Of a stretch of 59,036 nucleotides of DNA, positions 1 through 59,036 are shown in pieces. Source of the stretch: Methyloceanibacter sp. (GTDB taxonomy: Bacteria > Pseudomonadota > Alphaproteobacteria > Rhizobiales > Methyloligellaceae); the NCBI GenBank assembly GCA_014380485.1, contig JACMJU010000041.1:1-59036 (forward strand), in the 5' to 3' direction. The notes below the pieces were generated by a model. It did no database searches, was not told where the DNA came from, and saw only the letters and a list, made by a program, of their open reading frames with translations. Position numbers and translations under genes: made by a program. How positions within the stretch are numbered: the first letter of the stretch is position 1; each line of letters opens with the position of its first letter.

Positions 1-120
1 CGCGGCGTAGCCGACATTCACCCGGTCGAGGAAATTCACCGCGTAGCAGAGACAGAGAAAGGGGATGAGCCGGCGCGCGGCCTTGGCAATCGCCGATTGT
101 CTCGCCTCGTCGGGATTCAC
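1..120 (-). CDS. MFS transporter, N-terminal fragment (continues off the left edge)
   Basis: Only the first 40 codons are in the window, read on the minus strand from a GTG at 118-120 and open to base 1. The peptide has a short charged N-terminus, then RRLIPFLCLCYAVNFLDRVN followed by VGYA. This is the start of transmembrane helix 1 and the D-R-x-N-VG signature of anion:cation symporter-type major facilitator proteins. A purine-rich ribosome site (GGGAGGGG) lies just before the GTG. The gene is divergent from the HdeD-like gene, with a 198-bp intergenic region that must hold both promoters. The substrate cannot be inferred from this fragment. Confidence 0.7.
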   Translation of the reverse strand, partial: MNPDEARQSAIAKAARRLIPFLCLCYAVNFLDRVNVGYAA

Positions 121-318
121 CTCGCCCCTCCCCGCCGGACCCGTCTTGCCCGGCCTCGATCCGAGACGACCTCTCCGCCCCCGGATAGGCCAATGGCATG
201 GCTGACCGGATCAACCCCGGCAAGAGTGAGGAGAAGAGCTGGCGTCGCCAGAATTCGACCCGCAATCGAGTATCCTCGGGTCCGCCAGCAAACTGATTCG
301 CTCGAAGGAGGATAATCC

Positions 319-891
319 ATGGCCATTCCACTCGATGCCGCCGCCGCAGCCATGCGCGAGGCCATGCGCGAGACGGTCAAGCGCTATTCGCTGTGGTATT
401 TGCTGCAAGGCGCTTTGATGGTGGTCGCGGGCGTGCTCGCCCTCATCTATCCCCTGCTCGCCTCGGTCGCCATGGTCTATCTGCTCGCCTGGGTGCTGAT
501 CGTCAGCGGCGTGCTCCAGGCGATTGGCCTGATCGGCGCCCGCGATGTGCCGCACTACTGGTTGCAGCTCATCTCGGTCGTGCTCGCCATCGTCATCGGT
601 GTGCTTTTGCTGCGGCAGCCGGAAAGCGGGCTTCTGCTCATGACCGTTCTCTTGATCGTGTTCTTCATGGTCGAGGGCATCTCCAAGATCATCTTCGCGC
701 TCACCATCAAGCCCTTCCCCAATTGGGGATGGGTGCTGGCGAGCGGACTCGTCGGCATCATGCTTGCGGTTTATCTGTGGGCCAACATGCCGGTGGGCGC
801 AGAATGGGTGCTCGGTTTCCTTCTCGGCATTCTGCTCATCTGCGAGGGCGCGGCCCTTGCCTATCTCGCCTGGAAGGTTCGCACCGGCTGA
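319..891 (+). CDS. HdeD-family (DUF308) integral membrane protein
   Basis: 190 residues, almost entirely hydrophobic. About six membrane helices can be seen in pairs (roughly 26-48, 50-72, 80-98, 103-123, 133-152, 160-182), the architecture of the HdeD/DUF308 family. In enteric bacteria HdeD is linked to acid resistance at high cell density; the molecular activity of the family is not known. The start is well supported by AAGGAGG seven bases before the ATG. It stands alone, convergent with the gene at 944-2404 and divergent from the MFS gene. No regulatory site was recognised. Confidence 0.85.
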   Translation: MAIPLDAAAAAMREAMRETVKRYSLWYLLQGALMVVAGVLALIYPLLASVAMVYLLAWVLIVSGVLQAIGLIGARDVPHYWLQLISVVLAIVIGVLLLRQPESGLLLMTVLLIVFFMVEGISKIIFALTIKPFPNWGWVLASGLVGIMLAVYLWANMPVGAEWVLGFLLGILLICEGAALAYLAWKVRTG

Positions 892-943
892 GGCCTCCGG
901 CGCCGCGCTTCACCGCGATGCGTTCTCTCGCCGAGGCGATGCG

Positions 944-2404
944 CTAGCGCGCCGGCGCCTGCGCCGTCTCGATATAGCGCGCGTAGACCCAGCCGACATC
1001 GGAAGTGGCGGGATCGATGACTTCAACCCAATTCCCCTGCCGGCCGGTCACACGCAGTTTTGTACCCTTCTCGGCCACCCTCAGTGTCTCCGCGGTGGAT
1101 GAGGGCGCGGCGCGAACATTGGCGTAGCTAACGAGCTCGACCCATTCGTTCTGGTCGGCGGGAAGCGATGCCTCGGCTTCAGGCGAAGATAAGGCCGCCT
1201 CCGCAGCCCCCGGCTGCTCGGCCGTTTCCTCCGCCGTGGCAGCCGGCTCGTTCGCCGCAAGGTTAGGCCGCGGCTCGTTCGCCGCAAGGTTAGGCGCCGG
1301 CTCGGCGGGGGCCTCGGGTGTTTCCGTCGCCTGAACCGGTTGCTGACGGTTGGTGATGTCCTCCTTGAGCGCCTTGAGCTTGGACTCGGCATCCTTGACG
1401 CCGAGCTGCTGGGCGCGCTCATACCAGCCACGCGCCTCTTTGGGGTCGGCCTTGATGCCCTGAGCACCGATCTTGGCGATGAACTCGGGGTCGAAGGTGG
1501 CGCCCAGAAGAAGGGCGGCATCGCCGCTTCCGGCCTCTGCCGCGCGTTTGAAATAGGCGCGGGCCCCGGCGAAATAGCCGACATCGATCATCTTATGGCC
1601 GAGGGCGATAAGGTCGGCGATGCGGCCGCTTTCGTCCGACCTCAAGATCAAGTCCGCCCGCGGGTCTGGCGCGATGTCGAGCCTGGTCAAGGCGCTCGCA
1701 AGGATCGCGCCGTCGGCGGCCATCAACTCGACGCGCATATCGGCGCCCCCGCTCGCCGTCTCCGGCAGCTTGAGCTTCAGATCCCCAATCTCGTCGGGGG
1801 TCAGGTTCCACTCCGCGGTGCCATAGGGCCGGCCTTGCGAGAAGGTGGCGCCTTCAGGCATGGCCCGAATGGCGATGACGCTGCGCGCCGGCAGGGTCTC
1901 GTCCGAATCGATGGAGATGGTGAAGGCGATCTCGTCGCCCGACTTCGCCGCGATCTGGCCTGGGACCGTGAGCGCGATCTCGGGCTTCGCCCCGAGTAGG
2001 ACGGCGGGCGCGGGCGCGACCGTGGCTTGCTGAGTTGCGGCGAGCGGCTCAGGGTCGGCACGAGATTGCACGTCGCCGGACCGCGGAATCGCGATCACCC
2101 CCTGCCACAGCAGGACGAGGATGACCGCCGTTGGCACCAAGGAAACGAGGATGGCGGCGATCAGCAGCCACTTTCCTGCCGAGGAGGCGCGGGCCCGTTC
2201 GGCGATTAGTCGCGGCATGAGCGCCGGATCGACCAGGGGCGGTGCCGGGCCGTCGGCAGGGAGCTTCTGCGCCGTCGGCGCGAAGCGCTCGGCCATCGTG
2301 GTTGGCGTCGGTTCAGGAAGCGGTGGCGCCACGGCCGAACCTTTGGGCGCGGGCCGCTCGGTCAGGTCGGTCGGCCTGACGGCGATGTCGGACGGATTGA
2401 GCAT
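944..2404 (-). CDS. Membrane-anchored Sel1-like/SH3 domain protein
   Basis: 486 residues. An N-terminal cytoplasmic Pro/Ala-rich segment (1-90) is followed by one membrane helix (about 98-126), which puts the rest outside the membrane. Residues 150-250 look like a beta-rich domain. Residues 255-345 hold Sel1/TPR-like helices (for example KEARGWYERAQQLGVKDAES). A Pro/Glu/Ala linker (350-415) contains a perfect nine-residue tandem repeat. The C-terminus (420-480) is a bacterial SH3 domain of the NVRAAPSS type ending in GWVYARYIE, usually a cell-wall or protein-binding module. AGGAGGG precedes the ATG. It lies 49 bp downstream of the TAXI gene on the same strand, so the two are probably cotranscribed. 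The function is unknown; a role in envelope sensing or binding is inference. Confidence 0.75.
   Translation of the reverse strand: MLNPSDIAVRPTDLTERPAPKGSAVAPPLPEPTPTTMAERFAPTAQKLPADGPAPPLVDPALMPRLIAERARASSAGKWLLIAAILVSLVPTAVILVLLWQGVIAIPRSGDVQSRADPEPLAATQQATVAPAPAVLLGAKPEIALTVPGQIAAKSGDEIAFTISIDSDETLPARSVIAIRAMPEGATFSQGRPYGTAEWNLTPDEIGDLKLKLPETASGGADMRVELMAADGAILASALTRLDIAPDPRADLILRSDESGRIADLIALGHKMIDVGYFAGARAYFKRAAEAGSGDAALLLGATFDPEFIAKIGAQGIKADPKEARGWYERAQQLGVKDAESKLKALKEDITNRQQPVQATETPEAPAEPAPNLAANEPRPNLAANEPAATAEETAEQPGAAEAALSSPEAEASLPADQNEWVELVSYANVRAAPSSTAETLRVAEKGTKLRVTGRQGNWVEVIDPATSDVGWVYARYIETAQAPAR
1244..1297. repeat. 27-bp tandem repeat inside the SH3-protein linker
   Basis: Two copies of a 27-bp unit, starting at 1244 and 1271, share at least 25 consecutive bases. 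On the minus strand they encode EPxPNLAAN twice. The period is a multiple of three, so the duplication lengthens the Pro-rich linker without breaking the frame. Confidence 0.85.
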
Positions 2405-2453
2405 AAAACCCTCCTACGCATCACAACAAGAGAGTCGCAACGGTTGACGTCGA

Positions 2454-3605
2454 TCAGTTTTGTTTGCGCCCCCTATTCCACTCGAGGAATGCACGAAATA
2501 GATCGGCGCGCTCCGCATCGGAGATCGGCGTGCTGCGGCTGTTGCTCGCTTGGGCGAGAAACGCGTCGAAATTGCTGCGCGCGGCGCTGTCCCTCTCCTT
2601 CGGCTTGGCGCGATCGATCCAGCTTTGTGCCAGCGGCGAACGTTGCCAGCCTTCGAGCGTCGCCGCGAAATTGACCTCGCCCCATTTGGGATGGCGCGGC
2701 GCCGCCAGGAAGGAATCGAAATTCGAGAAGAAACGGTCGACTAACTTGGCGATCTTCTTGTAGCGCACGGAATCGCTCGGCCAATTGAACGACACCAGCA
2801 CCGCGCAGACCGACAGCGTATCGACCCGTCCGCCCTCGGCGATGAGCGCGGGGTAGTCTTCGTGGGTCAGCGTGGCCGGATAATACTCATCCTCAAGTGT
2901 CTTGGCGTAGGGGACAGCAAGCAGCTTGAGGCCGGCGGTCTCCTTGAGGTTGGCGAGAACCGGCGCCGGCTTGCCGGTGACCACGATGGTGGCGTCGATA
3001 TCGCCGGTCTTGAGCTTTTCGATCGCGTCGGTATCGTTGAGATTGATCTCCTGCGGATCGACGCCAAGCGCCGCGAAAATTAATCGCCCGGTGATCTCTG
3101 CGCCGCTGCCCGCCGCTCCGAAGTTCACGTATTTCCCATTGAGCTCGCGGATGTCGTTTACGTCGGAGCGCACCAGAATATGCATCTCCTCGTTAAACAG
3201 CTTGGCGATATAGGCGATCCGGCCCTTGAGATTCGGCCCAAGCTCCCCCGTGCGCTCGAAATGCTTGAGCAGATTGGCCTGCGTGACCCCCATATCGACG
3301 TTGCGCAGGAACATCACGTCCTTGATGTTCTGCTCGGGCCCTTTGCCGACCATCGGCAGGACGCGCAAATTGTCGCCGTCGTCGAGCACCTCGGCGAGAT
3401 CCTGAACGATGGCGAGGTCGGTTCCGCTCGGGCTGCCGGCCATGATCGTCACTACGTTCTCATTGATGCGCGCTCGGAATGTCTCGCGCGTGTTCTGAGC
3501 GGCGACGGTAACGTTGGTCTCGGAATTTCCCTGGTCCACGCCCCGTGGCGCCGCGACGGCGGCAACGGCGATCAGACAGAGTCCGCAAGCAAGGGCGATA
3601 CGCAT
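2454..3605 (-). CDS. TAXI-family TRAP transporter solute-binding protein
   Basis: 383 residues with a clean Sec signal peptide (MRIALACGLCLIAVAAVA, cleaved around AAPRG). The body is the TAXI fold: VVTIMAGSPSGTDLAIVQDL near residue 52, then FGAAGSGAEITGRLIFAALG near 167, matching the G-T-G-P-x-G-SGxE-type loops of the family. These periplasmic proteins deliver organic acids such as glutamate or dicarboxylates to a fused DctQM permease. No TRAP permease gene is present on either side, so this is an orphan binding protein. The C-terminal 110 residues exceed the usual 300-320 residue core. AAGGGGG precedes the ATG. It is the first gene of a likely two-gene unit with the SH3 protein at 944-2404. 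Confidence 0.85.
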   Translation of the reverse strand: MRIALACGLCLIAVAAVAAPRGVDQGNSETNVTVAAQNTRETFRARINENVVTIMAGSPSGTDLAIVQDLAEVLDDGDNLRVLPMVGKGPEQNIKDVMFLRNVDMGVTQANLLKHFERTGELGPNLKGRIAYIAKLFNEEMHILVRSDVNDIRELNGKYVNFGAAGSGAEITGRLIFAALGVDPQEINLNDTDAIEKLKTGDIDATIVVTGKPAPVLANLKETAGLKLLAVPYAKTLEDEYYPATLTHEDYPALIAEGGRVDTLSVCAVLVSFNWPSDSVRYKKIAKLVDRFFSNFDSFLAAPRHPKWGEVNFAATLEGWQRSPLAQSWIDRAKPKERDSAARSNFDAFLAQASNSRSTPISDAERADLFRAFLEWNRGRKQN

Positions 3606-4102
3606 AACAAGCCCCCTTCTTAGCGCGCTTCCCTGATGACGCCGGCAAGGCCCCGTTTGAGCGCGCGATTGCGGGGTGGCCAGGTTACGCTCTGGGATTT
3701 GTTACGGTCGGGAGAGCAACGCCGCGTGCCACAGTCGAGCGCGGCATTCCCCCGATCGTGCTTCTATCCCTTAATCAGCAGGCAGAGGAAACGTTACATT
3801 TTAGTCATAGTCAAGTAATAATAAACCAAGATCACGACAATAACACTCTTTTGCCGCAGTGTTGACAGAAAGTAACTGGAACCAGGCAAGAATATGGCCA
3901 AGATATATCTGGGCCGGAACAACGAAAACTTAGTCGTTACAGCGAGTAAGCTGTATCGATTGACATGGGATATTGCGCAGCCAGACACCCGTCGCGAGTG
4001 GCCGCGATGAGGCTCGTCATTCAACGCAGGCGGTCAGATTTGAGTTCCCCGAGGCCTAAGGAAAAAGCGAGCGGGTCCACACATGAGTGAGGGCGGAGGC
4101 CG
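3606..4102. other. 497-bp intergenic region with an A+T-rich core
   Basis: No convincing gene is present. Roughly 3780-4020 is conspicuously A+T-rich compared with the rest of the window and includes runs such as AAGTAATAATAAACC. A small hairpin (TACAGC-GAGTAA-GCTGTA) lies around 3937-3954, and two TTGACA hexamers on the plus strand have no good -10 partner or downstream plus-strand gene. A 76-codon minus-strand reading frame (3794-4024) has no ribosome site or recognisable domain. The region probably carries the promoter of the minus-strand TAXI operon and may also be a remnant of acquired DNA. Confidence 0.6.
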
Positions 4103-4480
4103 CTAGCCGCGCGACAGGCTGAGCCTGGCGGAGCCTCTGCCGCTCGTCACCGTGACCGAAAGGCGATTGCCCTTCTGGACGACGACGGTTCTGCCGCCGT
4201 GGCCCTGGCCCTGGAGCAAGCCGAAGTAGCGATTGGCGCCGGAGCTAACCACGCGTCCTGTCACCTCGTAGCGACCGGTCTCGGTGGCGCATTGCGAAGA
4301 CACCGCGAAGGACTTCGCGCTCACTCTTGTGAACGTCACCCGGCAACGCACCGGATCGGCGCCGCCGCGATGGGTGACGATACCTGAGCCTCGCCACGAC
4401 CCCTCAAGTGAAGCCGCCGCAAGCGCGGGCATGAACGCGGCGCTCAAGGCGATCAGAGAAACCATGAGAAAATGACGCAT
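4103..4480 (-). CDS. Small secreted protein of unknown function
   Basis: 125 residues from the ATG at 4478-4480, which is preceded by GGAGGGG and begins a typical signal peptide (MRHFLMVSLIALSAAF, cleavage near ALAAAS). The mature part is short and beta-rich, opens with SLEGSWRGSGIV and contains two cysteines about 22 residues apart that could form a disulphide. Similar uncharacterised periplasmic proteins are common in Rhizobiales. A longer in-frame start exists 87 bp upstream, but it would bury the signal peptide and lacks a ribosome site. It lies 90 bp downstream of lepA on the same strand, with no obvious terminator between them. Confidence 0.7.
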   Translation of the reverse strand: MRHFLMVSLIALSAAFMPALAAASLEGSWRGSGIVTHRGGADPVRCRVTFTRVSAKSFAVSSQCATETGRYEVTGRVVSSGANRYFGLLQGQGHGGRTVVVQKGNRLSVTVTSGRGSARLSLSRG

Positions 4481-4570
4481 GGGGACCCCTCCTCCACGCT
4501 GGAATGATGGGGAATGAAAACGCGCAAGCGACCCTCTTGGGTCCATTATTCGCCCGTCGGGAGTCAAGCG

Positions 4571-6388
4571 CTAATCCGCGTCCATCTTGAGCGCGGCGAT
4601 GAAGGCCTCTTGCGGGATCTCGACCCGGCCGAAGCTCCGCATCTTTTTCTTCCCCGCCTTCTGCTTGTCGAGCAGCTTGCGTTTGCGCGTAATGTCGCCG
4701 CCATAGCATTTGGCGGTCACGTCCTTGCGGAGCGCGCTGATGGTCTCGCGCGCGATCACCTTTCCGCCGATCGCCGCCTGGATCGGGATCTTGAACAGAT
4801 GCCGCGGGATCAGATCCTTGAGCTTGTCCACCATGGCGCGGCCCCTCGTCTCGGCGCGGGCGCGATTGACGATCACCGACAGCGCATCGACCGGCTCGTT
4901 GTTGACGAGCAGCGCCATTTTCACCAGGTCGCCCTCTTCGTAGCCGATGAGGTGATAATCGAACGAGGCGTAACCGCGCGAGACGGATTTGAGCCGGTCG
5001 TAGAAATCGAACACCACTTCGTTGAGCGGCAGTTCGTAGACCAGCATGGCGCGCGAGCCGGCATAGCTTAAGTTCCTCTGCCGGCCGCGCCGGTCCTCGC
5101 ACAGCTTGAGCACGGCGCCGAGATGCTCGTCGGGCACGAGAATGGTGGCCTCGATCCATGGCTCCTCGATCGTGGCGATCTTCTGCGGCTCGGGCATGTC
5201 GGCGGGGTTGTGCAGCTCCTTCATCGAGCCGTCGGTCAGGTGCACCCGGTAGATCACCGAAGGCGCGGTGGCGATGAGGTCGATATTGAATTCGCGCTCG
5301 AGCCGCTCGCGGATGATCTCGAGATGGAGCAGGCCGAGAAAACCGCAGCGGAAGCCGAAGCCGAGGGCCGCCGAAGTCTCCATCTCATAGCTGAAGCTGG
5401 CATCGTTGAGGCGGAGCTTGGCGACGGCCTCGCGCAAATCCTCGAACTCGCTGGCATCGACTGGAAACAGGCCGCAGAACACGACCGGCTGTGCCGGTTT
5501 GAAGCCCGGGAGCGCCGCGTTCGCCGGCTTCTTCTCGTCGGTGACGGTATCGCCCACGCGGGTGTCGGCGACCTCGCGGATCGAGGCGGTGAAGAACCCG
5601 ATCTCGCCCGGCCCGAGCCGGTCGCGCATCTCCTGCTTCGGCCGGAAGATGCCGAAGCGATCGATCTGATAGGCGGCGCCCGTCGACATCAGCCTGATGC
5701 GCTGCCCCTTGTGAAGGATGCCGTCGACGATGCGGACCAGCACCACCACGCCGAGATAGGAGTCGTACCAGCTGTCGACGAGAAGCGCCTTGAGCGGCGC
5801 GCGCGCATCGCCCGTGGGCGCTGGCAGCCGCTGCACGATCGCTTCCAGCACCTCCTCGACGCCCCTGCCGGTCTTCGCCGAAATCTCCAGGGCATCATGG
5901 GCGTCGAGCCCGATCACGTCCTCGATCTGCTGGCGCACGCGGTCAGGCTCGGCGGCGGGCAGATCGATCTTGTTGAGGACCGGCACCACCTCGTGATCGT
6001 TGTCGAGCGCCTGATAGACATTGGCCAGCGTCTGCGCCTCGACCCCTTGGGTGGCGTCGACCACCAGCAGCGAGCCCTCGCAGGCCGCCAGACTCCGGTT
6101 CACCTCATAGGCAAAGTCGACATGCCCCGGCGTGTCGATCAGGTTCAGCTCGTAGAGCTCCCCATCACCCGCGCGGTAGTCGAGGCGCACGGTCTGCGCC
6201 TTGATGGTGATGCCGCGTTCGCGCTCCAGATCCATGGAATCGAGCACCTGCTCCTTCATCTCCCGTGCGGTAAGGCCGCCGCAGAGCTGGATCAGCCGGT
6301 CTGCCAGCGTCGACTTGCCGTGGTCGATATGGGCGATGATGGCGAAGTTGCGGATGCGGGAAAGCGGCGTCGTTTCGGATTGACTCAT
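4571..6388 (-). CDS. lepA: Elongation factor 4 (LepA) GTPase
   Basis: 605 residues, the normal length for EF-4. GTPase motifs: G1 AHIDHGKST (19-27), the switch region [11 protein letters not shown]3 DTPGH and G4 NKID. The EF-G-like domains follow, then the EF-4-specific C-terminal domain with its basic end ([17 protein letters not shown]). EF-4 binds stalled ribosomes and helps elongation or late 30S assembly under stress, in the cytoplasm or at the membrane. It is divergent from the small secreted gene at 6531 across 142 bp. No unusual residues were noticed. Confidence 0.97.
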
Positions 6389-6530
6389 GCGCGGCTTGGT
6401 ACGGGAGCGAGGCCCGAAGGGTCAAGCAAGCGTTCAGCAAATGCGGCGAAATGGCGAGAGGGAGCGCCCTATTGTGGTAGCGGTTCGGGTCTAGAGAAGC
6501 CGCATCATAGAAACCAAACGGAGAGACCTA

Positions 6531-6731
6531 ATGCTAAAAAGAATGATCTTGGCGGCGCTGGCGACCGCCTTTGTCGCCGCTTTCGCTCTGCCCGTTCAGA
6601 TCGCACCAGCCGCCGCCGAGGGGATGTCCTGCAAGCAGGCGGCAAAGGCGAAATACGCCGACGACCGGAAGGCGCGCCGCGCCTACAAGAAGGAGTGCAA
6701 AACTGCCTATAAGGCCACGCAGAAGGCCTAG
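6531..6731 (+). CDS. Small secreted Cys/Lys-rich protein, paralog A
   Basis: 66 residues. A signal peptide (MLKRMILAALATAFVAAF, cleavage near APAAAE) leaves a mature peptide of about 36 residues: one cysteine, a strongly basic AKYADDRKARRAYKK core, a second cysteine, then TAYKATQKA. The C-x20-C spacing and basic helix weakly recall PsiF-repeat proteins, but I would not assign that family. GGAGAG precedes the ATG and a good terminator follows at 6766-6790. A second copy of the core is encoded at 6973-7185. Likely a secreted or periplasmic peptide; function unknown. Confidence 0.7.
   Translation: MLKRMILAALATAFVAAFALPVQIAPAAAEGMSCKQAAKAKYADDRKARRAYKKECKTAYKATQKA
6645..6693 (+). repeat. 49-bp exact repeat, copy 1
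   Basis: Forty-nine bases identical to 7087-7135, both in the plus orientation, inside the two small secreted genes. It encodes the AKYADDRKARRAYKK core. The flanking coding sequence is clearly diverged. Confidence 0.95.
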
Positions 6732-6765
6732 AATCGCAGTCTCGCGCGTTGATCGCTCTTGAGAG

Positions 6766-6790
6766 AGGGGCCGATGCGGCCCCTTTCTTG
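6766..6790 (+). terminator. Rho-independent terminator of paralog A
   Basis: A perfect 7-bp stem (AGGGGCC / GGCCCCT, loop GATGC) is followed by a T-rich stretch (TTCTTGATTGTT). It sits 35 bp after the stop codon, so paralog A is probably a single-gene transcript. Confidence 0.8.
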
Positions 6791-6972
6791 ATTGTTGAAG
6801 CCTAAGCGCCGCGGGAGCCGCTTCGCTTTGGAGTGCAAAGCCTCGTTGAATCGACCGAAAAGCTCCAACATTTCGCGGAATCGGCAGATCGGGGACGAAG
6901 CAGGTTGACGAGGGCGCCCAAAACAAGCTTATTCCGCCCTGTTGTCACGTCGTCACGCACGGGAGTAACCTT

Positions 6973-7185
6973 ATGCTTAAGAAAGTGTTTTTGGCCGCAG
7001 CGATGTCCCTCCTCATGGTCGGCGTCACCCTGACCGCCGCGCCCACCGAAGTGTATGCCGGGAAGGGCCATTGCTTGAAGCAGGCGAAGGCGAAATACGC
7101 CGACGACCGGAAGGCGCGCCGCGCCTACAAGAAGGCCTGCCACGCGCATCACAAGGCCATGAAGAAGGCCCACAAGAAGAAGTAG
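6973..7185 (+). CDS. Small secreted Cys/Lys-rich protein, paralog B
   Basis: 70 residues. A signal peptide (MLKKVFLAAAMSLLMVGVTL, cleavage near VYAGKG) precedes a mature peptide with the same KQAKAKYADDRKARRAYKKxC core as the gene at 6531, followed by a His/Lys-rich tail (HAHHKAMKKAHKKK). The tail, with several histidines, could bind metal or nucleic acid; that is only inference. The signal peptide differs from that of paralog A although the core is identical in DNA over 49 bp. A strong terminator follows at once. The 240 bp between the paralogs hold no other gene and presumably an independent promoter. Confidence 0.7.
   Translation: MLKKVFLAAAMSLLMVGVTLTAAPTEVYAGKGHCLKQAKAKYADDRKARRAYKKACHAHHKAMKKAHKKK
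7087..7135 (+). repeat. 49-bp exact repeat, copy 2
   Basis: Identical to 6645-6693. The sharp edges of identity within two otherwise different genes suggest recent gene conversion or very strong constraint on the core. Confidence 0.95.
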
Positions 7186-7203
7186 GCTCGCTTTGCGATT
7201 CAG

Positions 7204-7232
7204 AGGGACCCGCTTCGGCGGGTCCCTTCAAT
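7204..7232 (+). terminator. Rho-independent terminator of paralog B
   Basis: A perfect 10-bp stem (AGGGACCCGC / GCGGGTCCCT) capped by a TTCG tetraloop, followed by TCAATTT, 19 bp after the stop codon. It also separates this gene from the convergent oxidoreductase gene ending at 7241. Confidence 0.85.
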
Positions 7233-7240
7233 TTGCCGGC

Positions 7241-8023
7241 TCATATGCCGGCATACCACTCATAGCCTAAATCCTCCCAGAAACCGCCGCGACCGCCCCT
7301 GATGCTTGCGAGGCTGTCGACCGCCTCCACCCGCATCACGTATTTCGCCATCTTGTAGCCGAGCTGCCGCTCCACGCGGAGCCGCAACGGGGCGCCGTGC
7401 GGAACTGGGAGGGTCTGGTCGTTCATCTCGTAGGCGAGAATGGTCTGGGCGTGGAAGGCGTCGGCGAGCCCGATCGACTCGTAATAAAGGTCGGCCTCTG
7501 TGCCGGTGCTTCCGAGCGTATCGGCGCAGTAGAAGACGATATAGCGCGCGCTCGGTTTGAGCCGGGCGCGCTCGAGCAGGCCGCTGAGCTTCACGCCCTT
7601 CCACTTGCCGATGCAGCTCCATCCCTCGACGCAATCGTGCCGGGTGATCTGGGTGCGTGACGGCAGGGCACGAAGCTCCGCAAGCGATAGCTCGAGCGGC
7701 GCCTCGACCAGTCCTCCGACCGACAACTTCCAGTCGGCGAAGCCGGTTTTTGCATGCGCCACATAGATGGGATCGTCGGGATCGGTCGAGCCGTTCGCCC
7801 TGAACGCGCGTGAGAGATCAGCCGCGCCATATTCGCGCGCGAGCGCCTGCGGCGAGAGCAGGGCCTCCTGGGTGATGCGGGTCAGGGTCTCGCCGGAATC
7901 GAGGATGCGCTTGACCCAGGCTTGGTCCGAGAGCTCCTCGCACCCGCCAAGAAGCGTCGTGCTCGCGGCTGCGAGACCGCGCGCGAGGAAGCCGCGCCGG
8001 TCAAGCCTGCGCTCCGCGCTCAT
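7241..8023 (-). CDS. Tat-exported molybdopterin-dependent oxidoreductase (sulfite oxidase fold)
   Basis: 260 residues. The N-terminus has a twin-arginine motif (RRGFLARG, 9-16) and then LLGGC at 24-28, a plausible lipobox, so the protein is probably exported folded and tethered as a lipoprotein. The catalytic domain is the sulfite oxidase/MsrP type: NGSTDPDDP, GLVEAPLELSLAELRALPSR, and HDCVEGWSCIGKWKG with C131 as the likely molybdenum-ligating cysteine. The C-terminus ends GFWEDLGYEWYAGI, as in the alphaproteobacterial members. It overlaps the cytochrome b gene by 4 bp (ATGA), so the pair is translationally coupled and the cytochrome probably exchanges electrons with it. The substrate is unknown; sulfite and methionine sulfoxide are both possible. 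Confidence 0.88.
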   Translation of the reverse strand: MSAERRLDRRGFLARGLAAASTTLLGGCEELSDQAWVKRILDSGETLTRITQEALLSPQALAREYGAADLSRAFRANGSTDPDDPIYVAHAKTGFADWKLSVGGLVEAPLELSLAELRALPSRTQITRHDCVEGWSCIGKWKGVKLSGLLERARLKPSARYIVFYCADTLGSTGTEADLYYESIGLADAFHAQTILAYEMNDQTLPVPHGAPLRLRVERQLGYKMAKYVMRVEAVDSLASIRGGRGGFWEDLGYEWYAGI

Positions 8024-8835
8024 GACTTGCCCTCCATAGGCTCGACCACGTAGCGGCCCGTGATCATGGAGCGGAGATTGTTCAAAACGCCCGTGATCAG
8101 AACCATGACAAGATGCACGACGACGAAGATCACGATACCGGTCGCCGCGATGAAATGGATGGTGCGGGCCGATTGCCTCCCGCCGAACATATCGAGCAGG
8201 ACGGGGAAGGCCGCATCCATGCCGGGCGACATGGCAAGCCCGGTCAGCAGCATAAGCGGCAACAACACCAGCGCGACGGCGAGATAGGCGAGTTTCTGGA
8301 GCACGTTGTAGCGCTTGGCGTCCTCTCCTTTCGGAAATTTGAGCCGCGCATGTTCGAGGATCGAGGCGCCGATATGGCTGAGTTCATGGCGCGAGGGCGC
8401 GAGATCGCGCCTAAGATGGCCGCTGGCGAGGCTCCATAAGAGATAAGCGAGCCCGTTCAGCAGGAACAGCCAGGCGAAGAAGAAATGCCAGCGGCGCCCC
8501 ATGGCAAGGTCGCGATGGCCCGGCAGCGTTGCCCACCACGGGACGCCTCTTCTGTCGTACCCGCTTTCGGCATCGCCGCTCAGTCCGAACACACCCGTGG
8601 TCGGGATCGCGTAGCCGAAAATCGTGGTCACGCCCCTTAGGTTTTCGCCGTCTTCGACCGTGTCCATCGCCATGACGGGATCGTCGAACTCCGATTTCGA
8701 GCCGAGATAGAGCGCGGGATGGGCGTTGAAAATCTGCAAGCCGCTCATCAGCAGGACGAGCAGCACAAGTGCATTGACCCAGTGCGTGATCCGCACCGTG
8801 CCCGAATGGCGATAGATGACTTCACCCGGCTTCAT
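8020..8835 (-). CDS. Membrane cytochrome b subunit for the molybdoenzyme
   Basis: About 271 residues from the ATG at 8833-8835 (a TTG 36 bp upstream is an alternative). It opens with RHSGTVRITHWVNALVLLVL, the histidine-bearing first helix of cytochrome b561/formate dehydrogenase gamma-type proteins. Four to five membrane helices follow, with further conserved histidines (RRWHFFFAWLFLLNG and IHFIAATGIVIFVVVHLVMV) able to bind two b hemes. A periplasmic loop of about 70 residues lies between helices 1 and 2. Overlap with the oxidoreductase gene points to a quinone-linked complex in the inner membrane. The start region has no strong ribosome site, so the N-terminus is uncertain. Confidence 0.85.
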   Translation of the reverse strand: MKPGEVIYRHSGTVRITHWVNALVLLVLLMSGLQIFNAHPALYLGSKSEFDDPVMAMDTVEDGENLRGVTTIFGYAIPTTGVFGLSGDAESGYDRRGVPWWATLPGHRDLAMGRRWHFFFAWLFLLNGLAYLLWSLASGHLRRDLAPSRHELSHIGASILEHARLKFPKGEDAKRYNVLQKLAYLAVALVLLPLMLLTGLAMSPGMDAAFPVLLDMFGGRQSARTIHFIAATGIVIFVVVHLVMVLITGVLNNLRSMITGRYVVEPMEGKS

Positions 8836-8948
8836 GATCGAGTTACGGCCGCGCCGTGCGTCTGGATGCAACGCGGAGCTTAGGCCACGCTCCGAGGTTC
8901 GCCATCAAGGGGAGGAGGGGAGGGCGGCGACTCCAACAGCGCCGGCGC

Positions 8949-9548
8949 TCAACTCGGTTTGCCCCAGATCTCGGCGAGCCGCTGCGCCCGGCCGCAGCCA
9001 TACTTGTAGTACTTGTAACTCACCGGATTCTGGTTGTGATAATCCTGGTGGTAGTCCTCGGCGGCGGTGAAGGTGGTCGCCGGCTTGATCGCGGTCGCGA
9101 CCGTTCGCTTGTACCGCTTTGCGATCTCCTCTTTCGTCGTCTCGGCCAGAGTCTTCTCCTCGTCGTCGTCGACGAACACGACGCTGCGATAGGCGCTGCC
9201 CTGGTCGCAGAACTGTCCGTCCGGGTCGAAGGGATCGATGTTGCGCCAGAAATGGTCGAGCAGCGCGGCGTAGGTCACCTTGGCGGGGTCGTAGGTGATC
9301 TTGACCGCCTCCTGGTAGCCCTCGTGATCGCCGTAATTGGGGTTCGGCTTCGTGCCGCCGGCATAACCCGAAATCGTCTCGGTCACGCCGTTCACCTGAT
9401 CGAAGGCATCCTCCACGCACCAGAAGCAGCCGCCGGCGAAGATCGCCGTCTTGGTCGCGCCGGCACGCGCCTCGTATGGGCCGCAGGCAAGGACAAGGAC
9501 CGCAAGGAACGCGGCGATCAGCGCGGCACAGACCGTTTTGGCGATCAT
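8949..9548 (-). CDS. msrA: Exported peptide methionine-S-sulfoxide reductase
   Basis: 199 residues from the ATG at 9546-9548, which has GGAGAG upstream and starts a hydrophobic export signal (MIAKTVCAALIAAFLAVLVL). Cleavage could be at VLAC (lipoprotein-like, C22) or after ARA. The catalytic motif is GGCFWC (C41). GYAGG, YHQDYH and a likely recycling cysteine in YGCGR are in place. MsrA reduces S-methionine sulfoxide in damaged proteins. Most MsrAs are cytosolic; this one is predicted to work in the periplasm. It lies upstream of the cytochrome b/Mo-enzyme pair on the same strand with about 110 bp between, which suggests a shared role in envelope sulfur or oxidant repair. Confidence 0.93.
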   Translation of the reverse strand: MIAKTVCAALIAAFLAVLVLACGPYEARAGATKTAIFAGGCFWCVEDAFDQVNGVTETISGYAGGTKPNPNYGDHEGYQEAVKITYDPAKVTYAALLDHFWRNIDPFDPDGQFCDQGSAYRSVVFVDDDEEKTLAETTKEEIAKRYKRTVATAIKPATTFTAAEDYHQDYHNQNPVSYKYYKYGCGRAQRLAEIWGKPS

Positions 9549-9697
9549 GGAATCTCTCCAGTCCGAGTTCGGAGTCACAATATGAAGTGCCGGAGGCAAG
9601 GCAAAGTGGCTCTCGCGCGACCGTGAAATGAATTGATGCCGGCATCGTCCCCGATAAGCGCTTGGGCGGGCTTGGGCATCTGGGCTATTGAGGGACG

Positions 9698-11356
9698 ATG
9701 CAGCAGCGCCTGTCCTCCGCGCCGAGCGAACTCAAGCGTGCCTATGACGTGGTTGTGGTCGGATCCGGCTATGGCGGCGGCGTCGCCGCTTCGCGGCTCG
9801 CACGCGCGGGCCAAAGCGTCTGCGTCATCGAGAAGGGCAAGGAGTTTCTGACCGGCGAATTTCCCAGCCGATTGCCGGAACTGCGCCGCGAGTTGCAGCT
9901 GAACGGCGGCAAGCTGCGCTCAGGCTCGCGCACGGGCTTGTTCGATTTCAGGCTCGGCACCGACATTCATGTCCTTGTCGGCTGCGGTCTCGGCGGCGGC
10001 TCACTCATCAATGCCGGCGTCGCGCTCAAACCCGATCCACGCGTCTTCGCCGATCCCGGCTGGCCCGAGGAGGTCAGCGGCGACGGGCTGCTCGAGCTTG
10101 GCTTCATGCGAGCCGCGTCGATGTTGAGGCCTACGCGTTACCGGGACGCCGCGGCGCTGACCAAGTACCGCGCGCTCGAGGCGGCGAGCGCGGCCTTCGA
10201 CGTGGCCCCGGTCGCCGCACCCGTCGTGGTGAGCTTCGAGGATATCGTCAATCCGGCGGGAGTCGCGCAACCAGCCTGTACGCTCTGCGGCGATTGCTGC
10301 TCGGGCTGCAATGTCGGCGCCAAGAACACGGTCGCCATGACCTATCTGCCCGACGCCAAGGCGCATGGCGCCGAGATCTTCACCGAGCTCAGCGTGAGCC
10401 GCATCGCCAAAGGAGAGGGGGGCTGGCGCATCTATTTCGCGCCCTCCAACGATCAGGAGTCGGACCCGGCCTTCGTCGATGCCAGATGTGTCGTGCTGGC
10501 CGCCGGCACGCTCGGCTCGACCGAAATTCTGCTGCGGTCCCGCACGCACGGGCTTTGCCTCTCCGACCGGCTCGGCGAGCGGTTCTCCGCCAATGGCGAC
10601 ATCATCGCCTTCGCGCTCGGCGGCGGCGAGAGAGTGAACGCGGTCGGCGTTGGCCACCCGCCGAAATTCGTGGGCGACGCCGTCGGCGCCTGCGTCGCCG
10701 GCCAGATCGAGCTCACCGATGGTGAGGCTCTCGATCGCGGCATGATCCTCCAAGAAGGCGTGCTGCCCTCGGCGCTCGCCCCGCTGCTTCCGGTATTCTT
10801 TATCGCCGGCGGCCGGCTGCTCGGCGCCGCCCAGAGCCTGATCAAAGGGGTCTATCAAGGCCCGCTATCCCATCTTCACACCTTCTTCGTGGTCTCGCAC
10901 GACGAAGCCGCAGGCCGCATCACGCTCGACCATGACAGCGCGCAGGTTCACTGGCCGGGCGTGGCCGACCAGCCGGTCTATGCCCGCGTCGATGCCGCCC
11001 TGACCAAGGCCGCCGCGGCGGTCGGCGCGCGCTATATCAAGAGCCCGCTCGCCGCGACCAGCATGGGCACGAAGCCCGCGACCGCTCATCCACTCGGCGG
11101 CTGCGGCATGGCCGAGAATGCGGAGCGCGGTGTGGTGAACCACAAATGCCAGGTGTTCGACGGGAGGGGAAGCGACGTCCATGCCGGACTTTATGTCTGT
11201 GACGGCGCGGTGATCCCGCGCTCGATCGGCGTCAATCCGCTCCTCACCATCACCGCGCTCACCGAGCGGGCGATGGTGCACCTTGCCCGCGACCACAATC
11301 TGGGGTTCGATGCGTCTTCACGCATGCCTCAAGAAGCCGACCAGGCACTGAGTTGA
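9698..11356 (+). CDS. GMC-type FAD oxidoreductase (cholesterol oxidase-like) with a cysteine cluster
   Basis: 552 residues. The N-terminal dinucleotide-binding motif is VVVGSGYGGG (19-28). A second family block is VGCGLGGGSLINAGV (94-108). The C-terminus has AHPLGGCGMAE and then VNPLLTITALTERAM, typical of the cholesterol oxidase branch of GMC oxidoreductases. Between the FAD and substrate regions lies CTLCGDCCSGCNVGAKNT (194-211), with five cysteines in a ferredoxin-like arrangement that could hold an iron-sulfur cluster. No export signal is present, so it is probably cytoplasmic. The substrate is not known; a sterol substrate should not be assumed. The stop lies just ahead of the CapA-like gene, so the two are probably one transcript. 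Confidence 0.85.
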   Translation: MQQRLSSAPSELKRAYDVVVVGSGYGGGVAASRLARAGQSVCVIEKGKEFLTGEFPSRLPELRRELQLNGGKLRSGSRTGLFDFRLGTDIHVLVGCGLGGGSLINAGVALKPDPRVFADPGWPEEVSGDGLLELGFMRAASMLRPTRYRDAAALTKYRALEAASAAFDVAPVAAPVVVSFEDIVNPAGVAQPACTLCGDCCSGCNVGAKNTVAMTYLPDAKAHGAEIFTELSVSRIAKGEGGWRIYFAPSNDQESDPAFVDARCVVLAAGTLGSTEILLRSRTHGLCLSDRLGERFSANGDIIAFALGGGERVNAVGVGHPPKFVGDAVGACVAGQIELTDGEALDRGMILQEGVLPSALAPLLPVFFIAGGRLLGAAQSLIKGVYQGPLSHLHTFFVVSHDEAAGRITLDHDSAQVHWPGVADQPVYARVDAALTKAAAAVGARYIKSPLAATSMGTKPATAHPLGGCGMAENAERGVVNHKCQVFDGRGSDVHAGLYVCDGAVIPRSIGVNPLLTITALTERAMVHLARDHNLGFDASSRMPQEADQALS

Positions 11357-11370
11357 GGAGTGACCTGACC

Positions 11371-12807
11371 GTGGCACGCGGCTGGCTGAAGTCTTTTGGG
11401 TTAGCGGCCGGTGCGGCGCTCCTTCCGGCTGCCGCCGGCTTGCTCTATGCCGCCACAAGCGCGGCGCCTTGCGATCGGCCGGAGCGCACTGCCGCGATCG
11501 ACGCAAGCCAAGCCACGCCGGCGCAAACCTCGCCCGACCGCCTCACCATCGTGCTCGTCGGCGATACCGGCTTCAATACGACCGACGCCAAGGTCGATGC
11601 CGAAGGTATCTACAAGGGCAAGCAGGTGACGAGCTTCACCGACGCGCTTGCAGGAGTGGCCGGCGCGGTGGATGGCGATCTTGCCTTCGTCAATCTCGAG
11701 ACCGTGGTGACCGACCGCAACGACCTCGGTCCCGAGGGCAGGGGCAAGGGGACGTTCCACTTCAGGAGCCACCCGGCCGCGCTCAAGGCGCTGATCGATT
11801 CCGGCTTCAACCTGTTCGCGCTCGCCAACAATCACGCTTATGACTATGGCGCGCAAGGTATCGAAGAGACGCTTTACCACCTCGCCCTCGCCAATGCCGA
11901 ACGGCCCATCGCCGTTGCCGGCATCGGCAGCAATTTCGAGGAGGCGATCCGTCCCGGCTGTCTCGACCTCGGCGGCGCGCGTTTCGCCTTCTCGGCGATC
12001 GGCATCATGACCGGCGATCAGCCGCAATCCCGCGCCGGTCCGAACAAGGCCGGACAAGCGTCCTACCGCGACCGGCCTGACTTCGTGGCGGCCGTGGACA
12101 AGCTCGTCGCGATGCCGGCCGATTATCGCATCCTCTCTATCCATTACGGGGTCGAAGGCCGCGTGGTGCCCGACGAACGGCAGCTCGCCGATTGGCGAAG
12201 ATTCGCGGCGGAAGAGAAGGGGATCGATCTCATCGTCGGCCACCACCCGCAGGTGGCGCAAGGCGTGGAGCTCAACGGCAAATCGCTGATCTTCTACGGC
12301 CTCGGCAATTTCCTGCATCCCGGCGCCGCCGTACCGACCCGCTTCGGCCTCTGCCGGGATTACGGGCTGATGGCCAAACTGCATCTTGCCCGCATCGACG
12401 GCGCCTGGCGGGTCGAAGCGATCGAGGCGATCCCGCTCACCAACACGCAAGCGCGGCCCGAACTTTTTGCCGCGGCGGAGGGGACCAAGCGCATCTATGC
12501 GCTCAATCATCTTGCGGCCGGGCTCGATGACGGCAAGAACGCCAAGGGCGTGCGCTTCAGCCCCCGAGCGGACGGCTCGGGGCTTTATTGTGCGGACGGC
12601 GCGGCCGCGCTTGGCGGAGAGATCGGGACGCTGTGCCAAGGCTGGCAGCAACCAAGCGAACCCGACAAGGCGGTTGCCGCCAAGATCGCCTCGGCTTGCG
12701 CCGACAAGCCGTTCTACGGCAAGCCCATCCTGGTCAAACGCAAGGTACCGCAGCGCACGCGGCGGAACCCATCGCCTTCTCCCTTCGGCCCAGCCGGTCC
12801 GCAATAG
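11371..12807 (+). CDS. CapA-family (poly-gamma-glutamate capsule type) metallophosphatase-like protein
   Basis: About 478 residues from the GTG at 11371 (GAGGAG ten bases upstream); a TTG at 11353 overlapping the previous stop is the alternative start. The N-terminus is a signal or anchor segment (GLAAGAALLPAAAGLLYA). The CapA fold is shown by VLVGDTGFN, LAFVNLETVV, ALANNHAYDYG, SIHYGVEG and DLIVGHHPQVAQG followed by FYGLGNFLH, the metal-binding Asp/Asn/His set of calcineurin-like phosphatases. In Bacillus CapA takes part in export of poly-gamma-glutamate; Gram-negative homologs are mostly uncharacterised. The C-terminal 100 residues are an extension. No capBC-like genes are nearby. Confidence 0.85.
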   Translation: MARGWLKSFGLAAGAALLPAAAGLLYAATSAAPCDRPERTAAIDASQATPAQTSPDRLTIVLVGDTGFNTTDAKVDAEGIYKGKQVTSFTDALAGVAGAVDGDLAFVNLETVVTDRNDLGPEGRGKGTFHFRSHPAALKALIDSGFNLFALANNHAYDYGAQGIEETLYHLALANAERPIAVAGIGSNFEEAIRPGCLDLGGARFAFSAIGIMTGDQPQSRAGPNKAGQASYRDRPDFVAAVDKLVAMPADYRILSIHYGVEGRVVPDERQLADWRRFAAEEKGIDLIVGHHPQVAQGVELNGKSLIFYGLGNFLHPGAAVPTRFGLCRDYGLMAKLHLARIDGAWRVEAIEAIPLTNTQARPELFAAAEGTKRIYALNHLAAGLDDGKNAKGVRFSPRADGSGLYCADGAAALGGEIGTLCQGWQQPSEPDKAVAAKIASACADKPFYGKPILVKRKVPQRTRRNPSPSPFGPAGPQ

Positions 12808-12828
12808 GTACCCCTGCTTGGGGAACGG

Positions 12829-15240
12829 CTAGCGCCGCAGCTCGCCGGCGGTCGCTTTCTTGACCGCGGCGACGATCCTTTCCGCCACCGCCTCGATCTC
12901 GGCGTCGGTCAGCGTCTTCTCGCGCGGCTGGAGCGTCACCTCGATGGCGAGCGACTTCTTGCCCTCCGGCACACCTTGCCCGGTGAACACGTCGAACACG
13001 CCGACATCGCTGATGAGCGCGCGGTCGGCGCTCAAGGCGGCGCGCACCACCTCTCCGGCGCCAATCTCGGCGTCGAGCAGGAAGGCAAAATCGCGCCGGA
13101 CCGGCTGGAGATCCGAGGCTTCGAGCGCCTTGCTTTCCCTTTTCTGCCGAGTGGCGGGAACGGCATCGAGATCAAGCTCGAAACCGGCAATCGGGGGATC
13201 GATGCCGAGCCTGGCGAGAAGGTCGGGATGGAACTCTCCGAAAATGCCAAGCAGGGTCTTAGGCCCGAGCTTGAGCGCGCCCGAGCGGCCGGGGTGAAAC
13301 CATGAGGACGCCTCGCGCGTAACGGCAAGGCTCGCCTGGTCGAGGCCAAGCGCTGCGAGTGCTGCGATGGCGTCGGCCTTGGCGGCGAACACATCGGCGG
13401 CAGGGGCTTCTCCCGACCAATGACGGCCCGAGCCGGCAAGGGCCGAGTGGCCGAAGCGAACGCCCGCCACCGCCACGAACTGATCCTGAGGCTCGGCGCC
13501 CCGATAGGCTTGACCAAGCTCGAACAGGGCGCCATCGGCAACGCCTCTGTCCCGATTTCTCTGGGCGGCGGCGATCAACCCAGGCAGGAGCGAAGGCCGC
13601 ATCTGGGCAAGCTCGGTCGAGATCGGATTGCTCAAAGTGAGTTCGGCTTGCCCGCCGCCGAACAGTTCCGCGTGCTCGGGCGGAATGAACGACCAGGTCA
13701 CCGCCTCGACGAGCCCGCGGGCCGCGAGCACGCGCCGCGTGAGCCGTTGCCGCTTCTGCGCCTCGGTGAGCACCGGTCTTGCCACGCCCGCGACCTGCAT
13801 CATCGGCGTTGCAGGAATCGCATCGACGCCGGTGAGCCGCACCACCTCCTCGACGAGATCGGCTGGTCCGGTGAGGTCGGGGCGCCATGAGGGGGGCGTC
13901 GCCTTGAGCTGCTTCCCCTTGCCGTCGAGCGCGATGCCGAGCGCGGCAAGCTGCCGCTTGATCTCGCTTGCGCCGAGATCAAGGCCGGAGAGCCGCTTAA
14001 CCAGAGCAAGATCGAATTTGAACAACTTGTTGGTCTTGGGCGGCTTGCCGGCGATGGTGATCTTGCTTGGCGCTCCACCGCAGGTTTGCAGCACGAGATC
14101 GGTGGCGAGCTCGAGCCCCGGCACTACGAAATCGGGATCGACGCCGCGCTCGAAGCGGTACCGCGCGTCTGACTGGATGCCGAGCCTCCGCCCGGTGCGC
14201 GCGGTGCGCCTGGGATCGAAATAGGCCGACTCGATGAAGACGTTGATGGTCGCCTCGGTCACGCCCGTCTCCTCGCCGCCGATCACCCCGCCAAGCCCGA
14301 GCACGGCGCGATCGTCGGCGATGACGCACATGTCGTCGTCGACCTCATAAATCTTGCCGTCGAGGCCAAGGACTGTCTCGCCCTTGCGGCCCAGCCGCGC
14401 GCGGATCGCGCCATTGAGCTTGTCGGCGTCATAGACATGGAGCGGGCGCCCGCGGTCGTAGGAAATGTAGTTGGTGATATCGACGAGCGCGTTGATGGGG
14501 CGAAGCCCGATGGCCTTCAGGCGCCGTTGCAGCCATTCGGGGGAGGGACCGTTCTTGACATTGCGCACCAGCCGCCCGGCGAAGACCGGGCAAGCATTGG
14601 CTCTGTCGTTGTCGAATTCGAGCTCGATCGGAATGGGATTGGCGAAGCTGCCTTTGACCGGCCTGACATGGTCCTTTTTCAGCGTGCCGAGACCGGCGGC
14701 GGCGAGATCGCGCGAAATACCGCGCACGCCGAGGTAGTCGGGACGGTTCGGCGTGATGGCGACCTCGATTACCGCGTCGTCAAGCCCGAGCGCCTTGGCG
14801 GCGGGACTCCCCACTTTGGCCTTGGCATCGACCTCGATGATGCCCGTATGCGCGTCGGACAGCTCAAGCTCGCGCTCGGATAGCAGCATGCCGTGGGACT
14901 CGACCCCTCTGATCTTGGCCTTGGTGAGCGTAAGGTCGATGCCGGGCACGTAGGCGCCGACCGGCGCGAACACGCCCTTCATTCCGGCCCGCGCGTTCGG
15001 CGCGCCGCACACGACCTGAAGCCGTTCCTTGCCGGTATCGACCTCGCAGACGCTGAGCTTGTCGGCGTTAGGATGCTTCTCGCATTTGATCACTTCGGCC
15101 ACGCGGAAGGGCGCGAAGCTGGTGGCCGGATCGAACAATTCCTCGACCTCGAGCCCGATGCGGGTCAGCGTATCGGCGATCCTCTCGACGCTCGCTTTGG
15201 TGTCGAGATGCTCTTTGAGCCAGGAAAACGTGAACTTCAT
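12829..15240 (-). CDS. pheT: Phenylalanyl-tRNA synthetase beta subunit
   Basis: 803 residues, a normal PheT length. Order of domains: N-terminal tRNA-binding OB domain (about 40-150, EVIKCEKHPNADKLSVCEVD), B3/B4 editing domain (200-370), B5 domain (400-470), the catalytic-like core, and the C-terminal FDX-ACB anticodon-binding domain (about 705-800). It pairs with PheS to charge tRNA-Phe. The start codon lies 3 bp after the pheS stop, so translation of the two subunits is coupled. It is the last gene of the infC operon and converges with the CapA-like gene across 21 bp. Confidence 0.97.
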   Translation of the reverse strand: MKFTFSWLKEHLDTKASVERIADTLTRIGLEVEELFDPATSFAPFRVAEVIKCEKHPNADKLSVCEVDTGKERLQVVCGAPNARAGMKGVFAPVGAYVPGIDLTLTKAKIRGVESHGMLLSERELELSDAHTGIIEVDAKAKVGSPAAKALGLDDAVIEVAITPNRPDYLGVRGISRDLAAAGLGTLKKDHVRPVKGSFANPIPIELEFDNDRANACPVFAGRLVRNVKNGPSPEWLQRRLKAIGLRPINALVDITNYISYDRGRPLHVYDADKLNGAIRARLGRKGETVLGLDGKIYEVDDDMCVIADDRAVLGLGGVIGGEETGVTEATINVFIESAYFDPRRTARTGRRLGIQSDARYRFERGVDPDFVVPGLELATDLVLQTCGGAPSKITIAGKPPKTNKLFKFDLALVKRLSGLDLGASEIKRQLAALGIALDGKGKQLKATPPSWRPDLTGPADLVEEVVRLTGVDAIPATPMMQVAGVARPVLTEAQKRQRLTRRVLAARGLVEAVTWSFIPPEHAELFGGGQAELTLSNPISTELAQMRPSLLPGLIAAAQRNRDRGVADGALFELGQAYRGAEPQDQFVAVAGVRFGHSALAGSGRHWSGEAPAADVFAAKADAIAALAALGLDQASLAVTREASSWFHPGRSGALKLGPKTLLGIFGEFHPDLLARLGIDPPIAGFELDLDAVPATRQKRESKALEASDLQPVRRDFAFLLDAEIGAGEVVRAALSADRALISDVGVFDVFTGQGVPEGKKSLAIEVTLQPREKTLTDAEIEAVAERIVAAVKKATAGELRR

Positions 15241-15243
15241 GGC

Positions 15244-16329
15244 TCAGGACAATCCGGCGGCAAGCGTCGGGATGGCGAGCGGCGGGAAGCCGTAATGCTT
15301 GAGCCAGCGAAGATCGCCCGCGAAGAAGGCGCGCAAATCAGGCATGCCGTATTTCAGCATGGCGATGCGGTCGATGCCGAGCCCGAAGGCGAAGCCCTGA
15401 TAGCGATCGGGATCGAGCCCGACATTCTTGAGCACGTTGGGGTGGACCATGCCGCAGCCCAAGATCTCGAGCCACTGATCGCCTTCGCCGATCCTGATGG
15501 CGTCGCCGTCTCTGGCGTAACCGATATCGACCTCCATCGACGGCTCGGTGAAGGGGAAGTGGCTCGCGCGGAAGCGCATCTTCACCTCTTGAATCTCGAA
15601 GAACGCCTTGCAGAACTCCTCCAGCACCCATTTCAGATGGCCGAGATGGGTCTCCTCGTCGATCACCAGACCCTCGACCTGATGGAACATCGGCGTGTGG
15701 GTCTGGTCGGAATCGCAACGATAGACCCGCCCCGGCGCGATGATGCGCAAGGGCGGCTTCGTCTTGAGCATGGCGCGAATTTGTACCGGGCTCGTATGCG
15801 TGCGCAGGAGCGCGCGCGTGCCGTCGGCGGCGGGTGCGAAATAGAACGTGTCGTGGTCCTGGCGCGCCGGATGCTCGGGCGGCATGTTGAGCGCGGTGAA
15901 ATTGTTGAAGTCGGTCTCGATGTCGGGGCCCTCGGCGATCGCGAAGCCCATGGCGGCGAAGATCTCGGTGATCTCGTCGGTGACCTGACTGACGGGATGG
16001 ATGCGACCCTCGGCGAGCGGACCTTCTGGCACCGGGAGCGTGACGTCGGCGCGCTCTTGGGACAGCTTCTCGGCGGTTGCGGTGCGCGCAAGTTCTCGCC
16101 GCCTTGCCTCGAGCGCCTCACCGACCGACGTCTTCAGGCTGTTGACGACTTGGCCGTAGGCTTTGCGCTCATCAGGCGGCAGCGAGCCGAGCGCCTGCAT
16201 CAGCTCGGAGATGCGGCCCTTCTTGCCGAGCGCGGCGATGCGGACCTCTTCAAGCTTGTCGAGGTCGGACGCTTCCGCGATGGCGTGAAGCAGCTCGGTC
16301 TTGAGACTGTAGAGCTCAAGCGCGCTCAT
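15244..16329 (-). CDS. pheS: Phenylalanyl-tRNA synthetase alpha subunit
   Basis: 361 residues. The N-terminal coiled-coil arm (1-90) is followed by the class II catalytic core with [18 protein letters not shown] (around 131), then [12 protein letters not shown] and the [20 protein letters not shown] motif 2 region. The motif 3-like [16 protein letters not shown] is near the C-terminus. It supplies the aminoacylation active site of the alpha2-beta2 enzyme. It follows rplT by 44 bp and immediately precedes pheT. Confidence 0.97.
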
Positions 16330-16373
16330 GGCTCAGGCTCCCAAGGCGAGGCCAAGCCCGCTTCGCGGGGGCT

Positions 16374-16736
16374 TTAGGCCCGCGCAGCGGCAGCAGACGC
16401 GGCCTCGACCAGGCCCTTGAAGGTCTGGGGCTCGCGCACGGCGATGTCGGCAAGCACCTTGCGGTCGAGTTCGATGCCGGCCTTTTTCAGACCGTCGATC
16501 AGCCGCCCATAGGTGAGGCCGTTGACGCGCGCCGCGGCATTGATGCGCTGGATCCACAATGCGCGGAAGGTGCGCTTTTTCACCTTGCGGTCGCGATAGG
16601 CGTATTGGCCGGCCTTCTCGACCGCCTGCTTGGCGACGCGAATAGTATTCTTGCGGCGGCCGTAATAACCCTTGGCCTGCTTGATCACCTTGCGGTGGCG
16701 GGCATGGGAGGTAACGCCGCGTTTCACCCGGGACAT
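16374..16736 (-). CDS. rplT: Ribosomal protein L20
   Basis: 120 residues, [20 protein letters not shown], then the conserved basic helix ([20 protein letters not shown]) that contacts 23S rRNA, and [21 protein letters not shown]20 is needed for early 50S assembly and, in several bacteria, represses its own operon by binding the rpmI leader. It lies 30 bp after rpmI. The C-terminus ends in an Ala-rich tail (SAAAARA). Confidence 0.97.
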
Positions 16737-16766
16737 GACGGTGCTCCTTCGAAACTCGCCCCAAGC

Positions 16767-16970
16767 CTAGCGGCTATAGGGCAGGAAATGCTTCTTCACG
16801 ATCTTGGCGTCCTCGTCCGACAGCACCATGGTCCCGCGCGCGGTCCGGATGAACTTGGTGGGGCGCTGGATCATGCCGTGACGCTTGCGCGAGGCCTGGC
16901 ATTTCACCTTGCCGGTCGCCGTGACTTTGAAGCGCTTCTTGGCACCGCTCTTGGTCTTCATCTTGGGCAT
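16767..16970 (-). CDS. rpmI: Ribosomal protein L35
   Basis: 67 residues from the ATG at 16968-16970, preceded by AGGAAG. The sequence [20 protein letters not shown] and the following [14 protein letters not shown] are diagnostic of L35. A longer in-frame start 30 bp upstream lacks a ribosome site and family similarity. It sits 167 bp downstream of infC and 30 bp upstream of rplT. Confidence 0.96.
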
Positions 16971-17043
16971 TTGGCTTCCTTGGTTTGACCCTGGTCCCAA
17001 GGCCTGGGACGGCGGGGTGCATTTCGACGATTGGAAAGCATGC

Positions 17044-17075
17044 GAGCCGCCACGGCATGCCCCGCCGGGCGGCTC
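17044..17075 (-). promoter_or_regulatory. Hairpin in the infC-rpmI leader (possible L20 autocontrol site or attenuator)
   Basis: The 167-bp gap between infC and rpmI holds a stem of 8 bp (GAGCCGCC / GGCGGCTC). A smaller stem (GTCCCA / TGGGAC) lies closer to rpmI, around 17001-17018. In E. coli and Bacillus the rpmI leader is where L20 controls the operon. The position fits, but I cannot show an L20-binding fold from the sequence alone. Confidence 0.4.
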
Positions 17076-17137
17076 CTTCGCGCGACCTTATAGGATCGGT
17101 CCAGGCGCAAATGCAAGGGAATCCCGCGTCCGATCGC

Positions 17138-17674
17138 CTAGCGGGGCGCGAGCACCATCACCATCTGCCGCCCTTCGAGCCGCGGCTCCGATTCCACCTT
17201 GGCGATTGTCGAGGTGTCCTGTTTGACCCGGTCGAGCAACCTGGTTCCGAGCTCCATATGCGCCATCTCGCGTCCACGGAAACGCAAGGTGACCTTGACC
17301 TTGTCGCCCTCCTCGAAGAACCGGACGATCGAGCGCATTTTCACCTGATAGTCGTGAATATCGATGTTGGGCCGCATCTTGATCTCCTTGATCTCGACGG
17401 TGCGCTGTTTCTTGCGCGCCTCGGCGGCCTTCTTCTGCGCCTGGTATTTGTATTTGCCGAAATCGAGGATCTTGCACACCGGCGGCTCGGAATTGGGCGA
17501 GATCTCGACCAAGTCGAGACCTGCCTCGGCGGCGCGGGCGAGGGCCTCGGCGGTGGCAACCACGCCGACATTAGTGCCGGCGGCGTCGATGAGCTGGATG
17601 TTTGGAGTGTCGATGCCCTCGTTGATACGGGGCCCCCCCCGATCGGGCGTAAGCTTCGTCGGTCGCCTTACGAT
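17138..17674 (-). CDS. infC: Translation initiation factor IF-3, apparently with an AUC start codon
   Basis: 178 residues if translation starts at the ATC at 17672-17674. No ATG, GTG or TTG exists in frame between there and a GTG at 17563, which would remove 37 residues including the conserved GPRINE and [15 protein letters not shown] segments. The ATC has AAGAGGAGAG eight bases upstream, and the peptide it opens ([20 protein letters not shown]) matches the N-terminus of alphaproteobacterial IF-3. AUU, AUC or AUA starts are known for infC and let IF-3 repress its own synthesis. The N-domain, lysine-rich linker and C-domain ([20 protein letters not shown]) are complete. It is first in the operon with rpmI, rplT, pheS and pheT. 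A run of eight G on the coding strand at 17633-17640 lies near the start but keeps the family frame. Confidence 0.93.
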
Positions 17675-17791
17675 GTTGTGCTCTCCTCTTTGCGAACGGC
17701 GGCGGCGGATCCCTCTAGAAGGCGATTCCGCGCCGCGGTTCGAATTGACACGGTTCGAGTGTTCTACAGCAACGAAATTGCGCGTGACAAG

Positions 17792-19153
17792 TCAAGCCGC
17801 ACGCTCCCCTGGGACCATCGAGGACCTCGCCGCGAGGCGAAATTCGTTGGCGGGCGCCGTACCCCGGGCGAAGTTGACGGCGAGGACCGCATAGAGGGCC
17901 GCAAGACCGGTGAGCGCCATCAGCCAGCTTTGCCACATTCCCCATCCGGTCGCGGCGATGGCGAAGAAGGCGGCGAATTCCGCGAGCATGAACGCTTGCA
18001 AGTTCCGCGCGAGCTGCCCGATATAGCCGATGACGGCGCTTCCAGCCGCCAACAACAAGATTGCGCCGACGACCCCGAGCTCGTACCAGGTCTGCAAGAA
18101 CGCGTTGTGCGAGTGGAACCCCACCGTCGCCGGCAACGCGCGTCGGTTCGCTTCGTCGACCAAGACCCGGCCCTGAGGTCCCTGCTTTTCCATGGCATTC
18201 AGCTTGCGCGCCGATTCCAGCCCGACGCCAAAGAAGGGGTGCTCGGAGACTTTCCCGGCGGTGTGGCCCCACAGCGTGATCCGCGCCTTCGCCGAATAGG
18301 GAAGCCAATCCAAGCGGTAAAGCTCTTCTTTGGCCGCGAGCGAGGCGAGGGGAACGACCAGCATTAACACCAGGCACCAGCAAACCAACAACGTCCGCCT
18401 GACGGGTACCGTCCAGAACCGAGCCAGCACGAAAACCGCAGCGCTGACGACAAGCGCAATCTTCGATGTCTCATGCTCCGAAAACATCGTTGCGGCGGCG
18501 GTTCCTGCGATCAACACGGCGATACCGATATTGCGCCACGGTTTGTCCGCGAGCCGCGTCAGACAAAGCAGCGCCGGCCACAGCATCAACAGCATCACGG
18601 CAACGTTGCGATTGAGCTCGAACGCCGCAAGTCTGACGATCCGCCCGTCCGCGACCCCCATTTTCCTGAAACTGCTGGGCCGGGTGATCGGGAGCATATT
18701 GAACAGGAGACGAGTCAAGCTGCTCTCGGTTGCGAGCTCAACCAGGACAAACGCGAGTCCCACGCTTATCCCGACGAGAAAAGCAATGACGGCGATTCTA
18801 ATTTGTTGGTCGTTCCAACCACCAAGTGCGCGGCTCGCGGCAAAGGTCATCGTCACGACCAGGGCGAACCACAGCACCTTGCTGAATGCCCGCGACGGGT
18901 CGAGCGACCACGTCGCGTTGATCAAAAGGTAAAGCGCCACTACGGCGAACAGCGCGAGGACGAGATCAAATTTTAGAAGCTCGCTTGCACTCTGCCGATG
19001 CAATAGCGCTATTGCGACGCATCCACACGACAGGAGAATGAGCGCGGAGACCGTTGCAAGCGGTGCGAGTAACGTGATGCATGGCGCGAGAAAGAAGAGC
19101 AGGCGGATAATAGCGGGCTCGCGCCGTAGGATGAGATTGGCCGATGACGCCAT
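17792..19153 (-). CDS. O-antigen ligase/polymerase-like membrane protein
   Basis: About 453 residues from the ATG at 19151-19153 (a GTG at 19202-19204 is possible). It has 10-12 membrane helices and one large periplasmic loop (about 295-365) containing ARITLWGHTAGKVSEHPFFG and HSHNAFLQTWYELGVVG, the H-S-H-N-x-x-L signature of the O-antigen ligase (WaaL)/Wzy family. Such proteins join or polymerise lipid-linked sugars at the outer face of the inner membrane. It follows the glycosyltransferase gene by 81 bp on the same strand, consistent with a small surface-polysaccharide unit. Ligase and polymerase cannot be told apart by sequence. Confidence 0.85.
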   Translation of the reverse strand: MASSANLILRREPAIIRLLFFLAPCITLLAPLATVSALILLSCGCVAIALLHRQSASELLKFDLVLALFAVVALYLLINATWSLDPSRAFSKVLWFALVVTMTFAASRALGGWNDQQIRIAVIAFLVGISVGLAFVLVELATESSLTRLLFNMLPITRPSSFRKMGVADGRIVRLAAFELNRNVAVMLLMLWPALLCLTRLADKPWRNIGIAVLIAGTAAATMFSEHETSKIALVVSAAVFVLARFWTVPVRRTLLVCWCLVLMLVVPLASLAAKEELYRLDWLPYSAKARITLWGHTAGKVSEHPFFGVGLESARKLNAMEKQGPQGRVLVDEANRRALPATVGFHSHNAFLQTWYELGVVGAILLLAAGSAVIGYIGQLARNLQAFMLAEFAAFFAIAATGWGMWQSWLMALTGLAALYAVLAVNFARGTAPANEFRLAARSSMVPGERAA

Positions 19154-19234
19154 TCGTGGATCGCCCTCCCCGGTGTGCACGATGCCCCGCCCGAGCAATA
19201 ACACTTTCCGAAAAAGGGTGGAAGCCGTCGGCCG

Positions 19235-20452
19235 CTAAGCGCCTCGTGGGGGCCCCTTCGCGACGTGCTCGTCAAAGGCTGCGGCAAGACGCGTGCCGAG
19301 GAGCTCGTCATAGACCGCGAGCGTGGCACGCTGCATCTCAGCCAGCGTAAATTTGCTGGCAACATGGCGGCGTCCACGGGCGGCGATGGCGGCGCGGTCT
19401 TGTGGCGACAGGGCCAGTGCCTCGGCAAGGCGCGCGGCGATCGGATGAGGATCGTCACAAGGAACCACCCAACCGGTGTAAGCGTGTTCCCCTCGGCTTG
19501 CCGCAAGGATCGTTTCCGGTACCGCTCCAATATCGCTCGCAATGACGGGACAGCCCATGGCCTGGGCCTCGATGCTGGTCCGGCCAAAGGCCTCCGCGCT
19601 CGTCGATGCGATAACCGCGACGTGAGCAAGCGCAAACGCCGCCGGCATATCGTCGCAATGACCGACCAACTTGACGCGGCCCGCAAGTCCCGATGTCGCT
19701 ATCAGGCGATCGAGCTCTTTACGGTAGGCTTCGCGTCCTTGCGCGTCTCCGGCCATGACGATGACAGCGTTACCCAACCGGTCCTCGTTCCGCAATTGTC
19801 GCGCCGCTTCGATGACAACGGATTGGCCCTTCCAGCTGGTCAGGCGCGCGGCCTGCAAGACGACAGGTTGCTCTTTACGGACCTCCCAGGCGGCACGCAG
19901 CCGGGCTAGGCGATCCTCGCTCACCGTCTCCGGCGAGAATCGCGCGAGGTCGACGCCGCGATAGATGGTACGAATGCGCTCCGTTGCCACATGATGCCGG
20001 GACGCGATGAGACCGGCGGTATAGTGCGAATTGGCGATGACGCGATCGCCGCGGGCCATGACGCTGTTATAGGCGCTCTTGAGCGGGCCGGGACTTCCAT
20101 AGGCGCCGTGATAGGTGGTGACGAAGGGACGCCCGGTCCGTCGCGCGGCGAGAAGCGCACTCCAGGCCGGCGCCCGGCTTCTGGCATGGACGAGATCGAC
20201 GCCGCGCTCCTCGATGAGGCGGGCGAGCCGGCGCGCATTGGCGAGCATGGCGAGGGGGTTCTTGCTCGCCATCGGAAGAAGGACGATCTCGCCGCCCGCT
20301 TCGGTCAGCGCGGTTGCCATCCGGCCCCCTTCGGTGGCAACGAGGGCCGAGGCGCCGGCGCGGGTGAGCGCTTGCGCGATCTCGACGGCCGCTTGCTCGC
20401 TGCCTCCGGCATCGAGGCGCGGCACGACCTGCAATATGGTCACCTCCGGCAT
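19235..20452 (-). CDS. Glycosyltransferase family 4
   Basis: 405 residues with the GT-B fold. N-terminal domain: ILQVVPRLDAGGSEQAAVEI, HARSRAPAWSAL and TTYHGAYG. C-terminal nucleotide-sugar domain: VVLQAARLTSWKGQSVVIEA, then ASTSAEAFGRTSIEAQAMG, the E-x7-E motif that binds the donor diphosphate. GT4 enzymes are retaining transferases that act at the cytoplasmic face of the membrane. With the ligase-like gene downstream it probably helps build LPS core, O-antigen or another exported glycan. Its start codon is only 17 bp from that of the divergent hydrolase gene, so its promoter must overlap that gene. Confidence 0.9.
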   Translation of the reverse strand: MPEVTILQVVPRLDAGGSEQAAVEIAQALTRAGASALVATEGGRMATALTEAGGEIVLLPMASKNPLAMLANARRLARLIEERGVDLVHARSRAPAWSALLAARRTGRPFVTTYHGAYGSPGPLKSAYNSVMARGDRVIANSHYTAGLIASRHHVATERIRTIYRGVDLARFSPETVSEDRLARLRAAWEVRKEQPVVLQAARLTSWKGQSVVIEAARQLRNEDRLGNAVIVMAGDAQGREAYRKELDRLIATSGLAGRVKLVGHCDDMPAAFALAHVAVIASTSAEAFGRTSIEAQAMGCPVIASDIGAVPETILAASRGEHAYTGWVVPCDDPHPIAARLAEALALSPQDRAAIAARGRRHVASKFTLAEMQRATLAVYDELLGTRLAAAFDEHVAKGPPRGA

Positions 20453-20469
20453 GGCATGAGGTTCTTAGG

Positions 20470-21291
20470 ATGGGCGCTGACGATCCGCAATTCCTGGACT
20501 TTGGCGAGGGGCCGGAACGCCGCCGCCTCGCCTATCGCTTTGCCGATGCGGAAAGAGGCGGCGGCCTGGGACTCATCTGGCTTCCCGGCTTCCTCTCGGA
20601 CATGGCGAGCACCAAGGCGCTCGCTCTCGCTTCGTGGGCCAAAGAGCATGGGTTCCCGATGCTCCGCTTCGACTATTCGGGCCACGGCCTGTCGGAAGGC
20701 GATCTCCGCGACGCCTCGATCGGCGCCTGGCTCGCGGAGGCTTCCGCCATGCTCGAACTCCTTTCCGCCGAGAAGGGGCGCGCAATCGTGATCGGCTCCT
20801 CGATGGGCGCCTGGATTGCGCTCCTTCTCGCCCGCAAGCTGGCGCAAGAAGGGGCGGCAAGGCGGCTCGCGGGTCTCGTGCTGATTGCTCCCGCCTGGGA
20901 CATGACCGAGCGGCTTATATGGAATCGGATGACCGAAGAGGCGAAAGCAACACTTGCCCGGGAAGGCATCTTCTATGAGCCCTCCCGCTATGGCGATCCC
21001 TATCCCATCACCAAGCGCCTGATCGAGGAGGGGCGGAGGCACCTGATTGGCGGCGCACCCCTCGATCTCGATCTGCCGGTGCGCATCCTGCAAGGCATGT
21101 GCGACCCTGACGTGCCCTGGAACCATGCCCTCGAACTCGTCGAACGGCTCCGCTCCGGCGATGTCGAGCTGACCCTCATCAAGGACGGCGATCACCGCCT
21201 GTCGCGGGAACAGGATCTGCGCCGTCTCGAATCGACGGTGGCCGCGCTCGTGGCGACTTGTGCCGCTCCGCTGTCTCCGCTCTCCCCTTGA
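20470..21291 (+). CDS. Alpha/beta hydrolase, ABHD10-like
   Basis: 273 residues. Features of the fold: LIWLPGFLSDMASTKALAL (oxyanion region), RFDYSGHGLSEG, nucleophile elbow GSSMGAW, acid in MCDPDVPW and the histidine in KDGDHRLS. The arrangement resembles ABHD10, a mitochondrial acyl-protein thioesterase with alphaproteobacterial relatives, so an esterase or thioesterase activity is likely. GAGG eight bases before the ATG supports the start. The last residues (LSPLSP) are encoded by the left arm of the inverted repeat at 21280-21430. Confidence 0.85.
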   Translation: MGADDPQFLDFGEGPERRRLAYRFADAERGGGLGLIWLPGFLSDMASTKALALASWAKEHGFPMLRFDYSGHGLSEGDLRDASIGAWLAEASAMLELLSAEKGRAIVIGSSMGAWIALLLARKLAQEGAARRLAGLVLIAPAWDMTERLIWNRMTEEAKATLAREGIFYEPSRYGDPYPITKRLIEEGRRHLIGGAPLDLDLPVRILQGMCDPDVPWNHALELVERLRSGDVELTLIKDGDHRLSREQDLRRLESTVAALVATCAAPLSPLSP

Positions 21292-21430
21292 GGGAGAGCA
21301 CGCGCCGTTTGCGGCGCGGTGAGGGGTAAGCGGGCGATAGCCCGCGTCGAAAAGATTCACCCCTCACCCTTTCCGCCATTCGTCGCGCTTTCGCGCGCCG
21401 GGCGGGAAGCCCTCTCCCTGAAGGGGAGAG
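21280..21430. repeat. Compound inverted repeat spanning two convergent gene ends
   Basis: Outer arms are CTCTCCCCTTGAGGGAGAG (21280-21298) and CTCTCCCTGAAGGGGAGAG (21412-21430), almost exact reverse complements. Inner arms GGTGAGGGGT (21318-21327) and ACCCCTCACC (21359-21368) are exact reverse complements. A GCGGGC-GATA-GCCCGC hairpin lies at the centre (21330-21345). The type resembles the G-AGAGGG / CCCTCACC intergenic elements dispersed in Rhizobiales genomes. It may act as a bidirectional transcription stop or mRNA 3' end stabiliser. Confidence 0.85.
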
Positions 21431-22136
21431 GGGGATCTTCGGTCACCATCGGGCAACCGAGCGTCTTCTCGAAAGCCTCGCGCAACTCGTCCTCGGTCTC
21501 GACGGTGAGATAGAGGCCGCCATTCCGTTCGGCCAGGCATTTCGTTTCGAGGAGGCTTTGCTCGCCCATCCAGGTGTAGCCCTTCACGCGCAGGCCGATG
21601 ACATGGACGGTGAGCGCCGCCGCCTCGCCGCTGAGCGCCTTGCCGAGATCGCAGGGCGAGCCCCCGCAGGTTTCCTCGCCGTCGGTCAGGAGCACGATCA
21701 GGCCCGGCCTGGAGCGGAAATCGAGCACCTCGGCGGCCTGCGCCACCGCCGCAGTCAGCGGGGTCTTGCCGGCGGGCGTAAGGGCATTGATCGCCGCCAT
21801 GATGCGCATCGCAGAGTTCGCTTCCGGCGCCAGATCGAGACGAACATTGCACTGGTTCCAGACACCGGGACCGTAGGTGATGAGACCGACACGGCGATGG
21901 CTTGTGACGCTGGGGAGGATGTTGGCAAGGGTGGAACGCACCTTGTCGATGCGGCTCACCATGCCGGCGGTCTCGCTGCCGTAGCCCCAGCCATTGCCGG
22001 ACATTGATCCGGACGCGTCGAACACGATCATGGCGTCCTCGGTGCAGGGCGCAGGTCTCTCCATGCCCTGGACCGCCTGAACGTAGGTGACAATTGCCAG
22101 CGCAGTGGCGGCAAGTTGGAATGAAAATGACATCAT
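21357..22136 (-). CDS. Secreted von Willebrand factor A domain protein
   Basis: About 259 residues from the ATG at 22134-22136. A signal peptide (MMSFSFQLAATALAIVTYVQ) precedes a VWA domain whose MIDAS motif is intact: DASGSMS, a threonine in the TPLTAAV segment and the TDGEE loop. Six or seven cysteines suggest disulphides in the periplasm. VWA domains bind metal and mediate protein contacts; the partner is unknown. The C-terminal 25 or so residues (PPLPFRERASRPARES and beyond) are translated from the right arm of the inverted repeat and are probably not part of the original protein. It starts 13 bp downstream of hicB on the same strand. Confidence 0.85.
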   Translation of the reverse strand: MMSFSFQLAATALAIVTYVQAVQGMERPAPCTEDAMIVFDASGSMSGNGWGYGSETAGMVSRIDKVRSTLANILPSVTSHRRVGLITYGPGVWNQCNVRLDLAPEANSAMRIMAAINALTPAGKTPLTAAVAQAAEVLDFRSRPGLIVLLTDGEETCGGSPCDLGKALSGEAAALTVHVIGLRVKGYTWMGEQSLLETKCLAERNGGLYLTVETEDELREAFEKTLGCPMVTEDPPLPFRERASRPARESATNGGKGEG

Positions 22137-22149
22137 TCTCGCCGGAGGC

Positions 22150-22356
22150 TCACGCCTCGACGTAGTCGGCGATGCTCGTGGGAGCAGGGACCTCAAGGCC
22201 CTCAGCCTTCAGCCCTTCGATATGGAATCGAATCGCAGCGCGGATTTCCTTTTCCACTGCGGCGACGGTCCCGCCCGTAGCCACGCAACCGGGAAGGTCC
22301 GGCACATACGCCGAGTAGTTTCCGTTGGCCTTCTCGATCACGACCGCGTAGCGCAT
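22150..22356 (-). CDS. hicB: HicB-family antitoxin (short form)
   Basis: 68 residues from the ATG at 22354-22356, preceded by AAGGAGAG. The sequence MRYAVVIEKANGNYSAYVPD, then LPGCVATGGTVAAVEKEI and a C-terminal ADYVE is the partial RNase H-like HicB fold. It would bind and block HicA. The DNA-binding C-terminal domain found in longer HicB proteins is absent, so autorepression by this protein alone is doubtful. Its ATG overlaps the hicA stop (TGATG), so the antitoxin is made by coupled translation after the toxin. Confidence 0.93.
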   Translation of the reverse strand: MRYAVVIEKANGNYSAYVPDLPGCVATGGTVAAVEKEIRAAIRFHIEGLKAEGLEVPAPTSIADYVEA

Positions 22357-22550
22357 CACCGTCTCTCCTTGAGGCCAGCCTGCTTGAAGATGCTGTTCAG
22401 CGTGCCGGGCGCCAAGTCCTCTGAGGGCTTGCCGGCTATTGTAACACGACCGGGTTTGCTCGGATGGCGATATTGACGGTGACTGCCGCGCGTCGCGACA
22501 AGATACCATCCATCTGCTTCGATGAGCCGAATGCCCTCACGGACCTTCAT
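22356..22550 (-). CDS. hicA: HicA-family mRNA interferase toxin
   Basis: 64 residues, MKVREGIRLIEADGWYLVAT, then RGSHRQYRHPSKPGRVTI with the catalytic histidine in GSH, and a C-terminal segment ending LKERR. HicA toxins have a double-stranded-RNA-binding-like fold and cut mRNA. The ATG overlaps the stop of the upstream SDR gene by 4 bp (ATGA), so toxin translation may depend on ribosomes arriving from that gene. Order toxin then antitoxin is standard for hicAB. Confidence 0.93.
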   Translation of the reverse strand: MKVREGIRLIEADGWYLVATRGSHRQYRHPSKPGRVTIAGKPSEDLAPGTLNSIFKQAGLKERR

Positions 22551-23419
22551 TGTAACCGGTCGGCGAGCAGCGCGGCGAGACCTTCGCGGTAAGTGGGATA
22601 GCGCAGCTTGACGCCGAGTTCGGACTTGATGCGCGCGTTCCTGATCCGCCGGCTGCCCTCATAGAAACTCCGCGCCATGGGCGTGAGATCGGCCTCGGCG
22701 AACTCGACCTCCGGCGGCGGCAGCACACCCATCAGCTTTGCCGCGTAAGCCACCACCTCGCCGGGCGCCGCCGGCTCGTCGTCCGCGACATTGTAGATCG
22801 CGCCGGCTCGCGGCTGCGCGATCGAGGCTTCGAGCACAGAAGCAATGTCCTCGACATGGATGCGGCTGAACACCTGGCCGTCCTTTTTGATGCGACGCGC
22901 CGTGCCCGCTCTGAGCTTGTCGAACACGCTTCGACCGGGCCCGTAGATCCCGGCCAGCCGGAACACCTGCACCGGGATACCGGTGTCTCTCCCGAATTTG
23001 AGCCAGGCGCGCTCGGCTTCGACCCGCGCGTCCGCGCGCGCGCTGTTGGGCTTGGGCGGCGCACTCTCGTCGACCCAGCCGCCTTCCTGATCGCCATAGA
23101 CCCCGACCGTCGAGAGATAGCCGATCCATTTAAGCGAAGGGAGCGCCGCGATCTCATCGCGGTACCCCGCCAACACGGGATCGCCCCCGGCACCCGGCGG
23201 GATCGAGTGGAGGAGGTGGGTCGTGCCCGCAAGCAGCTTCGGCAGCCCATCATTGCCGGGCTCCCCGGCAAAGCGGATGACGGCATGACCCTCGCGCTCG
23301 AGCCGCGCGATCTTACCGCCGTCGCGGGCGGTGCCGGCGACTTGCCATCCCTTGGCGGAAAGGCGCCTCGCCAGCGCTAAGGCCGAGAAGCCAAGACCGA
23401 AGGCAAACAGGCGGCTCAT
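22547..23419 (-). CDS. NAD-dependent epimerase/dehydratase-type SDR protein (YeeZ-like)
   Basis: 290 residues from the ATG at 23417-23419, which overlaps the queG stop by 4 bp. The Rossmann motif is FGLGFSALALARRLSAKGW. Later come LSTVGVYGD (family S/T-x-x-YG), AERAWLKF and VFRLAGIYGPGR, as in extended SDR proteins. The catalytic Y-x3-K pair is not clearly preserved, as in YeeZ-like members, so an enzymatic role is uncertain. It is the second gene of a tightly packed minus-strand run: queG, this gene, hicA, hicB, VWA. Confidence 0.85.
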   Translation of the reverse strand: MSRLFAFGLGFSALALARRLSAKGWQVAGTARDGGKIARLEREGHAVIRFAGEPGNDGLPKLLAGTTHLLHSIPPGAGGDPVLAGYRDEIAALPSLKWIGYLSTVGVYGDQEGGWVDESAPPKPNSARADARVEAERAWLKFGRDTGIPVQVFRLAGIYGPGRSVFDKLRAGTARRIKKDGQVFSRIHVEDIASVLEASIAQPRAGAIYNVADDEPAAPGEVVAYAAKLMGVLPPPEVEFAEADLTPMARSFYEGSRRIRNARIKSELGVKLRYPTYREGLAALLADRLQ

Positions 23420-24534
23420 GCCGCTGCCCCCATCCATTCGTTTCTGACCGCTTGGTCGGGCTCGGCCGAGTAACGTGCGTCGCGCAAGGCATGGAAGCGC
23501 CGAGGTGCAAGCCGCCCCAGCGCCCATACCGCCATGGCGCGCACGAGCGGCGAGCCGTCGCCAAGTCGCGCCTCGACCAGAGGCGCCAGCAGAGAGTCGC
23601 CGGAATTGCCGGCGGCGATGAGCACGTTGCGCAAGAAGCGGTCACGGCCGGTGCGCTTGATGGGTGTGCCGCGGAAGCGGGCGCGGAAGGCGGCATGGTC
23701 GAGAGCAAGAAGCTCGGCGAGCGGCGGGTTGTCGCTTCCCCCTCTCGCGCTGAGCTTCGCCTCGCGCGCGCCTTGCGCGAACTTGTTCCAGGGACACACG
23801 GCGAGGCAGTCGTCACAGCCGAAGATGCGGTTACCCATCGCCGCGCGGAAGTGCTGCGCGATATGTCCCTTATGCTCGATGGTGAGATAGGAAATGCAGG
23901 CGCGTGCGTCGATGCGGTAGGGCCCGGTGAAGGCATGCGTGGGGCATATGTCGAGGCAACGCCGGCAGGCCCCGCAATGATCCTCCTCGGGCGCGTCGGG
24001 AGCGATCTCCGCGGTGGTGAAGATCGAGCCGATGAACAGCCACGAGCCAAACTCGCGCGAGACGAGATTGGTGTGCTTGCCCTGCCAGCCGAGTCCGGCG
24101 CGGGCGGCGAGCGGCTTCTCCATGACCGGCGCGGTGTCGACGAAAATCTTCACGTCGCCTTGAGTGAGTTCTTGCACGCGCGCGGCAAGCGGCGTGAGCT
24201 TCGCCTTGAGCAAATCGTGATAATCGTCACCTTGCGCATAGATCGAGATCGCGCCGTGCGATTTTTCTTCCAGGCTCGCGAGCGGATCGGAGGTCCCTCC
24301 GTAATTCAATCCGAGCACGATCACGCTCTTCGCTTCGGGCCAGAGCGCGTGCGGGGCCTTGCGACGCTCCGCGGTCGTGGCCAGCCACCCCATGTCCCCG
24401 TGGCGGCCCTCGGCGAGGAACGCGTCAAGCGCCTCGTCCGCGCCTTCCACGGCGTCGGCGGAGGCGAAGCGCACGGCGTCGAAGCCAAGCGTCTTGGCCT
24501 CCCCGGCGATCCTTTGTTTCAGTGTTTCTGCCAT
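23416..24534 (-). CDS. queG: Epoxyqueuosine reductase
   Basis: 372 residues from the ATG at 24532-24534 (MAETLKQRIAGEAKTLGFDA). Family blocks: PEAKSVIVLGLNYG, IFVDTAPVMEKPLAARAGLG, and two 4Fe-4S motifs, CGACRRCLDICPTHAF and CDDCLAVCPWNKFA. The C-terminus has HEAT-like repeats (VEARLGDGSPLVRAMAVWAL). QueG is a cobalamin-dependent enzyme that completes queuosine in tRNA. An in-frame start 45 bp upstream would overlap the GST gene and is not needed by the family. Confidence 0.96.
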   Translation of the reverse strand: MAETLKQRIAGEAKTLGFDAVRFASADAVEGADEALDAFLAEGRHGDMGWLATTAERRKAPHALWPEAKSVIVLGLNYGGTSDPLASLEEKSHGAISIYAQGDDYHDLLKAKLTPLAARVQELTQGDVKIFVDTAPVMEKPLAARAGLGWQGKHTNLVSREFGSWLFIGSIFTTAEIAPDAPEEDHCGACRRCLDICPTHAFTGPYRIDARACISYLTIEHKGHIAQHFRAAMGNRIFGCDDCLAVCPWNKFAQGAREAKLSARGGSDNPPLAELLALDHAAFRARFRGTPIKRTGRDRFLRNVLIAAGNSGDSLLAPLVEARLGDGSPLVRAMAVWALGRLAPRRFHALRDARYSAEPDQAVRNEWMGAAA

Positions 24535-24559
24535 GCCCAACCATGTCGGGGCGGAGTCC

Positions 24560-25246
24560 TCAAAAGTCGAGGTCCGCATAGGTCCCCGAAGGGGTGAAGC
24601 CGGCGACGCGGTCCTGGAGCAGGGGCCGGAACGACGGTCTCGACTTCAACAGCACATACCAATTCTTGGCCGACTCATGCTCCTCCCAAGGCACTTCGCC
24701 GAGATAGTCGAGCGCCGACAAATGCGCCGCCGCGGCAAGATCGGCGAAGCTCATGGCCTCGCCGGCAAGCCAGCTTCGGGTCTCGGCGAGATGGCCGATA
24801 TAGGAGAGATGATAGCGCAGATTCTCGTGACCCGCCCGCATCGCCTCCATGTCAGGCGAAGCGCTGCGCGGCCCGAACCGCCTGAACACCTTTTCGTCGA
24901 CCAGATAGGAGGTGACCTCGTCGTAGAATTTGCCATGAAACCAGTCGACCAGGCGCCGCGCCTCCGCCCGCTCCGCTTCGTCGCCCGGGAACGGCTGGAA
25001 CAAGCGGATGTCGCGCTCGTCCGCGGTGTCGCTCAGAAATTCCGAGATGGCATAGGCGCCCACGATCGGGCCGCGCTCGTCGGTGACGAGGACCGGCAGC
25101 GTTCCGGCCGGGTTAAGCGCCACGAATTCCGGCCGCCACTCCCATGGCCGCTCCTCGGCGAGCTCGGCCTCGACGCCGCACTCGGTTAGCGCGAGCCGGA
25201 TCGACCGGGAGAACGCGCAGAGCGGATAGTGCAGGAGCGTCGCCAT
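24560..25246 (-). CDS. Glutathione S-transferase family protein
   Basis: 228 residues from the ATG at 25244-25246. The N-terminal thioredoxin-like domain is MATLLHYPLCAFSRSIRLAL with ALNPAGTLPVLV, the cis-proline segment that binds glutathione. The second half is the helical substrate domain with SFADLAAAAHLSALDYLG, the N-capping motif of GSTs. The substrate is unknown. It lies 25 bp upstream of the queG start and is divergent from uppP across 101 bp. Confidence 0.9.
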   Translation of the reverse strand: MATLLHYPLCAFSRSIRLALTECGVEAELAEERPWEWRPEFVALNPAGTLPVLVTDERGPIVGAYAISEFLSDTADERDIRLFQPFPGDEAERAEARRLVDWFHGKFYDEVTSYLVDEKVFRRFGPRSASPDMEAMRAGHENLRYHLSYIGHLAETRSWLAGEAMSFADLAAAAHLSALDYLGEVPWEEHESAKNWYVLLKSRPSFRPLLQDRVAGFTPSGTYADLDF

Positions 25247-25347
25247 CGACCCGTTGGCCGGCCAGTCGTTGCAAAATGAATCGCGCGAGACTGGAGCCTC
25301 GTATAGAACCTGCACGCGCAGGGAACAAGCGGGGAGCGGGGAAACCC

Positions 25348-26145
25348 ATGACGGTAGAGCAGATTATCGTCCTTGCCGTGGTGCAGGGGGTCACCGAGTT
25401 CCTGCCCATTTCGTCCTCCGGGCATCTGATCCTGGTCCCCAAATTGATGCATTGGCAGGACCAGGGGCTGGTGGTCGATGTCTTGACCCATCTCGGCACG
25501 CTCTTCGCCATCCTCATCTATTTCTGGCGCGACGTCTGGCGCATCACCCGCGGCGCACGTGAGCTGCTCAAGGGCAACGTCACCGAGGAGGGGCGGCTTG
25601 CCATCTATATCGTGCTGGCCAGTATCCCCGCGGTAGCCTTCGGCATTTTCCTGAAGAAGTACGGCTACACCGATCTCGAACGCAATGTCGCGGTGGTGGC
25701 CTGGAACACGATCCTCTACGGCATCTTGATGCTGATCGCCGACATGGTCGGTCCGCAGAACAGGACCATGTCGAACATGACGCTGGGCAGCGCGCTCCTT
25801 GTCGGGCTGGCGCAGGCCTTGGCGCTGATTCCCGGCACGAGCCGGTCGGGCGTGACCATCACCGCCGGGCGCTTCCTGGGCTTCACCCGTCCCGACGCCG
25901 CGCGATTCTCCTTTCTTCTGGGCATACCGGCCACCGCGGGCGCAATCGTTTTCACGGTGGGCGACGCGGTGGCAAGCGGGGAGCCCATTACCAACGACGC
26001 GCTTCTTTGCGCGGCGCTCACCTTTGTCGCCGGTATTCTCGCCATCGCCTTCCTGATGGGTTTGCTCCGGCGCATCAGCCTGCTGCCCTTCGTGATTTAT
26101 CGCATGGTGCTGGGCGGCTTCCTGCTCGTGCTGCTCTATACCTGA
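25348..26145 (+). CDS. uppP: Undecaprenyl-diphosphate phosphatase
   Basis: 265 residues from the ATG at 25348, MTVEQIIVLAVVQGVTEFLP. Catalytic motifs EFLPISSSGHLILVPK and GTSRSGVTITAGRFLG are intact, and eight membrane helices are visible. It recycles undecaprenyl pyrophosphate, the lipid carrier for peptidoglycan and surface polysaccharides, and its loss of function increases bacitracin sensitivity. The stop is 4 bp from that of the convergent NDUFA9-like gene. Confidence 0.97.
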   Translation: MTVEQIIVLAVVQGVTEFLPISSSGHLILVPKLMHWQDQGLVVDVLTHLGTLFAILIYFWRDVWRITRGARELLKGNVTEEGRLAIYIVLASIPAVAFGIFLKKYGYTDLERNVAVVAWNTILYGILMLIADMVGPQNRTMSNMTLGSALLVGLAQALALIPGTSRSGVTITAGRFLGFTRPDAARFSFLLGIPATAGAIVFTVGDAVASGEPITNDALLCAALTFVAGILAIAFLMGLLRRISLLPFVIYRMVLGGFLLVLLYT

Positions 26146-26149
26146 TCGC

Positions 26150-27130
26150 TCAGGGTTGCGGTCGGTAGTTGGAGAACTGCCCGCGCGGACGGAACTGCTC
26201 GAGATAGCCGGGCACGACTGCGGCAACGGCCACGGGCTCGATGCCGAGCCCTTCGAGTGTGCGCCCGCTTCGCTTGGCGCCTTCGCTCACCACAGTGTCG
26301 GTTTGAAGCAGGCGCACCTGGTCGATGGTGAGCGGCGGAGTGGGAAGAAATTGCAGGAACGCCGCCGGTAGCTTGGCGAGCCAGAATGGCAGTGGTACCA
26401 GCGGGCGCCTGCGCATCGTATAGGCAAGGACGCGCTCCATCACTTGCTTGAGGGTCAGCACCTCCGGCCCGCCAAGCTCGTGGGGCGCGCCTGCTTTCGC
26501 CTTGCCGGTAAGACCGGCGAGGACGGCCTTGGCCACGTCCCCCACGAACACCGGCTCAAACCTGGTCCGGCCTCCGCCGATGAGAGGGAGCACCGGCGCA
26601 AGGCGCGCGAGAGCGGCGAAGCGGTTGAAAAAATCGTCTTCGGGCCCGAACACGACGGACGGCCTGAGGATGACGGCATCGGGAAACACCGCTTTGACCG
26701 CCGCCTCGCCTCGGGCCTTGGTCCGCGCGTAGACCGATTGCGAATCGGGGCTCGCGCCGATCGCCGAGACATGGACGAGCGCTTTGGCGCCGGTCGCCTG
26801 TGCGGCTTCCGCCACATGACGCGCGCCCTCGTCCTGCACGGCGTTGAAAGTCTGCCTACCGGTCGGGAACAGGATGCCGACGAGATTGACGACCGCGTCT
26901 GCGCCTTGCGCGGCGGCAAGAAGCGAGTCGGGATAGCGCACATTGGCCTGGACGGCGTTGATCTGCCCGACCCCCCCAAGCGGCTGGAGATGGCCGGCAA
27001 GTTCAGGACGCCTGACCGCCACCCGCATGCGCGCGCCGGTCTTGGCGATGGCGCTGACCACGTGGCGGCCGATGAAGCCCGAGCCGCCATAGATCGTCAC
27101 GAGCGCCCTGTTGTCGAGAGTGATGGCCAC
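26150..27130 (-). CDS. NDUFA9-like atypical SDR, complex I-associated NAD(P)-binding protein
   Basis: 326 residues from a GTG at 27128-27130 preceded by GAGGCAGG. The Rossmann motif is VTIYGGSGFIGRHVVSAIAK. Further blocks: VVNLVGILFPTG, VHVSAIGASPDSQSVYARTK and LRPSVVFGPEDDFFNRFA, as in the complex I NDUFA9 subunit family shared by alphaproteobacteria and mitochondria. In mitochondria this subunit binds NADPH and supports complex I assembly; the bacterial role is inferred. The open frame extends upstream across the tRNA-Leu gene, which rules out the longer starts. Confidence 0.9.
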   Translation of the reverse strand: MAITLDNRALVTIYGGSGFIGRHVVSAIAKTGARMRVAVRRPELAGHLQPLGGVGQINAVQANVRYPDSLLAAAQGADAVVNLVGILFPTGRQTFNAVQDEGARHVAEAAQATGAKALVHVSAIGASPDSQSVYARTKARGEAAVKAVFPDAVILRPSVVFGPEDDFFNRFAALARLAPVLPLIGGGRTRFEPVFVGDVAKAVLAGLTGKAKAGAPHELGGPEVLTLKQVMERVLAYTMRRRPLVPLPFWLAKLPAAFLQFLPTPPLTIDQVRLLQTDTVVSEGAKRSGRTLEGLGIEPVAVAAVVPGYLEQFRPRGQFSNYRPQP

Positions 27131-27231
27131 GTCCTGCCTCGCCACGCTGAAGTTCGCCGGCGCAGCAATACACGAGGGGGCCGAACCCTGTGAAGCGCCG
27201 CTCACCGATTGACGCCGGAGCCCTGCGCAGA

Positions 27232-27260
27232 TTGACTTTCGGGAGCCCCGATCGTACCTC
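27232..27260 (+). promoter_or_regulatory. Candidate sigma-70-type promoter of tRNA-Leu
   Basis: TTGACT at 27232-27237 and TACCTC at 27255-27260 are separated by 17 bp, and the tRNA begins 12 bp after the second hexamer. The -35 is close to consensus and the -10 is weak. Confidence 0.45.
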
Positions 27261-27272
27261 AAAGGGCCTCCA

Positions 27273-27359
27273 GCCCAGGTGGCGGAACTGGTAGACGCGC
27301 TAGCTTCAGGTGCTAGTGCCCGCAAGGGCGTGGAAGTTCGAGTCTTCTCCTGGGCACCA
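27273..27359 (+). tRNA. tRNA-Leu (anticodon CAG)
   Basis: 87 nt including an encoded CCA. The acceptor stem GCCCAGG/CCTGGGC is closed. The anticodon stem CTAGC/GCTAG holds the loop TTCAGGT with CAG at 27307-27309. A long variable arm (TGCCCGCAAGGGCG) marks a class II tRNA, and the T loop is GTTCGAGTC. It decodes CUG. No integrase or attachment-site duplication lies next to it. Confidence 0.95.
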
Positions 27360-27417
27360 TTCCCGCTTTTTTAAGCGCCTCGCGTTAAGGATACGGCCGC
27401 CAAGGAGCGCTTCACGC

Positions 27418-28038
27418 TTGAGCCTGCAACCGACCCTCGAACTCTATAAGGGCGATCTGCCGCAAGGCCGCTTCGGCGGCGGCTCGGTCGCCATCGACAC
27501 CGAGACGTTGGGCCTCAATCCTTATCGCGACCGGCTCTGCCTGGTGCAGCTCTCCGAGGGCGACGGTCGTGCCGCTCTGGTGCAGTTTGCCAGAACTTAC
27601 GCCGCCCCCGAGCTTAAGCGGCTCCTCGCCGATGAGAGCGTGCTCAAAATCTTCCATTTCGGGCGCTTCGACATGGCCGTGCTCAAGCACCATTTCGGTG
27701 TGATGCCGCGGCCGGTCTATTGCACCAAGGTGGCCTCGCGGCTGGCCCGGACCTTCACCGACCGGCACGGGCTTAAGGATTTGTGCAGGGAATTGCTCGG
27801 CATCGAGCTGTCCAAGCAGCAGCAATCATCCGATTGGGGGGCGGCGGAGCTCAGTCCGGAGCAGCTCAACTATGCGGCGAGCGACGTGTTGCATCTGCAC
27901 GCTCTAAGAGAGAAACTCGACGCCATGTTAAGGCGCGAAGGGCGCGAAGGGCTCGCGCGGGCCTGCTTCGAGTTCTTGCCGGTCAGGGCCGAGCTCGACT
28001 TGAGGGGCTGGTCCGAGATCGATCCCTTCGCCCATTAG
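27418..28038 (+). CDS. rnd: Ribonuclease D-family 3'-5' exonuclease (short form)
   Basis: 206 residues from a TTG at 27418 with AAGGAG ten bases upstream. Longer frames would overlap the tRNA. The DEDDy exonuclease motifs are present: SVAIDTETLGLN, KIFHFGRFDMAVLKHHFG and NYAASDVLHLHAL. The HRDC domains of E. coli RNase D are absent, as in the short alphaproteobacterial type. It trims RNA 3' ends, including tRNA precursors; the adjacent tRNA gene may be coincidence. It lies 58 bp after tRNA-Leu. Confidence 0.9.
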   Translation: MSLQPTLELYKGDLPQGRFGGGSVAIDTETLGLNPYRDRLCLVQLSEGDGRAALVQFARTYAAPELKRLLADESVLKIFHFGRFDMAVLKHHFGVMPRPVYCTKVASRLARTFTDRHGLKDLCRELLGIELSKQQQSSDWGAAELSPEQLNYAASDVLHLHALREKLDAMLRREGREGLARACFEFLPVRAELDLRGWSEIDPFAH

Positions 28039-28045
28039 CGGCTGG

Positions 28046-28063
28046 AAAAAGGCCTTTCGGCCT
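28046..28063 (-). terminator. Strong terminator pointing into the minus strand, without a minus-strand gene
   Basis: Read on the minus strand the sequence is AGGCC-GAAA-GGCCT followed by TTTT, a compact terminator. On the plus strand the same stem is followed by GAGCTTG, a poor U-tract. No minus-strand gene lies upstream for several kilobases, so it may stop antisense transcription entering rnd, or serve only as an mRNA 3' end for rnd. Confidence 0.55.
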
Positions 28064-28148
28064 GAGCTTGCCGTCGCAATGTCATCAAAGTCCTGCGGCT
28101 AGCTGGTGCGGCACCCGGATGCTCGGTGCCTTGAGATTGGACGGGAAG

Positions 28149-28943
28149 ATGGCGGTTGAAGCGAATGTCGTTCCCGGCGGCCGGCGGTACCGAATCCGCA
28201 CGGCCGAAGAGCGCATGCGCGCGTTTAAGAGTGCCGTCCGCCACACCAGGCTCGTCGGCCTCCTGCGCAAAATCCTCCCCGTCCTCGCGGTGCTGATCCT
28301 CGCCTCCTATTTCATTTCTTCGCGGCTTGCCGTCGGCGTCAGCATCGGCGACATGACGGCGAGCGTCAGTGGCTTCGAGATCACCGATGGCAATCTGCGT
28401 ATGGTCAATCCCAAGCTCGAGGGCGCCGACAAGAAGAACGGAAAATATGTCATCGGCGCCGATTACGCCGACCAGGACATCAAGAACCCCAACTTGATCA
28501 AGCTCCACGCCATCAAGGCCGATCTCGCCGCGGCCGATGGCGGCTGGTCGCGCATGGCGGCCGCGCGAGGTTTGTTCGACAACAAGACCGGCCGTCTGGT
28601 GATGCGGGACAAGATCACGATCGCCACGAGCTCGGGCGTTTCCGGTGACCTGAAACACGCTTCACTCGACACCAAGAACCAGATCCTGCGTTCGCATCGG
28701 CCGGTCTCTTTCGTCTTGCCCAGTGGCACCGTCAGGGCCAACGCGCTCACATTCTATTCCGCCCAGCACACGCTGACCTTCCGCGGCAAAGTTGTTGTTC
28801 ACTTCGTCAGGCCGGAGAAGGAGGAGAAGCCGGCGCCTAAGGCGGAAGCGGCCGCGAAGCAAACTGTCCCCGCAACGCCGGAGGCGGAAGCAGCCGCGCA
28901 GCTGCCGCTGCCCCCGATGCCGGAGGGAACGAGCGTTCCATGA
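28149..28943 (+). CDS. lptC: LPS export protein LptC
   Basis: 264 residues from the ATG at 28149 (GGACGGGAAG upstream; another ATG lies 30 bp before). A basic N-terminus precedes a single membrane helix (VLAVLILASYFISSRL), then a periplasmic beta-jellyroll with MTASVSGFEITDGNLRMVNP and YVIGADYADQD. LptC passes LPS from the LptBFG transporter to LptA. The C-terminal 40 residues form a low-complexity Ala/Glu/Pro tail absent from E. coli LptC. Its stop overlaps the lptA start by 4 bp. Confidence 0.9.
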   Translation: MAVEANVVPGGRRYRIRTAEERMRAFKSAVRHTRLVGLLRKILPVLAVLILASYFISSRLAVGVSIGDMTASVSGFEITDGNLRMVNPKLEGADKKNGKYVIGADYADQDIKNPNLIKLHAIKADLAAADGGWSRMAAARGLFDNKTGRLVMRDKITIATSSGVSGDLKHASLDTKNQILRSHRPVSFVLPSGTVRANALTFYSAQHTLTFRGKVVVHFVRPEKEEKPAPKAEAAAKQTVPATPEAEAAAQLPLPPMPEGTSVP

Positions 28944-29770
28944 GCAGCCCTCTCTTGCTCCGCGCGATTGCCGGATTGGCGGCGCTGGTCTTTGCTCTCT
29001 TCGTCACCCCGCTCGCCAACGCGCAGACCGTCACCAACGCGTTCGGCGGCCTTTCGGAGAGCTCCAAGGATCCGATCGATATCGAGTCCGACGTGCTCGT
29101 GGTGCACGACAAGGAGAAATACGCGACCTTCAAGGGCAATGTGAAAGCGGTGCAGGGCGGCACGACGCTAAGCGCCAAGGAACTCAACGTTCACTATGTC
29201 GGCGGCGACAGGCTTGGCTCCGGCGACAAGGACGCCAAGAAGGAGGGCGGCGAGGCGAGGGAGGCGGCCCCCGCGACCAAAACGGCCGACGCGCAAGGCG
29301 GCGCGAAAGCAGCGAAGGGCGACAACGCCCAGATCACCAAGATCGAGGCCAAGGGCGACGTCGTCATCTCCAGCGAAAAGGACCAGACCACCACCAGCGA
29401 TTGGGCCCTCTACGACGTGCCGGGGCAGTTGGTTACTGTCGGTGGCAATGTGGTGTTAACGCAAGGCAAGAATGTGCTAAAGGGGGACCGGCTCGTGATC
29501 GATCTGAAAACGGGTGAAAGCCGGTTCGAGCATACGGGTGATGCCGCGGCCGGAGGTCGTATCCGTGCGTTGTTCATGCCGAAGGATGCTGCCAAGGGCG
29601 AGAAATCGGACGACGCCGCACCGGGTGACGCCAAGCCCGCCGCCGCACCCGAAAAGGAGGCGGCTTCGAGCAAAAAGCCCGACGCGGCCGGCGCCGGCGA
29701 CGATTGGCCGGCGGACAACGACCCCTCCGACGACCTGCCGTGGCCGCTCAGCCCGGACAAGCGGCCCTGA
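28940..29770 (+). CDS. lptA: LPS export periplasmic bridge protein LptA
   Basis: 276 residues. A signal peptide (MSSPLLLRAIAGLAALVFAL, cleavage after ANA) is followed by the OstA fold: PIDIESDVLVVHDKEKYATF, KGNVKAVQGGTTLSAKELNV, then KGDVVISSEKDQTTTSDWAL and GNVVLTQGKNVLKGDRLVID. Two additions stand out: a charged, low-complexity insert of about 40 residues (100-140) between strands, and an acidic Pro/Ala/Asp tail of about 65 residues. LptA oligomerises into the bridge that carries LPS across the periplasm. It is coupled to lptC by overlap. Confidence 0.92.
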   Translation: MSSPLLLRAIAGLAALVFALFVTPLANAQTVTNAFGGLSESSKDPIDIESDVLVVHDKEKYATFKGNVKAVQGGTTLSAKELNVHYVGGDRLGSGDKDAKKEGGEAREAAPATKTADAQGGAKAAKGDNAQITKIEAKGDVVISSEKDQTTTSDWALYDVPGQLVTVGGNVVLTQGKNVLKGDRLVIDLKTGESRFEHTGDAAAGGRIRALFMPKDAAKGEKSDDAAPGDAKPAAAPEKEAASSKKPDAAGAGDDWPADNDPSDDLPWPLSPDKRP

Positions 29771-29828
29771 AGGCATCCGTGGTGAAATGTTAACCTGCCG
29801 GCGCTTCATCTAAGGAGCGAAAGGGGTA

Positions 29829-30659
29829 GTGGGCAAATTGCTGTCGTTTCCAGGCCGCCAAGCAGCCACATCACAAGGGGGCACGGCCTCCGTGGCGGCG
29901 CCCGGCCAAAGGCCGGGGGCCGGCCTCGATGCCGCCGCCGGCCGGCTCACGGTCCGCTCGGTGGTCAAGAGCTTCAAGAAACGCACCGTGGTCCGCGGCG
30001 TCAGTCTCGATCTTTGCCGGGGCGAGGCAGTCGGGCTGCTTGGACCGAACGGGGCCGGCAAGACCACCGTGTTCTACATGATCACGGGCCTCATTCCCGC
30101 CGATGAGGGCTCGATCACGATCGACGGTATCGACGTGACCAAGCTGCCGATGTATCGGCGGGCGCGGCTCGGCATCGGCTATCTGCCGCAGGAGGCTTCG
30201 ATCTTCAGGGGGCTCACGGTGGAAGAGAATATTCTCGCCGTGCTCGAGACCGTGGAGCCCAACAAGCGCGAACGCCAACTCCAGCTTAACGCGCTGCTCG
30301 ATGAGTTCCGCATCACCCGTCTCAGGACCTCGCCCGCCATGCGGCTGTCGGGCGGCGAGCGGCGTCGCGTCGAGATCGCCCGCGCGCTCGCTACGCGTCC
30401 ATCCTTCATGTTGCTCGACGAGCCCTTCGCCGGCATCGACCCCATCGCCGTTAACGACATTCGCGCCTTGGTGCGCCACTTGACCCAGCGCGGTATCGGC
30501 GTCCTGATCACCGATCACAACGTGCGCGAAACTCTCGAACTCGTCAGTCGCGCCTATATTATTCACGACGGCATGGTGCTGACCCACGGTACCGCGCAGG
30601 AGATCATCAACAACGAGGAAGTACGGCGCGTCTATCTCGGCGATCAGTTCAAAATCTGA
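29829..30659 (+). CDS. lptB: LPS export ABC transporter ATP-binding protein LptB
   Basis: 276 residues from a GTG at 29829. ABC motifs: Walker A LLGPNGAGKTT, Q-loop YLPQEAS, signature RLSGGERRR, Walker B FMLLDEPFAG and the H-loop TDHNVRETL. Compared with the 241-residue E. coli protein it has an extra N-terminus of about 38 residues (Gly/Ala/Pro-rich). The family core starts near LTVRSVVKSFKKR. LptB powers LPS extraction with LptFG, which are not in this window. Confidence 0.95.
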   Translation: MGKLLSFPGRQAATSQGGTASVAAPGQRPGAGLDAAAGRLTVRSVVKSFKKRTVVRGVSLDLCRGEAVGLLGPNGAGKTTVFYMITGLIPADEGSITIDGIDVTKLPMYRRARLGIGYLPQEASIFRGLTVEENILAVLETVEPNKRERQLQLNALLDEFRITRLRTSPAMRLSGGERRRVEIARALATRPSFMLLDEPFAGIDPIAVNDIRALVRHLTQRGIGVLITDHNVRETLELVSRAYIIHDGMVLTHGTAQEIINNEEVRRVYLGDQFKI

Positions 30660-30674
30660 GTCGCCTGGCGTGAC

Positions 30675-32252
30675 GTGAGTTCGACGATGGCGATCACCAC
30701 AAAGCTCGAACTCCGTCAGACCCACAGCTTGGTCATGACGCCGCAGCTGCAACAGGCGATCAAGCTGCTCCAACTTTCCAACCTGGAGCTTGCCAGCTTC
30801 GTCGAGGCCGAGCTCGAGCGCAATCCGCTGCTCGAGCGCGCCGAATCCGACGAAACCGGCAGCCCCATGGCCGAGCCCGCCCCGGGGCCGATGCCGGTCA
30901 GGGAGGAAAGCGAGGCACACGGCGCGCCCGGCGAGGTCGTATCCGAAACAGGGGACGGCGATGACGGCGAATGGATCGATCTTGAGGCGGGCCGCAGCCG
31001 CGCCGAAGATCTCGATGTCGAACCGCAAGACGTCTTCCCCGACGCCGACGGCTTTGCCCCGGGAGCTCTCAAGGATTCCGGCTGGAGCGCGCTCGGCCAG
31101 AGCGCACGCGCAAGCTCCGGCGAGGATCCGAACCTCGAAGCCTACGTGGCCGAAGAGCGGACGCTTAAGGATCACCTTACCGACCAGCTCGTTCTCGCCT
31201 TCGCCGATCCTGCGCGCCGCTTGATCGGTCATCATCTCATCGACATGACCGACGAGGCCGGATATCTGCGCGGCGATCTTGCCGGTCTTGCCGAGCTGCT
31301 TGGCGCGCCCCTCGAGCTCGTCGCGGAGACGCTCGCGGTGATGCAGGGCTTTGATCCCTGCGGCGTGTTCGCCCGCGATTTGCGCGAATGCCTCATGCTT
31401 CAGCTCAAGGAGCAGGATCGCTGCGATCCGGTGATGGAGGTTTTCGTCGAAAACCTCCATCTCCTTGCCGACCACGACCTCGCCGCGCTGAAGCGTGCCG
31501 CCCGCGTCTCCGACGAGGACCTGCTCGACATGATCGGGGAGGTGAGGCGGCTAAATCCCAAGCCCGGATTGCGGTACGGCTCAGCCCCGGCCCAGCCCAT
31601 CGTGCCCGACGTGCTCGTCCGCGCGCTTCCCGACGGCAGCTTTCATGTCGAGTTGAACAGCGAAACGCTGCCCCGCGTCCTGGTCAACCGGTCGTACTAC
31701 GCGAATGTCTCCAAATCGACGACCCGCAAAGAGGACAGGAGCTATCTCGTCGACTGCTTCCAGACCGCGAATTGGCTGGTGAAGAGCCTCGACCAGCGCG
31801 CGCGCACCATCCTCAAAGTGGCGCAGGAGATCGTGCGTCAGCAGGACGCCTTCTTCAGTTACGGGGTGCGGCATCTGCGACCCTTGAACCTCAAGACCGT
31901 GGCCGACGCGATCGCCATGCATGAATCGACCGTGAGCCGTGTCACCGCCAACAAATACATGGCGACCAATCGCGGACTGCTCGAGCTCAAGTATTTCTTC
32001 ACCTCGGCGATCGCGGCGACCAGCGCGGGCGACGCCCATTCATCCGAATCGGTGCGCGACCGCATTCGCGCGATGATCGAGGCCGAGGCGGCGGGAGGCG
32101 TCTTGTCAGACGACAAGATTGTCGAACGGCTGAGAGACGACGGTATCGATATCGCTCGCCGCACGGTTGCAAAGTACCGCGAGTCGTTGCGTATACCCTC
32201 CTCGGTGCAGCGCCGAAGGCGTAAGCGGATGGCCGCCGACGCGCGCCTTTAG
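30675..32252 (+). CDS. rpoN: RNA polymerase sigma-54 factor
   Basis: 525 residues. The N-terminal activator-contact region (LELRQTHSLVMTPQLQQAIK) is followed by an acidic variable region (60-150), the core-binding domain, a helix-turn-helix and the RpoN box ARRTVAKYRE (494-503) that reads the -24 element. It directs transcription of nitrogen and other enhancer-dependent genes. Translation may start at the GTG at 30675 or the ATG at 30687; no strong ribosome site decides. It is 15 bp after lptB, so read-through from the lpt genes is likely. Confidence 0.97.
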   Translation: MSSTMAITTKLELRQTHSLVMTPQLQQAIKLLQLSNLELASFVEAELERNPLLERAESDETGSPMAEPAPGPMPVREESEAHGAPGEVVSETGDGDDGEWIDLEAGRSRAEDLDVEPQDVFPDADGFAPGALKDSGWSALGQSARASSGEDPNLEAYVAEERTLKDHLTDQLVLAFADPARRLIGHHLIDMTDEAGYLRGDLAGLAELLGAPLELVAETLAVMQGFDPCGVFARDLRECLMLQLKEQDRCDPVMEVFVENLHLLADHDLAALKRAARVSDEDLLDMIGEVRRLNPKPGLRYGSAPAQPIVPDVLVRALPDGSFHVELNSETLPRVLVNRSYYANVSKSTTRKEDRSYLVDCFQTANWLVKSLDQRARTILKVAQEIVRQQDAFFSYGVRHLRPLNLKTVADAIAMHESTVSRVTANKYMATNRGLLELKYFFTSAIAATSAGDAHSSESVRDRIRAMIEAEAAGGVLSDDKIVERLRDDGIDIARRTVAKYRESLRIPSSVQRRRRKRMAADARL

Positions 32253-32484
32253 GCACCCCATAAGCCACTGGGGATAAAGGAGAATCCTGTAAAGGGGGAC
32301 AGGTGAAATAGATGGTTTGACACCTCGGGATGCGCGGTCTAGCTTCCCGCCCCGCGGTGAAGACCGGACGGCGATTGGGTCCAGAGCGCGCAACCTTCGC
32401 TATGGGAAGTTCGGTCCCGCACGAGAGCGGCGTGCGCCCCGGGGACACGGTGGGAAAGGGCCAGTCGGCAGTCTTCCGCGGGCA

Positions 32485-33141
32485 ATGACGATACAAGTAA
32501 CCGGAAAGAATCTGGACGTCGGTGAGGCGTTGCGCAGTTACGTTCAGGAGCGCGTGACCCACACTGTCGAGAAGTTCATCGGTCGCGAGACCACGGGCCA
32601 TGTGCGCATCGAGAAGGAGCACGGGGAGTTTCGGACCGACTGCACCATCCATTTGTGGCAAGGGATGAGCCTCGAGGCGCATGGCAGAGCGCCTGACGCC
32701 TATCAGAGCGCCGATCGCGCCCGTGAGCGGCTCGAGAAGCGGATCCGCCGCTACAAACGGAGGCTAAAGCGGCGTGGTGGCGAAACTCCGCGCAAGCAGA
32801 CACCTGCGGCGGACTACGTGATTCAAGCCGCTGAGGGTCGTGAAGGGAACGAAGAGCTCAATCCCGTCATTATAGCCGAGGCCGAAACGCCTGTGCACGA
32901 AATGGCGGTGAGCGACGCGGTGATGCAGATGGATTTGTCCGACCGGTCCGTTGTGGTGTTTCGCAACGCAAGCCACGGTGAAATCAACGTGGTCTACCGC
33001 CGCGCCGACGGCAATATCGGGTGGATCGATCCTGCGGGGCCGCTGCGCTCAAGTAGCGAAGCGGTAGCGCATCAAAAAAAGCGCTCGAGTAGCGAAGCAG
33101 TAGCGCATCAACGGACCAAGAACGCGCGCAAGCGAGGCTAG
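32485..33141 (+). CDS. hpf: Long-form ribosome hibernation promoting factor
   Basis: 218 residues from the ATG at 32485. The N-terminal HPF/YfiA domain (MTIQVTGKNLDVGEALRSYV, then a basic RIRRYKRRLKRR helix) binds the 30S decoding region. The C-terminal dimerisation domain (about 125-183, KFxx-like VSDAVMQMDLSDRSVVVFRN and INVVYRRADGNIGWIDP) marks the long form that makes 100S ribosomes. After this domain comes an unusual 30-residue tail with two copies of RSSSEAVAHQ (188-197 and 200-209). It lies in the rpoN-hpf-ptsN locus typical of Proteobacteria. The 232 bp between rpoN and hpf contain no gene I could support. Confidence 0.94.
   Translation: MTIQVTGKNLDVGEALRSYVQERVTHTVEKFIGRETTGHVRIEKEHGEFRTDCTIHLWQGMSLEAHGRAPDAYQSADRARERLEKRIRRYKRRLKRRGGETPRKQTPAADYVIQAAEGREGNEELNPVIIAEAETPVHEMAVSDAVMQMDLSDRSVVVFRNASHGEINVVYRRADGNIGWIDPAGPLRSSSEAVAHQKKRSSSEAVAHQRTKNARKRG
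33046..33111. repeat. 36-bp tandem repeat extending the HPF C-terminus
   Basis: Two units with a 36-bp period (33046 and 33082) differ at two positions within the first 30 bases. Each encodes RSSSEAVAHQ plus two residues. The unit has internal dyad symmetry around AGTAGCGAAGC / GGTAGCGC. It lies entirely behind the conserved HPF domains. Confidence 0.9.
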
Positions 33142-33188
33142 GCGCACGCAGCGCCTGTGTCGCGACCGCCATCGGATGGGATAGACAG

Positions 33189-33656
33189 ATGCTGCTAGGT
33201 GATTTCATCTCCCCCGACTCTGTCGTGCCGCTGCTCAGAGCGAAGACCAAGAAGCAGCTGCTTCAGGATCTTTCCGTCCGCGCCGCCCGTCTCACCGGGC
33301 TTTCCGAGCGCGACATCTTTGATGTCTTGTGGCAGCGTGAACGGCTCGGCTCGACCGGGCAGGGCCAGGGCATCGCCATTCCCCACGGCAAGCTTCGGGG
33401 GCTGAAGCGCATCGCCGGCCTCTTCGCCCGTCTGGCCGAGCCGATCGACTTCGATGCGGTCGACGGCCAGAAGGTCGATATCGTGTTCCTTCTGCTCGCA
33501 CCGGAGGGCGCCGGCGCCGATCATCTCAAGGCGCTCGCCCGCATCTCGCGGCTGTTGCGCGAGGGGAGTGCGGTAGACAAGCTCCGCGCCTCGAAGGATG
33601 CCGCCGCGCTTTACGCGGTCTTGACCGAGGGCGAAACCTCCTCCCACGCCGCTTAG
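33189..33656 (+). CDS. ptsN: Nitrogen phosphotransferase EIIA-Ntr
   Basis: 155 residues. The PTS EIIA type-2 fold is complete: LLGDFISPDSVVPLLRAKTK, RERLGSTGQGQGIAIPHGKL with phosphorylation site H66, and VDIVFLLLAPEGAGADHLK. PtsN is the end of the PTS-Ntr phosphorelay that senses nitrogen and regulates potassium transport and other targets in alphaproteobacteria. It lies 47 bp after hpf. Its stop codon overlaps that of the convergent serine hydrolase gene. Confidence 0.96.
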   Translation: MLLGDFISPDSVVPLLRAKTKKQLLQDLSVRAARLTGLSERDIFDVLWQRERLGSTGQGQGIAIPHGKLRGLKRIAGLFARLAEPIDFDAVDGQKVDIVFLLLAPEGAGADHLKALARISRLLREGSAVDKLRASKDAAALYAVLTEGETSSHAA

Positions 33657-34816
33657 CGCGGAGCGAGTTCGGCGATCAGTTCGTTGGTCGCCTTCGCCAT
33701 CGCATCGAAACCCGCCACACTGAACGCGTTGATCGAGACGAACACGCCGATACCGCGGGAGGGCGCAAACGCCACATAGCTGAACTGGCCTTGCAGCCCG
33801 CCGGTCTTATTGAAGATAAGCGGCATGTTGCCGTCCGCGTTCTGAACGACCCAGCCAAGGCCCATCGCGTCCATGCCGCCCGTTTCATCCAAGCCGAACA
33901 CGGGGCTAAGCCCGTCGCGCGGCAGATAGATTGCATGGTCGAGAAGGCGCATCTCGGCGTCCTTCGCGGCGAAGCGATCGAGATGCCAGCCGAGCCAGCG
34001 CAAGATGTCGTTGGCGGTGGAGTAGAGCCCGCCGGCCCCCTGGATAATCGGCGCCGTCTCGAGGAAAGGCAGCTGCGAGCCGTCGAAATTGTGGCCCCGC
34101 ATGGTGCGGACCTTGTCGGCATCGGTCAGATCGAACCGCGTATCCTTGAGCCCCGCGGGGTCCAACACGCGCTCCTTGAGCAGGTCGGCATAAGGCTTGC
34201 CGGCCGCGTTCGCCAAGGCTTGCGCGAGGAGGTCGAAGCCAAAATTGGAATAGAGAATGCCGGTGCCCGGCGGAAACAGGAGGGCGTCGGGCGTCAGCGA
34301 GGCGATGTAGTCCGCCTTGCTGCCCATCAGGGTCGGGCTGTCCCCCGCCGCCTTGACCTCGGCCTCGCGCGGCAGACCCGAAGCGTGGGTGACGAGGTCG
34401 ATCAGTCTGATCGATTTGCCGTCGCGCTCGGGGATCTTCACGTCCCAGCCGAGCCGGTCCTGAAGGGTGTCGGCGAAACCGACTTTGCCGTCGGCTACCA
34501 TCGAGGCGAGCGCAGCACCACAAAATACCTTTGTGATCGAGCCGATGCGCATCAGCGTGTCGCCGTCGGGCTCCTTGCCGCTGCCGTCGGCGATCTCGCC
34601 GAAACCGCGCACGACCGTCTCGCCGTTGTGAATTACGCCGATGATGAGACCCGGAGGCTTGGCGCCGAGATAGATGAAGGTTCCGGCAAAATCGACCGCC
34701 TCAGCGAGGAGCTTGTCCTCGGCGCGTGCGCTTGGAGCGCCAAGCATCGAGATGCCAAGCATCGCAATAAAGGCGAGCGCCAGCCCTGTACGCATGGTCA
34801 AACCGGCAATCGTCAT
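33653..34816 (-). CDS. AmpH/class C-type exported serine hydrolase
   Basis: 387 residues with a Sec signal peptide (cleavage near ARAED). The beta-lactamase-fold catalytic motifs are all present: S93-I-T-K96, Y189-S-N191 and NKTGGLQG (KTG box) near 345. The whole resembles AmpH, a periplasmic D-Ala-D-Ala carboxypeptidase/endopeptidase, rather than a beta-lactamase. GAGG eight bases before the ATG supports the start. It follows the Tat-exported LysA-like gene by 30 bp, and both may act on peptidoglycan peptides or D-amino acids. The substrate is an inference from the fold. Confidence 0.88.
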   Translation of the reverse strand: MTIAGLTMRTGLALAFIAMLGISMLGAPSARAEDKLLAEAVDFAGTFIYLGAKPPGLIIGVIHNGETVVRGFGEIADGSGKEPDGDTLMRIGSITKVFCGAALASMVADGKVGFADTLQDRLGWDVKIPERDGKSIRLIDLVTHASGLPREAEVKAAGDSPTLMGSKADYIASLTPDALLFPPGTGILYSNFGFDLLAQALANAAGKPYADLLKERVLDPAGLKDTRFDLTDADKVRTMRGHNFDGSQLPFLETAPIIQGAGGLYSTANDILRWLGWHLDRFAAKDAEMRLLDHAIYLPRDGLSPVFGLDETGGMDAMGLGWVVQNADGNMPLIFNKTGGLQGQFSYVAFAPSRGIGVFVSINAFSVAGFDAMAKATNELIAELAPR

Positions 34817-34846
34817 GTGCCGAACCTCGTGGTTGGTTGGCCGACG

Positions 34847-36424
34847 CTACGAGAAAATCTCTTCGTATGTGTCAGCGTGCTTGAGATAGGTCCAATCGCC
34901 GTTGGCTTCGAGCAGAAGGCGGGCGGGACGGGGGAAAGAATTGGCGTTGGAGGCGAAGAAGGTGGGATTATAGGCGCCGGTCGAGGAGATCAGAAGCACG
35001 TCGCCGCGTATCACCTTGCGTGGAAAGGCGACCTTGAGACGCGACAGCATATCGCCGGAAAAGCAGAGATTGCCGGCGATGAAAGTCTCGAACGGCCGCG
35101 GATCGCTCCGCTTCAGCCCGGTGGCAAGCGCCCAGTGGCGCGCCGGCAGCGCCACGATCGGCTCGCAATAGTTCACGACGCCGAGGTCGAGGCTGATCAG
35201 ATCGTGCACGTCTGCGATTTTCTTTTCGAAGGCGACGCGCGCCAAGGTGATGCCGCTGTCGCTGACGATCGAGCGCCCCGGCTCGATCATCAAGGCGGGG
35301 CTTCCCGCCGCGGCAAGCGCATCGGTGGCCTTCATCGCGCGATCGTTCACGGTGATGTCGTTGGTGAGGATCGCCTCCAGCATCGTCTCCTTGGGATATC
35401 GCGCGGTGAACAGCTCTCCTTCCCAAGCCTTGGTCGGCTCGCCGTCGGGGCCCATGGAGAACCCGCCGAGCGCATTTCCCCAGAGATAGACCTTGCTCGG
35501 GTCGCCCGCTTTTGCCGCAAGGAAGCCGTCGCGAATGCGTGCCAGGATGTCGTCCCACTCATCTTGCGTGACATAGGATACGGGAAAGCCGCCGCCGATA
35601 TTGACGGCCTCGAACGCATGCCCCGCCGCCTGAAGCAAGCCGCCGAGCTCGAGCAGCTTGCCCAAGACCAACTGATAGGCGCCAAGGTCGGTGATCTGGC
35701 TGCCGATATGGGTGTGGAACCCGAGCACCTTGACAGGCATCTCACCGATGCGCGGAAGGAGCGGGGGGATGTCCGAAATGAGGATGCCGAACTTGCTCCA
35801 CTCGCCTGCGGTGAAGATTGCCGGAGACGTGACGTTGTCGAGGGGGAACCCGGAGACACGCAGCACCACGCGAGGCTGCCGGTCATGGTTTGCTGCAAGC
35901 TCGGCAATGCGATCAAGCTCGGCGATGCTGTCGGCGATGATCAGCATGTCCTTATCGATGGCGAGATTGAGAAGCCCGTCGTCCTTGGCGTTCCCGTTCA
36001 CGTCGAGCTTGTCCGGCGTAACGCCCGCCTCCAGCGCGCAACGGGTCTCGTAAGGGGAGGCGACATCGATCCCGACACCGGCTTCCGCCGCCAAGCGAAA
36101 CACGGCGGGATGGGTCGATGCCTTCCCGGCATAGCGAACCTCGCCTTTGGGATAAAGCCTTTCGAAAACGTCTTTATACGCGGCGAGGTTGGCTCTGATG
36201 TCCGGCGCATAGGAGACGTGGAGAGGCAGGCCGAATTCCTCGATCCACCAAGGGAGCGGCCTTCCGCCCAAGACCAGCTCATCGCCCGACGCATCGATGA
36301 AGGCGGTGACGTCGGGAGAGCCGGGAGCCGCAGCGCCCGCTTGACCGGCGCGGGAGGCGAGCGCCGCCATGGCGAGCGTGACTGTGGTCTGGCGCAAAAA
36401 ATCCCTTCGCGAATACCCTCGCAT
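34847..36424 (-). CDS. Tat-exported LysA-like PLP-dependent decarboxylase homolog
   Basis: 525 residues from the ATG at 36422-36424 (AGGAG eight bases upstream). The N-terminus is a twin-arginine signal (SRRDFLRQTTVTLAMAALAS). The body is the fold-type III ornithine/diaminopimelate decarboxylase family: RYAGKAS with the PLP lysine K101, GFHTHIGSQ (235-243), VNIGGGFPV (274-282), EPGRSIV (381-387), and the second-subunit catalytic cysteine in GNLCFSGD (C454). Between about 311 and 370 there is an insertion not found in standard LysA. PLP enzymes of this kind are normally cytoplasmic; Tat export of a folded, cofactor-loaded enzyme would explain the signal. No lysine-pathway gene is nearby. Decarboxylase, racemase or a binding role are all possible. 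Confidence 0.88.
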   Translation of the reverse strand: MRGYSRRDFLRQTTVTLAMAALASRAGQAGAAAPGSPDVTAFIDASGDELVLGGRPLPWWIEEFGLPLHVSYAPDIRANLAAYKDVFERLYPKGEVRYAGKASTHPAVFRLAAEAGVGIDVASPYETRCALEAGVTPDKLDVNGNAKDDGLLNLAIDKDMLIIADSIAELDRIAELAANHDRQPRVVLRVSGFPLDNVTSPAIFTAGEWSKFGILISDIPPLLPRIGEMPVKVLGFHTHIGSQITDLGAYQLVLGKLLELGGLLQAAGHAFEAVNIGGGFPVSYVTQDEWDDILARIRDGFLAAKAGDPSKVYLWGNALGGFSMGPDGEPTKAWEGELFTARYPKETMLEAILTNDITVNDRAMKATDALAAAGSPALMIEPGRSIVSDSGITLARVAFEKKIADVHDLISLDLGVVNYCEPIVALPARHWALATGLKRSDPRPFETFIAGNLCFSGDMLSRLKVAFPRKVIRGDVLLISSTGAYNPTFFASNANSFPRPARLLLEANGDWTYLKHADTYEEIFS

Positions 36425-36475
36425 CCCAGCAACTCCTACGCAAATGACGCATCGCGAGCGCAGGGAGCCTATCAC

Positions 36476-36553
36476 GGCGACCGATGAGAGGAAATGTCAG
36501 CGCACGCTCACCGGCACCGGATTGTTCTCGATGGCGTTGGCATTGGCTGCGGC
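36476..36553. repeat. Duplicated DUF1150 tail, copy 1
   Basis: About 75 bp matching 37845-37917 with few mismatches, in the same orientation. It begins near GGCGACCGATGAGAGGAAA and covers the end of DUF1150. Weaker similarity continues through the following ribosome site and start codon (AACTCCTxACGCAAA on the plus strand). Confidence 0.85.
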
Positions 36554-36575
36554 TCGAGCCCGGCCGGTGAGCAAT
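36497..36575 (-). pseudogene. 3' remnant of a DUF1150 gene
   Basis: The minus strand reads LLLTGRARAAANANAIENNP followed by VPVSVR and a stop. It aligns with the C-terminus of the intact DUF1150 protein (LALTDSRNAAIANAIENN, then LVPVSVH) encoded at 37865-38140. Upstream the frame is closed by a stop within a few codons and the similarity ends, so only about 25 codons survive. It sits between the frameshifted serine hydrolase and the LysA-like gene and marks a duplication or insertion junction. Confidence 0.8.
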
Positions 36576-36586
36576 AAGTCTGTTTT

Positions 36587-37773
36587 CTATGGGTTCGAGG
36601 GCGGCGCCGGCCAGGAGTGGTCGGGGCTGATGATCTTCACGATCTCTGTGACCAAATTCCAAACTCCTATCAGGTCGACGCTTGAATTGACGATGACGAC
36701 CATCGTGGTGCGCTCGGGGGGAAGGTAATAGGCGTAGGTCTGGTAACCCGAGATATTTCCGTTGTGGCCTATCCAGCCGTTCTGGTTCTCGACGCCAAGC
36801 CCCACAGCGAACCCGTACCCTCTGACGGTGCAAGCATAAAGGACTGCTCGCGCTCGCGCTGGGTGGCCGGCGAGAGCAACTTGCCGGTGGCCAGGTCACG
36901 CGCCCAGATATGCAGGTCGTCGACCGTCGAAACCATGTGCACCGCGGCCCATCCCCACGAGGGGTCCCAGTCCGTCGTGTCCACCACCTTGCCTTCGGGC
37001 GTTTTCAAGTAGCCGTGGGTGTGCGGTGACGGCAATGCAGCATCGGTGGGGAACAAGGTGTGCTCGAGTTTCGCGGGTCGCGTGAGGTGCTCTTCAATAT
37101 AGGTGTTCAGCGACTGGCCGGAGACCTTCTCGACCACCAGGCCGAGGAGCACGGTGTTGGTGTTGGAGTAGTCGAAATCGGTACCCGGCGGGAAGAGCGG
37201 CGGATGGCGGAAGGCGATTTCCAGCACTTCCTGGGGTGTCCAACGGCGATGCGGCTGGCTCGGGAGCATTGGGTTCGTCACATCCGAGTAGCTGAAAAGC
37301 CCGCTGCGCATGGCCGCCAATTGGCGGATTGTGATCTTGTCTCCGTTGGGGACACCGGGCACATATTTGCTGATCGGATCGTCGAGTCCGAGCTTTCCTT
37401 CATCCACCAATTGCAGAATGGCGGTGGTGGTGAAGCTCTTGGTCACGCTGCCGATGCGTGTATAGAGGTCGGTGGCCATGGGTTCGCCTGTGGCTGTGTC
37501 GCGTACCCCGAAGGCCCGGACATAGGGCGCCTCGCCATCCTTCCAGATACCGACGATGGCCCCCGGAACCGAGGCTTTCTCCATCTCCCTAGGAATCGTT
37601 TCGGTGAGCTTCACATCACGCGCAGCTGGTTCGGACGCCTTTGCATTGAGACCGTCCGGCACGGGCGGCGATTGTCCATCTGTGGCGACTATAGTGTCAG
37701 TCGCAAGTGCAGCCTGGCAGAGCAATCCGCTCAGGAAAACGCAAAGCATTGTTGCGTGCACCGTCCATCGCAT
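36587..37773 (-). pseudogene. Frameshifted exported serine hydrolase (class C beta-lactamase/DD-peptidase fold)
   Basis: The first frame (36769-37773) encodes a signal peptide (MRWTVHATMLCVFLSGLLCQ), S109-V-T-K112, and FDYSNTN, and then ends at TAG after RTRTAG. The missing end is found one frame away: YGFAVGLGVENQNGWIGHNG, then ISGYQTYAYYLPPERTTMVV, running to a stop at 36587. The break lies near 36810-36835 and equals one missing base. The intact part lacks the third catalytic motif (H-x-G, here GHNG), so the truncated product is probably inactive. It may be a real mutation or a sequencing error; no long homopolymer is present. It is flanked by duplicated DUF1150 sequence. Confidence 0.85.
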
Positions 37774-37844
37774 CGCCGCAACTCCTGACGCAAAATGAAC
37801 TTCGCAACCCTGACGACAGCCAGGGGCGCCGGGAGCTTACCACT

Positions 37845-37917
37845 GCGACCGATGAGAGGAAACGTCAGTGCACGCTCACCGGCACGAGATTGTTCTCGAT
37901 GGCGTTGGCAATGGCCG
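37845..37917. repeat. Duplicated DUF1150 tail, copy 2
   Basis: The counterpart of 36476-36553 in the same orientation, at the end of the intact DUF1150 gene. The pair forms direct repeats on both sides of the frameshifted hydrolase. Confidence 0.85.
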
Positions 37918-38140
37918 CGTTGCGGCTGTCGGTGAGCGCGAGCGGCGTACCGTCGGCGCCGAGCAGGGCATAGAGGTCGATGCCCTTCGGCGCCTCGGAC
38001 AGCGCCGGAAAAAGGCGCTCGGCAGCGTCGGGATCGAGCTGCTTGATATAGGCGACCTCTCCGTCGCCAAGCTGCGCGAATTCGCTCCGGCTCATGGGTG
38101 CGCGCGTCTGGCGATCTTCTTCTTTTTCGAACTCATTCAT
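37865..38140 (-). CDS. DUF1150 family protein
   Basis: 91 residues from the ATG at 38138-38140, preceded by GGAGGAG. The central block GDGEVAYIKQLDPDAAERLF, then IDLYALLGADGTPLALTDSR and VPVSVH at the very end is the DUF1150 pattern. The family is small, cytoplasmic, restricted to alphaproteobacteria and usually encoded next to a small heat-shock protein, as here (61 bp downstream of hsp20). Function unknown; coregulation with Hsp20 is likely. Confidence 0.88.
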   Translation of the reverse strand: MNEFEKEEDRQTRAPMSRSEFAQLGDGEVAYIKQLDPDAAERLFPALSEAPKGIDLYALLGADGTPLALTDSRNAAIANAIENNLVPVSVH

Positions 38141-38201
38141 CTGTCGTCTACTCCTCCTGAAGAGGGGATGGCGAAGTTACGGAGCAAGCGTATCGAAGGT
38201 T

Positions 38202-38618
38202 TCAACCGGCGGCGCTGATTCCGATCTTCATCACGCGCTTATCCTTGTGCGGCCGGACCAGTTCGATGGCCAGAAGACCATTTTCGAGCTCGGCCTTGCG
38301 GACCTCGACGCCGCTCGCGAGCTGAAAGCTTCGCTTGAATTGCCTGGCGGCGATGCCGTGATGCAGATAGTCGCGGGACTGCTCCTCGCGCTGCTTGCCG
38401 CGAATGGAGAGCGCGCCGTCCTCGGTGCTCACCTCGAGCTCATCGGGGGCAAAGCCGGCCACGGCAAGCGTGAGGCGCAAGGCCTGAGGCTCTTCCGGCA
38501 GTAGCTCGACATTGTACGGCGGATAGCCGGCGTCGGGCGCCTTGCCCGCACCGCTCATCCCGTGGGGACCCGTAAGGTTCAGCCAGAGACTGTCGTCGAG
38601 GAGTGTCATGCGCGACAT
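38202..38618 (-). CDS. Small heat-shock protein, Hsp20 family
   Basis: 138 residues from the ATG at 38616-38618 (AAGAAGGG upstream); an ATG at 38652-38654 in the same frame would add 12 residues. The alpha-crystallin domain runs from YPPYNVELLPEE through LTLAVAGFAPDELEVS, RGKQREEQ, YLHHGIAARQFKRSFQLASG (the conserved F-x-R-x-F segment) and ENGLLAIELVR. The I-x-I tail is present as IGIS. It is an ATP-independent holdase chaperone. A near-consensus sigma-32 promoter lies upstream, and DUF1150 follows in the same transcript. Confidence 0.93.
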   Translation of the reverse strand: MSRMTLLDDSLWLNLTGPHGMSGAGKAPDAGYPPYNVELLPEEPQALRLTLAVAGFAPDELEVSTEDGALSIRGKQREEQSRDYLHHGIAARQFKRSFQLASGVEVRKAELENGLLAIELVRPHKDKRVMKIGISAAG

Positions 38619-38745
38619 CGAGCGAAAGCCCTTCTTGGTAAGCGGCCGCGCCATGCCGGGCGTTTGGCGAGGCCCTGACGGCGCCTCTTGGGCCAAGGCT
38701 CGGCCCCGCCTGCGAGCACCCAGCCTTGGGTCAATCCGCCTTCGG

Positions 38746-38773
38746 ATATGGGGAATTGCCAAACCAATTCAAG
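38746..38773 (-). promoter_or_regulatory. Sigma-32 (RpoH) heat-shock promoter of hsp20-DUF1150
   Basis: Read on the minus strand: CTTGAAT, 13 bases, CCCCATAT, which matches the RpoH consensus (CTTGAAA-N12-14-CCCCATNT) at all but one specified position. Transcription would start near 38738, leaving an untranslated leader of about 85-120 nt before hsp20. Confidence 0.85.
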
Positions 38774-38875
38774 CGGAGCGGAAGCGCCGATCACCCCTTC
38801 GTGTTTCGCTCCTACCGCTTATCGGTGGCTTGCACTAAGCTTGCATGGACCGGACGTATCCTTGCGCTCGATTCC

Positions 38876-39085
38876 ATGATCTGGCACGTCAGTTCCACCA
38901 GCAGCGACGCTCACGACGGCCGCTCCAGCGGCACCGCCTTCAAGACGCTCGCCGAGGCTGTCGCGGCCGCCAAGCCCGGCGATACGATCCTGATCGCACC
39001 GGGCGCCTACGACCAAAATCTTCCCGTTCACGTCAGCGCGGCGCGCTCCGCCAATATCGTCGTCGCGGTGGCCGGGAGCGAATAA
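38876..39085 (+). CDS. Small orphan parallel beta-helix-like protein or fragment
   Basis: 69 residues from the ATG at 38876: IWHVSSTSSDAHDGRSSGTA, then FKTLAEAVAAAKPGDTILIA and PGAYDQNL. This is the first turn of right-handed beta-helix proteins (pectate lyase-like/DUF1565: Y-V-S-x-x-GSD, F-KT-x-x-A, A-x-PGDTI-x-V-x-PG-x-Y). Those proteins are normally hundreds of residues long; here the frame closes after one or two rungs. There is no strong ribosome site and no signal peptide. It may be a remnant or a very small derived protein. It converges with the GYF_2 gene across 4 bp. Confidence 0.5.
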   Translation: MIWHVSSTSSDAHDGRSSGTAFKTLAEAVAAAKPGDTILIAPGAYDQNLPVHVSAARSANIVVAVAGSE

Positions 39086-39089
39086 GGCC

Positions 39090-39962
39090 TCAGTCCGCAT
39101 CGCCCGGCGCGCCGTCCGCAGGAATGGGCGTCCGGCCCAACGCGCTCTTGGGCGGACCGATCATGAGCGTGCGAAACTCGGCTTCGCCGACGACCCGCGC
39201 AATCTCCCGAAACGCAAAGAACGGTACCAGCGCGATGCACAACAGCGCCGTGACGCATAGGGCGCCGACCGGGCCTCCGCCGCCGATCTGAGGAAAGCTC
39301 TCGGCGGCGCCTTTGCCGTGAAACAGCCCGACGCCGATTTCCTCCAGGATATAGGCGCCCACCAGCAACACCGAGAACGCCACGGATTTATAAGCGATGG
39401 GGACGATCAGTGGCCGGTTATGAAACCGCTCGGCGAAGCGCAACTTCTCGGCGATGAGCATGATCTTGCCCAGGACCAAGGCATTGACAGCGGCAAGGCC
39501 ATAGAATCGGAAGCCAATATTGTTGCCGGCGAGCACGACCCACTCATGCACGAAGAACACGAGAAACACGAGCCAGAGATAAGCAAAGATCATGAGGAAC
39601 TCTTTCAGCTCATCGAGGAGCCTGGCCTTCAGGCTCCGTTTGGGCGACTGGGCTTCGCCGCTGCTGGTCACGGCGGCGGCCTCTTCTCCCGCTTCGAGGG
39701 TGGGACGGTAGCCTGCCTCTTCGGTCGGCGGTTGCTGCCGTGCCGCGATCGCAGGCGTCGCTCCGAGATCGCAGACGTCGCGCACCGGCTTCCACGACGA
39801 GAAGCCCTGCCTCCACAGAAGGTCGTCGGTCTTGAGCCCGCCGCGTTCGGCGAGAAGCAGCAATTCGCGATCCCCGATCGGACCGTATCGTTTGTCGCCA
39901 CGCGCCAAGTACCACGACGGCGCGCGTTGCATGACCTCCCCGGCCAACGGACTCTGTTGCAT
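39090..39962 (-). CDS. GYF_2 (DUF4339) domain membrane protein
   Basis: 290 residues. The N-terminal GYF_2 domain (about 15-65) reads WYLARGDKRYGPIGDRELLL, then LLWRQGFSSWKPV, a proline-motif-binding fold common at the start of bacterial membrane proteins. A charged linker (70-115) leads to four membrane helices (about 120-140, 150-170, 190-210, 232-250). The tail is cytoplasmic. Such proteins are uncharacterised; a scaffold role is inference. The start could also be the ATG 30 bp downstream. Confidence 0.75.
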   Translation of the reverse strand: MQQSPLAGEVMQRAPSWYLARGDKRYGPIGDRELLLLAERGGLKTDDLLWRQGFSSWKPVRDVCDLGATPAIAARQQPPTEEAGYRPTLEAGEEAAAVTSSGEAQSPKRSLKARLLDELKEFLMIFAYLWLVFLVFFVHEWVVLAGNNIGFRFYGLAAVNALVLGKIMLIAEKLRFAERFHNRPLIVPIAYKSVAFSVLLVGAYILEEIGVGLFHGKGAAESFPQIGGGGPVGALCVTALLCIALVPFFAFREIARVVGEAEFRTLMIGPPKSALGRTPIPADGAPGDAD

Positions 39963-40148
39963 GATTGCCCCCCCGCGGAACTTCCCCTCTGCCAGGCTAT
40001 CGTACCGGCAGGGGCCGGTCGAGCAAGTCTATCCTTCGCCCGGGCCGTATTTCTGGACTTTGGGCGGGGTCGGAACGGCGGGATGGACTCTGATAGGCCG
40101 CCCGGGTTAAATCGATCGGGGCCATAACGCTGTTGTTAGGGGGTTCAT

Positions 40149-40373
40149 GTGATCAAAGTGATCTTGGCAAGTTTGCTGCTCGCGTTCGCGCTTCTCTTCG
40201 CCCATCAGCCGGCGAAGGCCGAGTGGCTGTGCGGAGTCGATCGATGCGTCTGGGTGACCTATGACGTCGACGAGCCGGCCTATGCCCTTTCTTGGGGTCC
40301 ACCGATGATACCCAGCTGCTATTGGAGGCGAGGCGTCTTCGGCCGCTGGAAGATGATCTGCCCCGGAAGATGA
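40149..40373 (+). CDS. Small secreted Trp/Cys-rich protein
   Basis: 74 residues from a GTG at 40149. The signal peptide (MIKVILASLLLAFALLFAHQ, cleavage after AKA) leaves about 49 residues with four cysteines: EWLCGVDRCVWVTYD, and WGPPMIPSCYWRRGVFGRWK ending MICPGR. Short proteins with this WLCG-x-x-RC-W / CYWRRG pattern occur in Rhizobiales as hypothetical proteins. It is likely a disulphide-stabilised periplasmic protein. Function unknown. Confidence 0.7.
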   Translation: MIKVILASLLLAFALLFAHQPAKAEWLCGVDRCVWVTYDVDEPAYALSWGPPMIPSCYWRRGVFGRWKMICPGR

Positions 40374-40510
40374 TCCGCCCGCGCTAGATCGCGCCGGCGC
40401 GTCCCGCGTTCAATGCCGATCTGATCGCCGGTGCAACGCCGCGCCGCGCTTTGCCGTGCGCGCGCCGATGCCGCGATCTCATAAGCGGACCGGTAGGCGA
40501 GCAACGCATT

Positions 40511-41327
40511 CAATCCAGCACTAGAACCTGCCGACTGTTATCGACTGACCAGGAATTGAACTTGCTTAGAAAGCTCTGTCCCAGCAGGAGGCTTCCTGTC
40601 ACGTCCGCCACCGCGCCGATAACGTTTTCGATGGTACGGTCGCCGACTTTCAACATCCGAATGCGGAACGTCGCAGATGGAACCGTAGAGCCATCCGCCA
40701 GGACGTATGTCTTGGTGCCCAGGAAATCGCTCTCTTATTCAGTGTGCCGGTACGTAAGAGTGTCATGACGACATCGGCTGGAATGAGGACATCAGAGGCG
40801 CCACTATCCAGCGTAAAATTTAGTTCGATGACACCATTGATCAGCACCGGAACTCTGAAGGTTCCTGCTTCCCTAACCAAATGGACTTCTGTAGCGCCGC
40901 TTGATGCTGACGATCGGGCTTTGGGGCTGGAGGTCGGGCGAGAAGAGGTCTCTTTACTTTCTACACTTGCTACAAATTGGCCGTTCGACCGCGAGCCGAC
41001 CTCTTGCCAAGTACCATCCGCCGCCCTGCAGGCGATGCCGTTGTATGACCATACTTGCTCGCCAACAAAGACGGTATGATCGAAGGATCGGCATAGTGAA
41101 TTCTCTCGCTGGTAGTCTCCACCCGCCAACACTTGGCCGTGGTTTTGACTGGCAGGATCGCTCCATTCGCTGACGCTGCCAGTCTCGCGCACCATTGCCC
41201 GGTTAAGGGCCTCGGTGAATAACTGTCTATCGCCGGGGTCCAGAGCAGGTCTTTTGTCGATCACGGCTATCTGCGCTGAGGCGGAAGACATGATCAGCAT
41301 TGCGGCGATGAAAACGATGGATCTCAT
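40511..41327 (-). pseudogene. Frameshifted exported retropepsin-like aspartic protease
   Basis: From the ATG at 41325-41327 a signal peptide (MRSIVFIAAMLIMSSASA) leads into a domain of about 100 residues (ALNRAMVRETGSVSEWSDPA, then FVGEQVWSYNGIACRAADGT) that resembles the C-terminal part of 17-kDa surface antigen proteins. Next comes a Ser/Thr-rich linker and a retropepsin-like domain: FTLDSGASDVLIPADVVMTL. The frame is lost near 40726-40745; the right end continues one frame away as DFLGTKTYVLADGSTV, then GSLLLGQSFLSKFNSWSVDN to a stop at 40511. One base appears to be missing. Another ATG with a better ribosome site lies 39 bp upstream. It may be a genuine decay or a sequence error. Confidence 0.82.
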
Positions 41328-41483
41328 GCTGACGCCCTCGCCCCGCGCGGTGTTGTTGTCAGTCATGGGAGCCTCCCTCTATAGGCTCGCAATAAAAGGC
41401 CTAGGCGGCTAGGGCCTATGTTAGCAGACCGTTAGCAGGGAGGGATCGTGCCACGCCGCGGGCGGCTAAGTGATTGGGAAATT

Positions 41484-41559
41484 TGGTGGAGCCAGGCGGG
41501 ATCGAACCGCCGACCTCGTGAATGCCATTCACGCGCTCTCCCAACTGAGCTATGGCCCC
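41484..41559 (-). tRNA. tRNA-Ala (anticodon GGC)
   Basis: 76 nt on the minus strand including encoded CCA. Acceptor stem GGGGCCA / TGGCTCC, D arm AGCTCAGTTGGGAGAGC, anticodon stem CGTGA/TCACG with loop ATGGCAT (anticodon GGC), and T arm GGCGGTTCGATCCCGCC. It lies 182 bp downstream of the FYDLN protein gene on the same strand. Confidence 0.96.
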
Positions 41560-41741
41560 TTCAGAAACCCGAAAATCCGAAACGGAAAGCCGGAAGCCGG
41601 AACGACGGGCAATCGGCAAAGCGCCAATTTCAGGTTTCGGCGATTGCCTTCAATTAGGCCGCGCCACCGGGACGTTCAAGCGAAATGCATGGCAGGGCCT
41701 AAGCCCTCTTGTTCTGGCTCTCGGGTTCTCGCCTCTCGGCG

Positions 41742-42146
41742 TCACGTCTCCTCGCCCTTGTCGCCGCCGACGATGCCTGTCACGTCGGCCTCGCCCTCTT
41801 CCTCTTCTTCGAGGAAGGCGTTGTCGTCGTCTCCCGGCGGAATTTCGGGCGCGTCATCGCCAAGATCGACGATCTCCTCATCCTCCGCGATGACGGGCTC
41901 GGCGCCCGCCTCCTCGACCTCCTCCAGACTGATGACCACGGGGGTTTCGACCACGGGGGGAGGCTCGGGCACTACCACCTTCCTCGGTTCGGCCGGCTGA
42001 GCGCGTTCACTGCGGCGCGACGGCGCCATCGTCACTTGATAGACGGCTTGGCAGACGGGACAGGTAATGGGCGTTCGGTTCAAGTCGTAAAACCGCGCCC
42101 CACAGCTCGGGCAAACGCGCTTGGTCCCCCGTGCGGGTTTCGACAT
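41742..42146 (-). CDS. TIGR02300 (FYDLN acid) family protein
   Basis: 134 residues from the ATG at 42144-42146 (GAGGGG upstream). The N-terminus is a small zinc-ribbon: RVCPSCGARFYDLNRTPITC, then PVCQ, with the FYDLN signature. The rest is disordered, with Pro/Glu/Asp and a poly-Glu run (FLEEEEEGEADV). This alphaproteobacterial family is conserved beside aroA and has no known function; the zinc-ribbon suggests nucleic-acid or protein binding. It is divergent from aroA across 102 bp. Confidence 0.93.
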   Translation of the reverse strand: MSKPARGTKRVCPSCGARFYDLNRTPITCPVCQAVYQVTMAPSRRSERAQPAEPRKVVVPEPPPVVETPVVISLEEVEEAGAEPVIAEDEEIVDLGDDAPEIPPGDDDNAFLEEEEEGEADVTGIVGGDKGEET

Positions 42147-42248
42147 TGATACCCCTCGATGCTGGTCCTGATTTGCGCTCCCCATTGCCACGCCGCATCT
42201 GTGCTGTCAAAAGCTATCGAACGCTCGAAAAAACCCGACTGAGACCCT

Positions 42249-43574
42249 ATGAAGCAGCCCTTGACCGCAAGCCCGTCCGCACGCCTTTCCGGCCGGATTC
42301 GGGTGCCGGGCGACAAGTCGATTTCCCATCGCGCGTTGATCCTGGGCGCTCTTGCCACGGGCACGACCCGCATTGCCGGGCTGCTCGAGGCCGAGGATGT
42401 CGCCGCTACGGCAAGCGCTGTGGCGGCGCTCGGCGCCGAGGTGGAAAGATCGAACGGCACCGTTGCGGTGACGGGCCAAGGGGTTGGCGGCTTGCGCGCA
42501 CCGTCCGCGGCGCTCGACTTCGGCAATTCCGGCACCGGCAGCCGCCTCATGCTCGGCGTCATCGCCGGCCACGACATGCAAGTCGAACTCACGGGCGATG
42601 CGTCCTTGCGGCGCCGCCCGATGGGCCGTGTGCTCGCTCCCCTTTCCGCCATGGGCCTGCAAACCGACGCCGGCGAGGAGGATGCGAGGCTTCCGCTGGT
42701 GGTCCGCGGCACAGGGGACCTGCTTCCCATCGTTTACGACCTTCCTGTGCCCTCGGCGCAAGTGAAGTCCGCCGTCCTTCTCGCCGGCCTGCACGCGCCG
42801 GGGCGCACCACGGTGGTCGAGCCTCTGGCCGCACGCGATCACACCGAGCGCATGCTGGGCTTCTTCGGAGCCGAGATCGCGACCGAGGATCACGGGGACG
42901 GCGCGCGCGCAATCACCGTGTGCGGCGATGCCGAGCTTCACGGCGCGAGCATCGCCGTGCCGGGAGATCCGAGCTCGGCCGCCTTCATCATCGCCGCGGC
43001 GCTGATCTGCCCGCGCTCCGACATCGTGGTGGAGAACGTGCTTCTCAACCCGACGCGAAGCGGCTTCATCGAGACATTGCTCGAGATGGGCGCGAATATC
43101 GAAATTGTCGACCGAAGCGAGGAAGGCGGCGAACCAGTAGGCGACCTCCGCGTGCGAACGAGCGCGCTTAAGGGCGTTCGCGTGCCGCCCGAACGTGCAC
43201 CCTCGATGATCGACGAATATCCGATCCTCGCATGTCTTGCCGCCTTCGCCGAAGGCGAAACGGCGATGGAAGGTCTTGCCGAGCTGAAAGTGAAGGAGAG
43301 CGACCGGCTCGCCGCCACGGAAGCCGGCCTCGCCGCTTGCGGCGTCTCTGTCCGCATCGCGGGCGACGGCCTTTTCGTCGAAGGGAGGGGAGAGGTCAGA
43401 GGCGGTGCTCGCGTCGAGACGAGGATGGATCATCGCATCGCCATGGCCTTCCTCACGCTCGGGCTCGGCGCGCGCTCCCCGGTGACCGTCGACGATGTCA
43501 GCATGATCAGAACGAGCTTTCCCGACTTCGTGCCTTTGATGACCAGGCTCGGCGCGACCTTTGCATCATGCTGA
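42249..43574 (+). CDS. aroA: 3-phosphoshikimate 1-carboxyvinyltransferase (EPSP synthase)
   Basis: 441 residues. Conserved blocks: PGDKSISHRALILGALA (binding of phosphate and PEP), LDFGNSGTGSRLMLG, RRRPMGRVLAPL, SAQVKSAVLLAGL, PGDPSSAAF, DEYPILA and VKESDRLA. The overall pattern is that of class II enzymes such as Agrobacterium CP4. However, the PEP loop is GNSGTGSR with glycine, where the glyphosate-tolerant CP4 enzyme has alanine, so tolerance is not implied. It makes the penultimate shikimate-pathway intermediate. It overlaps cmk by 7 bp. Confidence 0.97.
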   Translation: MKQPLTASPSARLSGRIRVPGDKSISHRALILGALATGTTRIAGLLEAEDVAATASAVAALGAEVERSNGTVAVTGQGVGGLRAPSAALDFGNSGTGSRLMLGVIAGHDMQVELTGDASLRRRPMGRVLAPLSAMGLQTDAGEEDARLPLVVRGTGDLLPIVYDLPVPSAQVKSAVLLAGLHAPGRTTVVEPLAARDHTERMLGFFGAEIATEDHGDGARAITVCGDAELHGASIAVPGDPSSAAFIIAAALICPRSDIVVENVLLNPTRSGFIETLLEMGANIEIVDRSEEGGEPVGDLRVRTSALKGVRVPPERAPSMIDEYPILACLAAFAEGETAMEGLAELKVKESDRLAATEAGLAACGVSVRIAGDGLFVEGRGEVRGGARVETRMDHRIAMAFLTLGLGARSPVTVDDVSMIRTSFPDFVPLMTRLGATFASC

Positions 43575-44209
43575 TCGCGATTGACGGCCCCGCCGCCTCC
43601 GGCAAAGGCACTCTCGGCAGGCTCATCGCCGCCCATTACGGCCTCGCCCATCTCGACACCGGCAAGCTCTACCGCGCCGTGGCGCGCGATGTTGTGGCGA
43701 TCGGGGCTGCTCCCGCCGATACAGAGGCCGCTTTCGCCGCGGCCAAGGCGCTCGACCTTGCGACCTTGGACGATCCCGCGCTGATGGACGGCAAGCTCGG
43801 CGAGGCCGCCTCGCTCGTCGCGAGCTACCCCGAGGTCCGGGACGCGCTGCTCGCCTATCAGCGCGCCTTCGCCCGGCGCTCAACCGGCGCTGTCCTCGAT
43901 GGTCGCGACATCGGCACGGTCATCTGCCCCGACGCCGACGTGAAGCTGTTCGTCACCGCGAGCGCCGACATGCGCGCCGCGCGCCGCTACCGCGAGCTGC
44001 GCCAGGCCGGCCACAACATCACCGAGGCCGATGTCCTGGCCGACATAAGGCGCCGCGACCACCGCGACAAAAACCGCGCCGCCGCCCCCTTGCGCCAGGC
44101 CAAGGACGCGTACTTGCTCGATACCACGAATTTGGATATAGACGCCGCATCCAAGGCAGCCATCGCTTTGATCGATGCTGCGATGGGCCGTGCTGGGCAG
44201 GCCGGTTGA
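43568..44209 (+). CDS. cmk: Cytidylate kinase
   Basis: 213 residues from the ATG at 43568, inside the last codons of aroA. The P-loop is IAIDGPAASGKGTLGRL; then HLDTGKLYRAVA, VLDGRDIGTVICPDADVKLF and the lid RRDHRDKNRAAAPL, all standard for CMP kinase. It phosphorylates CMP and dCMP. The aroA-cmk-rpsA order is widely conserved in Proteobacteria. Confidence 0.97.
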   Translation: MLIAIDGPAASGKGTLGRLIAAHYGLAHLDTGKLYRAVARDVVAIGAAPADTEAAFAAAKALDLATLDDPALMDGKLGEAASLVASYPEVRDALLAYQRAFARRSTGAVLDGRDIGTVICPDADVKLFVTASADMRAARRYRELRQAGHNITEADVLADIRRRDHRDKNRAAAPLRQAKDAYLLDTTNLDIDAASKAAIALIDAAMGRAGQAG

Positions 44210-44277
44210 GGCTGTGCCCCATGTCGCACAGACCCATCACTTTTCGATGATTTCCGCGAGGGTTAGCGAGCGGAGGA

Positions 44278-44301
44278 GGGGGCAGCCCGGAGCTTGCCCC
44301 C
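44278..44301 (+). promoter_or_regulatory. Hairpin in the cmk-rpsA leader
   Basis: A 7-bp stem (GGGGGCA / TGCCCCC) with a 10-nt loop, followed by GCAGTCTTT. It lies 68 bp before the rpsA start. It could weakly terminate cmk transcripts or belong to the structured leader through which S1 controls its own translation in other bacteria. Confidence 0.4.
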
Positions 44302-44369
44302 GCAGTCTTTCGCGATCCTGCCCCGCCGGACGGGAGACGTGTATGATGCGACGCCGAGTAGGAGCCTAG

Positions 44370-46163
44370 ATGACCGAACCGCAGACGAGCGTAAGCCATC
44401 CGAGCCGCGACGAGTTCGCGGCCCTTCTTGAGGAGTCGCTCACTGCTACCGCGCTCCAGGAAGGCAGTGTGGTCAAGGGCACCATCGTCGGGATCGAGAA
44501 GGATGTTGCGGTTATCGACGTCGGGCTTAAGACCGAAGGCCGCGTCCCCCTGAAAGAATTCGGCGTATCGGGCCGATCGCCCGACCTCTCCGTCGGCGAT
44601 GAGGTCGATGTCTATCTCGAGCGCGTCGAGAACTCGGCGGGCGAGGCTGTGCTGTCGCGCGAGAAGGCGCGGCGCGAGGAGAGCTGGACCCGGCTCGAGG
44701 AGAAATACAAGGCCGGCGAGCGCGTCGAGGGCGTGATCTTCAACCGCGTCAAAGGCGGGTTCACCGTCGATCTCGACGGCGCCGTGGCCTTCCTCCCCGG
44801 CAGCCAAGTGGACATCCGCCCGATCCGCGACGTGGGTCCCTTGATGAACATGCCGCAGCCCTTCCAGATCCTCAAAATGGATCGCAGGCGCGGCAATATC
44901 GTCGTGTCCCGCCGTTCCGTGCTCGAGGAGACCCGCGCCGAGAAGCGAAGCGAAATCGTAGCCCGTCTCGAAGAGGGCCAAGTCATCGACGGCGTGGTCA
45001 AGAACATCACCGACTACGGCGCCTTTATCGATCTCGGCGGCATCGACGGGCTTTTGCATGTCACCGACATGGCGTGGAGGCGCGTCAACCATCCGAGCGA
45101 GATCGTGAATGTCGGCGACACGGTGAAGGTGCAGATCATCCGCATCAACCCCGAGACCCAGCGCATCAGCCTCGGCATCAAGCAACTCGAGGCCGATCCA
45201 TGGGAGGGCATCGCCGCCAAGTTCCCCGTGAGCTCGCGTTTCAAGGGCACAGTCACCAACATCACCGACTATGGCGCCTTCGTCGAGCTTGAGCCCGGCG
45301 TCGAGGGGCTGATCCACGTCTCGGAGATGAGTTGGACCAAGAAGAACGTTCATCCCGGGAAGATCGTCTCGACCAGCCAGGAAGTCGAAGTGCAGGTGCT
45401 CGAGGTCGATCCCGACAAGCGCCGGATTTCGCTCGGCCTGAAGCAGACCCAGGAGAATCCGTGGGTCGCCTTTGTCGCCAATCATCCTCCAGGCGCGACC
45501 ATCGAAGGTCAGATCCGCAACGTCACCGAGTTTGGCCTGTTCATCGGCCTCGATGGCGGCATCGACGGCATGGTGCATTTGTCGGATCTCGACTGGACCA
45601 AGCCGGGCGAAGAAGCGCTCAAGGACTACAAGAAGGGCGATAGCACCAAGGCGGTGGTGCTCGAGGCCGATTCCGAAAAGGAGCGTATCAGCCTCGGCAT
45701 CAAGCAGCTCAGCCCCGATCCCTTCGCTTCCGGCGCGCCGTCAACCAAACTGAAGAAGGGGTTGCGGGTGACTTGCGAAGTGGTCCAGGTCAAAGACAAC
45801 GGCATCGAGGTCAAGCTTCTCGATCACGACCTCACCTCCTTCATCCGGAGATCCGACCTGTCGCGCGACCGCTCGGAGCAACGGCCCGATCGCTTCGGCG
45901 TCGGCGAGAAGTTCGATGCGGTCGTCACCCAGGTCGATGCCAAGACCCGGAAAATCTCGGTCTCGATCAAGGCGCTGGAAATCGCCGAAGAGAAGGAGGC
46001 CGTGGCCCAATATGGCTCGACCGACTCCGGCGCGTCGCTCGGCGATATCCTCGGCGCGGCGCTGAACAAGGCGAAAGGCGAGGACGACGAGGAGGAGGCC
46101 AAGCCCAAGCGCAAGCGAGCCGCCAAAGGCGACGCCGAACCCAGCGCCACGCCGGAAGAGTGA
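44370..46163 (+). CDS. rpsA: Ribosomal protein S1
   Basis: 597 residues with six S1 (OB-fold) repeats. Copies can be followed by their openings: GSVVKGTIVGIEKDVAVIDV, GERVEGVIFNRVKGGFTVDL, GQVIDGVVKNITDYGAFIDL, SSRFKGTVTNITDYGAFVEL, GATIEGQIRNVTEFGLFIGL and a diverged sixth copy near 460. The tail is acidic then basic (GEDDEEEAKPKRKRAAKG). S1 captures mRNA on the 30S subunit. GGAG lies upstream of the ATG, after a 160-bp leader. Confidence 0.98.
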   Translation: MTEPQTSVSHPSRDEFAALLEESLTATALQEGSVVKGTIVGIEKDVAVIDVGLKTEGRVPLKEFGVSGRSPDLSVGDEVDVYLERVENSAGEAVLSREKARREESWTRLEEKYKAGERVEGVIFNRVKGGFTVDLDGAVAFLPGSQVDIRPIRDVGPLMNMPQPFQILKMDRRRGNIVVSRRSVLEETRAEKRSEIVARLEEGQVIDGVVKNITDYGAFIDLGGIDGLLHVTDMAWRRVNHPSEIVNVGDTVKVQIIRINPETQRISLGIKQLEADPWEGIAAKFPVSSRFKGTVTNITDYGAFVELEPGVEGLIHVSEMSWTKKNVHPGKIVSTSQEVEVQVLEVDPDKRRISLGLKQTQENPWVAFVANHPPGATIEGQIRNVTEFGLFIGLDGGIDGMVHLSDLDWTKPGEEALKDYKKGDSTKAVVLEADSEKERISLGIKQLSPDPFASGAPSTKLKKGLRVTCEVVQVKDNGIEVKLLDHDLTSFIRRSDLSRDRSEQRPDRFGVGEKFDAVVTQVDAKTRKISVSIKALEIAEEKEAVAQYGSTDSGASLGDILGAALNKAKGEDDEEEAKPKRKRAAKGDAEPSATPEE

Positions 46164-46230
46164 GCGCGGCGCGTGATCTTTTTAGAACCTAGACCCCGTC
46201 ATGAGGCGTCGGGTCCGTGCGTGAGGACGA

Positions 46231-47193
46231 ATGGCTCTCGACGCTGAAAGCGTGATCGATCGCCGCCGCCTCAAGCGGCGGCTGACGGTGTGGCGGATTG
46301 CGGCCGTCACGCTCGGACTGATCGCCCTTGGCGTGTATCTTTTGGGCGACCGCAATGTCGCCGGTTCGGCGGGGCTGCTTCCCCATGTCGCCCGGGTGAC
46401 TGTGTCCGGCATCATCACCGACGACCGCAAGATGAGCGAGCTGATCGACAAAGTGGCGAAAGCCGATCAGGTCAAAGCCGTCATCTTCAATATCAATAGT
46501 CCCGGCGGCACGACAACCGGCGGCGAAGCGATGTACGACGCCGTCCGCCGCCTCGGCGAGAAGAAACCCGTGGTCGCGGCGTGCGGGACGCTTGCCACCT
46601 CCGCCGCCTATATCGTGGCGCTCGCCACCGACCGCATCTTCGTCTACGGCAACACCATCACGGGCTCCGTTGGCGTGATCTTCCAATGGGCCGAGGTGAC
46701 TGAGCTTTTGCACACGCTCGGCATCAAAGTCGAGGAGGTGAAAAGCGGCCCGTTGAAGGCAGTGCCAAGCCCGTTTCAGCCCGCCGACGAGCAGGCGCGG
46801 GCCTTGACCGAGGAGATGGTTCAGGAGGCGAAGGTCTGGTTCGTCGATCTGGTGAGTAAGCGCCGCAACATCGAGGCGCCGTCCATTCCGGGCCTCACCG
46901 ACGGGCGTATCTATTCCGGGCGTCAGGCCGTCGAACTGAAGCTCGCCGATGAGATCGGCGACGAGAAAACGGCGATGAGCTGGCTGGCCAAGGAACGCAA
47001 GATTCCGCCGGGGCTCAAGATCGTCGACTGGAAGCCGGCGCCGGAAAGCTCCGGCCTGTCCGGCTGGCTGTTCCAGTCTCTGGCCGCCACGGTCGGCCTT
47101 TCGGCGGAGAGATTAGCTGGCGTTGCAGGTCAAATCTCGGCTACCCTCAAGCTTGACGGTCTTGTTTCCGTTTGGCACCCTGCGTCTAACTAG
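46231..47193 (+). CDS. sppA: Signal peptide peptidase SppA (short form)
   Basis: 320 residues. A basic N-terminus and one membrane helix (about 22-42) lead to the protease domain: [20 protein letters not shown], then [20 protein letters not shown] with the nucleophile serine in [17 protein letters not shown], and a candidate lysine base in [13 protein letters not shown]. This is the half-length SppA with a Ser-Lys dyad. It degrades leftover signal peptides in the membrane. It lies 52 bp upstream of ihfB. Confidence 0.95.
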
Positions 47194-47245
47194 CGGGGGA
47201 CGTGCGGCCCGGGCCCTTGAGGCGCCAGGCCAGGTGGGGCTTTCA

Positions 47246-47536
47246 ATGATCAAATCGGAATTGATTCAGAAGGTGGCCGCCGCCAATCCGCATCTCTTTC
47301 ATCGCGACGTCGAGCGCATCATCAACATCGTGCTCGATGAGATCACGGGCGCACTGGCGCGCGGCGACAGAGTGGAGCTGCGCGGTTTCGGCGCCTTCAC
47401 GGTGAAACATCGCGCGGCGCGTCAGGGGCGCAATCCGCGCACGGGGGATACGGTCTTTGTCGAGGACAAATATGTCCCGTTCTTCAAGACTGGCAAGGAA
47501 TTGCGCGAGCGCCTGAACCCTGACGGCACCCGTTAG
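47246..47536 (+). CDS. ihfB: Integration host factor beta subunit
   Basis: 96 residues from the ATG at 47246. HU/IHF fold: [40 protein letters not shown], then [20 protein letters not shown] with the R-N-P-R-T tip that intercalates into DNA. The beta subunit pairs with IhfA (not in this window) to bend DNA in transcription, replication and recombination, including activation at sigma-54 promoters. Confidence 0.96.
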
Positions 47537-47561
47537 CGGGTGCGAACGAAGGCCCTGGGCA

Positions 47562-47909
47562 ATGTGGCGTAAACTCGTCCTCGCCCTCGTCGTCGTTCCC
47601 CTCGGCGTGGTGCTGGTCATTCTCGCCGTCGCCAATCGCAAACCCGCACACCTCGTTCTTAGTCCTTTCGGGGGAAGCGAGCCCGGCCTTTCGCTCGAGG
47701 CGCCGCTGTTCCTGTTCCTGCTTGGCACCTTTGCTGTCGGTCTCGTCGTCGGCGGGATCGCCACTTGGCTCGGCCAGGGCAAATGGCGGCGCAACGCACG
47801 GGAAGGGGCCCGCGAGGTGAAAGAGTGGCGCCGTCAGGCCGATCGGCTCGAAAAGGAACTTGAGGGCACGGGGCACGCGACCGATCGCCCGCGCCTGACC
47901 GTGAATTGA
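47562..47909 (+). CDS. LapA-domain (DUF1049) membrane protein
   Basis: 115 residues. Two membrane helices (about 4-25 and 47-68) flank a short loop with NRKPAHLVLSPFG. A charged C-terminal coiled coil (REVKEWRRQADRLEKELEG) follows. LapA-domain proteins sit in the inner membrane and take part in envelope or LPS assembly in E. coli. It is 25 bp after ihfB, a common pairing in Rhizobiales. Confidence 0.88.
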   Translation: MWRKLVLALVVVPLGVVLVILAVANRKPAHLVLSPFGGSEPGLSLEAPLFLFLLGTFAVGLVVGGIATWLGQGKWRRNAREGAREVKEWRRQADRLEKELEGTGHATDRPRLTVN

Positions 47910-47921
47910 TCCCCGCGGTCG

Positions 47922-48155
47922 ATGGACGCGCTCACCCTTTTCGGCCTGCTTGCGGTCATCGCCATGCTGATCTTCTACGCGCTTGAGGACCGCAGCACCT
48001 GGTTCATCCTGGCCTTCGCGGGGGCCTGTGCGCTCGCCTCGATCTACGGCTTCCTCCAGGGCGCCTGGCCCTTCGGCGTCGTCGAGGCGATTTGGGCCGG
48101 CGTGGCCGTTTGGCGCTGGCGCGGCAAGACCCTGCGCGCAGAGGCGCCGCGCTAA
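47922..48155 (+). CDS. Small membrane protein of unknown function
   Basis: 77 residues: an N-terminal helix (MDALTLFGLLAVIAMLIFYA), the polar EDRSTW turn, a second helix (FILAFAGACALASIYGFLQG) and a third short hydrophobic stretch ending AVWRWRGK. The E-D-R-S-x-W motif after helix 1 is shared with small alphaproteobacterial membrane proteins of unknown role. It starts 12 bp after the LapA gene and is probably cotranscribed. Confidence 0.75.
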   Translation: MDALTLFGLLAVIAMLIFYALEDRSTWFILAFAGACALASIYGFLQGAWPFGVVEAIWAGVAVWRWRGKTLRAEAPR

Positions 48156-48265
48156 CCGATCAGAAGGGCAATTGCTGCGGTGCGGTAGACTTTACACCCT
48201 GGATTGGCATAGGGTGGCCGGCGCGAGCCCTTAAAGCCGCCGAAAACCTCACCCGAGAGCCAAAC

Positions 48266-48928
48266 GTGCCGGCTAAGGTCAAAATCTGCGGCGTGCGGAC
48301 GCCTGCCATCGTCGAAACCGCGGCGGAAGCGGGTGCCGACTACGTCGGGTTCGTGTTCTTCGAAAAGAGCCCGCGTTGCCTGACGCTCGCGGCGGCAAAG
48401 TCTCTCGCCCGGGCGGCGCGCGGCAGGATCGGAACGGTCGCCGTCCTGGTCGATCCCGACGATGCGTTCATCGATCGCGTGGTCGAGACCGTAGGCCCCG
48501 ACCTCCTCCAGCTTCATGGCAGCGAGACCCCGGAGCGCGTGGCCGCGATCAGGGCGCGCGCAAAACTGCCGGTGATGAAAGCCGTGGCGGTCGCCTCGGC
48601 GGCGGACGTCGCGGCCGCCCGCGCCTTTGCCGCAAGCGCCGATCATATTCTCTTCGACGCCAAGGCCGGCGCCGGCGCGCCGCTTCCGGGCGGCAACGGT
48701 GTCGCCTTCGACTGGAGTGCGCTTCAGGGCTTCGGAACGCCCTTCGCGCTGTCGGGCGGCCTCACCCCCGACACGGTCGGCGAGGCCATCACCGTGACCG
48801 GGGCAGCTTTCGTCGATGTCTCCTCGGGCGTCGAGCGCGCCCCTGGCGAAAAGGACGCCGAACTGGTGAAGCGCTTCATTCGGGCGGCGAAGGGAGCGGT
48901 TCCACAGGCAAAGGCCAAGGCCTCATGA
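48266..48928 (+). CDS. trpF: Phosphoribosylanthranilate isomerase
   Basis: 220 residues from a GTG at 48266 ([20 protein letters not shown]). The TIM-barrel signature residues are present: KICG with the catalytic cysteine, [28 protein letters not shown] with the catalytic aspartate and [12 protein letters not shown]. It converts phosphoribosylanthranilate to CdRP. Its stop overlaps the trpB start (ATGA). 110 bp of upstream sequence may hold a promoter; no trp attenuator was recognised. Confidence 0.95.
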
Positions 48929-50157
48929 TCGCGCGCACCGAGCCGAACCCGTTGAACACCTATCGTGCCGGCCCCGACGAGCGCGGGCATTTCGGGCTCT
49001 ATGGCGGCCGCTTCGTCGCCGAAACGCTCATGCCGCTGATCCTCGATCTCGAGCGGGCCTATGCCGAGGCCAGAGCCGATCCCGCCTTCCATGCCGAGCT
49101 CGCCGATCTTCTCACCCATTACGCCGGGAGGCCGAGCCCGCTCTATTTCGCCGAGCGCCTGACCTCGCATCTCGGCGGCGCCAAGATCTATTTCAAACGC
49201 GACGAGCTCAACCATACGGGCTCGCACAAGATCAACAATTGCCTCGGCCAGATTCAGCTTGCCCGCCGCATGGGCAAGACGCGCATCATCGCCGAGACCG
49301 GGGCCGGCCAGCACGGCGTGGCGGTGGCGACGGTCGCAGCCCGGTTCGGCCTTCCTTGCGTGATTTACATGGGCACCACCGATATCAAGCGGCAGCGCCC
49401 GAACGTGTTTCGCATGAAGCTGCTCGGAGCCGAGGTGAAGCCGGTGACGTCCGGCTCCGGCACGCTGAAAGATGCCATGAATGACGCGCTTCGCGACTGG
49501 GTCGCCAATGTGCACGACACGTTCTACATCATCGGCACGGTCGCGGGCCCGCATCCTTATCCCGCCATGGTGCGCGATTTCCAATCGGTGATCGGGCGCG
49601 AGACGCGCGAGCAGATGCTGGAGCGGGAAGGGCGGCTCCCCGACACGCTCGTTGCCTGCATCGGCGGCGGCTCCAACGCCATGGGCCTGTTCCATCCCTT
49701 CCTCGACGAGCGGTCGGTCGCGATCTACGGCGTGGAGGCGGGCGGCTATGGCCTCGAAATAATGAACGGACATGCCGCATCGATGAGCGGGGGCAAGCCC
49801 GGCGTGCTGCATGGCAATCGCACCTATCTTCTTCAGGACGATGACGGGCAGATCCTCGAGGGCCATTCCATCTCGGCCGGCCTCGATTACCCCGGCGTCG
49901 GCCCCGAGCACTCCTGGCTCAGGGACCCCGGCCGGGTGAACTATGTCGCCGTGACCGACGAAGAGGCGCTCCAGGCCTTCCAGCTCTGCACGCGGATCGA
50001 GGGGATTATTCCCGCGCTCGAGCCGGCCCATGCCTTGGCCTATGTCAAGAAGCTTGCGCCGACTTTGCCGCGCGACAATCTCCTGGTCATGAACATGTGC
50101 GGTCGCGGCGACAAGGATATCTTCGCCGTCGCCGAGCACCTCCACATGGAGATGTGA
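48925..50157 (+). CDS. trpB: Tryptophan synthase beta subunit
   Basis: 410 residues from the ATG at 48925. Family blocks: [38 protein letters not shown] with the PLP lysine, [26 protein letters not shown] (phosphate loop) and [14 protein letters not shown]. It joins indole and serine. Overlap with trpF and trpA (GTGA) keeps the subunits coupled. Confidence 0.98.
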
Positions 50158-50996
50158 GTTTGACACGGATCGACCGACGATTTGCCGAGTTGAAACGGGA
50201 GGGGCGAGCCGGGCTCGTCACGTTCATCACTGCCGGCGACCCCGATTACGACACTTCGCTCGCCATCCTCAAGGCCCTGCCCGCTTCAGGCGCCGATATC
50301 ATCGAGCTCGGCATGCCTTTCTCCGACCCGATGGCCGACGGGCCGGCGATCCAGGCCTCGTCCCAGAGGGCGCTGAAATCGGGCCAGACCATGGAGAAGA
50401 CCCTGAGCCTGGTTCAGGCCTTCCGCGCGGTGGATGACGCCACCCCCCTAGTGCTAATGGGCTACTACAACCCCATATATGTGTATCCCGTGGACGGTTT
50501 CGTCGCCGACGCGGTCGAAGCGGGAGCGGACGGTCTGATCGTGGTTGACATGCCGCCAGAGGAGGATGCCGAACTTCGCCCCGCCGCCGCCGCAGCCGGC
50601 CTCAACTTCATTCGGCTCGCAACGCCGACAACCGACGCGAGGCGCCTTCCCGCGGTGCTCGCCAATACCAGCGGATTCGTCTATTACGTTTCGATCGCGG
50701 GCATCACCGGGACGAAGGCGCCGGACTTAGCCGAGGTCAAGGGCCATGTCGGGCGCATCAAGGCGCAAACCGGCCTGCCGATCGCCGTCGGCTTCGGGGT
50801 GAAGACGGAAGGGCAAGTAAGCGCGATTGCCGGGCTTGCCGAGGGTGTGGTGGTGGGCTCCGCCCTCGTCACCGCCATTGCCCAGAGTCTTGATCAAGAG
50901 GGCAACGCCACACGCACTACGCAGCCGCACGTGCTCGGCCTAGTCGAGCGTCTCGCGGCGGCACTGCGCCATCCGGCCGAAGCCGCAGTACTTTAG
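50154..50996 (+). CDS. trpA: Tryptophan synthase alpha subunit
   Basis: 280 residues from a GTG at 50154 that overlaps the trpB stop. TIM-barrel blocks: [34 protein letters not shown] with the catalytic glutamate, [25 protein letters not shown] with the catalytic aspartate, and [14 protein letters not shown]. It cleaves indole-3-glycerol phosphate and channels indole to TrpB. Confidence 0.97.
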
Positions 50997-51042
50997 ATGA
51001 GAGATTTTGAGCGCGTTCAATTTTTGAGAGTTTGCTAGACCC

Positions 51043-52056
51043 GTGAACTGGATCAACAGCGTCGTCAGGCCCAAGATCCGCAGCATCCTTCGCAAGAAGG
51101 ATCTGCCGGACAATCTTTGGGTCAAATGCCCCGAGACGGGGCAGATGATCTATTACAAGGACCTCGAGGCCAACCAGTTCGTCGTCCCGGGCTCCAATTA
51201 CCACATGCGCATGTCGGCCGGGGCGCGACTCAAATCGGTCTTCGACGACGCCGAATACGAGACCTTGCCTCTGCCCGAAGTTCCCCTCGATCCGCTCAAA
51301 TTCCGCGACGAGCGCCGCTACACCGACCGGCTGAAGGACGCCCGCAGCAAGACCGGTCTCGCCGACGCGATCCTTGCCGGCGCCGGGCGGCTCGAAGGCC
51401 AGCCGATCGTTGCCGCGGTACAGGACTTCGACTTCCTTGGCGGTTCGCTCGGCACCGCAGCGGGCGAGGCGGTGATCGCCGTCATGCGCAACGCTGTCAG
51501 TCGCGACACGCCGTTCATTCTTTTCGCCGCCTCCGGCGGCGCTCGCATGCAGGAAGGCATCCTCTCGCTGATGCAGATGCCGCGCACCACCGTCGCCGTG
51601 CAGGAACTGCGCGAAGCGAAGCTGCCCTATATCGTAGTGCTGACCCACCCGACCACCGGCGGCGTGACCGCTTCTTACGCCATGCTCGGCGACATCCATA
51701 TCGCCGAGCCCGGGGCTCTGATCGGCTTTGCGGGTCCGCGGGTCATCGAGCAAACCATTCGCGAGCAGCTGCCGAACGGCTTCCAGCGCGCCGAGTATCT
51801 CCACGATCACGGCATGGTGGACATGGTGGTGCATCGCCATGCGCTGCGCGGGACGCTGGCGCGCATCTGCCACCTGTTGACCCGCCGCGATGTAGCCCTT
51901 TTCGAGGCCAAGGACGGCAAGCTCGCGCGCGCTGCCCCGCCCTCGACCATCGCGCTGTCCGGCAACGGCCTCGACACCGCTCCAACCGAGGAGAGCGAGG
52001 ACTTGACGAGCGGGGCCGGCAATGGCGCTAATCCTGATCTGCCGCACCGCGTCTAA
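51043..52056 (+). CDS. accD: Acetyl-CoA carboxylase carboxyltransferase beta subunit
   Basis: 337 residues from a GTG at 51043. The carboxyltransferase core is complete: [48 protein letters not shown] and [17 protein letters not shown]. In the N-terminus the four-cysteine zinc ribbon of E. coli AccD is reduced to one cysteine ([20 protein letters not shown]), a change seen in other alphaproteobacterial AccDs. The C-terminus is acidic and variable. It works with AccA to make malonyl-CoA. The trpFBA-accD-folC order is conserved in Rhizobiales. Confidence 0.97.
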
Positions 52057-52068
52057 GGGCACGGGGGA

Positions 52069-53430
52069 TTGACTCAAATTCCGCACAGCGTCGGGCGCGC
52101 TTCGTCCCGCCCCCGGATCGCATCGAGCGACAACCTGCTCGAGCGGCTGAAAGAGTTGCACCCGCAGTCGATCGACCTGTCGCTGGGGCGGATCGAACGC
52201 CTGCTTGCCGCCCTCGGCCATCCCGAAGAGAGGCTTCCCCCGGCACTGCATGTTGCCGGCACCAACGGCAAGGGCTCGTTCCTCGCCTTCACTCGGGCCA
52301 TCGCCGAGGCGCTCGGCAAACGGGTGCACGTCTATACCTCGCCGCATCTCGTCCATTTTCATGAACGCATCGTGCTCGCCGGGCCGCACGGCTCCGCGCC
52401 GATCGCCGAGGAGGTGTTGGTCGATTGTCTCGCCCGCGCCGAGGCGGCCAATGACGGCGAGCTGATCACGCTGTTCGAAATCACCACGGCGGCCGCCCTC
52501 CTGGCCTTCTCCGAGAGTCCTGCCGATTTCTTGCTGCTTGAGACCGGTTTGGGGGGAAGGCTCGATGCGACCAACGTGGTGGCCAGGCCCGCCCTGACCA
52601 CGATCATGCCAATCTCGATCGACCATGTGTCTTTTCTCGGCGAGACCTTGACGGAGATCGCCGGCGAAAAGGCGGGCATTCTCAAGCCGGGTGTCCCTTG
52701 CGTGGTCGGCCGGCAGGAGCGAGAAGCATTTCGGGTGATCGAGGCGCGGGCGGAAGGGGTTGGTGCGCCGCTTCATGTCGCCGGCCGCGATTTCGACATG
52801 TACGAGCAGCACGGGCGCCTGATCTTTCAAACGCCGAACCGGCTCATCGACCTGCCTCTGCCGCGCCTCAATGGCCGCCACCAGATCGACAACGCCGGAA
52901 CGGCCATTGCCGCTGCGGATCTCCTGTTCGGCGCGGCGCTTACCACGCGCGCGCTGGAACAGGGCCTCACCCGCGTCGAATGGCCGGCGCGGCTCGAGCG
53001 CCTTGGAGCCGGCGGGCTCCATGCCTACGTCGCCAACGGCACCGAGATCTGGCTCGACGGCGGCCACAACCCGGCCGGCGGTCTTGTCATCGCCCAAGCG
53101 CTCGCCGAACTCGAAGAGCGCGTGCCGCGCCCGGTGCATCTCGTCTTCGGCATGATGGAGACCAAGGACGCGCACGCCTTCATCTCCCCCTTCAAGGGCC
53201 TGGTCGAACGCATCTATACCGTGCCGATTCCCGATGAGCCCAACGCCTTCGGCGCCGATGCCCTGGCCGGGATCGCGCGCGCCGAAGGCTTCGACGTGAC
53301 GGCCGCTTCGAGCGTGCCCGATGCGCTTCTAAGGTCGCAGGCCGCGCTTCCGGGACCCGGGCGCGTGCTGATCTGCGGCTCGCTCTACCTTGCGGGCCAC
53401 GTGCTCAAGCTGCACCGGCTAGACTTCTAG
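52069..53430 (+). CDS. folC: Folylpolyglutamate/dihydrofolate synthase
   Basis: 453 residues, beginning at a TTG at 52069, 12 bp after accD. Mur-ligase fold: HVAGTNGKGSFLAFTRAIAE (P-loop), YTSPHLVHFHERI, ETGLGGRLDATNVV, ISIDHVSFLGETLTEIAGEK, and in the C-terminal domain WLDGGHNPAGGLVIAQAL. The start codon is weakly supported (a G-run lies very close), but the family core begins a little further in. It adds glutamate to folates. Confidence 0.95.
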   Translation: MTQIPHSVGRASSRPRIASSDNLLERLKELHPQSIDLSLGRIERLLAALGHPEERLPPALHVAGTNGKGSFLAFTRAIAEALGKRVHVYTSPHLVHFHERIVLAGPHGSAPIAEEVLVDCLARAEAANDGELITLFEITTAAALLAFSESPADFLLLETGLGGRLDATNVVARPALTTIMPISIDHVSFLGETLTEIAGEKAGILKPGVPCVVGRQEREAFRVIEARAEGVGAPLHVAGRDFDMYEQHGRLIFQTPNRLIDLPLPRLNGRHQIDNAGTAIAAADLLFGAALTTRALEQGLTRVEWPARLERLGAGGLHAYVANGTEIWLDGGHNPAGGLVIAQALAELEERVPRPVHLVFGMMETKDAHAFISPFKGLVERIYTVPIPDEPNAFGADALAGIARAEGFDVTAASSVPDALLRSQAALPGPGRVLICGSLYLAGHVLKLHRLDF

Positions 53431-53434
53431 GCCG

Positions 53435-53761
53435 CTAGGCGTCGACCGTGCCGCTGATCCAGGCGGCTAGATGATTTTTCGGATAGGCGCCCTTGAGAGT
53501 TCCGGCCACCTCGCCGTCCTTGAACAGGATCAGCGTCGGGATCGCCCGCACATTGTAGGTCGAAGGGGTGCGCGGATTCTCGTCGATATTGAGCTTGGTG
53601 ATTCTCACCTTGCCGTTGAGCTCCTTGGCGATCTCTTCGAGAGCGGGGGCAATCTGCCGGCAGGGACCGCACCATTCGGCCCAGAAGTCGACGACCACCG
53701 GGGTCGCGGATTTCAGCACCTCGGCTTCGAACGTGTCGTCCGATACTTTTTCCGTTGCCAT
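53435..53761 (-). CDS. trxA: Thioredoxin
   Basis: 108 residues from the ATG at 53759-53761 with GGAG upstream. The active site is WCGPC (30-34). The cis-proline segment VRAIPTLILFKDGEV is intact. It is a cytoplasmic disulphide reductant, possibly also the electron donor for Msr enzymes. It converges with folC across 4 bp and lies 80 bp downstream of addA. Confidence 0.97.
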   Translation of the reverse strand: MATEKVSDDTFEAEVLKSATPVVVDFWAEWCGPCRQIAPALEEIAKELNGKVRITKLNIDENPRTPSTYNVRAIPTLILFKDGEVAGTLKGAYPKNHLAAWISGTVDA

Positions 53762-53841
53762 TTGCTTCTCCTGGTCGCCGGGTGCCACGAGCGGCCTGCC
53801 CTCGGGTCAGGCCGGGAACCTAGGTATGCCCCAAGATGCCG

Positions 53842-56800
53842 TCAAGGCTCGATGGACGCGCCGAAAAGACGCTGTTCGGCGGCGTCAAGCGAAGTTGATG
53901 GGATTTCCATGAGCCTCGGGCCATCGGTCCACAACAGCGCCGCCTTCAAGGGACGCCCCGGGAACAGGTCCTCGAGCGCCTTTCGATAGCCGGCAAGTTG
54001 CGCGATATAGGCGGGAGCGATCTCGTTCAAGGTCCTCGGCGCGGGCCGGTTGGTCTTGTAGTCGAGGATGAGAAGGCTGCCCTCGACCAGGGCGAGGCGA
54101 TCGATTTGGCCTTCGAGGTCGTAGTTCCCTATCCGCGCCACGACCGGGACCTCGGCTAGGCTTCCCGGCTGGAACAGCGGCGCGAATGCGGCATCTCTCA
54201 CGACGGCAAGACACTCGCCGACGATCTCCTCTCTCAAGGTGAGGGCAAGATCGGCGCCGCGCACGGCGACAAAATCCCGCGCCGCGCGCTCCTGATCGCG
54301 GGGCTCAATCTCGGGGAGATGCTGCAACAGCGCGTGGACGAGCCGTCCCCTGGCGTAGCGATCCTTGTCGGCGAGAGCGCGCGGCCCGAGCGGATGTTGA
54401 TCGGGGAAAGCCTCCACTCCCGCCTCGCCCATAGCGAGCCGCGAAGGAGCAAGCCGCTGGCGCGCGCGTTCGAGCGGCGCAGGCGCGAGCGCCCAATCCG
54501 GCAACGGCTCTGCCGGGGGGTCCTCGCGCTTCGTATCGGCCTTTGGGGCGCAGTTGTCTTGCGCGCACGCCATTCTTCGTACCGGCTTGCCGTCATGGCC
54601 CTCATGCTCGTCGAGGGTACCCAGCCCATCCTTGACGAGGTCGTACCAGGAGTGGTCCTCGCGCCTCTGGACGCCCTGCCAGCCGCAGACATAGAGCCGA
54701 TCCTGCGCGCGCGTCATGGCGACATAGAGGAGGCGGTGATATTCCTCACGCTCCGCTCGCTCGACGATCCTCTTGCTGTCTTCCAGCGCCGAAAGCTTGG
54801 TATGACCGGGAGGCGGCCACACCAGATGGCTCACCTCGCCGGGAGGCGCGCCCGCACGCGGGATGGGATAGAGCCTCGGCCCTTGCATGCGCAACTTGGC
54901 GCAGGTGTCGGGCAGGAATACGATCGGTGCCTGCAAGCCTTTGGCGCCGTGCACGGTCATGATGCGAACCTCGTCGCGCTCCTGCTCCATGTCGCGCTTG
55001 ATCTCCACGTCGCCGGCGCGAAGCTGGTTGACGAAGCCTTGCAGTGACGGCGCGGCCTCGCGGTCATAGGCGAGCGCCAGATCGAGAAACTCGTCGATCG
55101 CCTCCGCCGCCTCCGGTCCGAGGCGCGTGAGCATGCTCTTGCGCAGCCGTTGCCCGTCGGCGCCGAGCAATTCGGAGAAGAATTCGTAAGGCGGTAGAAA
55201 GTCCACTCGTGCAAGCCACCGCGAAAGCCTGTCGGCGGCGTCGGCAAAGCGCTGCTCGTCCTTTGCCTTGGCTCTTAGCGCCGACCACAGCGAACCGGAC
55301 CGCCCATGCGCGAGCGCGAACAAGTCATCGTCGTCGAAACCGAAAAGCGGGCTCTTGAGCACGACGGCGAGCGCCAGATCGTCCTCCGGCATGAGCAGCA
55401 CGTCGGCGAGCGCCACGAGGTCCTGCACGGCGAGTTGATCGGTCAGCTTCATGCGGTCGGCGCCGGCGACCGGCACACCGAGCCGCTTCAGCTCGCGGAT
55501 CATGGGCGTGGTGAACGGCTCGCGGCGGCGGACCAGGATCAGGATATCGCCGGCCTTGACGTTGCGGCCTTGCGCGGGAAGTTCTTCGCCGCGGTCGAGC
55601 CATGTTTTGATCCTCGTCGCGATCCGCTTGGCGAGCGCATCGACCGCGCGAGCGCCCGCCGGTTCCTCGTTCCAGGGTTCGAAGGCATCGGCGGGCTCGG
55701 CCGGCTCTTCGGTCTCGACCGTCCACAATTCGACCAGCCCCGCTTGGCCGGTGCGAAAAGTCTGGTGCGTAATGGTTGCGCCGTCCTCCCAGATCAATCC
55801 GTTGGTTGCCGGCGCGCGGGCGAAAACACCATCGACGCCTTTGAGGATCGGCGCGGTCGAGCGAAACGAGAGGGTGAGCGGCACCTTGTGCCAGGTCAGC
55901 GAGAGCGCCCCGGCTTTTTGCTGGAAGGCGCGGCCGAACTCGCCGAACCGCACCGGGTTCGCGCCCTGGAAACTATAGATCGACTGCTTCTCGTCGCCGA
56001 CGGCGAACAACGTGCGGAGTTTGTCGCTTCTGCCCGCGCCGGCGAAGAACTCCGCCGCCAGGCTCTCGATGATGGTCCATTGCACGGGATTGGTGTCCTG
56101 CGCCTCGTCGACCAGGATGTGGTCGACACCGCCGTCGATCTTGTAGAGCACCCAAGAAGCGGCGTCTGCGCGCGAAAGCAGGTTCTGGGTCTTGACGATG
56201 AGGTCGTCATAGTCGAGTGCAGCCTCGGCCCGCTTTCGCCGCTCGTACTCGGCCCGCACCGCCTCGGCGATGGCAATCACCGCGGCGCTCGCCTCGGCCA
56301 TGCGCAAATGCGCGAGCTTGTCATAGAGGCCGGCGAAGGCGGCCTGCGCGCCGACAAGGCGGGCCGCAATGACCGGCTCCGTCCTGGCGAAACCCTTGGT
56401 GCAAATCTGGTTTCGGGGCTTTCCGTCCAGCGTGAGGAGCATTGCCGCCAGCGCCGCAGCCCGGCGGTCTCCCTCCCTCACTTTTGCCTCGCGAAGATTG
56501 GCTTCGGCCTCCTTGTCCGTGCCGGCGGTTGAGCCGAAGCCCGCGAAGGCCGCGATGGCTGCATCGATCTCAATGTCACTCAGGACGCCTGCGAGCTGCG
56601 CGAGCAGCGCCGCTTCCTCGACTTCGCCCACACCGAACAGGCGCTTGAGCGCCAACCCCTCGGCCTCGGCCCAATCGGCGCGGCCGGCGTGATAGGCGGC
56701 CATAAGGGCAAGCTCCGCACGCTTGGCGATCACGGTATCGATCACCTGGCGCAAATAATCGCCCGCGGTGAGCGCTAGGACCTTGGCGAGAGCCCGACCG

Positions 56801-57336
56801 AGGTCGCCCTCGCTGTCCTCGGCAGCGCGGGCGAGCGTGGCGTCGAAAGCGGCGCGCCGCATCCGGGTCTGCTCGCGCTCGTCGAGCACGGAGAAATGCG
56901 GCGTAACCTGCGCTTCGAGCGGGAAACGCTGCAGCAGCCGCTCACAAAAGCCGTGGATGGTGTGGATCTTGAGGCCGCCTTTGGCTTCGAGCGCGCGCGC
57001 GAACAGACGCCGCGCGATACGCAAAGTCTCCGCGTCCGGCTCGGAACGCGTGAGTTCGGAGAGTTTTTTGCCTAGGACGTCTGTTCCGATCGTTGCCCAG
57101 TCGGCAAGCTCGCGCAGCAGGCGGTTCTGCATCTCCGCCGCCGCGGTCTTGGTGTAGGTCAGGCACAGGATGGATTCCGGTTTGAACCCTGAAAGCAGCA
57201 GGCGGAGAACGCGCAGGACCAGCACCTCGGTCTTGCCGGTGCCGGCACTGGCCGACACCCAGGCAGAGGCTGAGGGGTCGGAGGCGCGCGCCTGATTGGC
57301 GTCGGCCTCGGGCGGAAGCGGCGGGCGCGGGCTCAT
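53842..57336 (-). CDS. addA: Double-strand break repair helicase-nuclease AddA
   Basis: 1164 residues from the ATG at 57334-57336 (GAGGAGG upstream). UvrD-like helicase motifs in order: Walker A SAGTGKTE (30-37), CLTYTKTAAAEMQNRLL, the HGFCERLL segment, VDEAQDTNPVQW, FAVGDEKQSIYSFQGA, MTVHGAKGLQAPIVFLPDT and YVAMTRAQDRLYVCG. The C-terminal PD-(D/E)XK nuclease has SLLILDYKTNRPAPRT. AddAB processes DNA ends to load RecA, doing the work of RecBCD. It overlaps addB by 4 bp. Confidence 0.96.
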   Translation of the reverse strand: MSPRPPLPPEADANQARASDPSASAWVSASAGTGKTEVLVLRVLRLLLSGFKPESILCLTYTKTAAAEMQNRLLRELADWATIGTDVLGKKLSELTRSEPDAETLRIARRLFARALEAKGGLKIHTIHGFCERLLQRFPLEAQVTPHFSVLDEREQTRMRRAAFDATLARAAEDSEGDLGRALAKVLALTAGDYLRQVIDTVIAKRAELALMAAYHAGRADWAEAEGLALKRLFGVGEVEEAALLAQLAGVLSDIEIDAAIAAFAGFGSTAGTDKEAEANLREAKVREGDRRAAALAAMLLTLDGKPRNQICTKGFARTEPVIAARLVGAQAAFAGLYDKLAHLRMAEASAAVIAIAEAVRAEYERRKRAEAALDYDDLIVKTQNLLSRADAASWVLYKIDGGVDHILVDEAQDTNPVQWTIIESLAAEFFAGAGRSDKLRTLFAVGDEKQSIYSFQGANPVRFGEFGRAFQQKAGALSLTWHKVPLTLSFRSTAPILKGVDGVFARAPATNGLIWEDGATITHQTFRTGQAGLVELWTVETEEPAEPADAFEPWNEEPAGARAVDALAKRIATRIKTWLDRGEELPAQGRNVKAGDILILVRRREPFTTPMIRELKRLGVPVAGADRMKLTDQLAVQDLVALADVLLMPEDDLALAVVLKSPLFGFDDDDLFALAHGRSGSLWSALRAKAKDEQRFADAADRLSRWLARVDFLPPYEFFSELLGADGQRLRKSMLTRLGPEAAEAIDEFLDLALAYDREAAPSLQGFVNQLRAGDVEIKRDMEQERDEVRIMTVHGAKGLQAPIVFLPDTCAKLRMQGPRLYPIPRAGAPPGEVSHLVWPPPGHTKLSALEDSKRIVERAEREEYHRLLYVAMTRAQDRLYVCGWQGVQRREDHSWYDLVKDGLGTLDEHEGHDGKPVRRMACAQDNCAPKADTKREDPPAEPLPDWALAPAPLERARQRLAPSRLAMGEAGVEAFPDQHPLGPRALADKDRYARGRLVHALLQHLPEIEPRDQERAARDFVAVRGADLALTLREEIVGECLAVVRDAAFAPLFQPGSLAEVPVVARIGNYDLEGQIDRLALVEGSLLILDYKTNRPAPRTLNEIAPAYIAQLAGYRKALEDLFPGRPLKAALLWTDGPRLMEIPSTSLDAAEQRLFGASIEP

Positions 57337-59036
57337 CCGAAATCCTCCTCTGCCTCCTGCGTGAGCCACTCCTTGATGCGGGCGAGGTGCTCATACTCGT
57401 CGTATTTGTAGATGCGGCGGAAAGCCGGCGCCGACCGTCGCCCAACCTCGTAGGGCGTCGCCGGGTCGGCATAGCGCGCGACGAGCGCCGTGAGTTTCGC
57501 CCGCGCCTCGTGGGCGAGAATGGAGGGAGCGGTATTGGCCGCCTCGCGCTCCTCGCCGCCCTCGTTACGGCCCGAGGCGCTGATATAGACGAGACCGCTG
57601 ACGGGGCGCCGGCCGAGATCGGCGAAGCCGCCCTCCTCGGCGATCAGGGCTTCGAGGGGAAGTTGCGGCGCGAAGAGTCCATCGACATGGCTTGTCACGG
57701 GAAGCTTGCCGGTCTTGTAATCGTAGATCACCGCCGATCCGTCTGCCGCGATATCGATGCGGTCGGCGCGCGCGGTGAGACTGAAGCCGGTGTTGAGATC
57801 GAGTACGCCGTCGGCCTCGGTCATGATGCCTGTCACGCCGTCCCGCCGCGCTGGCTCCGTTAGTGCGAACCATCGCGCGAAGCGACGGAAAGCGGGGCGC
57901 CAAAAGGCCCTCACAACGGGCGAAACGCCCAGCGCCTCAAAATGCCGGTCGGCGATCCGGCTCAGCGCCTCTTCGGTATCGTCGGGGAGCCGATCGGGAT
58001 GATCGCGCGAGAATTCCTGCAAGGCGCGATGGATGATCTGACCGCGCAAAGCCGCGTCGGGCTCGGCGCCGAGCGCTTTCAGGGGTTCGAGTTTCAAGAT
58101 GTCGCGCGCGAAGATCTCGTACGGATTGGCGATCCATCGTTCGATCCGGGTCACGCTCAATTTGCGCGGTCGCGCTTCCGCCGGCGGTCTCGGCTGGGGC
58201 GGCCTCACGGGCTCGAATGAAGGCGCGTGGTCGCGCTGCCGGGCCCATGAGACCCAACTCTGGAGGGGTAAGATTCTATTCTCGAGGCCTGCCGCCTTGA
58301 CCAAAGCCAGCAGCCGCTGCAGCCAGCGCGACGGCACGGTCGGCACCCCGTCCACTTTGAGTGCGCGGGTGAGATAGACCTCGCGGGCGCCGAGCGCTTG
58401 GGCGAAATCGTGAGCGGCAAGGCCGAGGCGGCGTTCAGGGGGAGCGAGCCCGAGGGCGTCGCGCATGGGCCGGCTGAGCCATGGACCCGCGTCCTGAGGC
58501 CGTGGCCATACCCCTTCATTGAGGCTGCCCAGGATCACCAAATCGGGCTGCTGGAGCCGTGCTTCGAGCGGGCCCCAGATGAAGAGGCGCGGATGGAGCG
58601 CCGCGCGCGGCCGCACCACTTCCCCGGCGACGAGGCTCCGATAGAAGGGCGGATAGTCGGCGGCGGGGAGCGCGAGGCCGTGCCCCGCGTCGATCAGTTC
58701 GGCCAGCAGCACCGAAAGGGCTTCCCCGGCATCGCCCTGCCACAGCCCCGGCGACGAGCCGCCTTTATCGCGTGCCAACGCCTCTGCTGTGGCCGCATGA
58801 GCCTCGGCGAGGCGCGCCGCTTCGTGCGGTGAAGGCTCTGCCGCCAACGCGGCGAGCGGCGCAAACGCGGCTTCGAGATCCGCAACCAGGCCGAGCGCCG
58901 CTTCGTGTTCCTCAAGGGTTAGCGCGCGAGGTCCGCGCCTCCGCCCGCTCCGCGCGGCCTGAAGCGCCGCCCGCGCTCCGGTCAGGCCCTCGCCGACATA
59001 GATATCGCGGAAGGCGCCGCGTTCGAGCGCCCGCGC
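57333..59036 (-). CDS. addB: Double-strand break repair protein AddB, C-terminal part (continues off the right edge)
   Basis: The frame is open for all 568 codons to the end of the window, so only the 5' end of the gene is missing. Blocks seen: LHPRLFIWGPLEARLQQPDL, LGSLNEGVWPRPQDAGPWLS, RPMRDALGLAPPERRLGLAA, KLSVTRIERWIANPYEIFAR, GQIIHRALQEF, and the nuclease motif AVIYDYKTGKLP. This matches the alphaproteobacterial AddB type. The N-terminal nucleotide-binding part lies outside the window. Confidence 0.93.
   Translation of the reverse strand, partial: ARALERGAFRDIYVGEGLTGARAALQAARSGRRRGPRALTLEEHEAALGLVADLEAAFAPLAALAAEPSPHEAARLAEAHAATAEALARDKGGSSPGLWQGDAGEALSVLLAELIDAGHGLALPAADYPPFYRSLVAGEVVRPRAALHPRLFIWGPLEARLQQPDLVILGSLNEGVWPRPQDAGPWLSRPMRDALGLAPPERRLGLAAHDFAQALGAREVYLTRALKVDGVPTVPSRWLQRLLALVKAAGLENRILPLQSWVSWARQRDHAPSFEPVRPPQPRPPAEARPRKLSVTRIERWIANPYEIFARDILKLEPLKALGAEPDAALRGQIIHRALQEFSRDHPDRLPDDTEEALSRIADRHFEALGVSPVVRAFWRPAFRRFARWFALTEPARRDGVTGIMTEADGVLDLNTGFSLTARADRIDIAADGSAVIYDYKTGKLPVTSHVDGLFAPQLPLEALIAEEGGFADLGRRPVSGLVYISASGRNEGGEEREAANTAPSILAHEARAKLTALVARYADPATPYEVGRRSAPAFRRIYKYDEYEHLARIKEWLTQEAEEDFG

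Follow-up and report, generated by a model that had tools for sequence, protein, structure and literature searches.

The gene described here raises the question whether a pyridoxal phosphate (PLP) enzyme with the fold of diaminopimelate (DAP) decarboxylases leaves the cytoplasm by the twin-arginine (Tat) route and, if it does, which substrate it would meet in the periplasm. It lies within the window, a 59,036-nucleotide stretch of contig JACMJU010000041.1 from a Methyloceanibacter draft genome (146 contigs, about 86% complete), and forms a complete frame on the minus strand, with its ATG at 36424 and its stop codon at 34849-34847. The plus strand over the same stretch is also open, for 898 codons; the minus frame has been taken as the gene because of an AGGAG located 8 bases 5' of its ATG (by eye), its codon-position GC of 0.637/0.460/0.785, and homology over most of its length. 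The overall GC of 0.627 and the GC3 of 0.785 are near the values of the neighbouring genes. The gene and the features of its product on which the argument turns are listed here.

34847-36424, minus strand: predicted Tat-signal-bearing fold-type III PLP decarboxylase, 525 amino acids (motifs and family models)
36433-36437, minus strand: AGGAG, ribosome-binding-site-like, before the ATG of the PLP gene (by eye)
36329-36424, minus strand: twin-arginine signal peptide covering roughly the first 32 residues, with SRRDFLRQ, a hydrophobic stretch and AGAAA (TIGR01409, hydropathy and ORF background; cleavage site by eye)
36122-36124, minus strand: PLP lysine K101 (motif position and alignment)
35405-35557, minus strand: bulk of the insertion (approximately residues 290-340) separating the GGG loop from EPGR (alignment)
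35162-35164, minus strand: E421, where DAP decarboxylases have the Arg for the distal carboxylate (alignment; PMC8277567)
35060-35065, minus strand: C454, equivalent to the catalytic cysteine that the partner subunit supplies in relatives, and F455, which replaces the distal-amine Glu (alignment; PMC8277567 and PMC7857480)

Regarding the family, the PLP-binding barrel model of Pfam (PF02784) matches the protein with an E-value of 3e-35 and 122.2 bits against a cut-off of 23.4, and the model of the C-terminal sheet domain (PF00278) stays just below its cut-off of 23 (22.8 bits, E 1.2e-4). The closest PDB matches are DAP decarboxylases, with 2p3e at the top (E 1.5e-38), and the best named NCBIfam model is lysA (TIGR01048), whose 230.4 bits remain below the cut-off of 297.9. 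The first-pass annotation had described a fold-type III decarboxylase, and all of the motifs it named have been found where it placed them, namely K101, HTHIGSQ at 237, GGGFP at 277 with the phosphate loop at 277-279, EPGR at 381-384, and C454. A cysteine matching the last of these is described as conserved in all decarboxylases of the alanine-racemase fold (PMC7857480).

The residues that recognize the substrate tell a different story from those that hold the cofactor. In the Thermotoga DAP decarboxylase, the distal carboxylate is bound by two arginines, Arg249 and Arg285, and the distal amine by Glu315, which the other subunit contributes; changes of Glu315 have created activity on other D-amino acids, with a hydrophobic residue at this position being required for activity on D-Phe and D-norleucine (PMC8277567). 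Arg249 appears to correspond to the Arg of EPGR, which would be retained here as R384. The position of Arg285 is occupied by R in all seven LysA rows of our alignment, by E421 in the query, and by E in all five rows of Y4yA; at the position of Glu315, E is found in six LysA rows and D in the seventh, F455 in the query, F in six and Y in three of the nine archaeal relatives, and L in 5/5 Y4yA rows. As E421 and F455 stand where DAP decarboxylases have Arg and Glu, DAP specificity is argued against. The earlier description of an intact active site consequently holds for the PLP chemistry, whose motifs are kept, but not for DAP recognition, whose distal residues are changed, and the term LysA-like is appropriate for fold and PLP chemistry but not for specificity. 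With LysA the protein shares the fold family, the PLP lysine, HIGSQ, GGG, EPGR, the Cys loop and the GAY motif; it differs in the distal pair, in its Tat signal, in 60-66 more residues before EPGR, and in an identity of only 24-30% to the seven LysA rows. The genome carries a separate LysA on contig 104 and a paralogue resembling ornithine decarboxylase (ODC) on contig 68. Judged from sequence, the enzyme is not LysA, and a gene for which lysA is the best named model may thus encode something else.

The N-terminus of the protein reads MRGYSRRDFLRQ, in which SRRDFLRQ starts at residue 5, and continues with a hydrophobic stretch and AGAAA. The NCBI Tat model TIGR01409, run on residues 1-51, has given 19.9 bits and passes its cut-off of 16.7, which, together with the hydrophobic stretch, bears out the twin-arginine signal proposed earlier. 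Among the 194 ORFs of at least 100 amino acids in the window, a comparable motif within the first 45 residues has been found in two, the PLP enzyme and one other, the latter without a hydrophobic stretch after the motif (by eye). TatC is encoded in the genome. The further proposal that the enzyme is exported and works in the periplasm is backed by the Tat model, by TatC and, as set out below, by peptidase neighbours and by the oxidase gene that a sister genome carries in this slot, all of which make it a reasonable prediction.

Such a location had been called unusual, and so it is, but precedents exist. PvdN and PtaA are likewise PLP enzymes that take the Tat route, exported folded and with the cofactor bound; the transport of PvdN requires bound PLP, and ptaA stands in for pvdN in one gene cluster (PMC6206403). 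Alr of P. putida, a broad-spectrum racemase, has similarly been reported as active in periplasmic fractions (PMC6034422). Our literature search, conducted on titles and the openings of abstracts with subscription journals mostly outside its coverage, has returned no exported decarboxylase of this fold. PvdN and PtaA are fold-type I enzymes and act on a siderophore substrate. The broad-spectrum racemases Alr and BsrV belong to the same PLP fold class as the decarboxylase, differ from it in the C-terminal domain and the active-site pair, and are exported through Sec; BsrV reportedly has periplasmic activity as well. What is unusual here is the combination, since fold and PLP chemistry are known and the export route is known for other PLP enzymes.

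The insertion of about 60 residues noted at first pass has been confirmed by the alignment, in which the span from GGG to EPGR measures 104 residues in the query, 85-92 in the archaeal rows, 75-76 in four Y4yA rows, and 38-44 in seven LysA rows; the fifth Y4yA row (Y4yA_Brad) has been left out of this count, as its printed value of 37 stems from a second GGG-like match. W290, W315, G321, W334 and E337 are kept in all ten rows comprising the query and nine archaeal proteins. AlphaFold models built on two-row alignments have been of low confidence (mean pLDDT 48.2 for the window protein and 49.7 with the ANME-2 relative as first row), and pocket and insertion consequently remain unseen in them. 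A Foldseek search with the window-protein model has ranked a D-ornithine/D-lysine decarboxylase first; this ranking is given no weight, as the query TM-scores lie near 0.4 and the model itself has a mean pLDDT of 48.

Close relatives are scarce. None have been found in 60 other related genomes (E <= 1e-40), 396 other genomes of the order (E <= 1e-50), 384 genomes of the class or 397 of the phylum (both at 1e-45), or, by profile search at 1e-65, in 29 other genomes of the family, where these samples overlap and the thresholds have been chosen so that LysA is skipped. Across 84,980 species, each represented by one genome, a pattern scan, which demands exact short peptides and so misses distant members, has led to a single confirmed relative, in the ANME-2 cluster archaeon HR1, with 36% identity over residues 62-522 (36-37% in other comparisons). 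A profile of the subfamily has then matched 5/149 genomes near HR1 and 8/294 of its phylum, HR1 being counted in both. Scans of viral contigs have confirmed no relatives; the HIGSQI pattern on the DNA level occurred there in 23 stretches, none of which held a relative by blastp at 1e-5. The query is 32-36% identical to the nine full-length archaeal rows, a set without three fragmentary matches (G1293, G1332, G1471), and 24-27% identical to the five Y4yA rows. The nearest relatives among the genomes sampled therefore appear to be archaeal, namely ANME-2 HR1 and its kin.

A first tree has grouped the query with Y4yA and the archaeal rows against LysA and ODC (98/100); a second one, from which ODC_own and Y4yA_Mavi had been dropped for their long branches, has placed it outside the LysA clade (99/99) without settling the order among query, Y4yA and archaeal rows, and both have come with a long-branch warning. 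In the second tree the query is not nested among the archaeal rows. This placement and the identity of only 32-36% lend no support to a recent horizontal acquisition from the archaea found. With the archaeal subfamily the query shares the insertion and its five kept residues, W(S/T)KFG, AGNLC(F/Y)xGD and FPR, while the specificity helix differs and the twin-arginine pattern is absent from the first 45 residues in 9/9 archaeal rows. Y4yA and SbnH-type enzymes resemble the query in a specificity-helix Glu, in a hydrophobic residue after the Cys and, for Y4yA, in a shorter insertion at the same place, but 4/5 Y4yA rows have HxSGY in place of HIGSQ, and 5/5 lack the twin-arginine pattern in their first 45 residues. 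No neighbour is constant across the archaeal relatives and a few genes recur in two or three of them, under a crude picking of ORFs that can miss genes. In ANME-2 HR1 (L005:16-5761), the signal-less relative stands beside ORFs resembling histidine ammonia-lyase, urocanate hydratase and an enzyme of the arginase family (by eye).

The surroundings of the gene would fit a substrate derived from peptidoglycan. Four elements, all on the minus strand, define its slot.

33653-34816, minus strand: AmpH-type D,D-carboxypeptidase/endopeptidase, 30 bp downstream of the PLP gene (NF007943, 344.6 bits, cut-off 266)
36424-36572, minus strand: leader in front of the PLP gene, a diverged duplicate of the stretch at 37773-37937, which holds the 3' tail of DUF1150 and a leader (alignment)
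36587-37773, minus strand: serine hydrolase resembling R61 and alkaline D-peptidase, with a broken frame, upstream of the PLP gene (PDB matches)
37865-38140, minus strand: DUF1150 gene, upstream border of the slot (PF06620)

Among PDB entries, the upstream hydrolase most resembles the R61 D,D-peptidase and the alkaline D-peptidase. Its ORF (36769-37773) stops at 36769, and homologous-looking sequence continues in another frame up to a stop at 36587, a break that may reflect either a pseudogene or a sequencing error. By eye, this protein and the AmpH-type neighbour both have a signal-like leader at the N-terminus. The PLP gene and the upstream hydrolase gene are each preceded by a segment some 150 bp long that comprises the DUF1150 3' tail, the leader and AGGAG, and its two copies have diverged (129 identical positions; alignment score 175, against 49 for the best of 200 shuffles). 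The leader of the PLP gene being such a diverged copy, the slot probably goes back to a duplication or insertion that is not recent. A chimera of the assembly is considered unlikely, as the flanking genes reach 89% identity with those of same-genus genomes, GC and GC3 are near those of the neighbours, and the leader copy has diverged.

Inspection of the ptsN locus in 16 other genomes of the genus has revealed AmpH in seven (in one of them at a contig end) and none in eight, one being not judgeable. Six of the 16 offer a complete interval from AmpH to DUF1150, which is empty in five and in the sixth (G009) holds a gene for a D-amino acid oxidase-like protein that matches PF01266 and, in the PDB, D-aspartate and D-amino acid oxidases. 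Its leader, TRRSILALGAAATVSA, carries a twin-arginine motif by eye (TRRSIL), and the Tat models have given no match on it. The oxidase in the sister genome's slot hints at a place used for periplasmic D-amino acid disposal. This swap could, however, be chance, as the PLP gene and the oxidase have each been seen there in one genome. Relatives of the oxidase (E <= 1e-40) occur in 7/249 genomes of the order, G009 included, and no AmpH has been detected in the neighbourhoods fetched for five of the other six (tblastn, about 5 to 7 kb), so that the link between oxidase and AmpH rests on one genome.

The explanation that we tentatively favour, while placing it just short of probable, is that of a Tat-exported periplasmic decarboxylase acting on D-configured centres that peptidoglycan D,D-peptidases set free. 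By analogy with PvdN and PtaA, the protein would fold and be loaded with PLP in the cytoplasm before Tat export, for which it would provide a test case. Acting on peptidoglycan, the neighbouring D,D-peptidases would liberate D-amino acids as well as the D-centre of meso-DAP; the PLP on K101 would form an aldimine with the D-configured amino acid centre, the alpha-carboxylate would leave as CO2, and C454 of the partner subunit would serve reprotonation. The distal pocket, formed by E421, F455 and perhaps the insertion near its mouth, would ignore the free L-end of DAP and accept a different or larger side chain. Export, dimer, decarboxylation, D-stereochemistry, the place of the insertion in the fold, and the peptidoglycan origin of the substrate are all inferred. 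The first-pass suggestion of an amino acid or peptidoglycan-derived substrate agrees with the gene context and stands as a predicted role. In favour are the family and PLP motifs, the Tat model with TatC, AmpH and the R61-like gene, the slot swap, the separate LysA and ODC, and the distal residues; against stand a slot swap seen in one genome, the broken frame of the upstream peptidase, PF00278 just below its cut-off, and the poor models. The archaeal relatives count against a peptidoglycan role, because they lack the signal and archaea should not use murein, so that the ancestral substrate of the subfamily was probably not peptidoglycan. A further point against is E421, which would suit an amine-bearing side chain better than a purely hydrophobic one. 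If exported and active, the enzyme would place an alanine-racemase-fold decarboxylase outside the cytoplasm and extend the D-amino acid chemistries of the periplasm by an irreversible decarboxylation.

A variant with a slim chance of being correct is that the enzyme decarboxylates the free D-centre of meso-DAP while the L-centre is still part of a stem peptide. AmpH cutting of a cross-link leaves the D-centre of the stem-peptide meso-DAP free, and decarboxylation following a cut of this type would turn DAP-type into lysine-type muropeptides in the periplasm. That the changed residues are those gripping DAP at its free L-end would thereby be explained, and the variant would need just the loss of free-L-end contacts that is seen here. 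Conjugated or carrier-bound molecules are the substrates of FigC, SbnH, AcsE, MccE and BtrK (PMC7857480), and since the fold has repeatedly been adapted in this way, the bound meso-DAP is a real possibility. A search by title and abstract has found no such reaction on stem peptides in the literature. It is a testable idea that the periplasm is where D-centres derived from the wall, possibly including DAP within muropeptides, undergo chemical rewriting.

These same tailoring enzymes support a fairly unlikely competitor, a periplasmic decarboxylase whose substrate is an amino acid in conjugated form (siderophore-like or peptide-bound) and that would work like SbnH, FigC or MccE and be exported like PvdN, itself a Tat-exported PLP enzyme of siderophore tailoring (PMC6206403). 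The specificity-helix Glu is common to the query and 5/5 Y4yA rows, the residue after the Cys is hydrophobic in both (L in 5/5), and an IucA/IucC siderophore gene lies beside Y4yA in three of the four annotated stretches; yet no siderophore synthetase has been found among the neighbours and the subset of window proteins scanned, the identity to Y4yA is only 24-27%, and the two nearest neighbours resemble D,D-peptidases. The D-amino acid context would suit a periplasmic racemase built on the decarboxylase chassis, akin to the broad-spectrum racemases, and periplasmic members of the alanine racemase family are known (PMC6034422). Against such a racemase, which we consider decidedly unlikely, the decarboxylase Cys loop is kept, the C-terminal part matches PF00278 (just below cut-off) and no racemase C-terminal domain, and Ala_racemase_N reaches only E 0.22.

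Two further explanations dispense with a periplasmic function of the kind that we favour. An ordinary DAP decarboxylase exported by chance would account for the best PDB matches (2p3e) and for lysA as best, if under-cut-off, model, but is highly improbable given the changed distal Arg/Glu pair, the genome's own LysA elsewhere, and the position outside the LysA clade (99/99); the distal residues and the unreached lysA cut-off have led to its rejection. That the protein is cytoplasmic, or its gene decaying, with a fortuitous N-terminus, is also decidedly unlikely, although the gene comes from a single draft genome, adjoins a frame-broken one, and has archaeal relatives without the extension: the Tat model is over its cut-off, the start site is good, the frame is open over its full length with neighbour-like GC and GC3, and the PLP motifs are kept.

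Regarding the genes of the sister genomes themselves, the AmpH gene of one (G001, L043:3724-4852) matches as two overlapping pieces in different frames and may hence be broken or misassembled there. Among the six other relatives of the oxidase-like protein, four match the twin-arginine pattern before the FAD motif, one does so by eye, and one does not. The oxidase-like protein (L040:2339-3502, minus strand) looks circularly permuted, as the part that is usually C-terminal (HNYGHGGCGITLSWG) precedes its GxGxxG FAD motif, and the same order of parts has been observed in 6/6 relatives (L064-L069).
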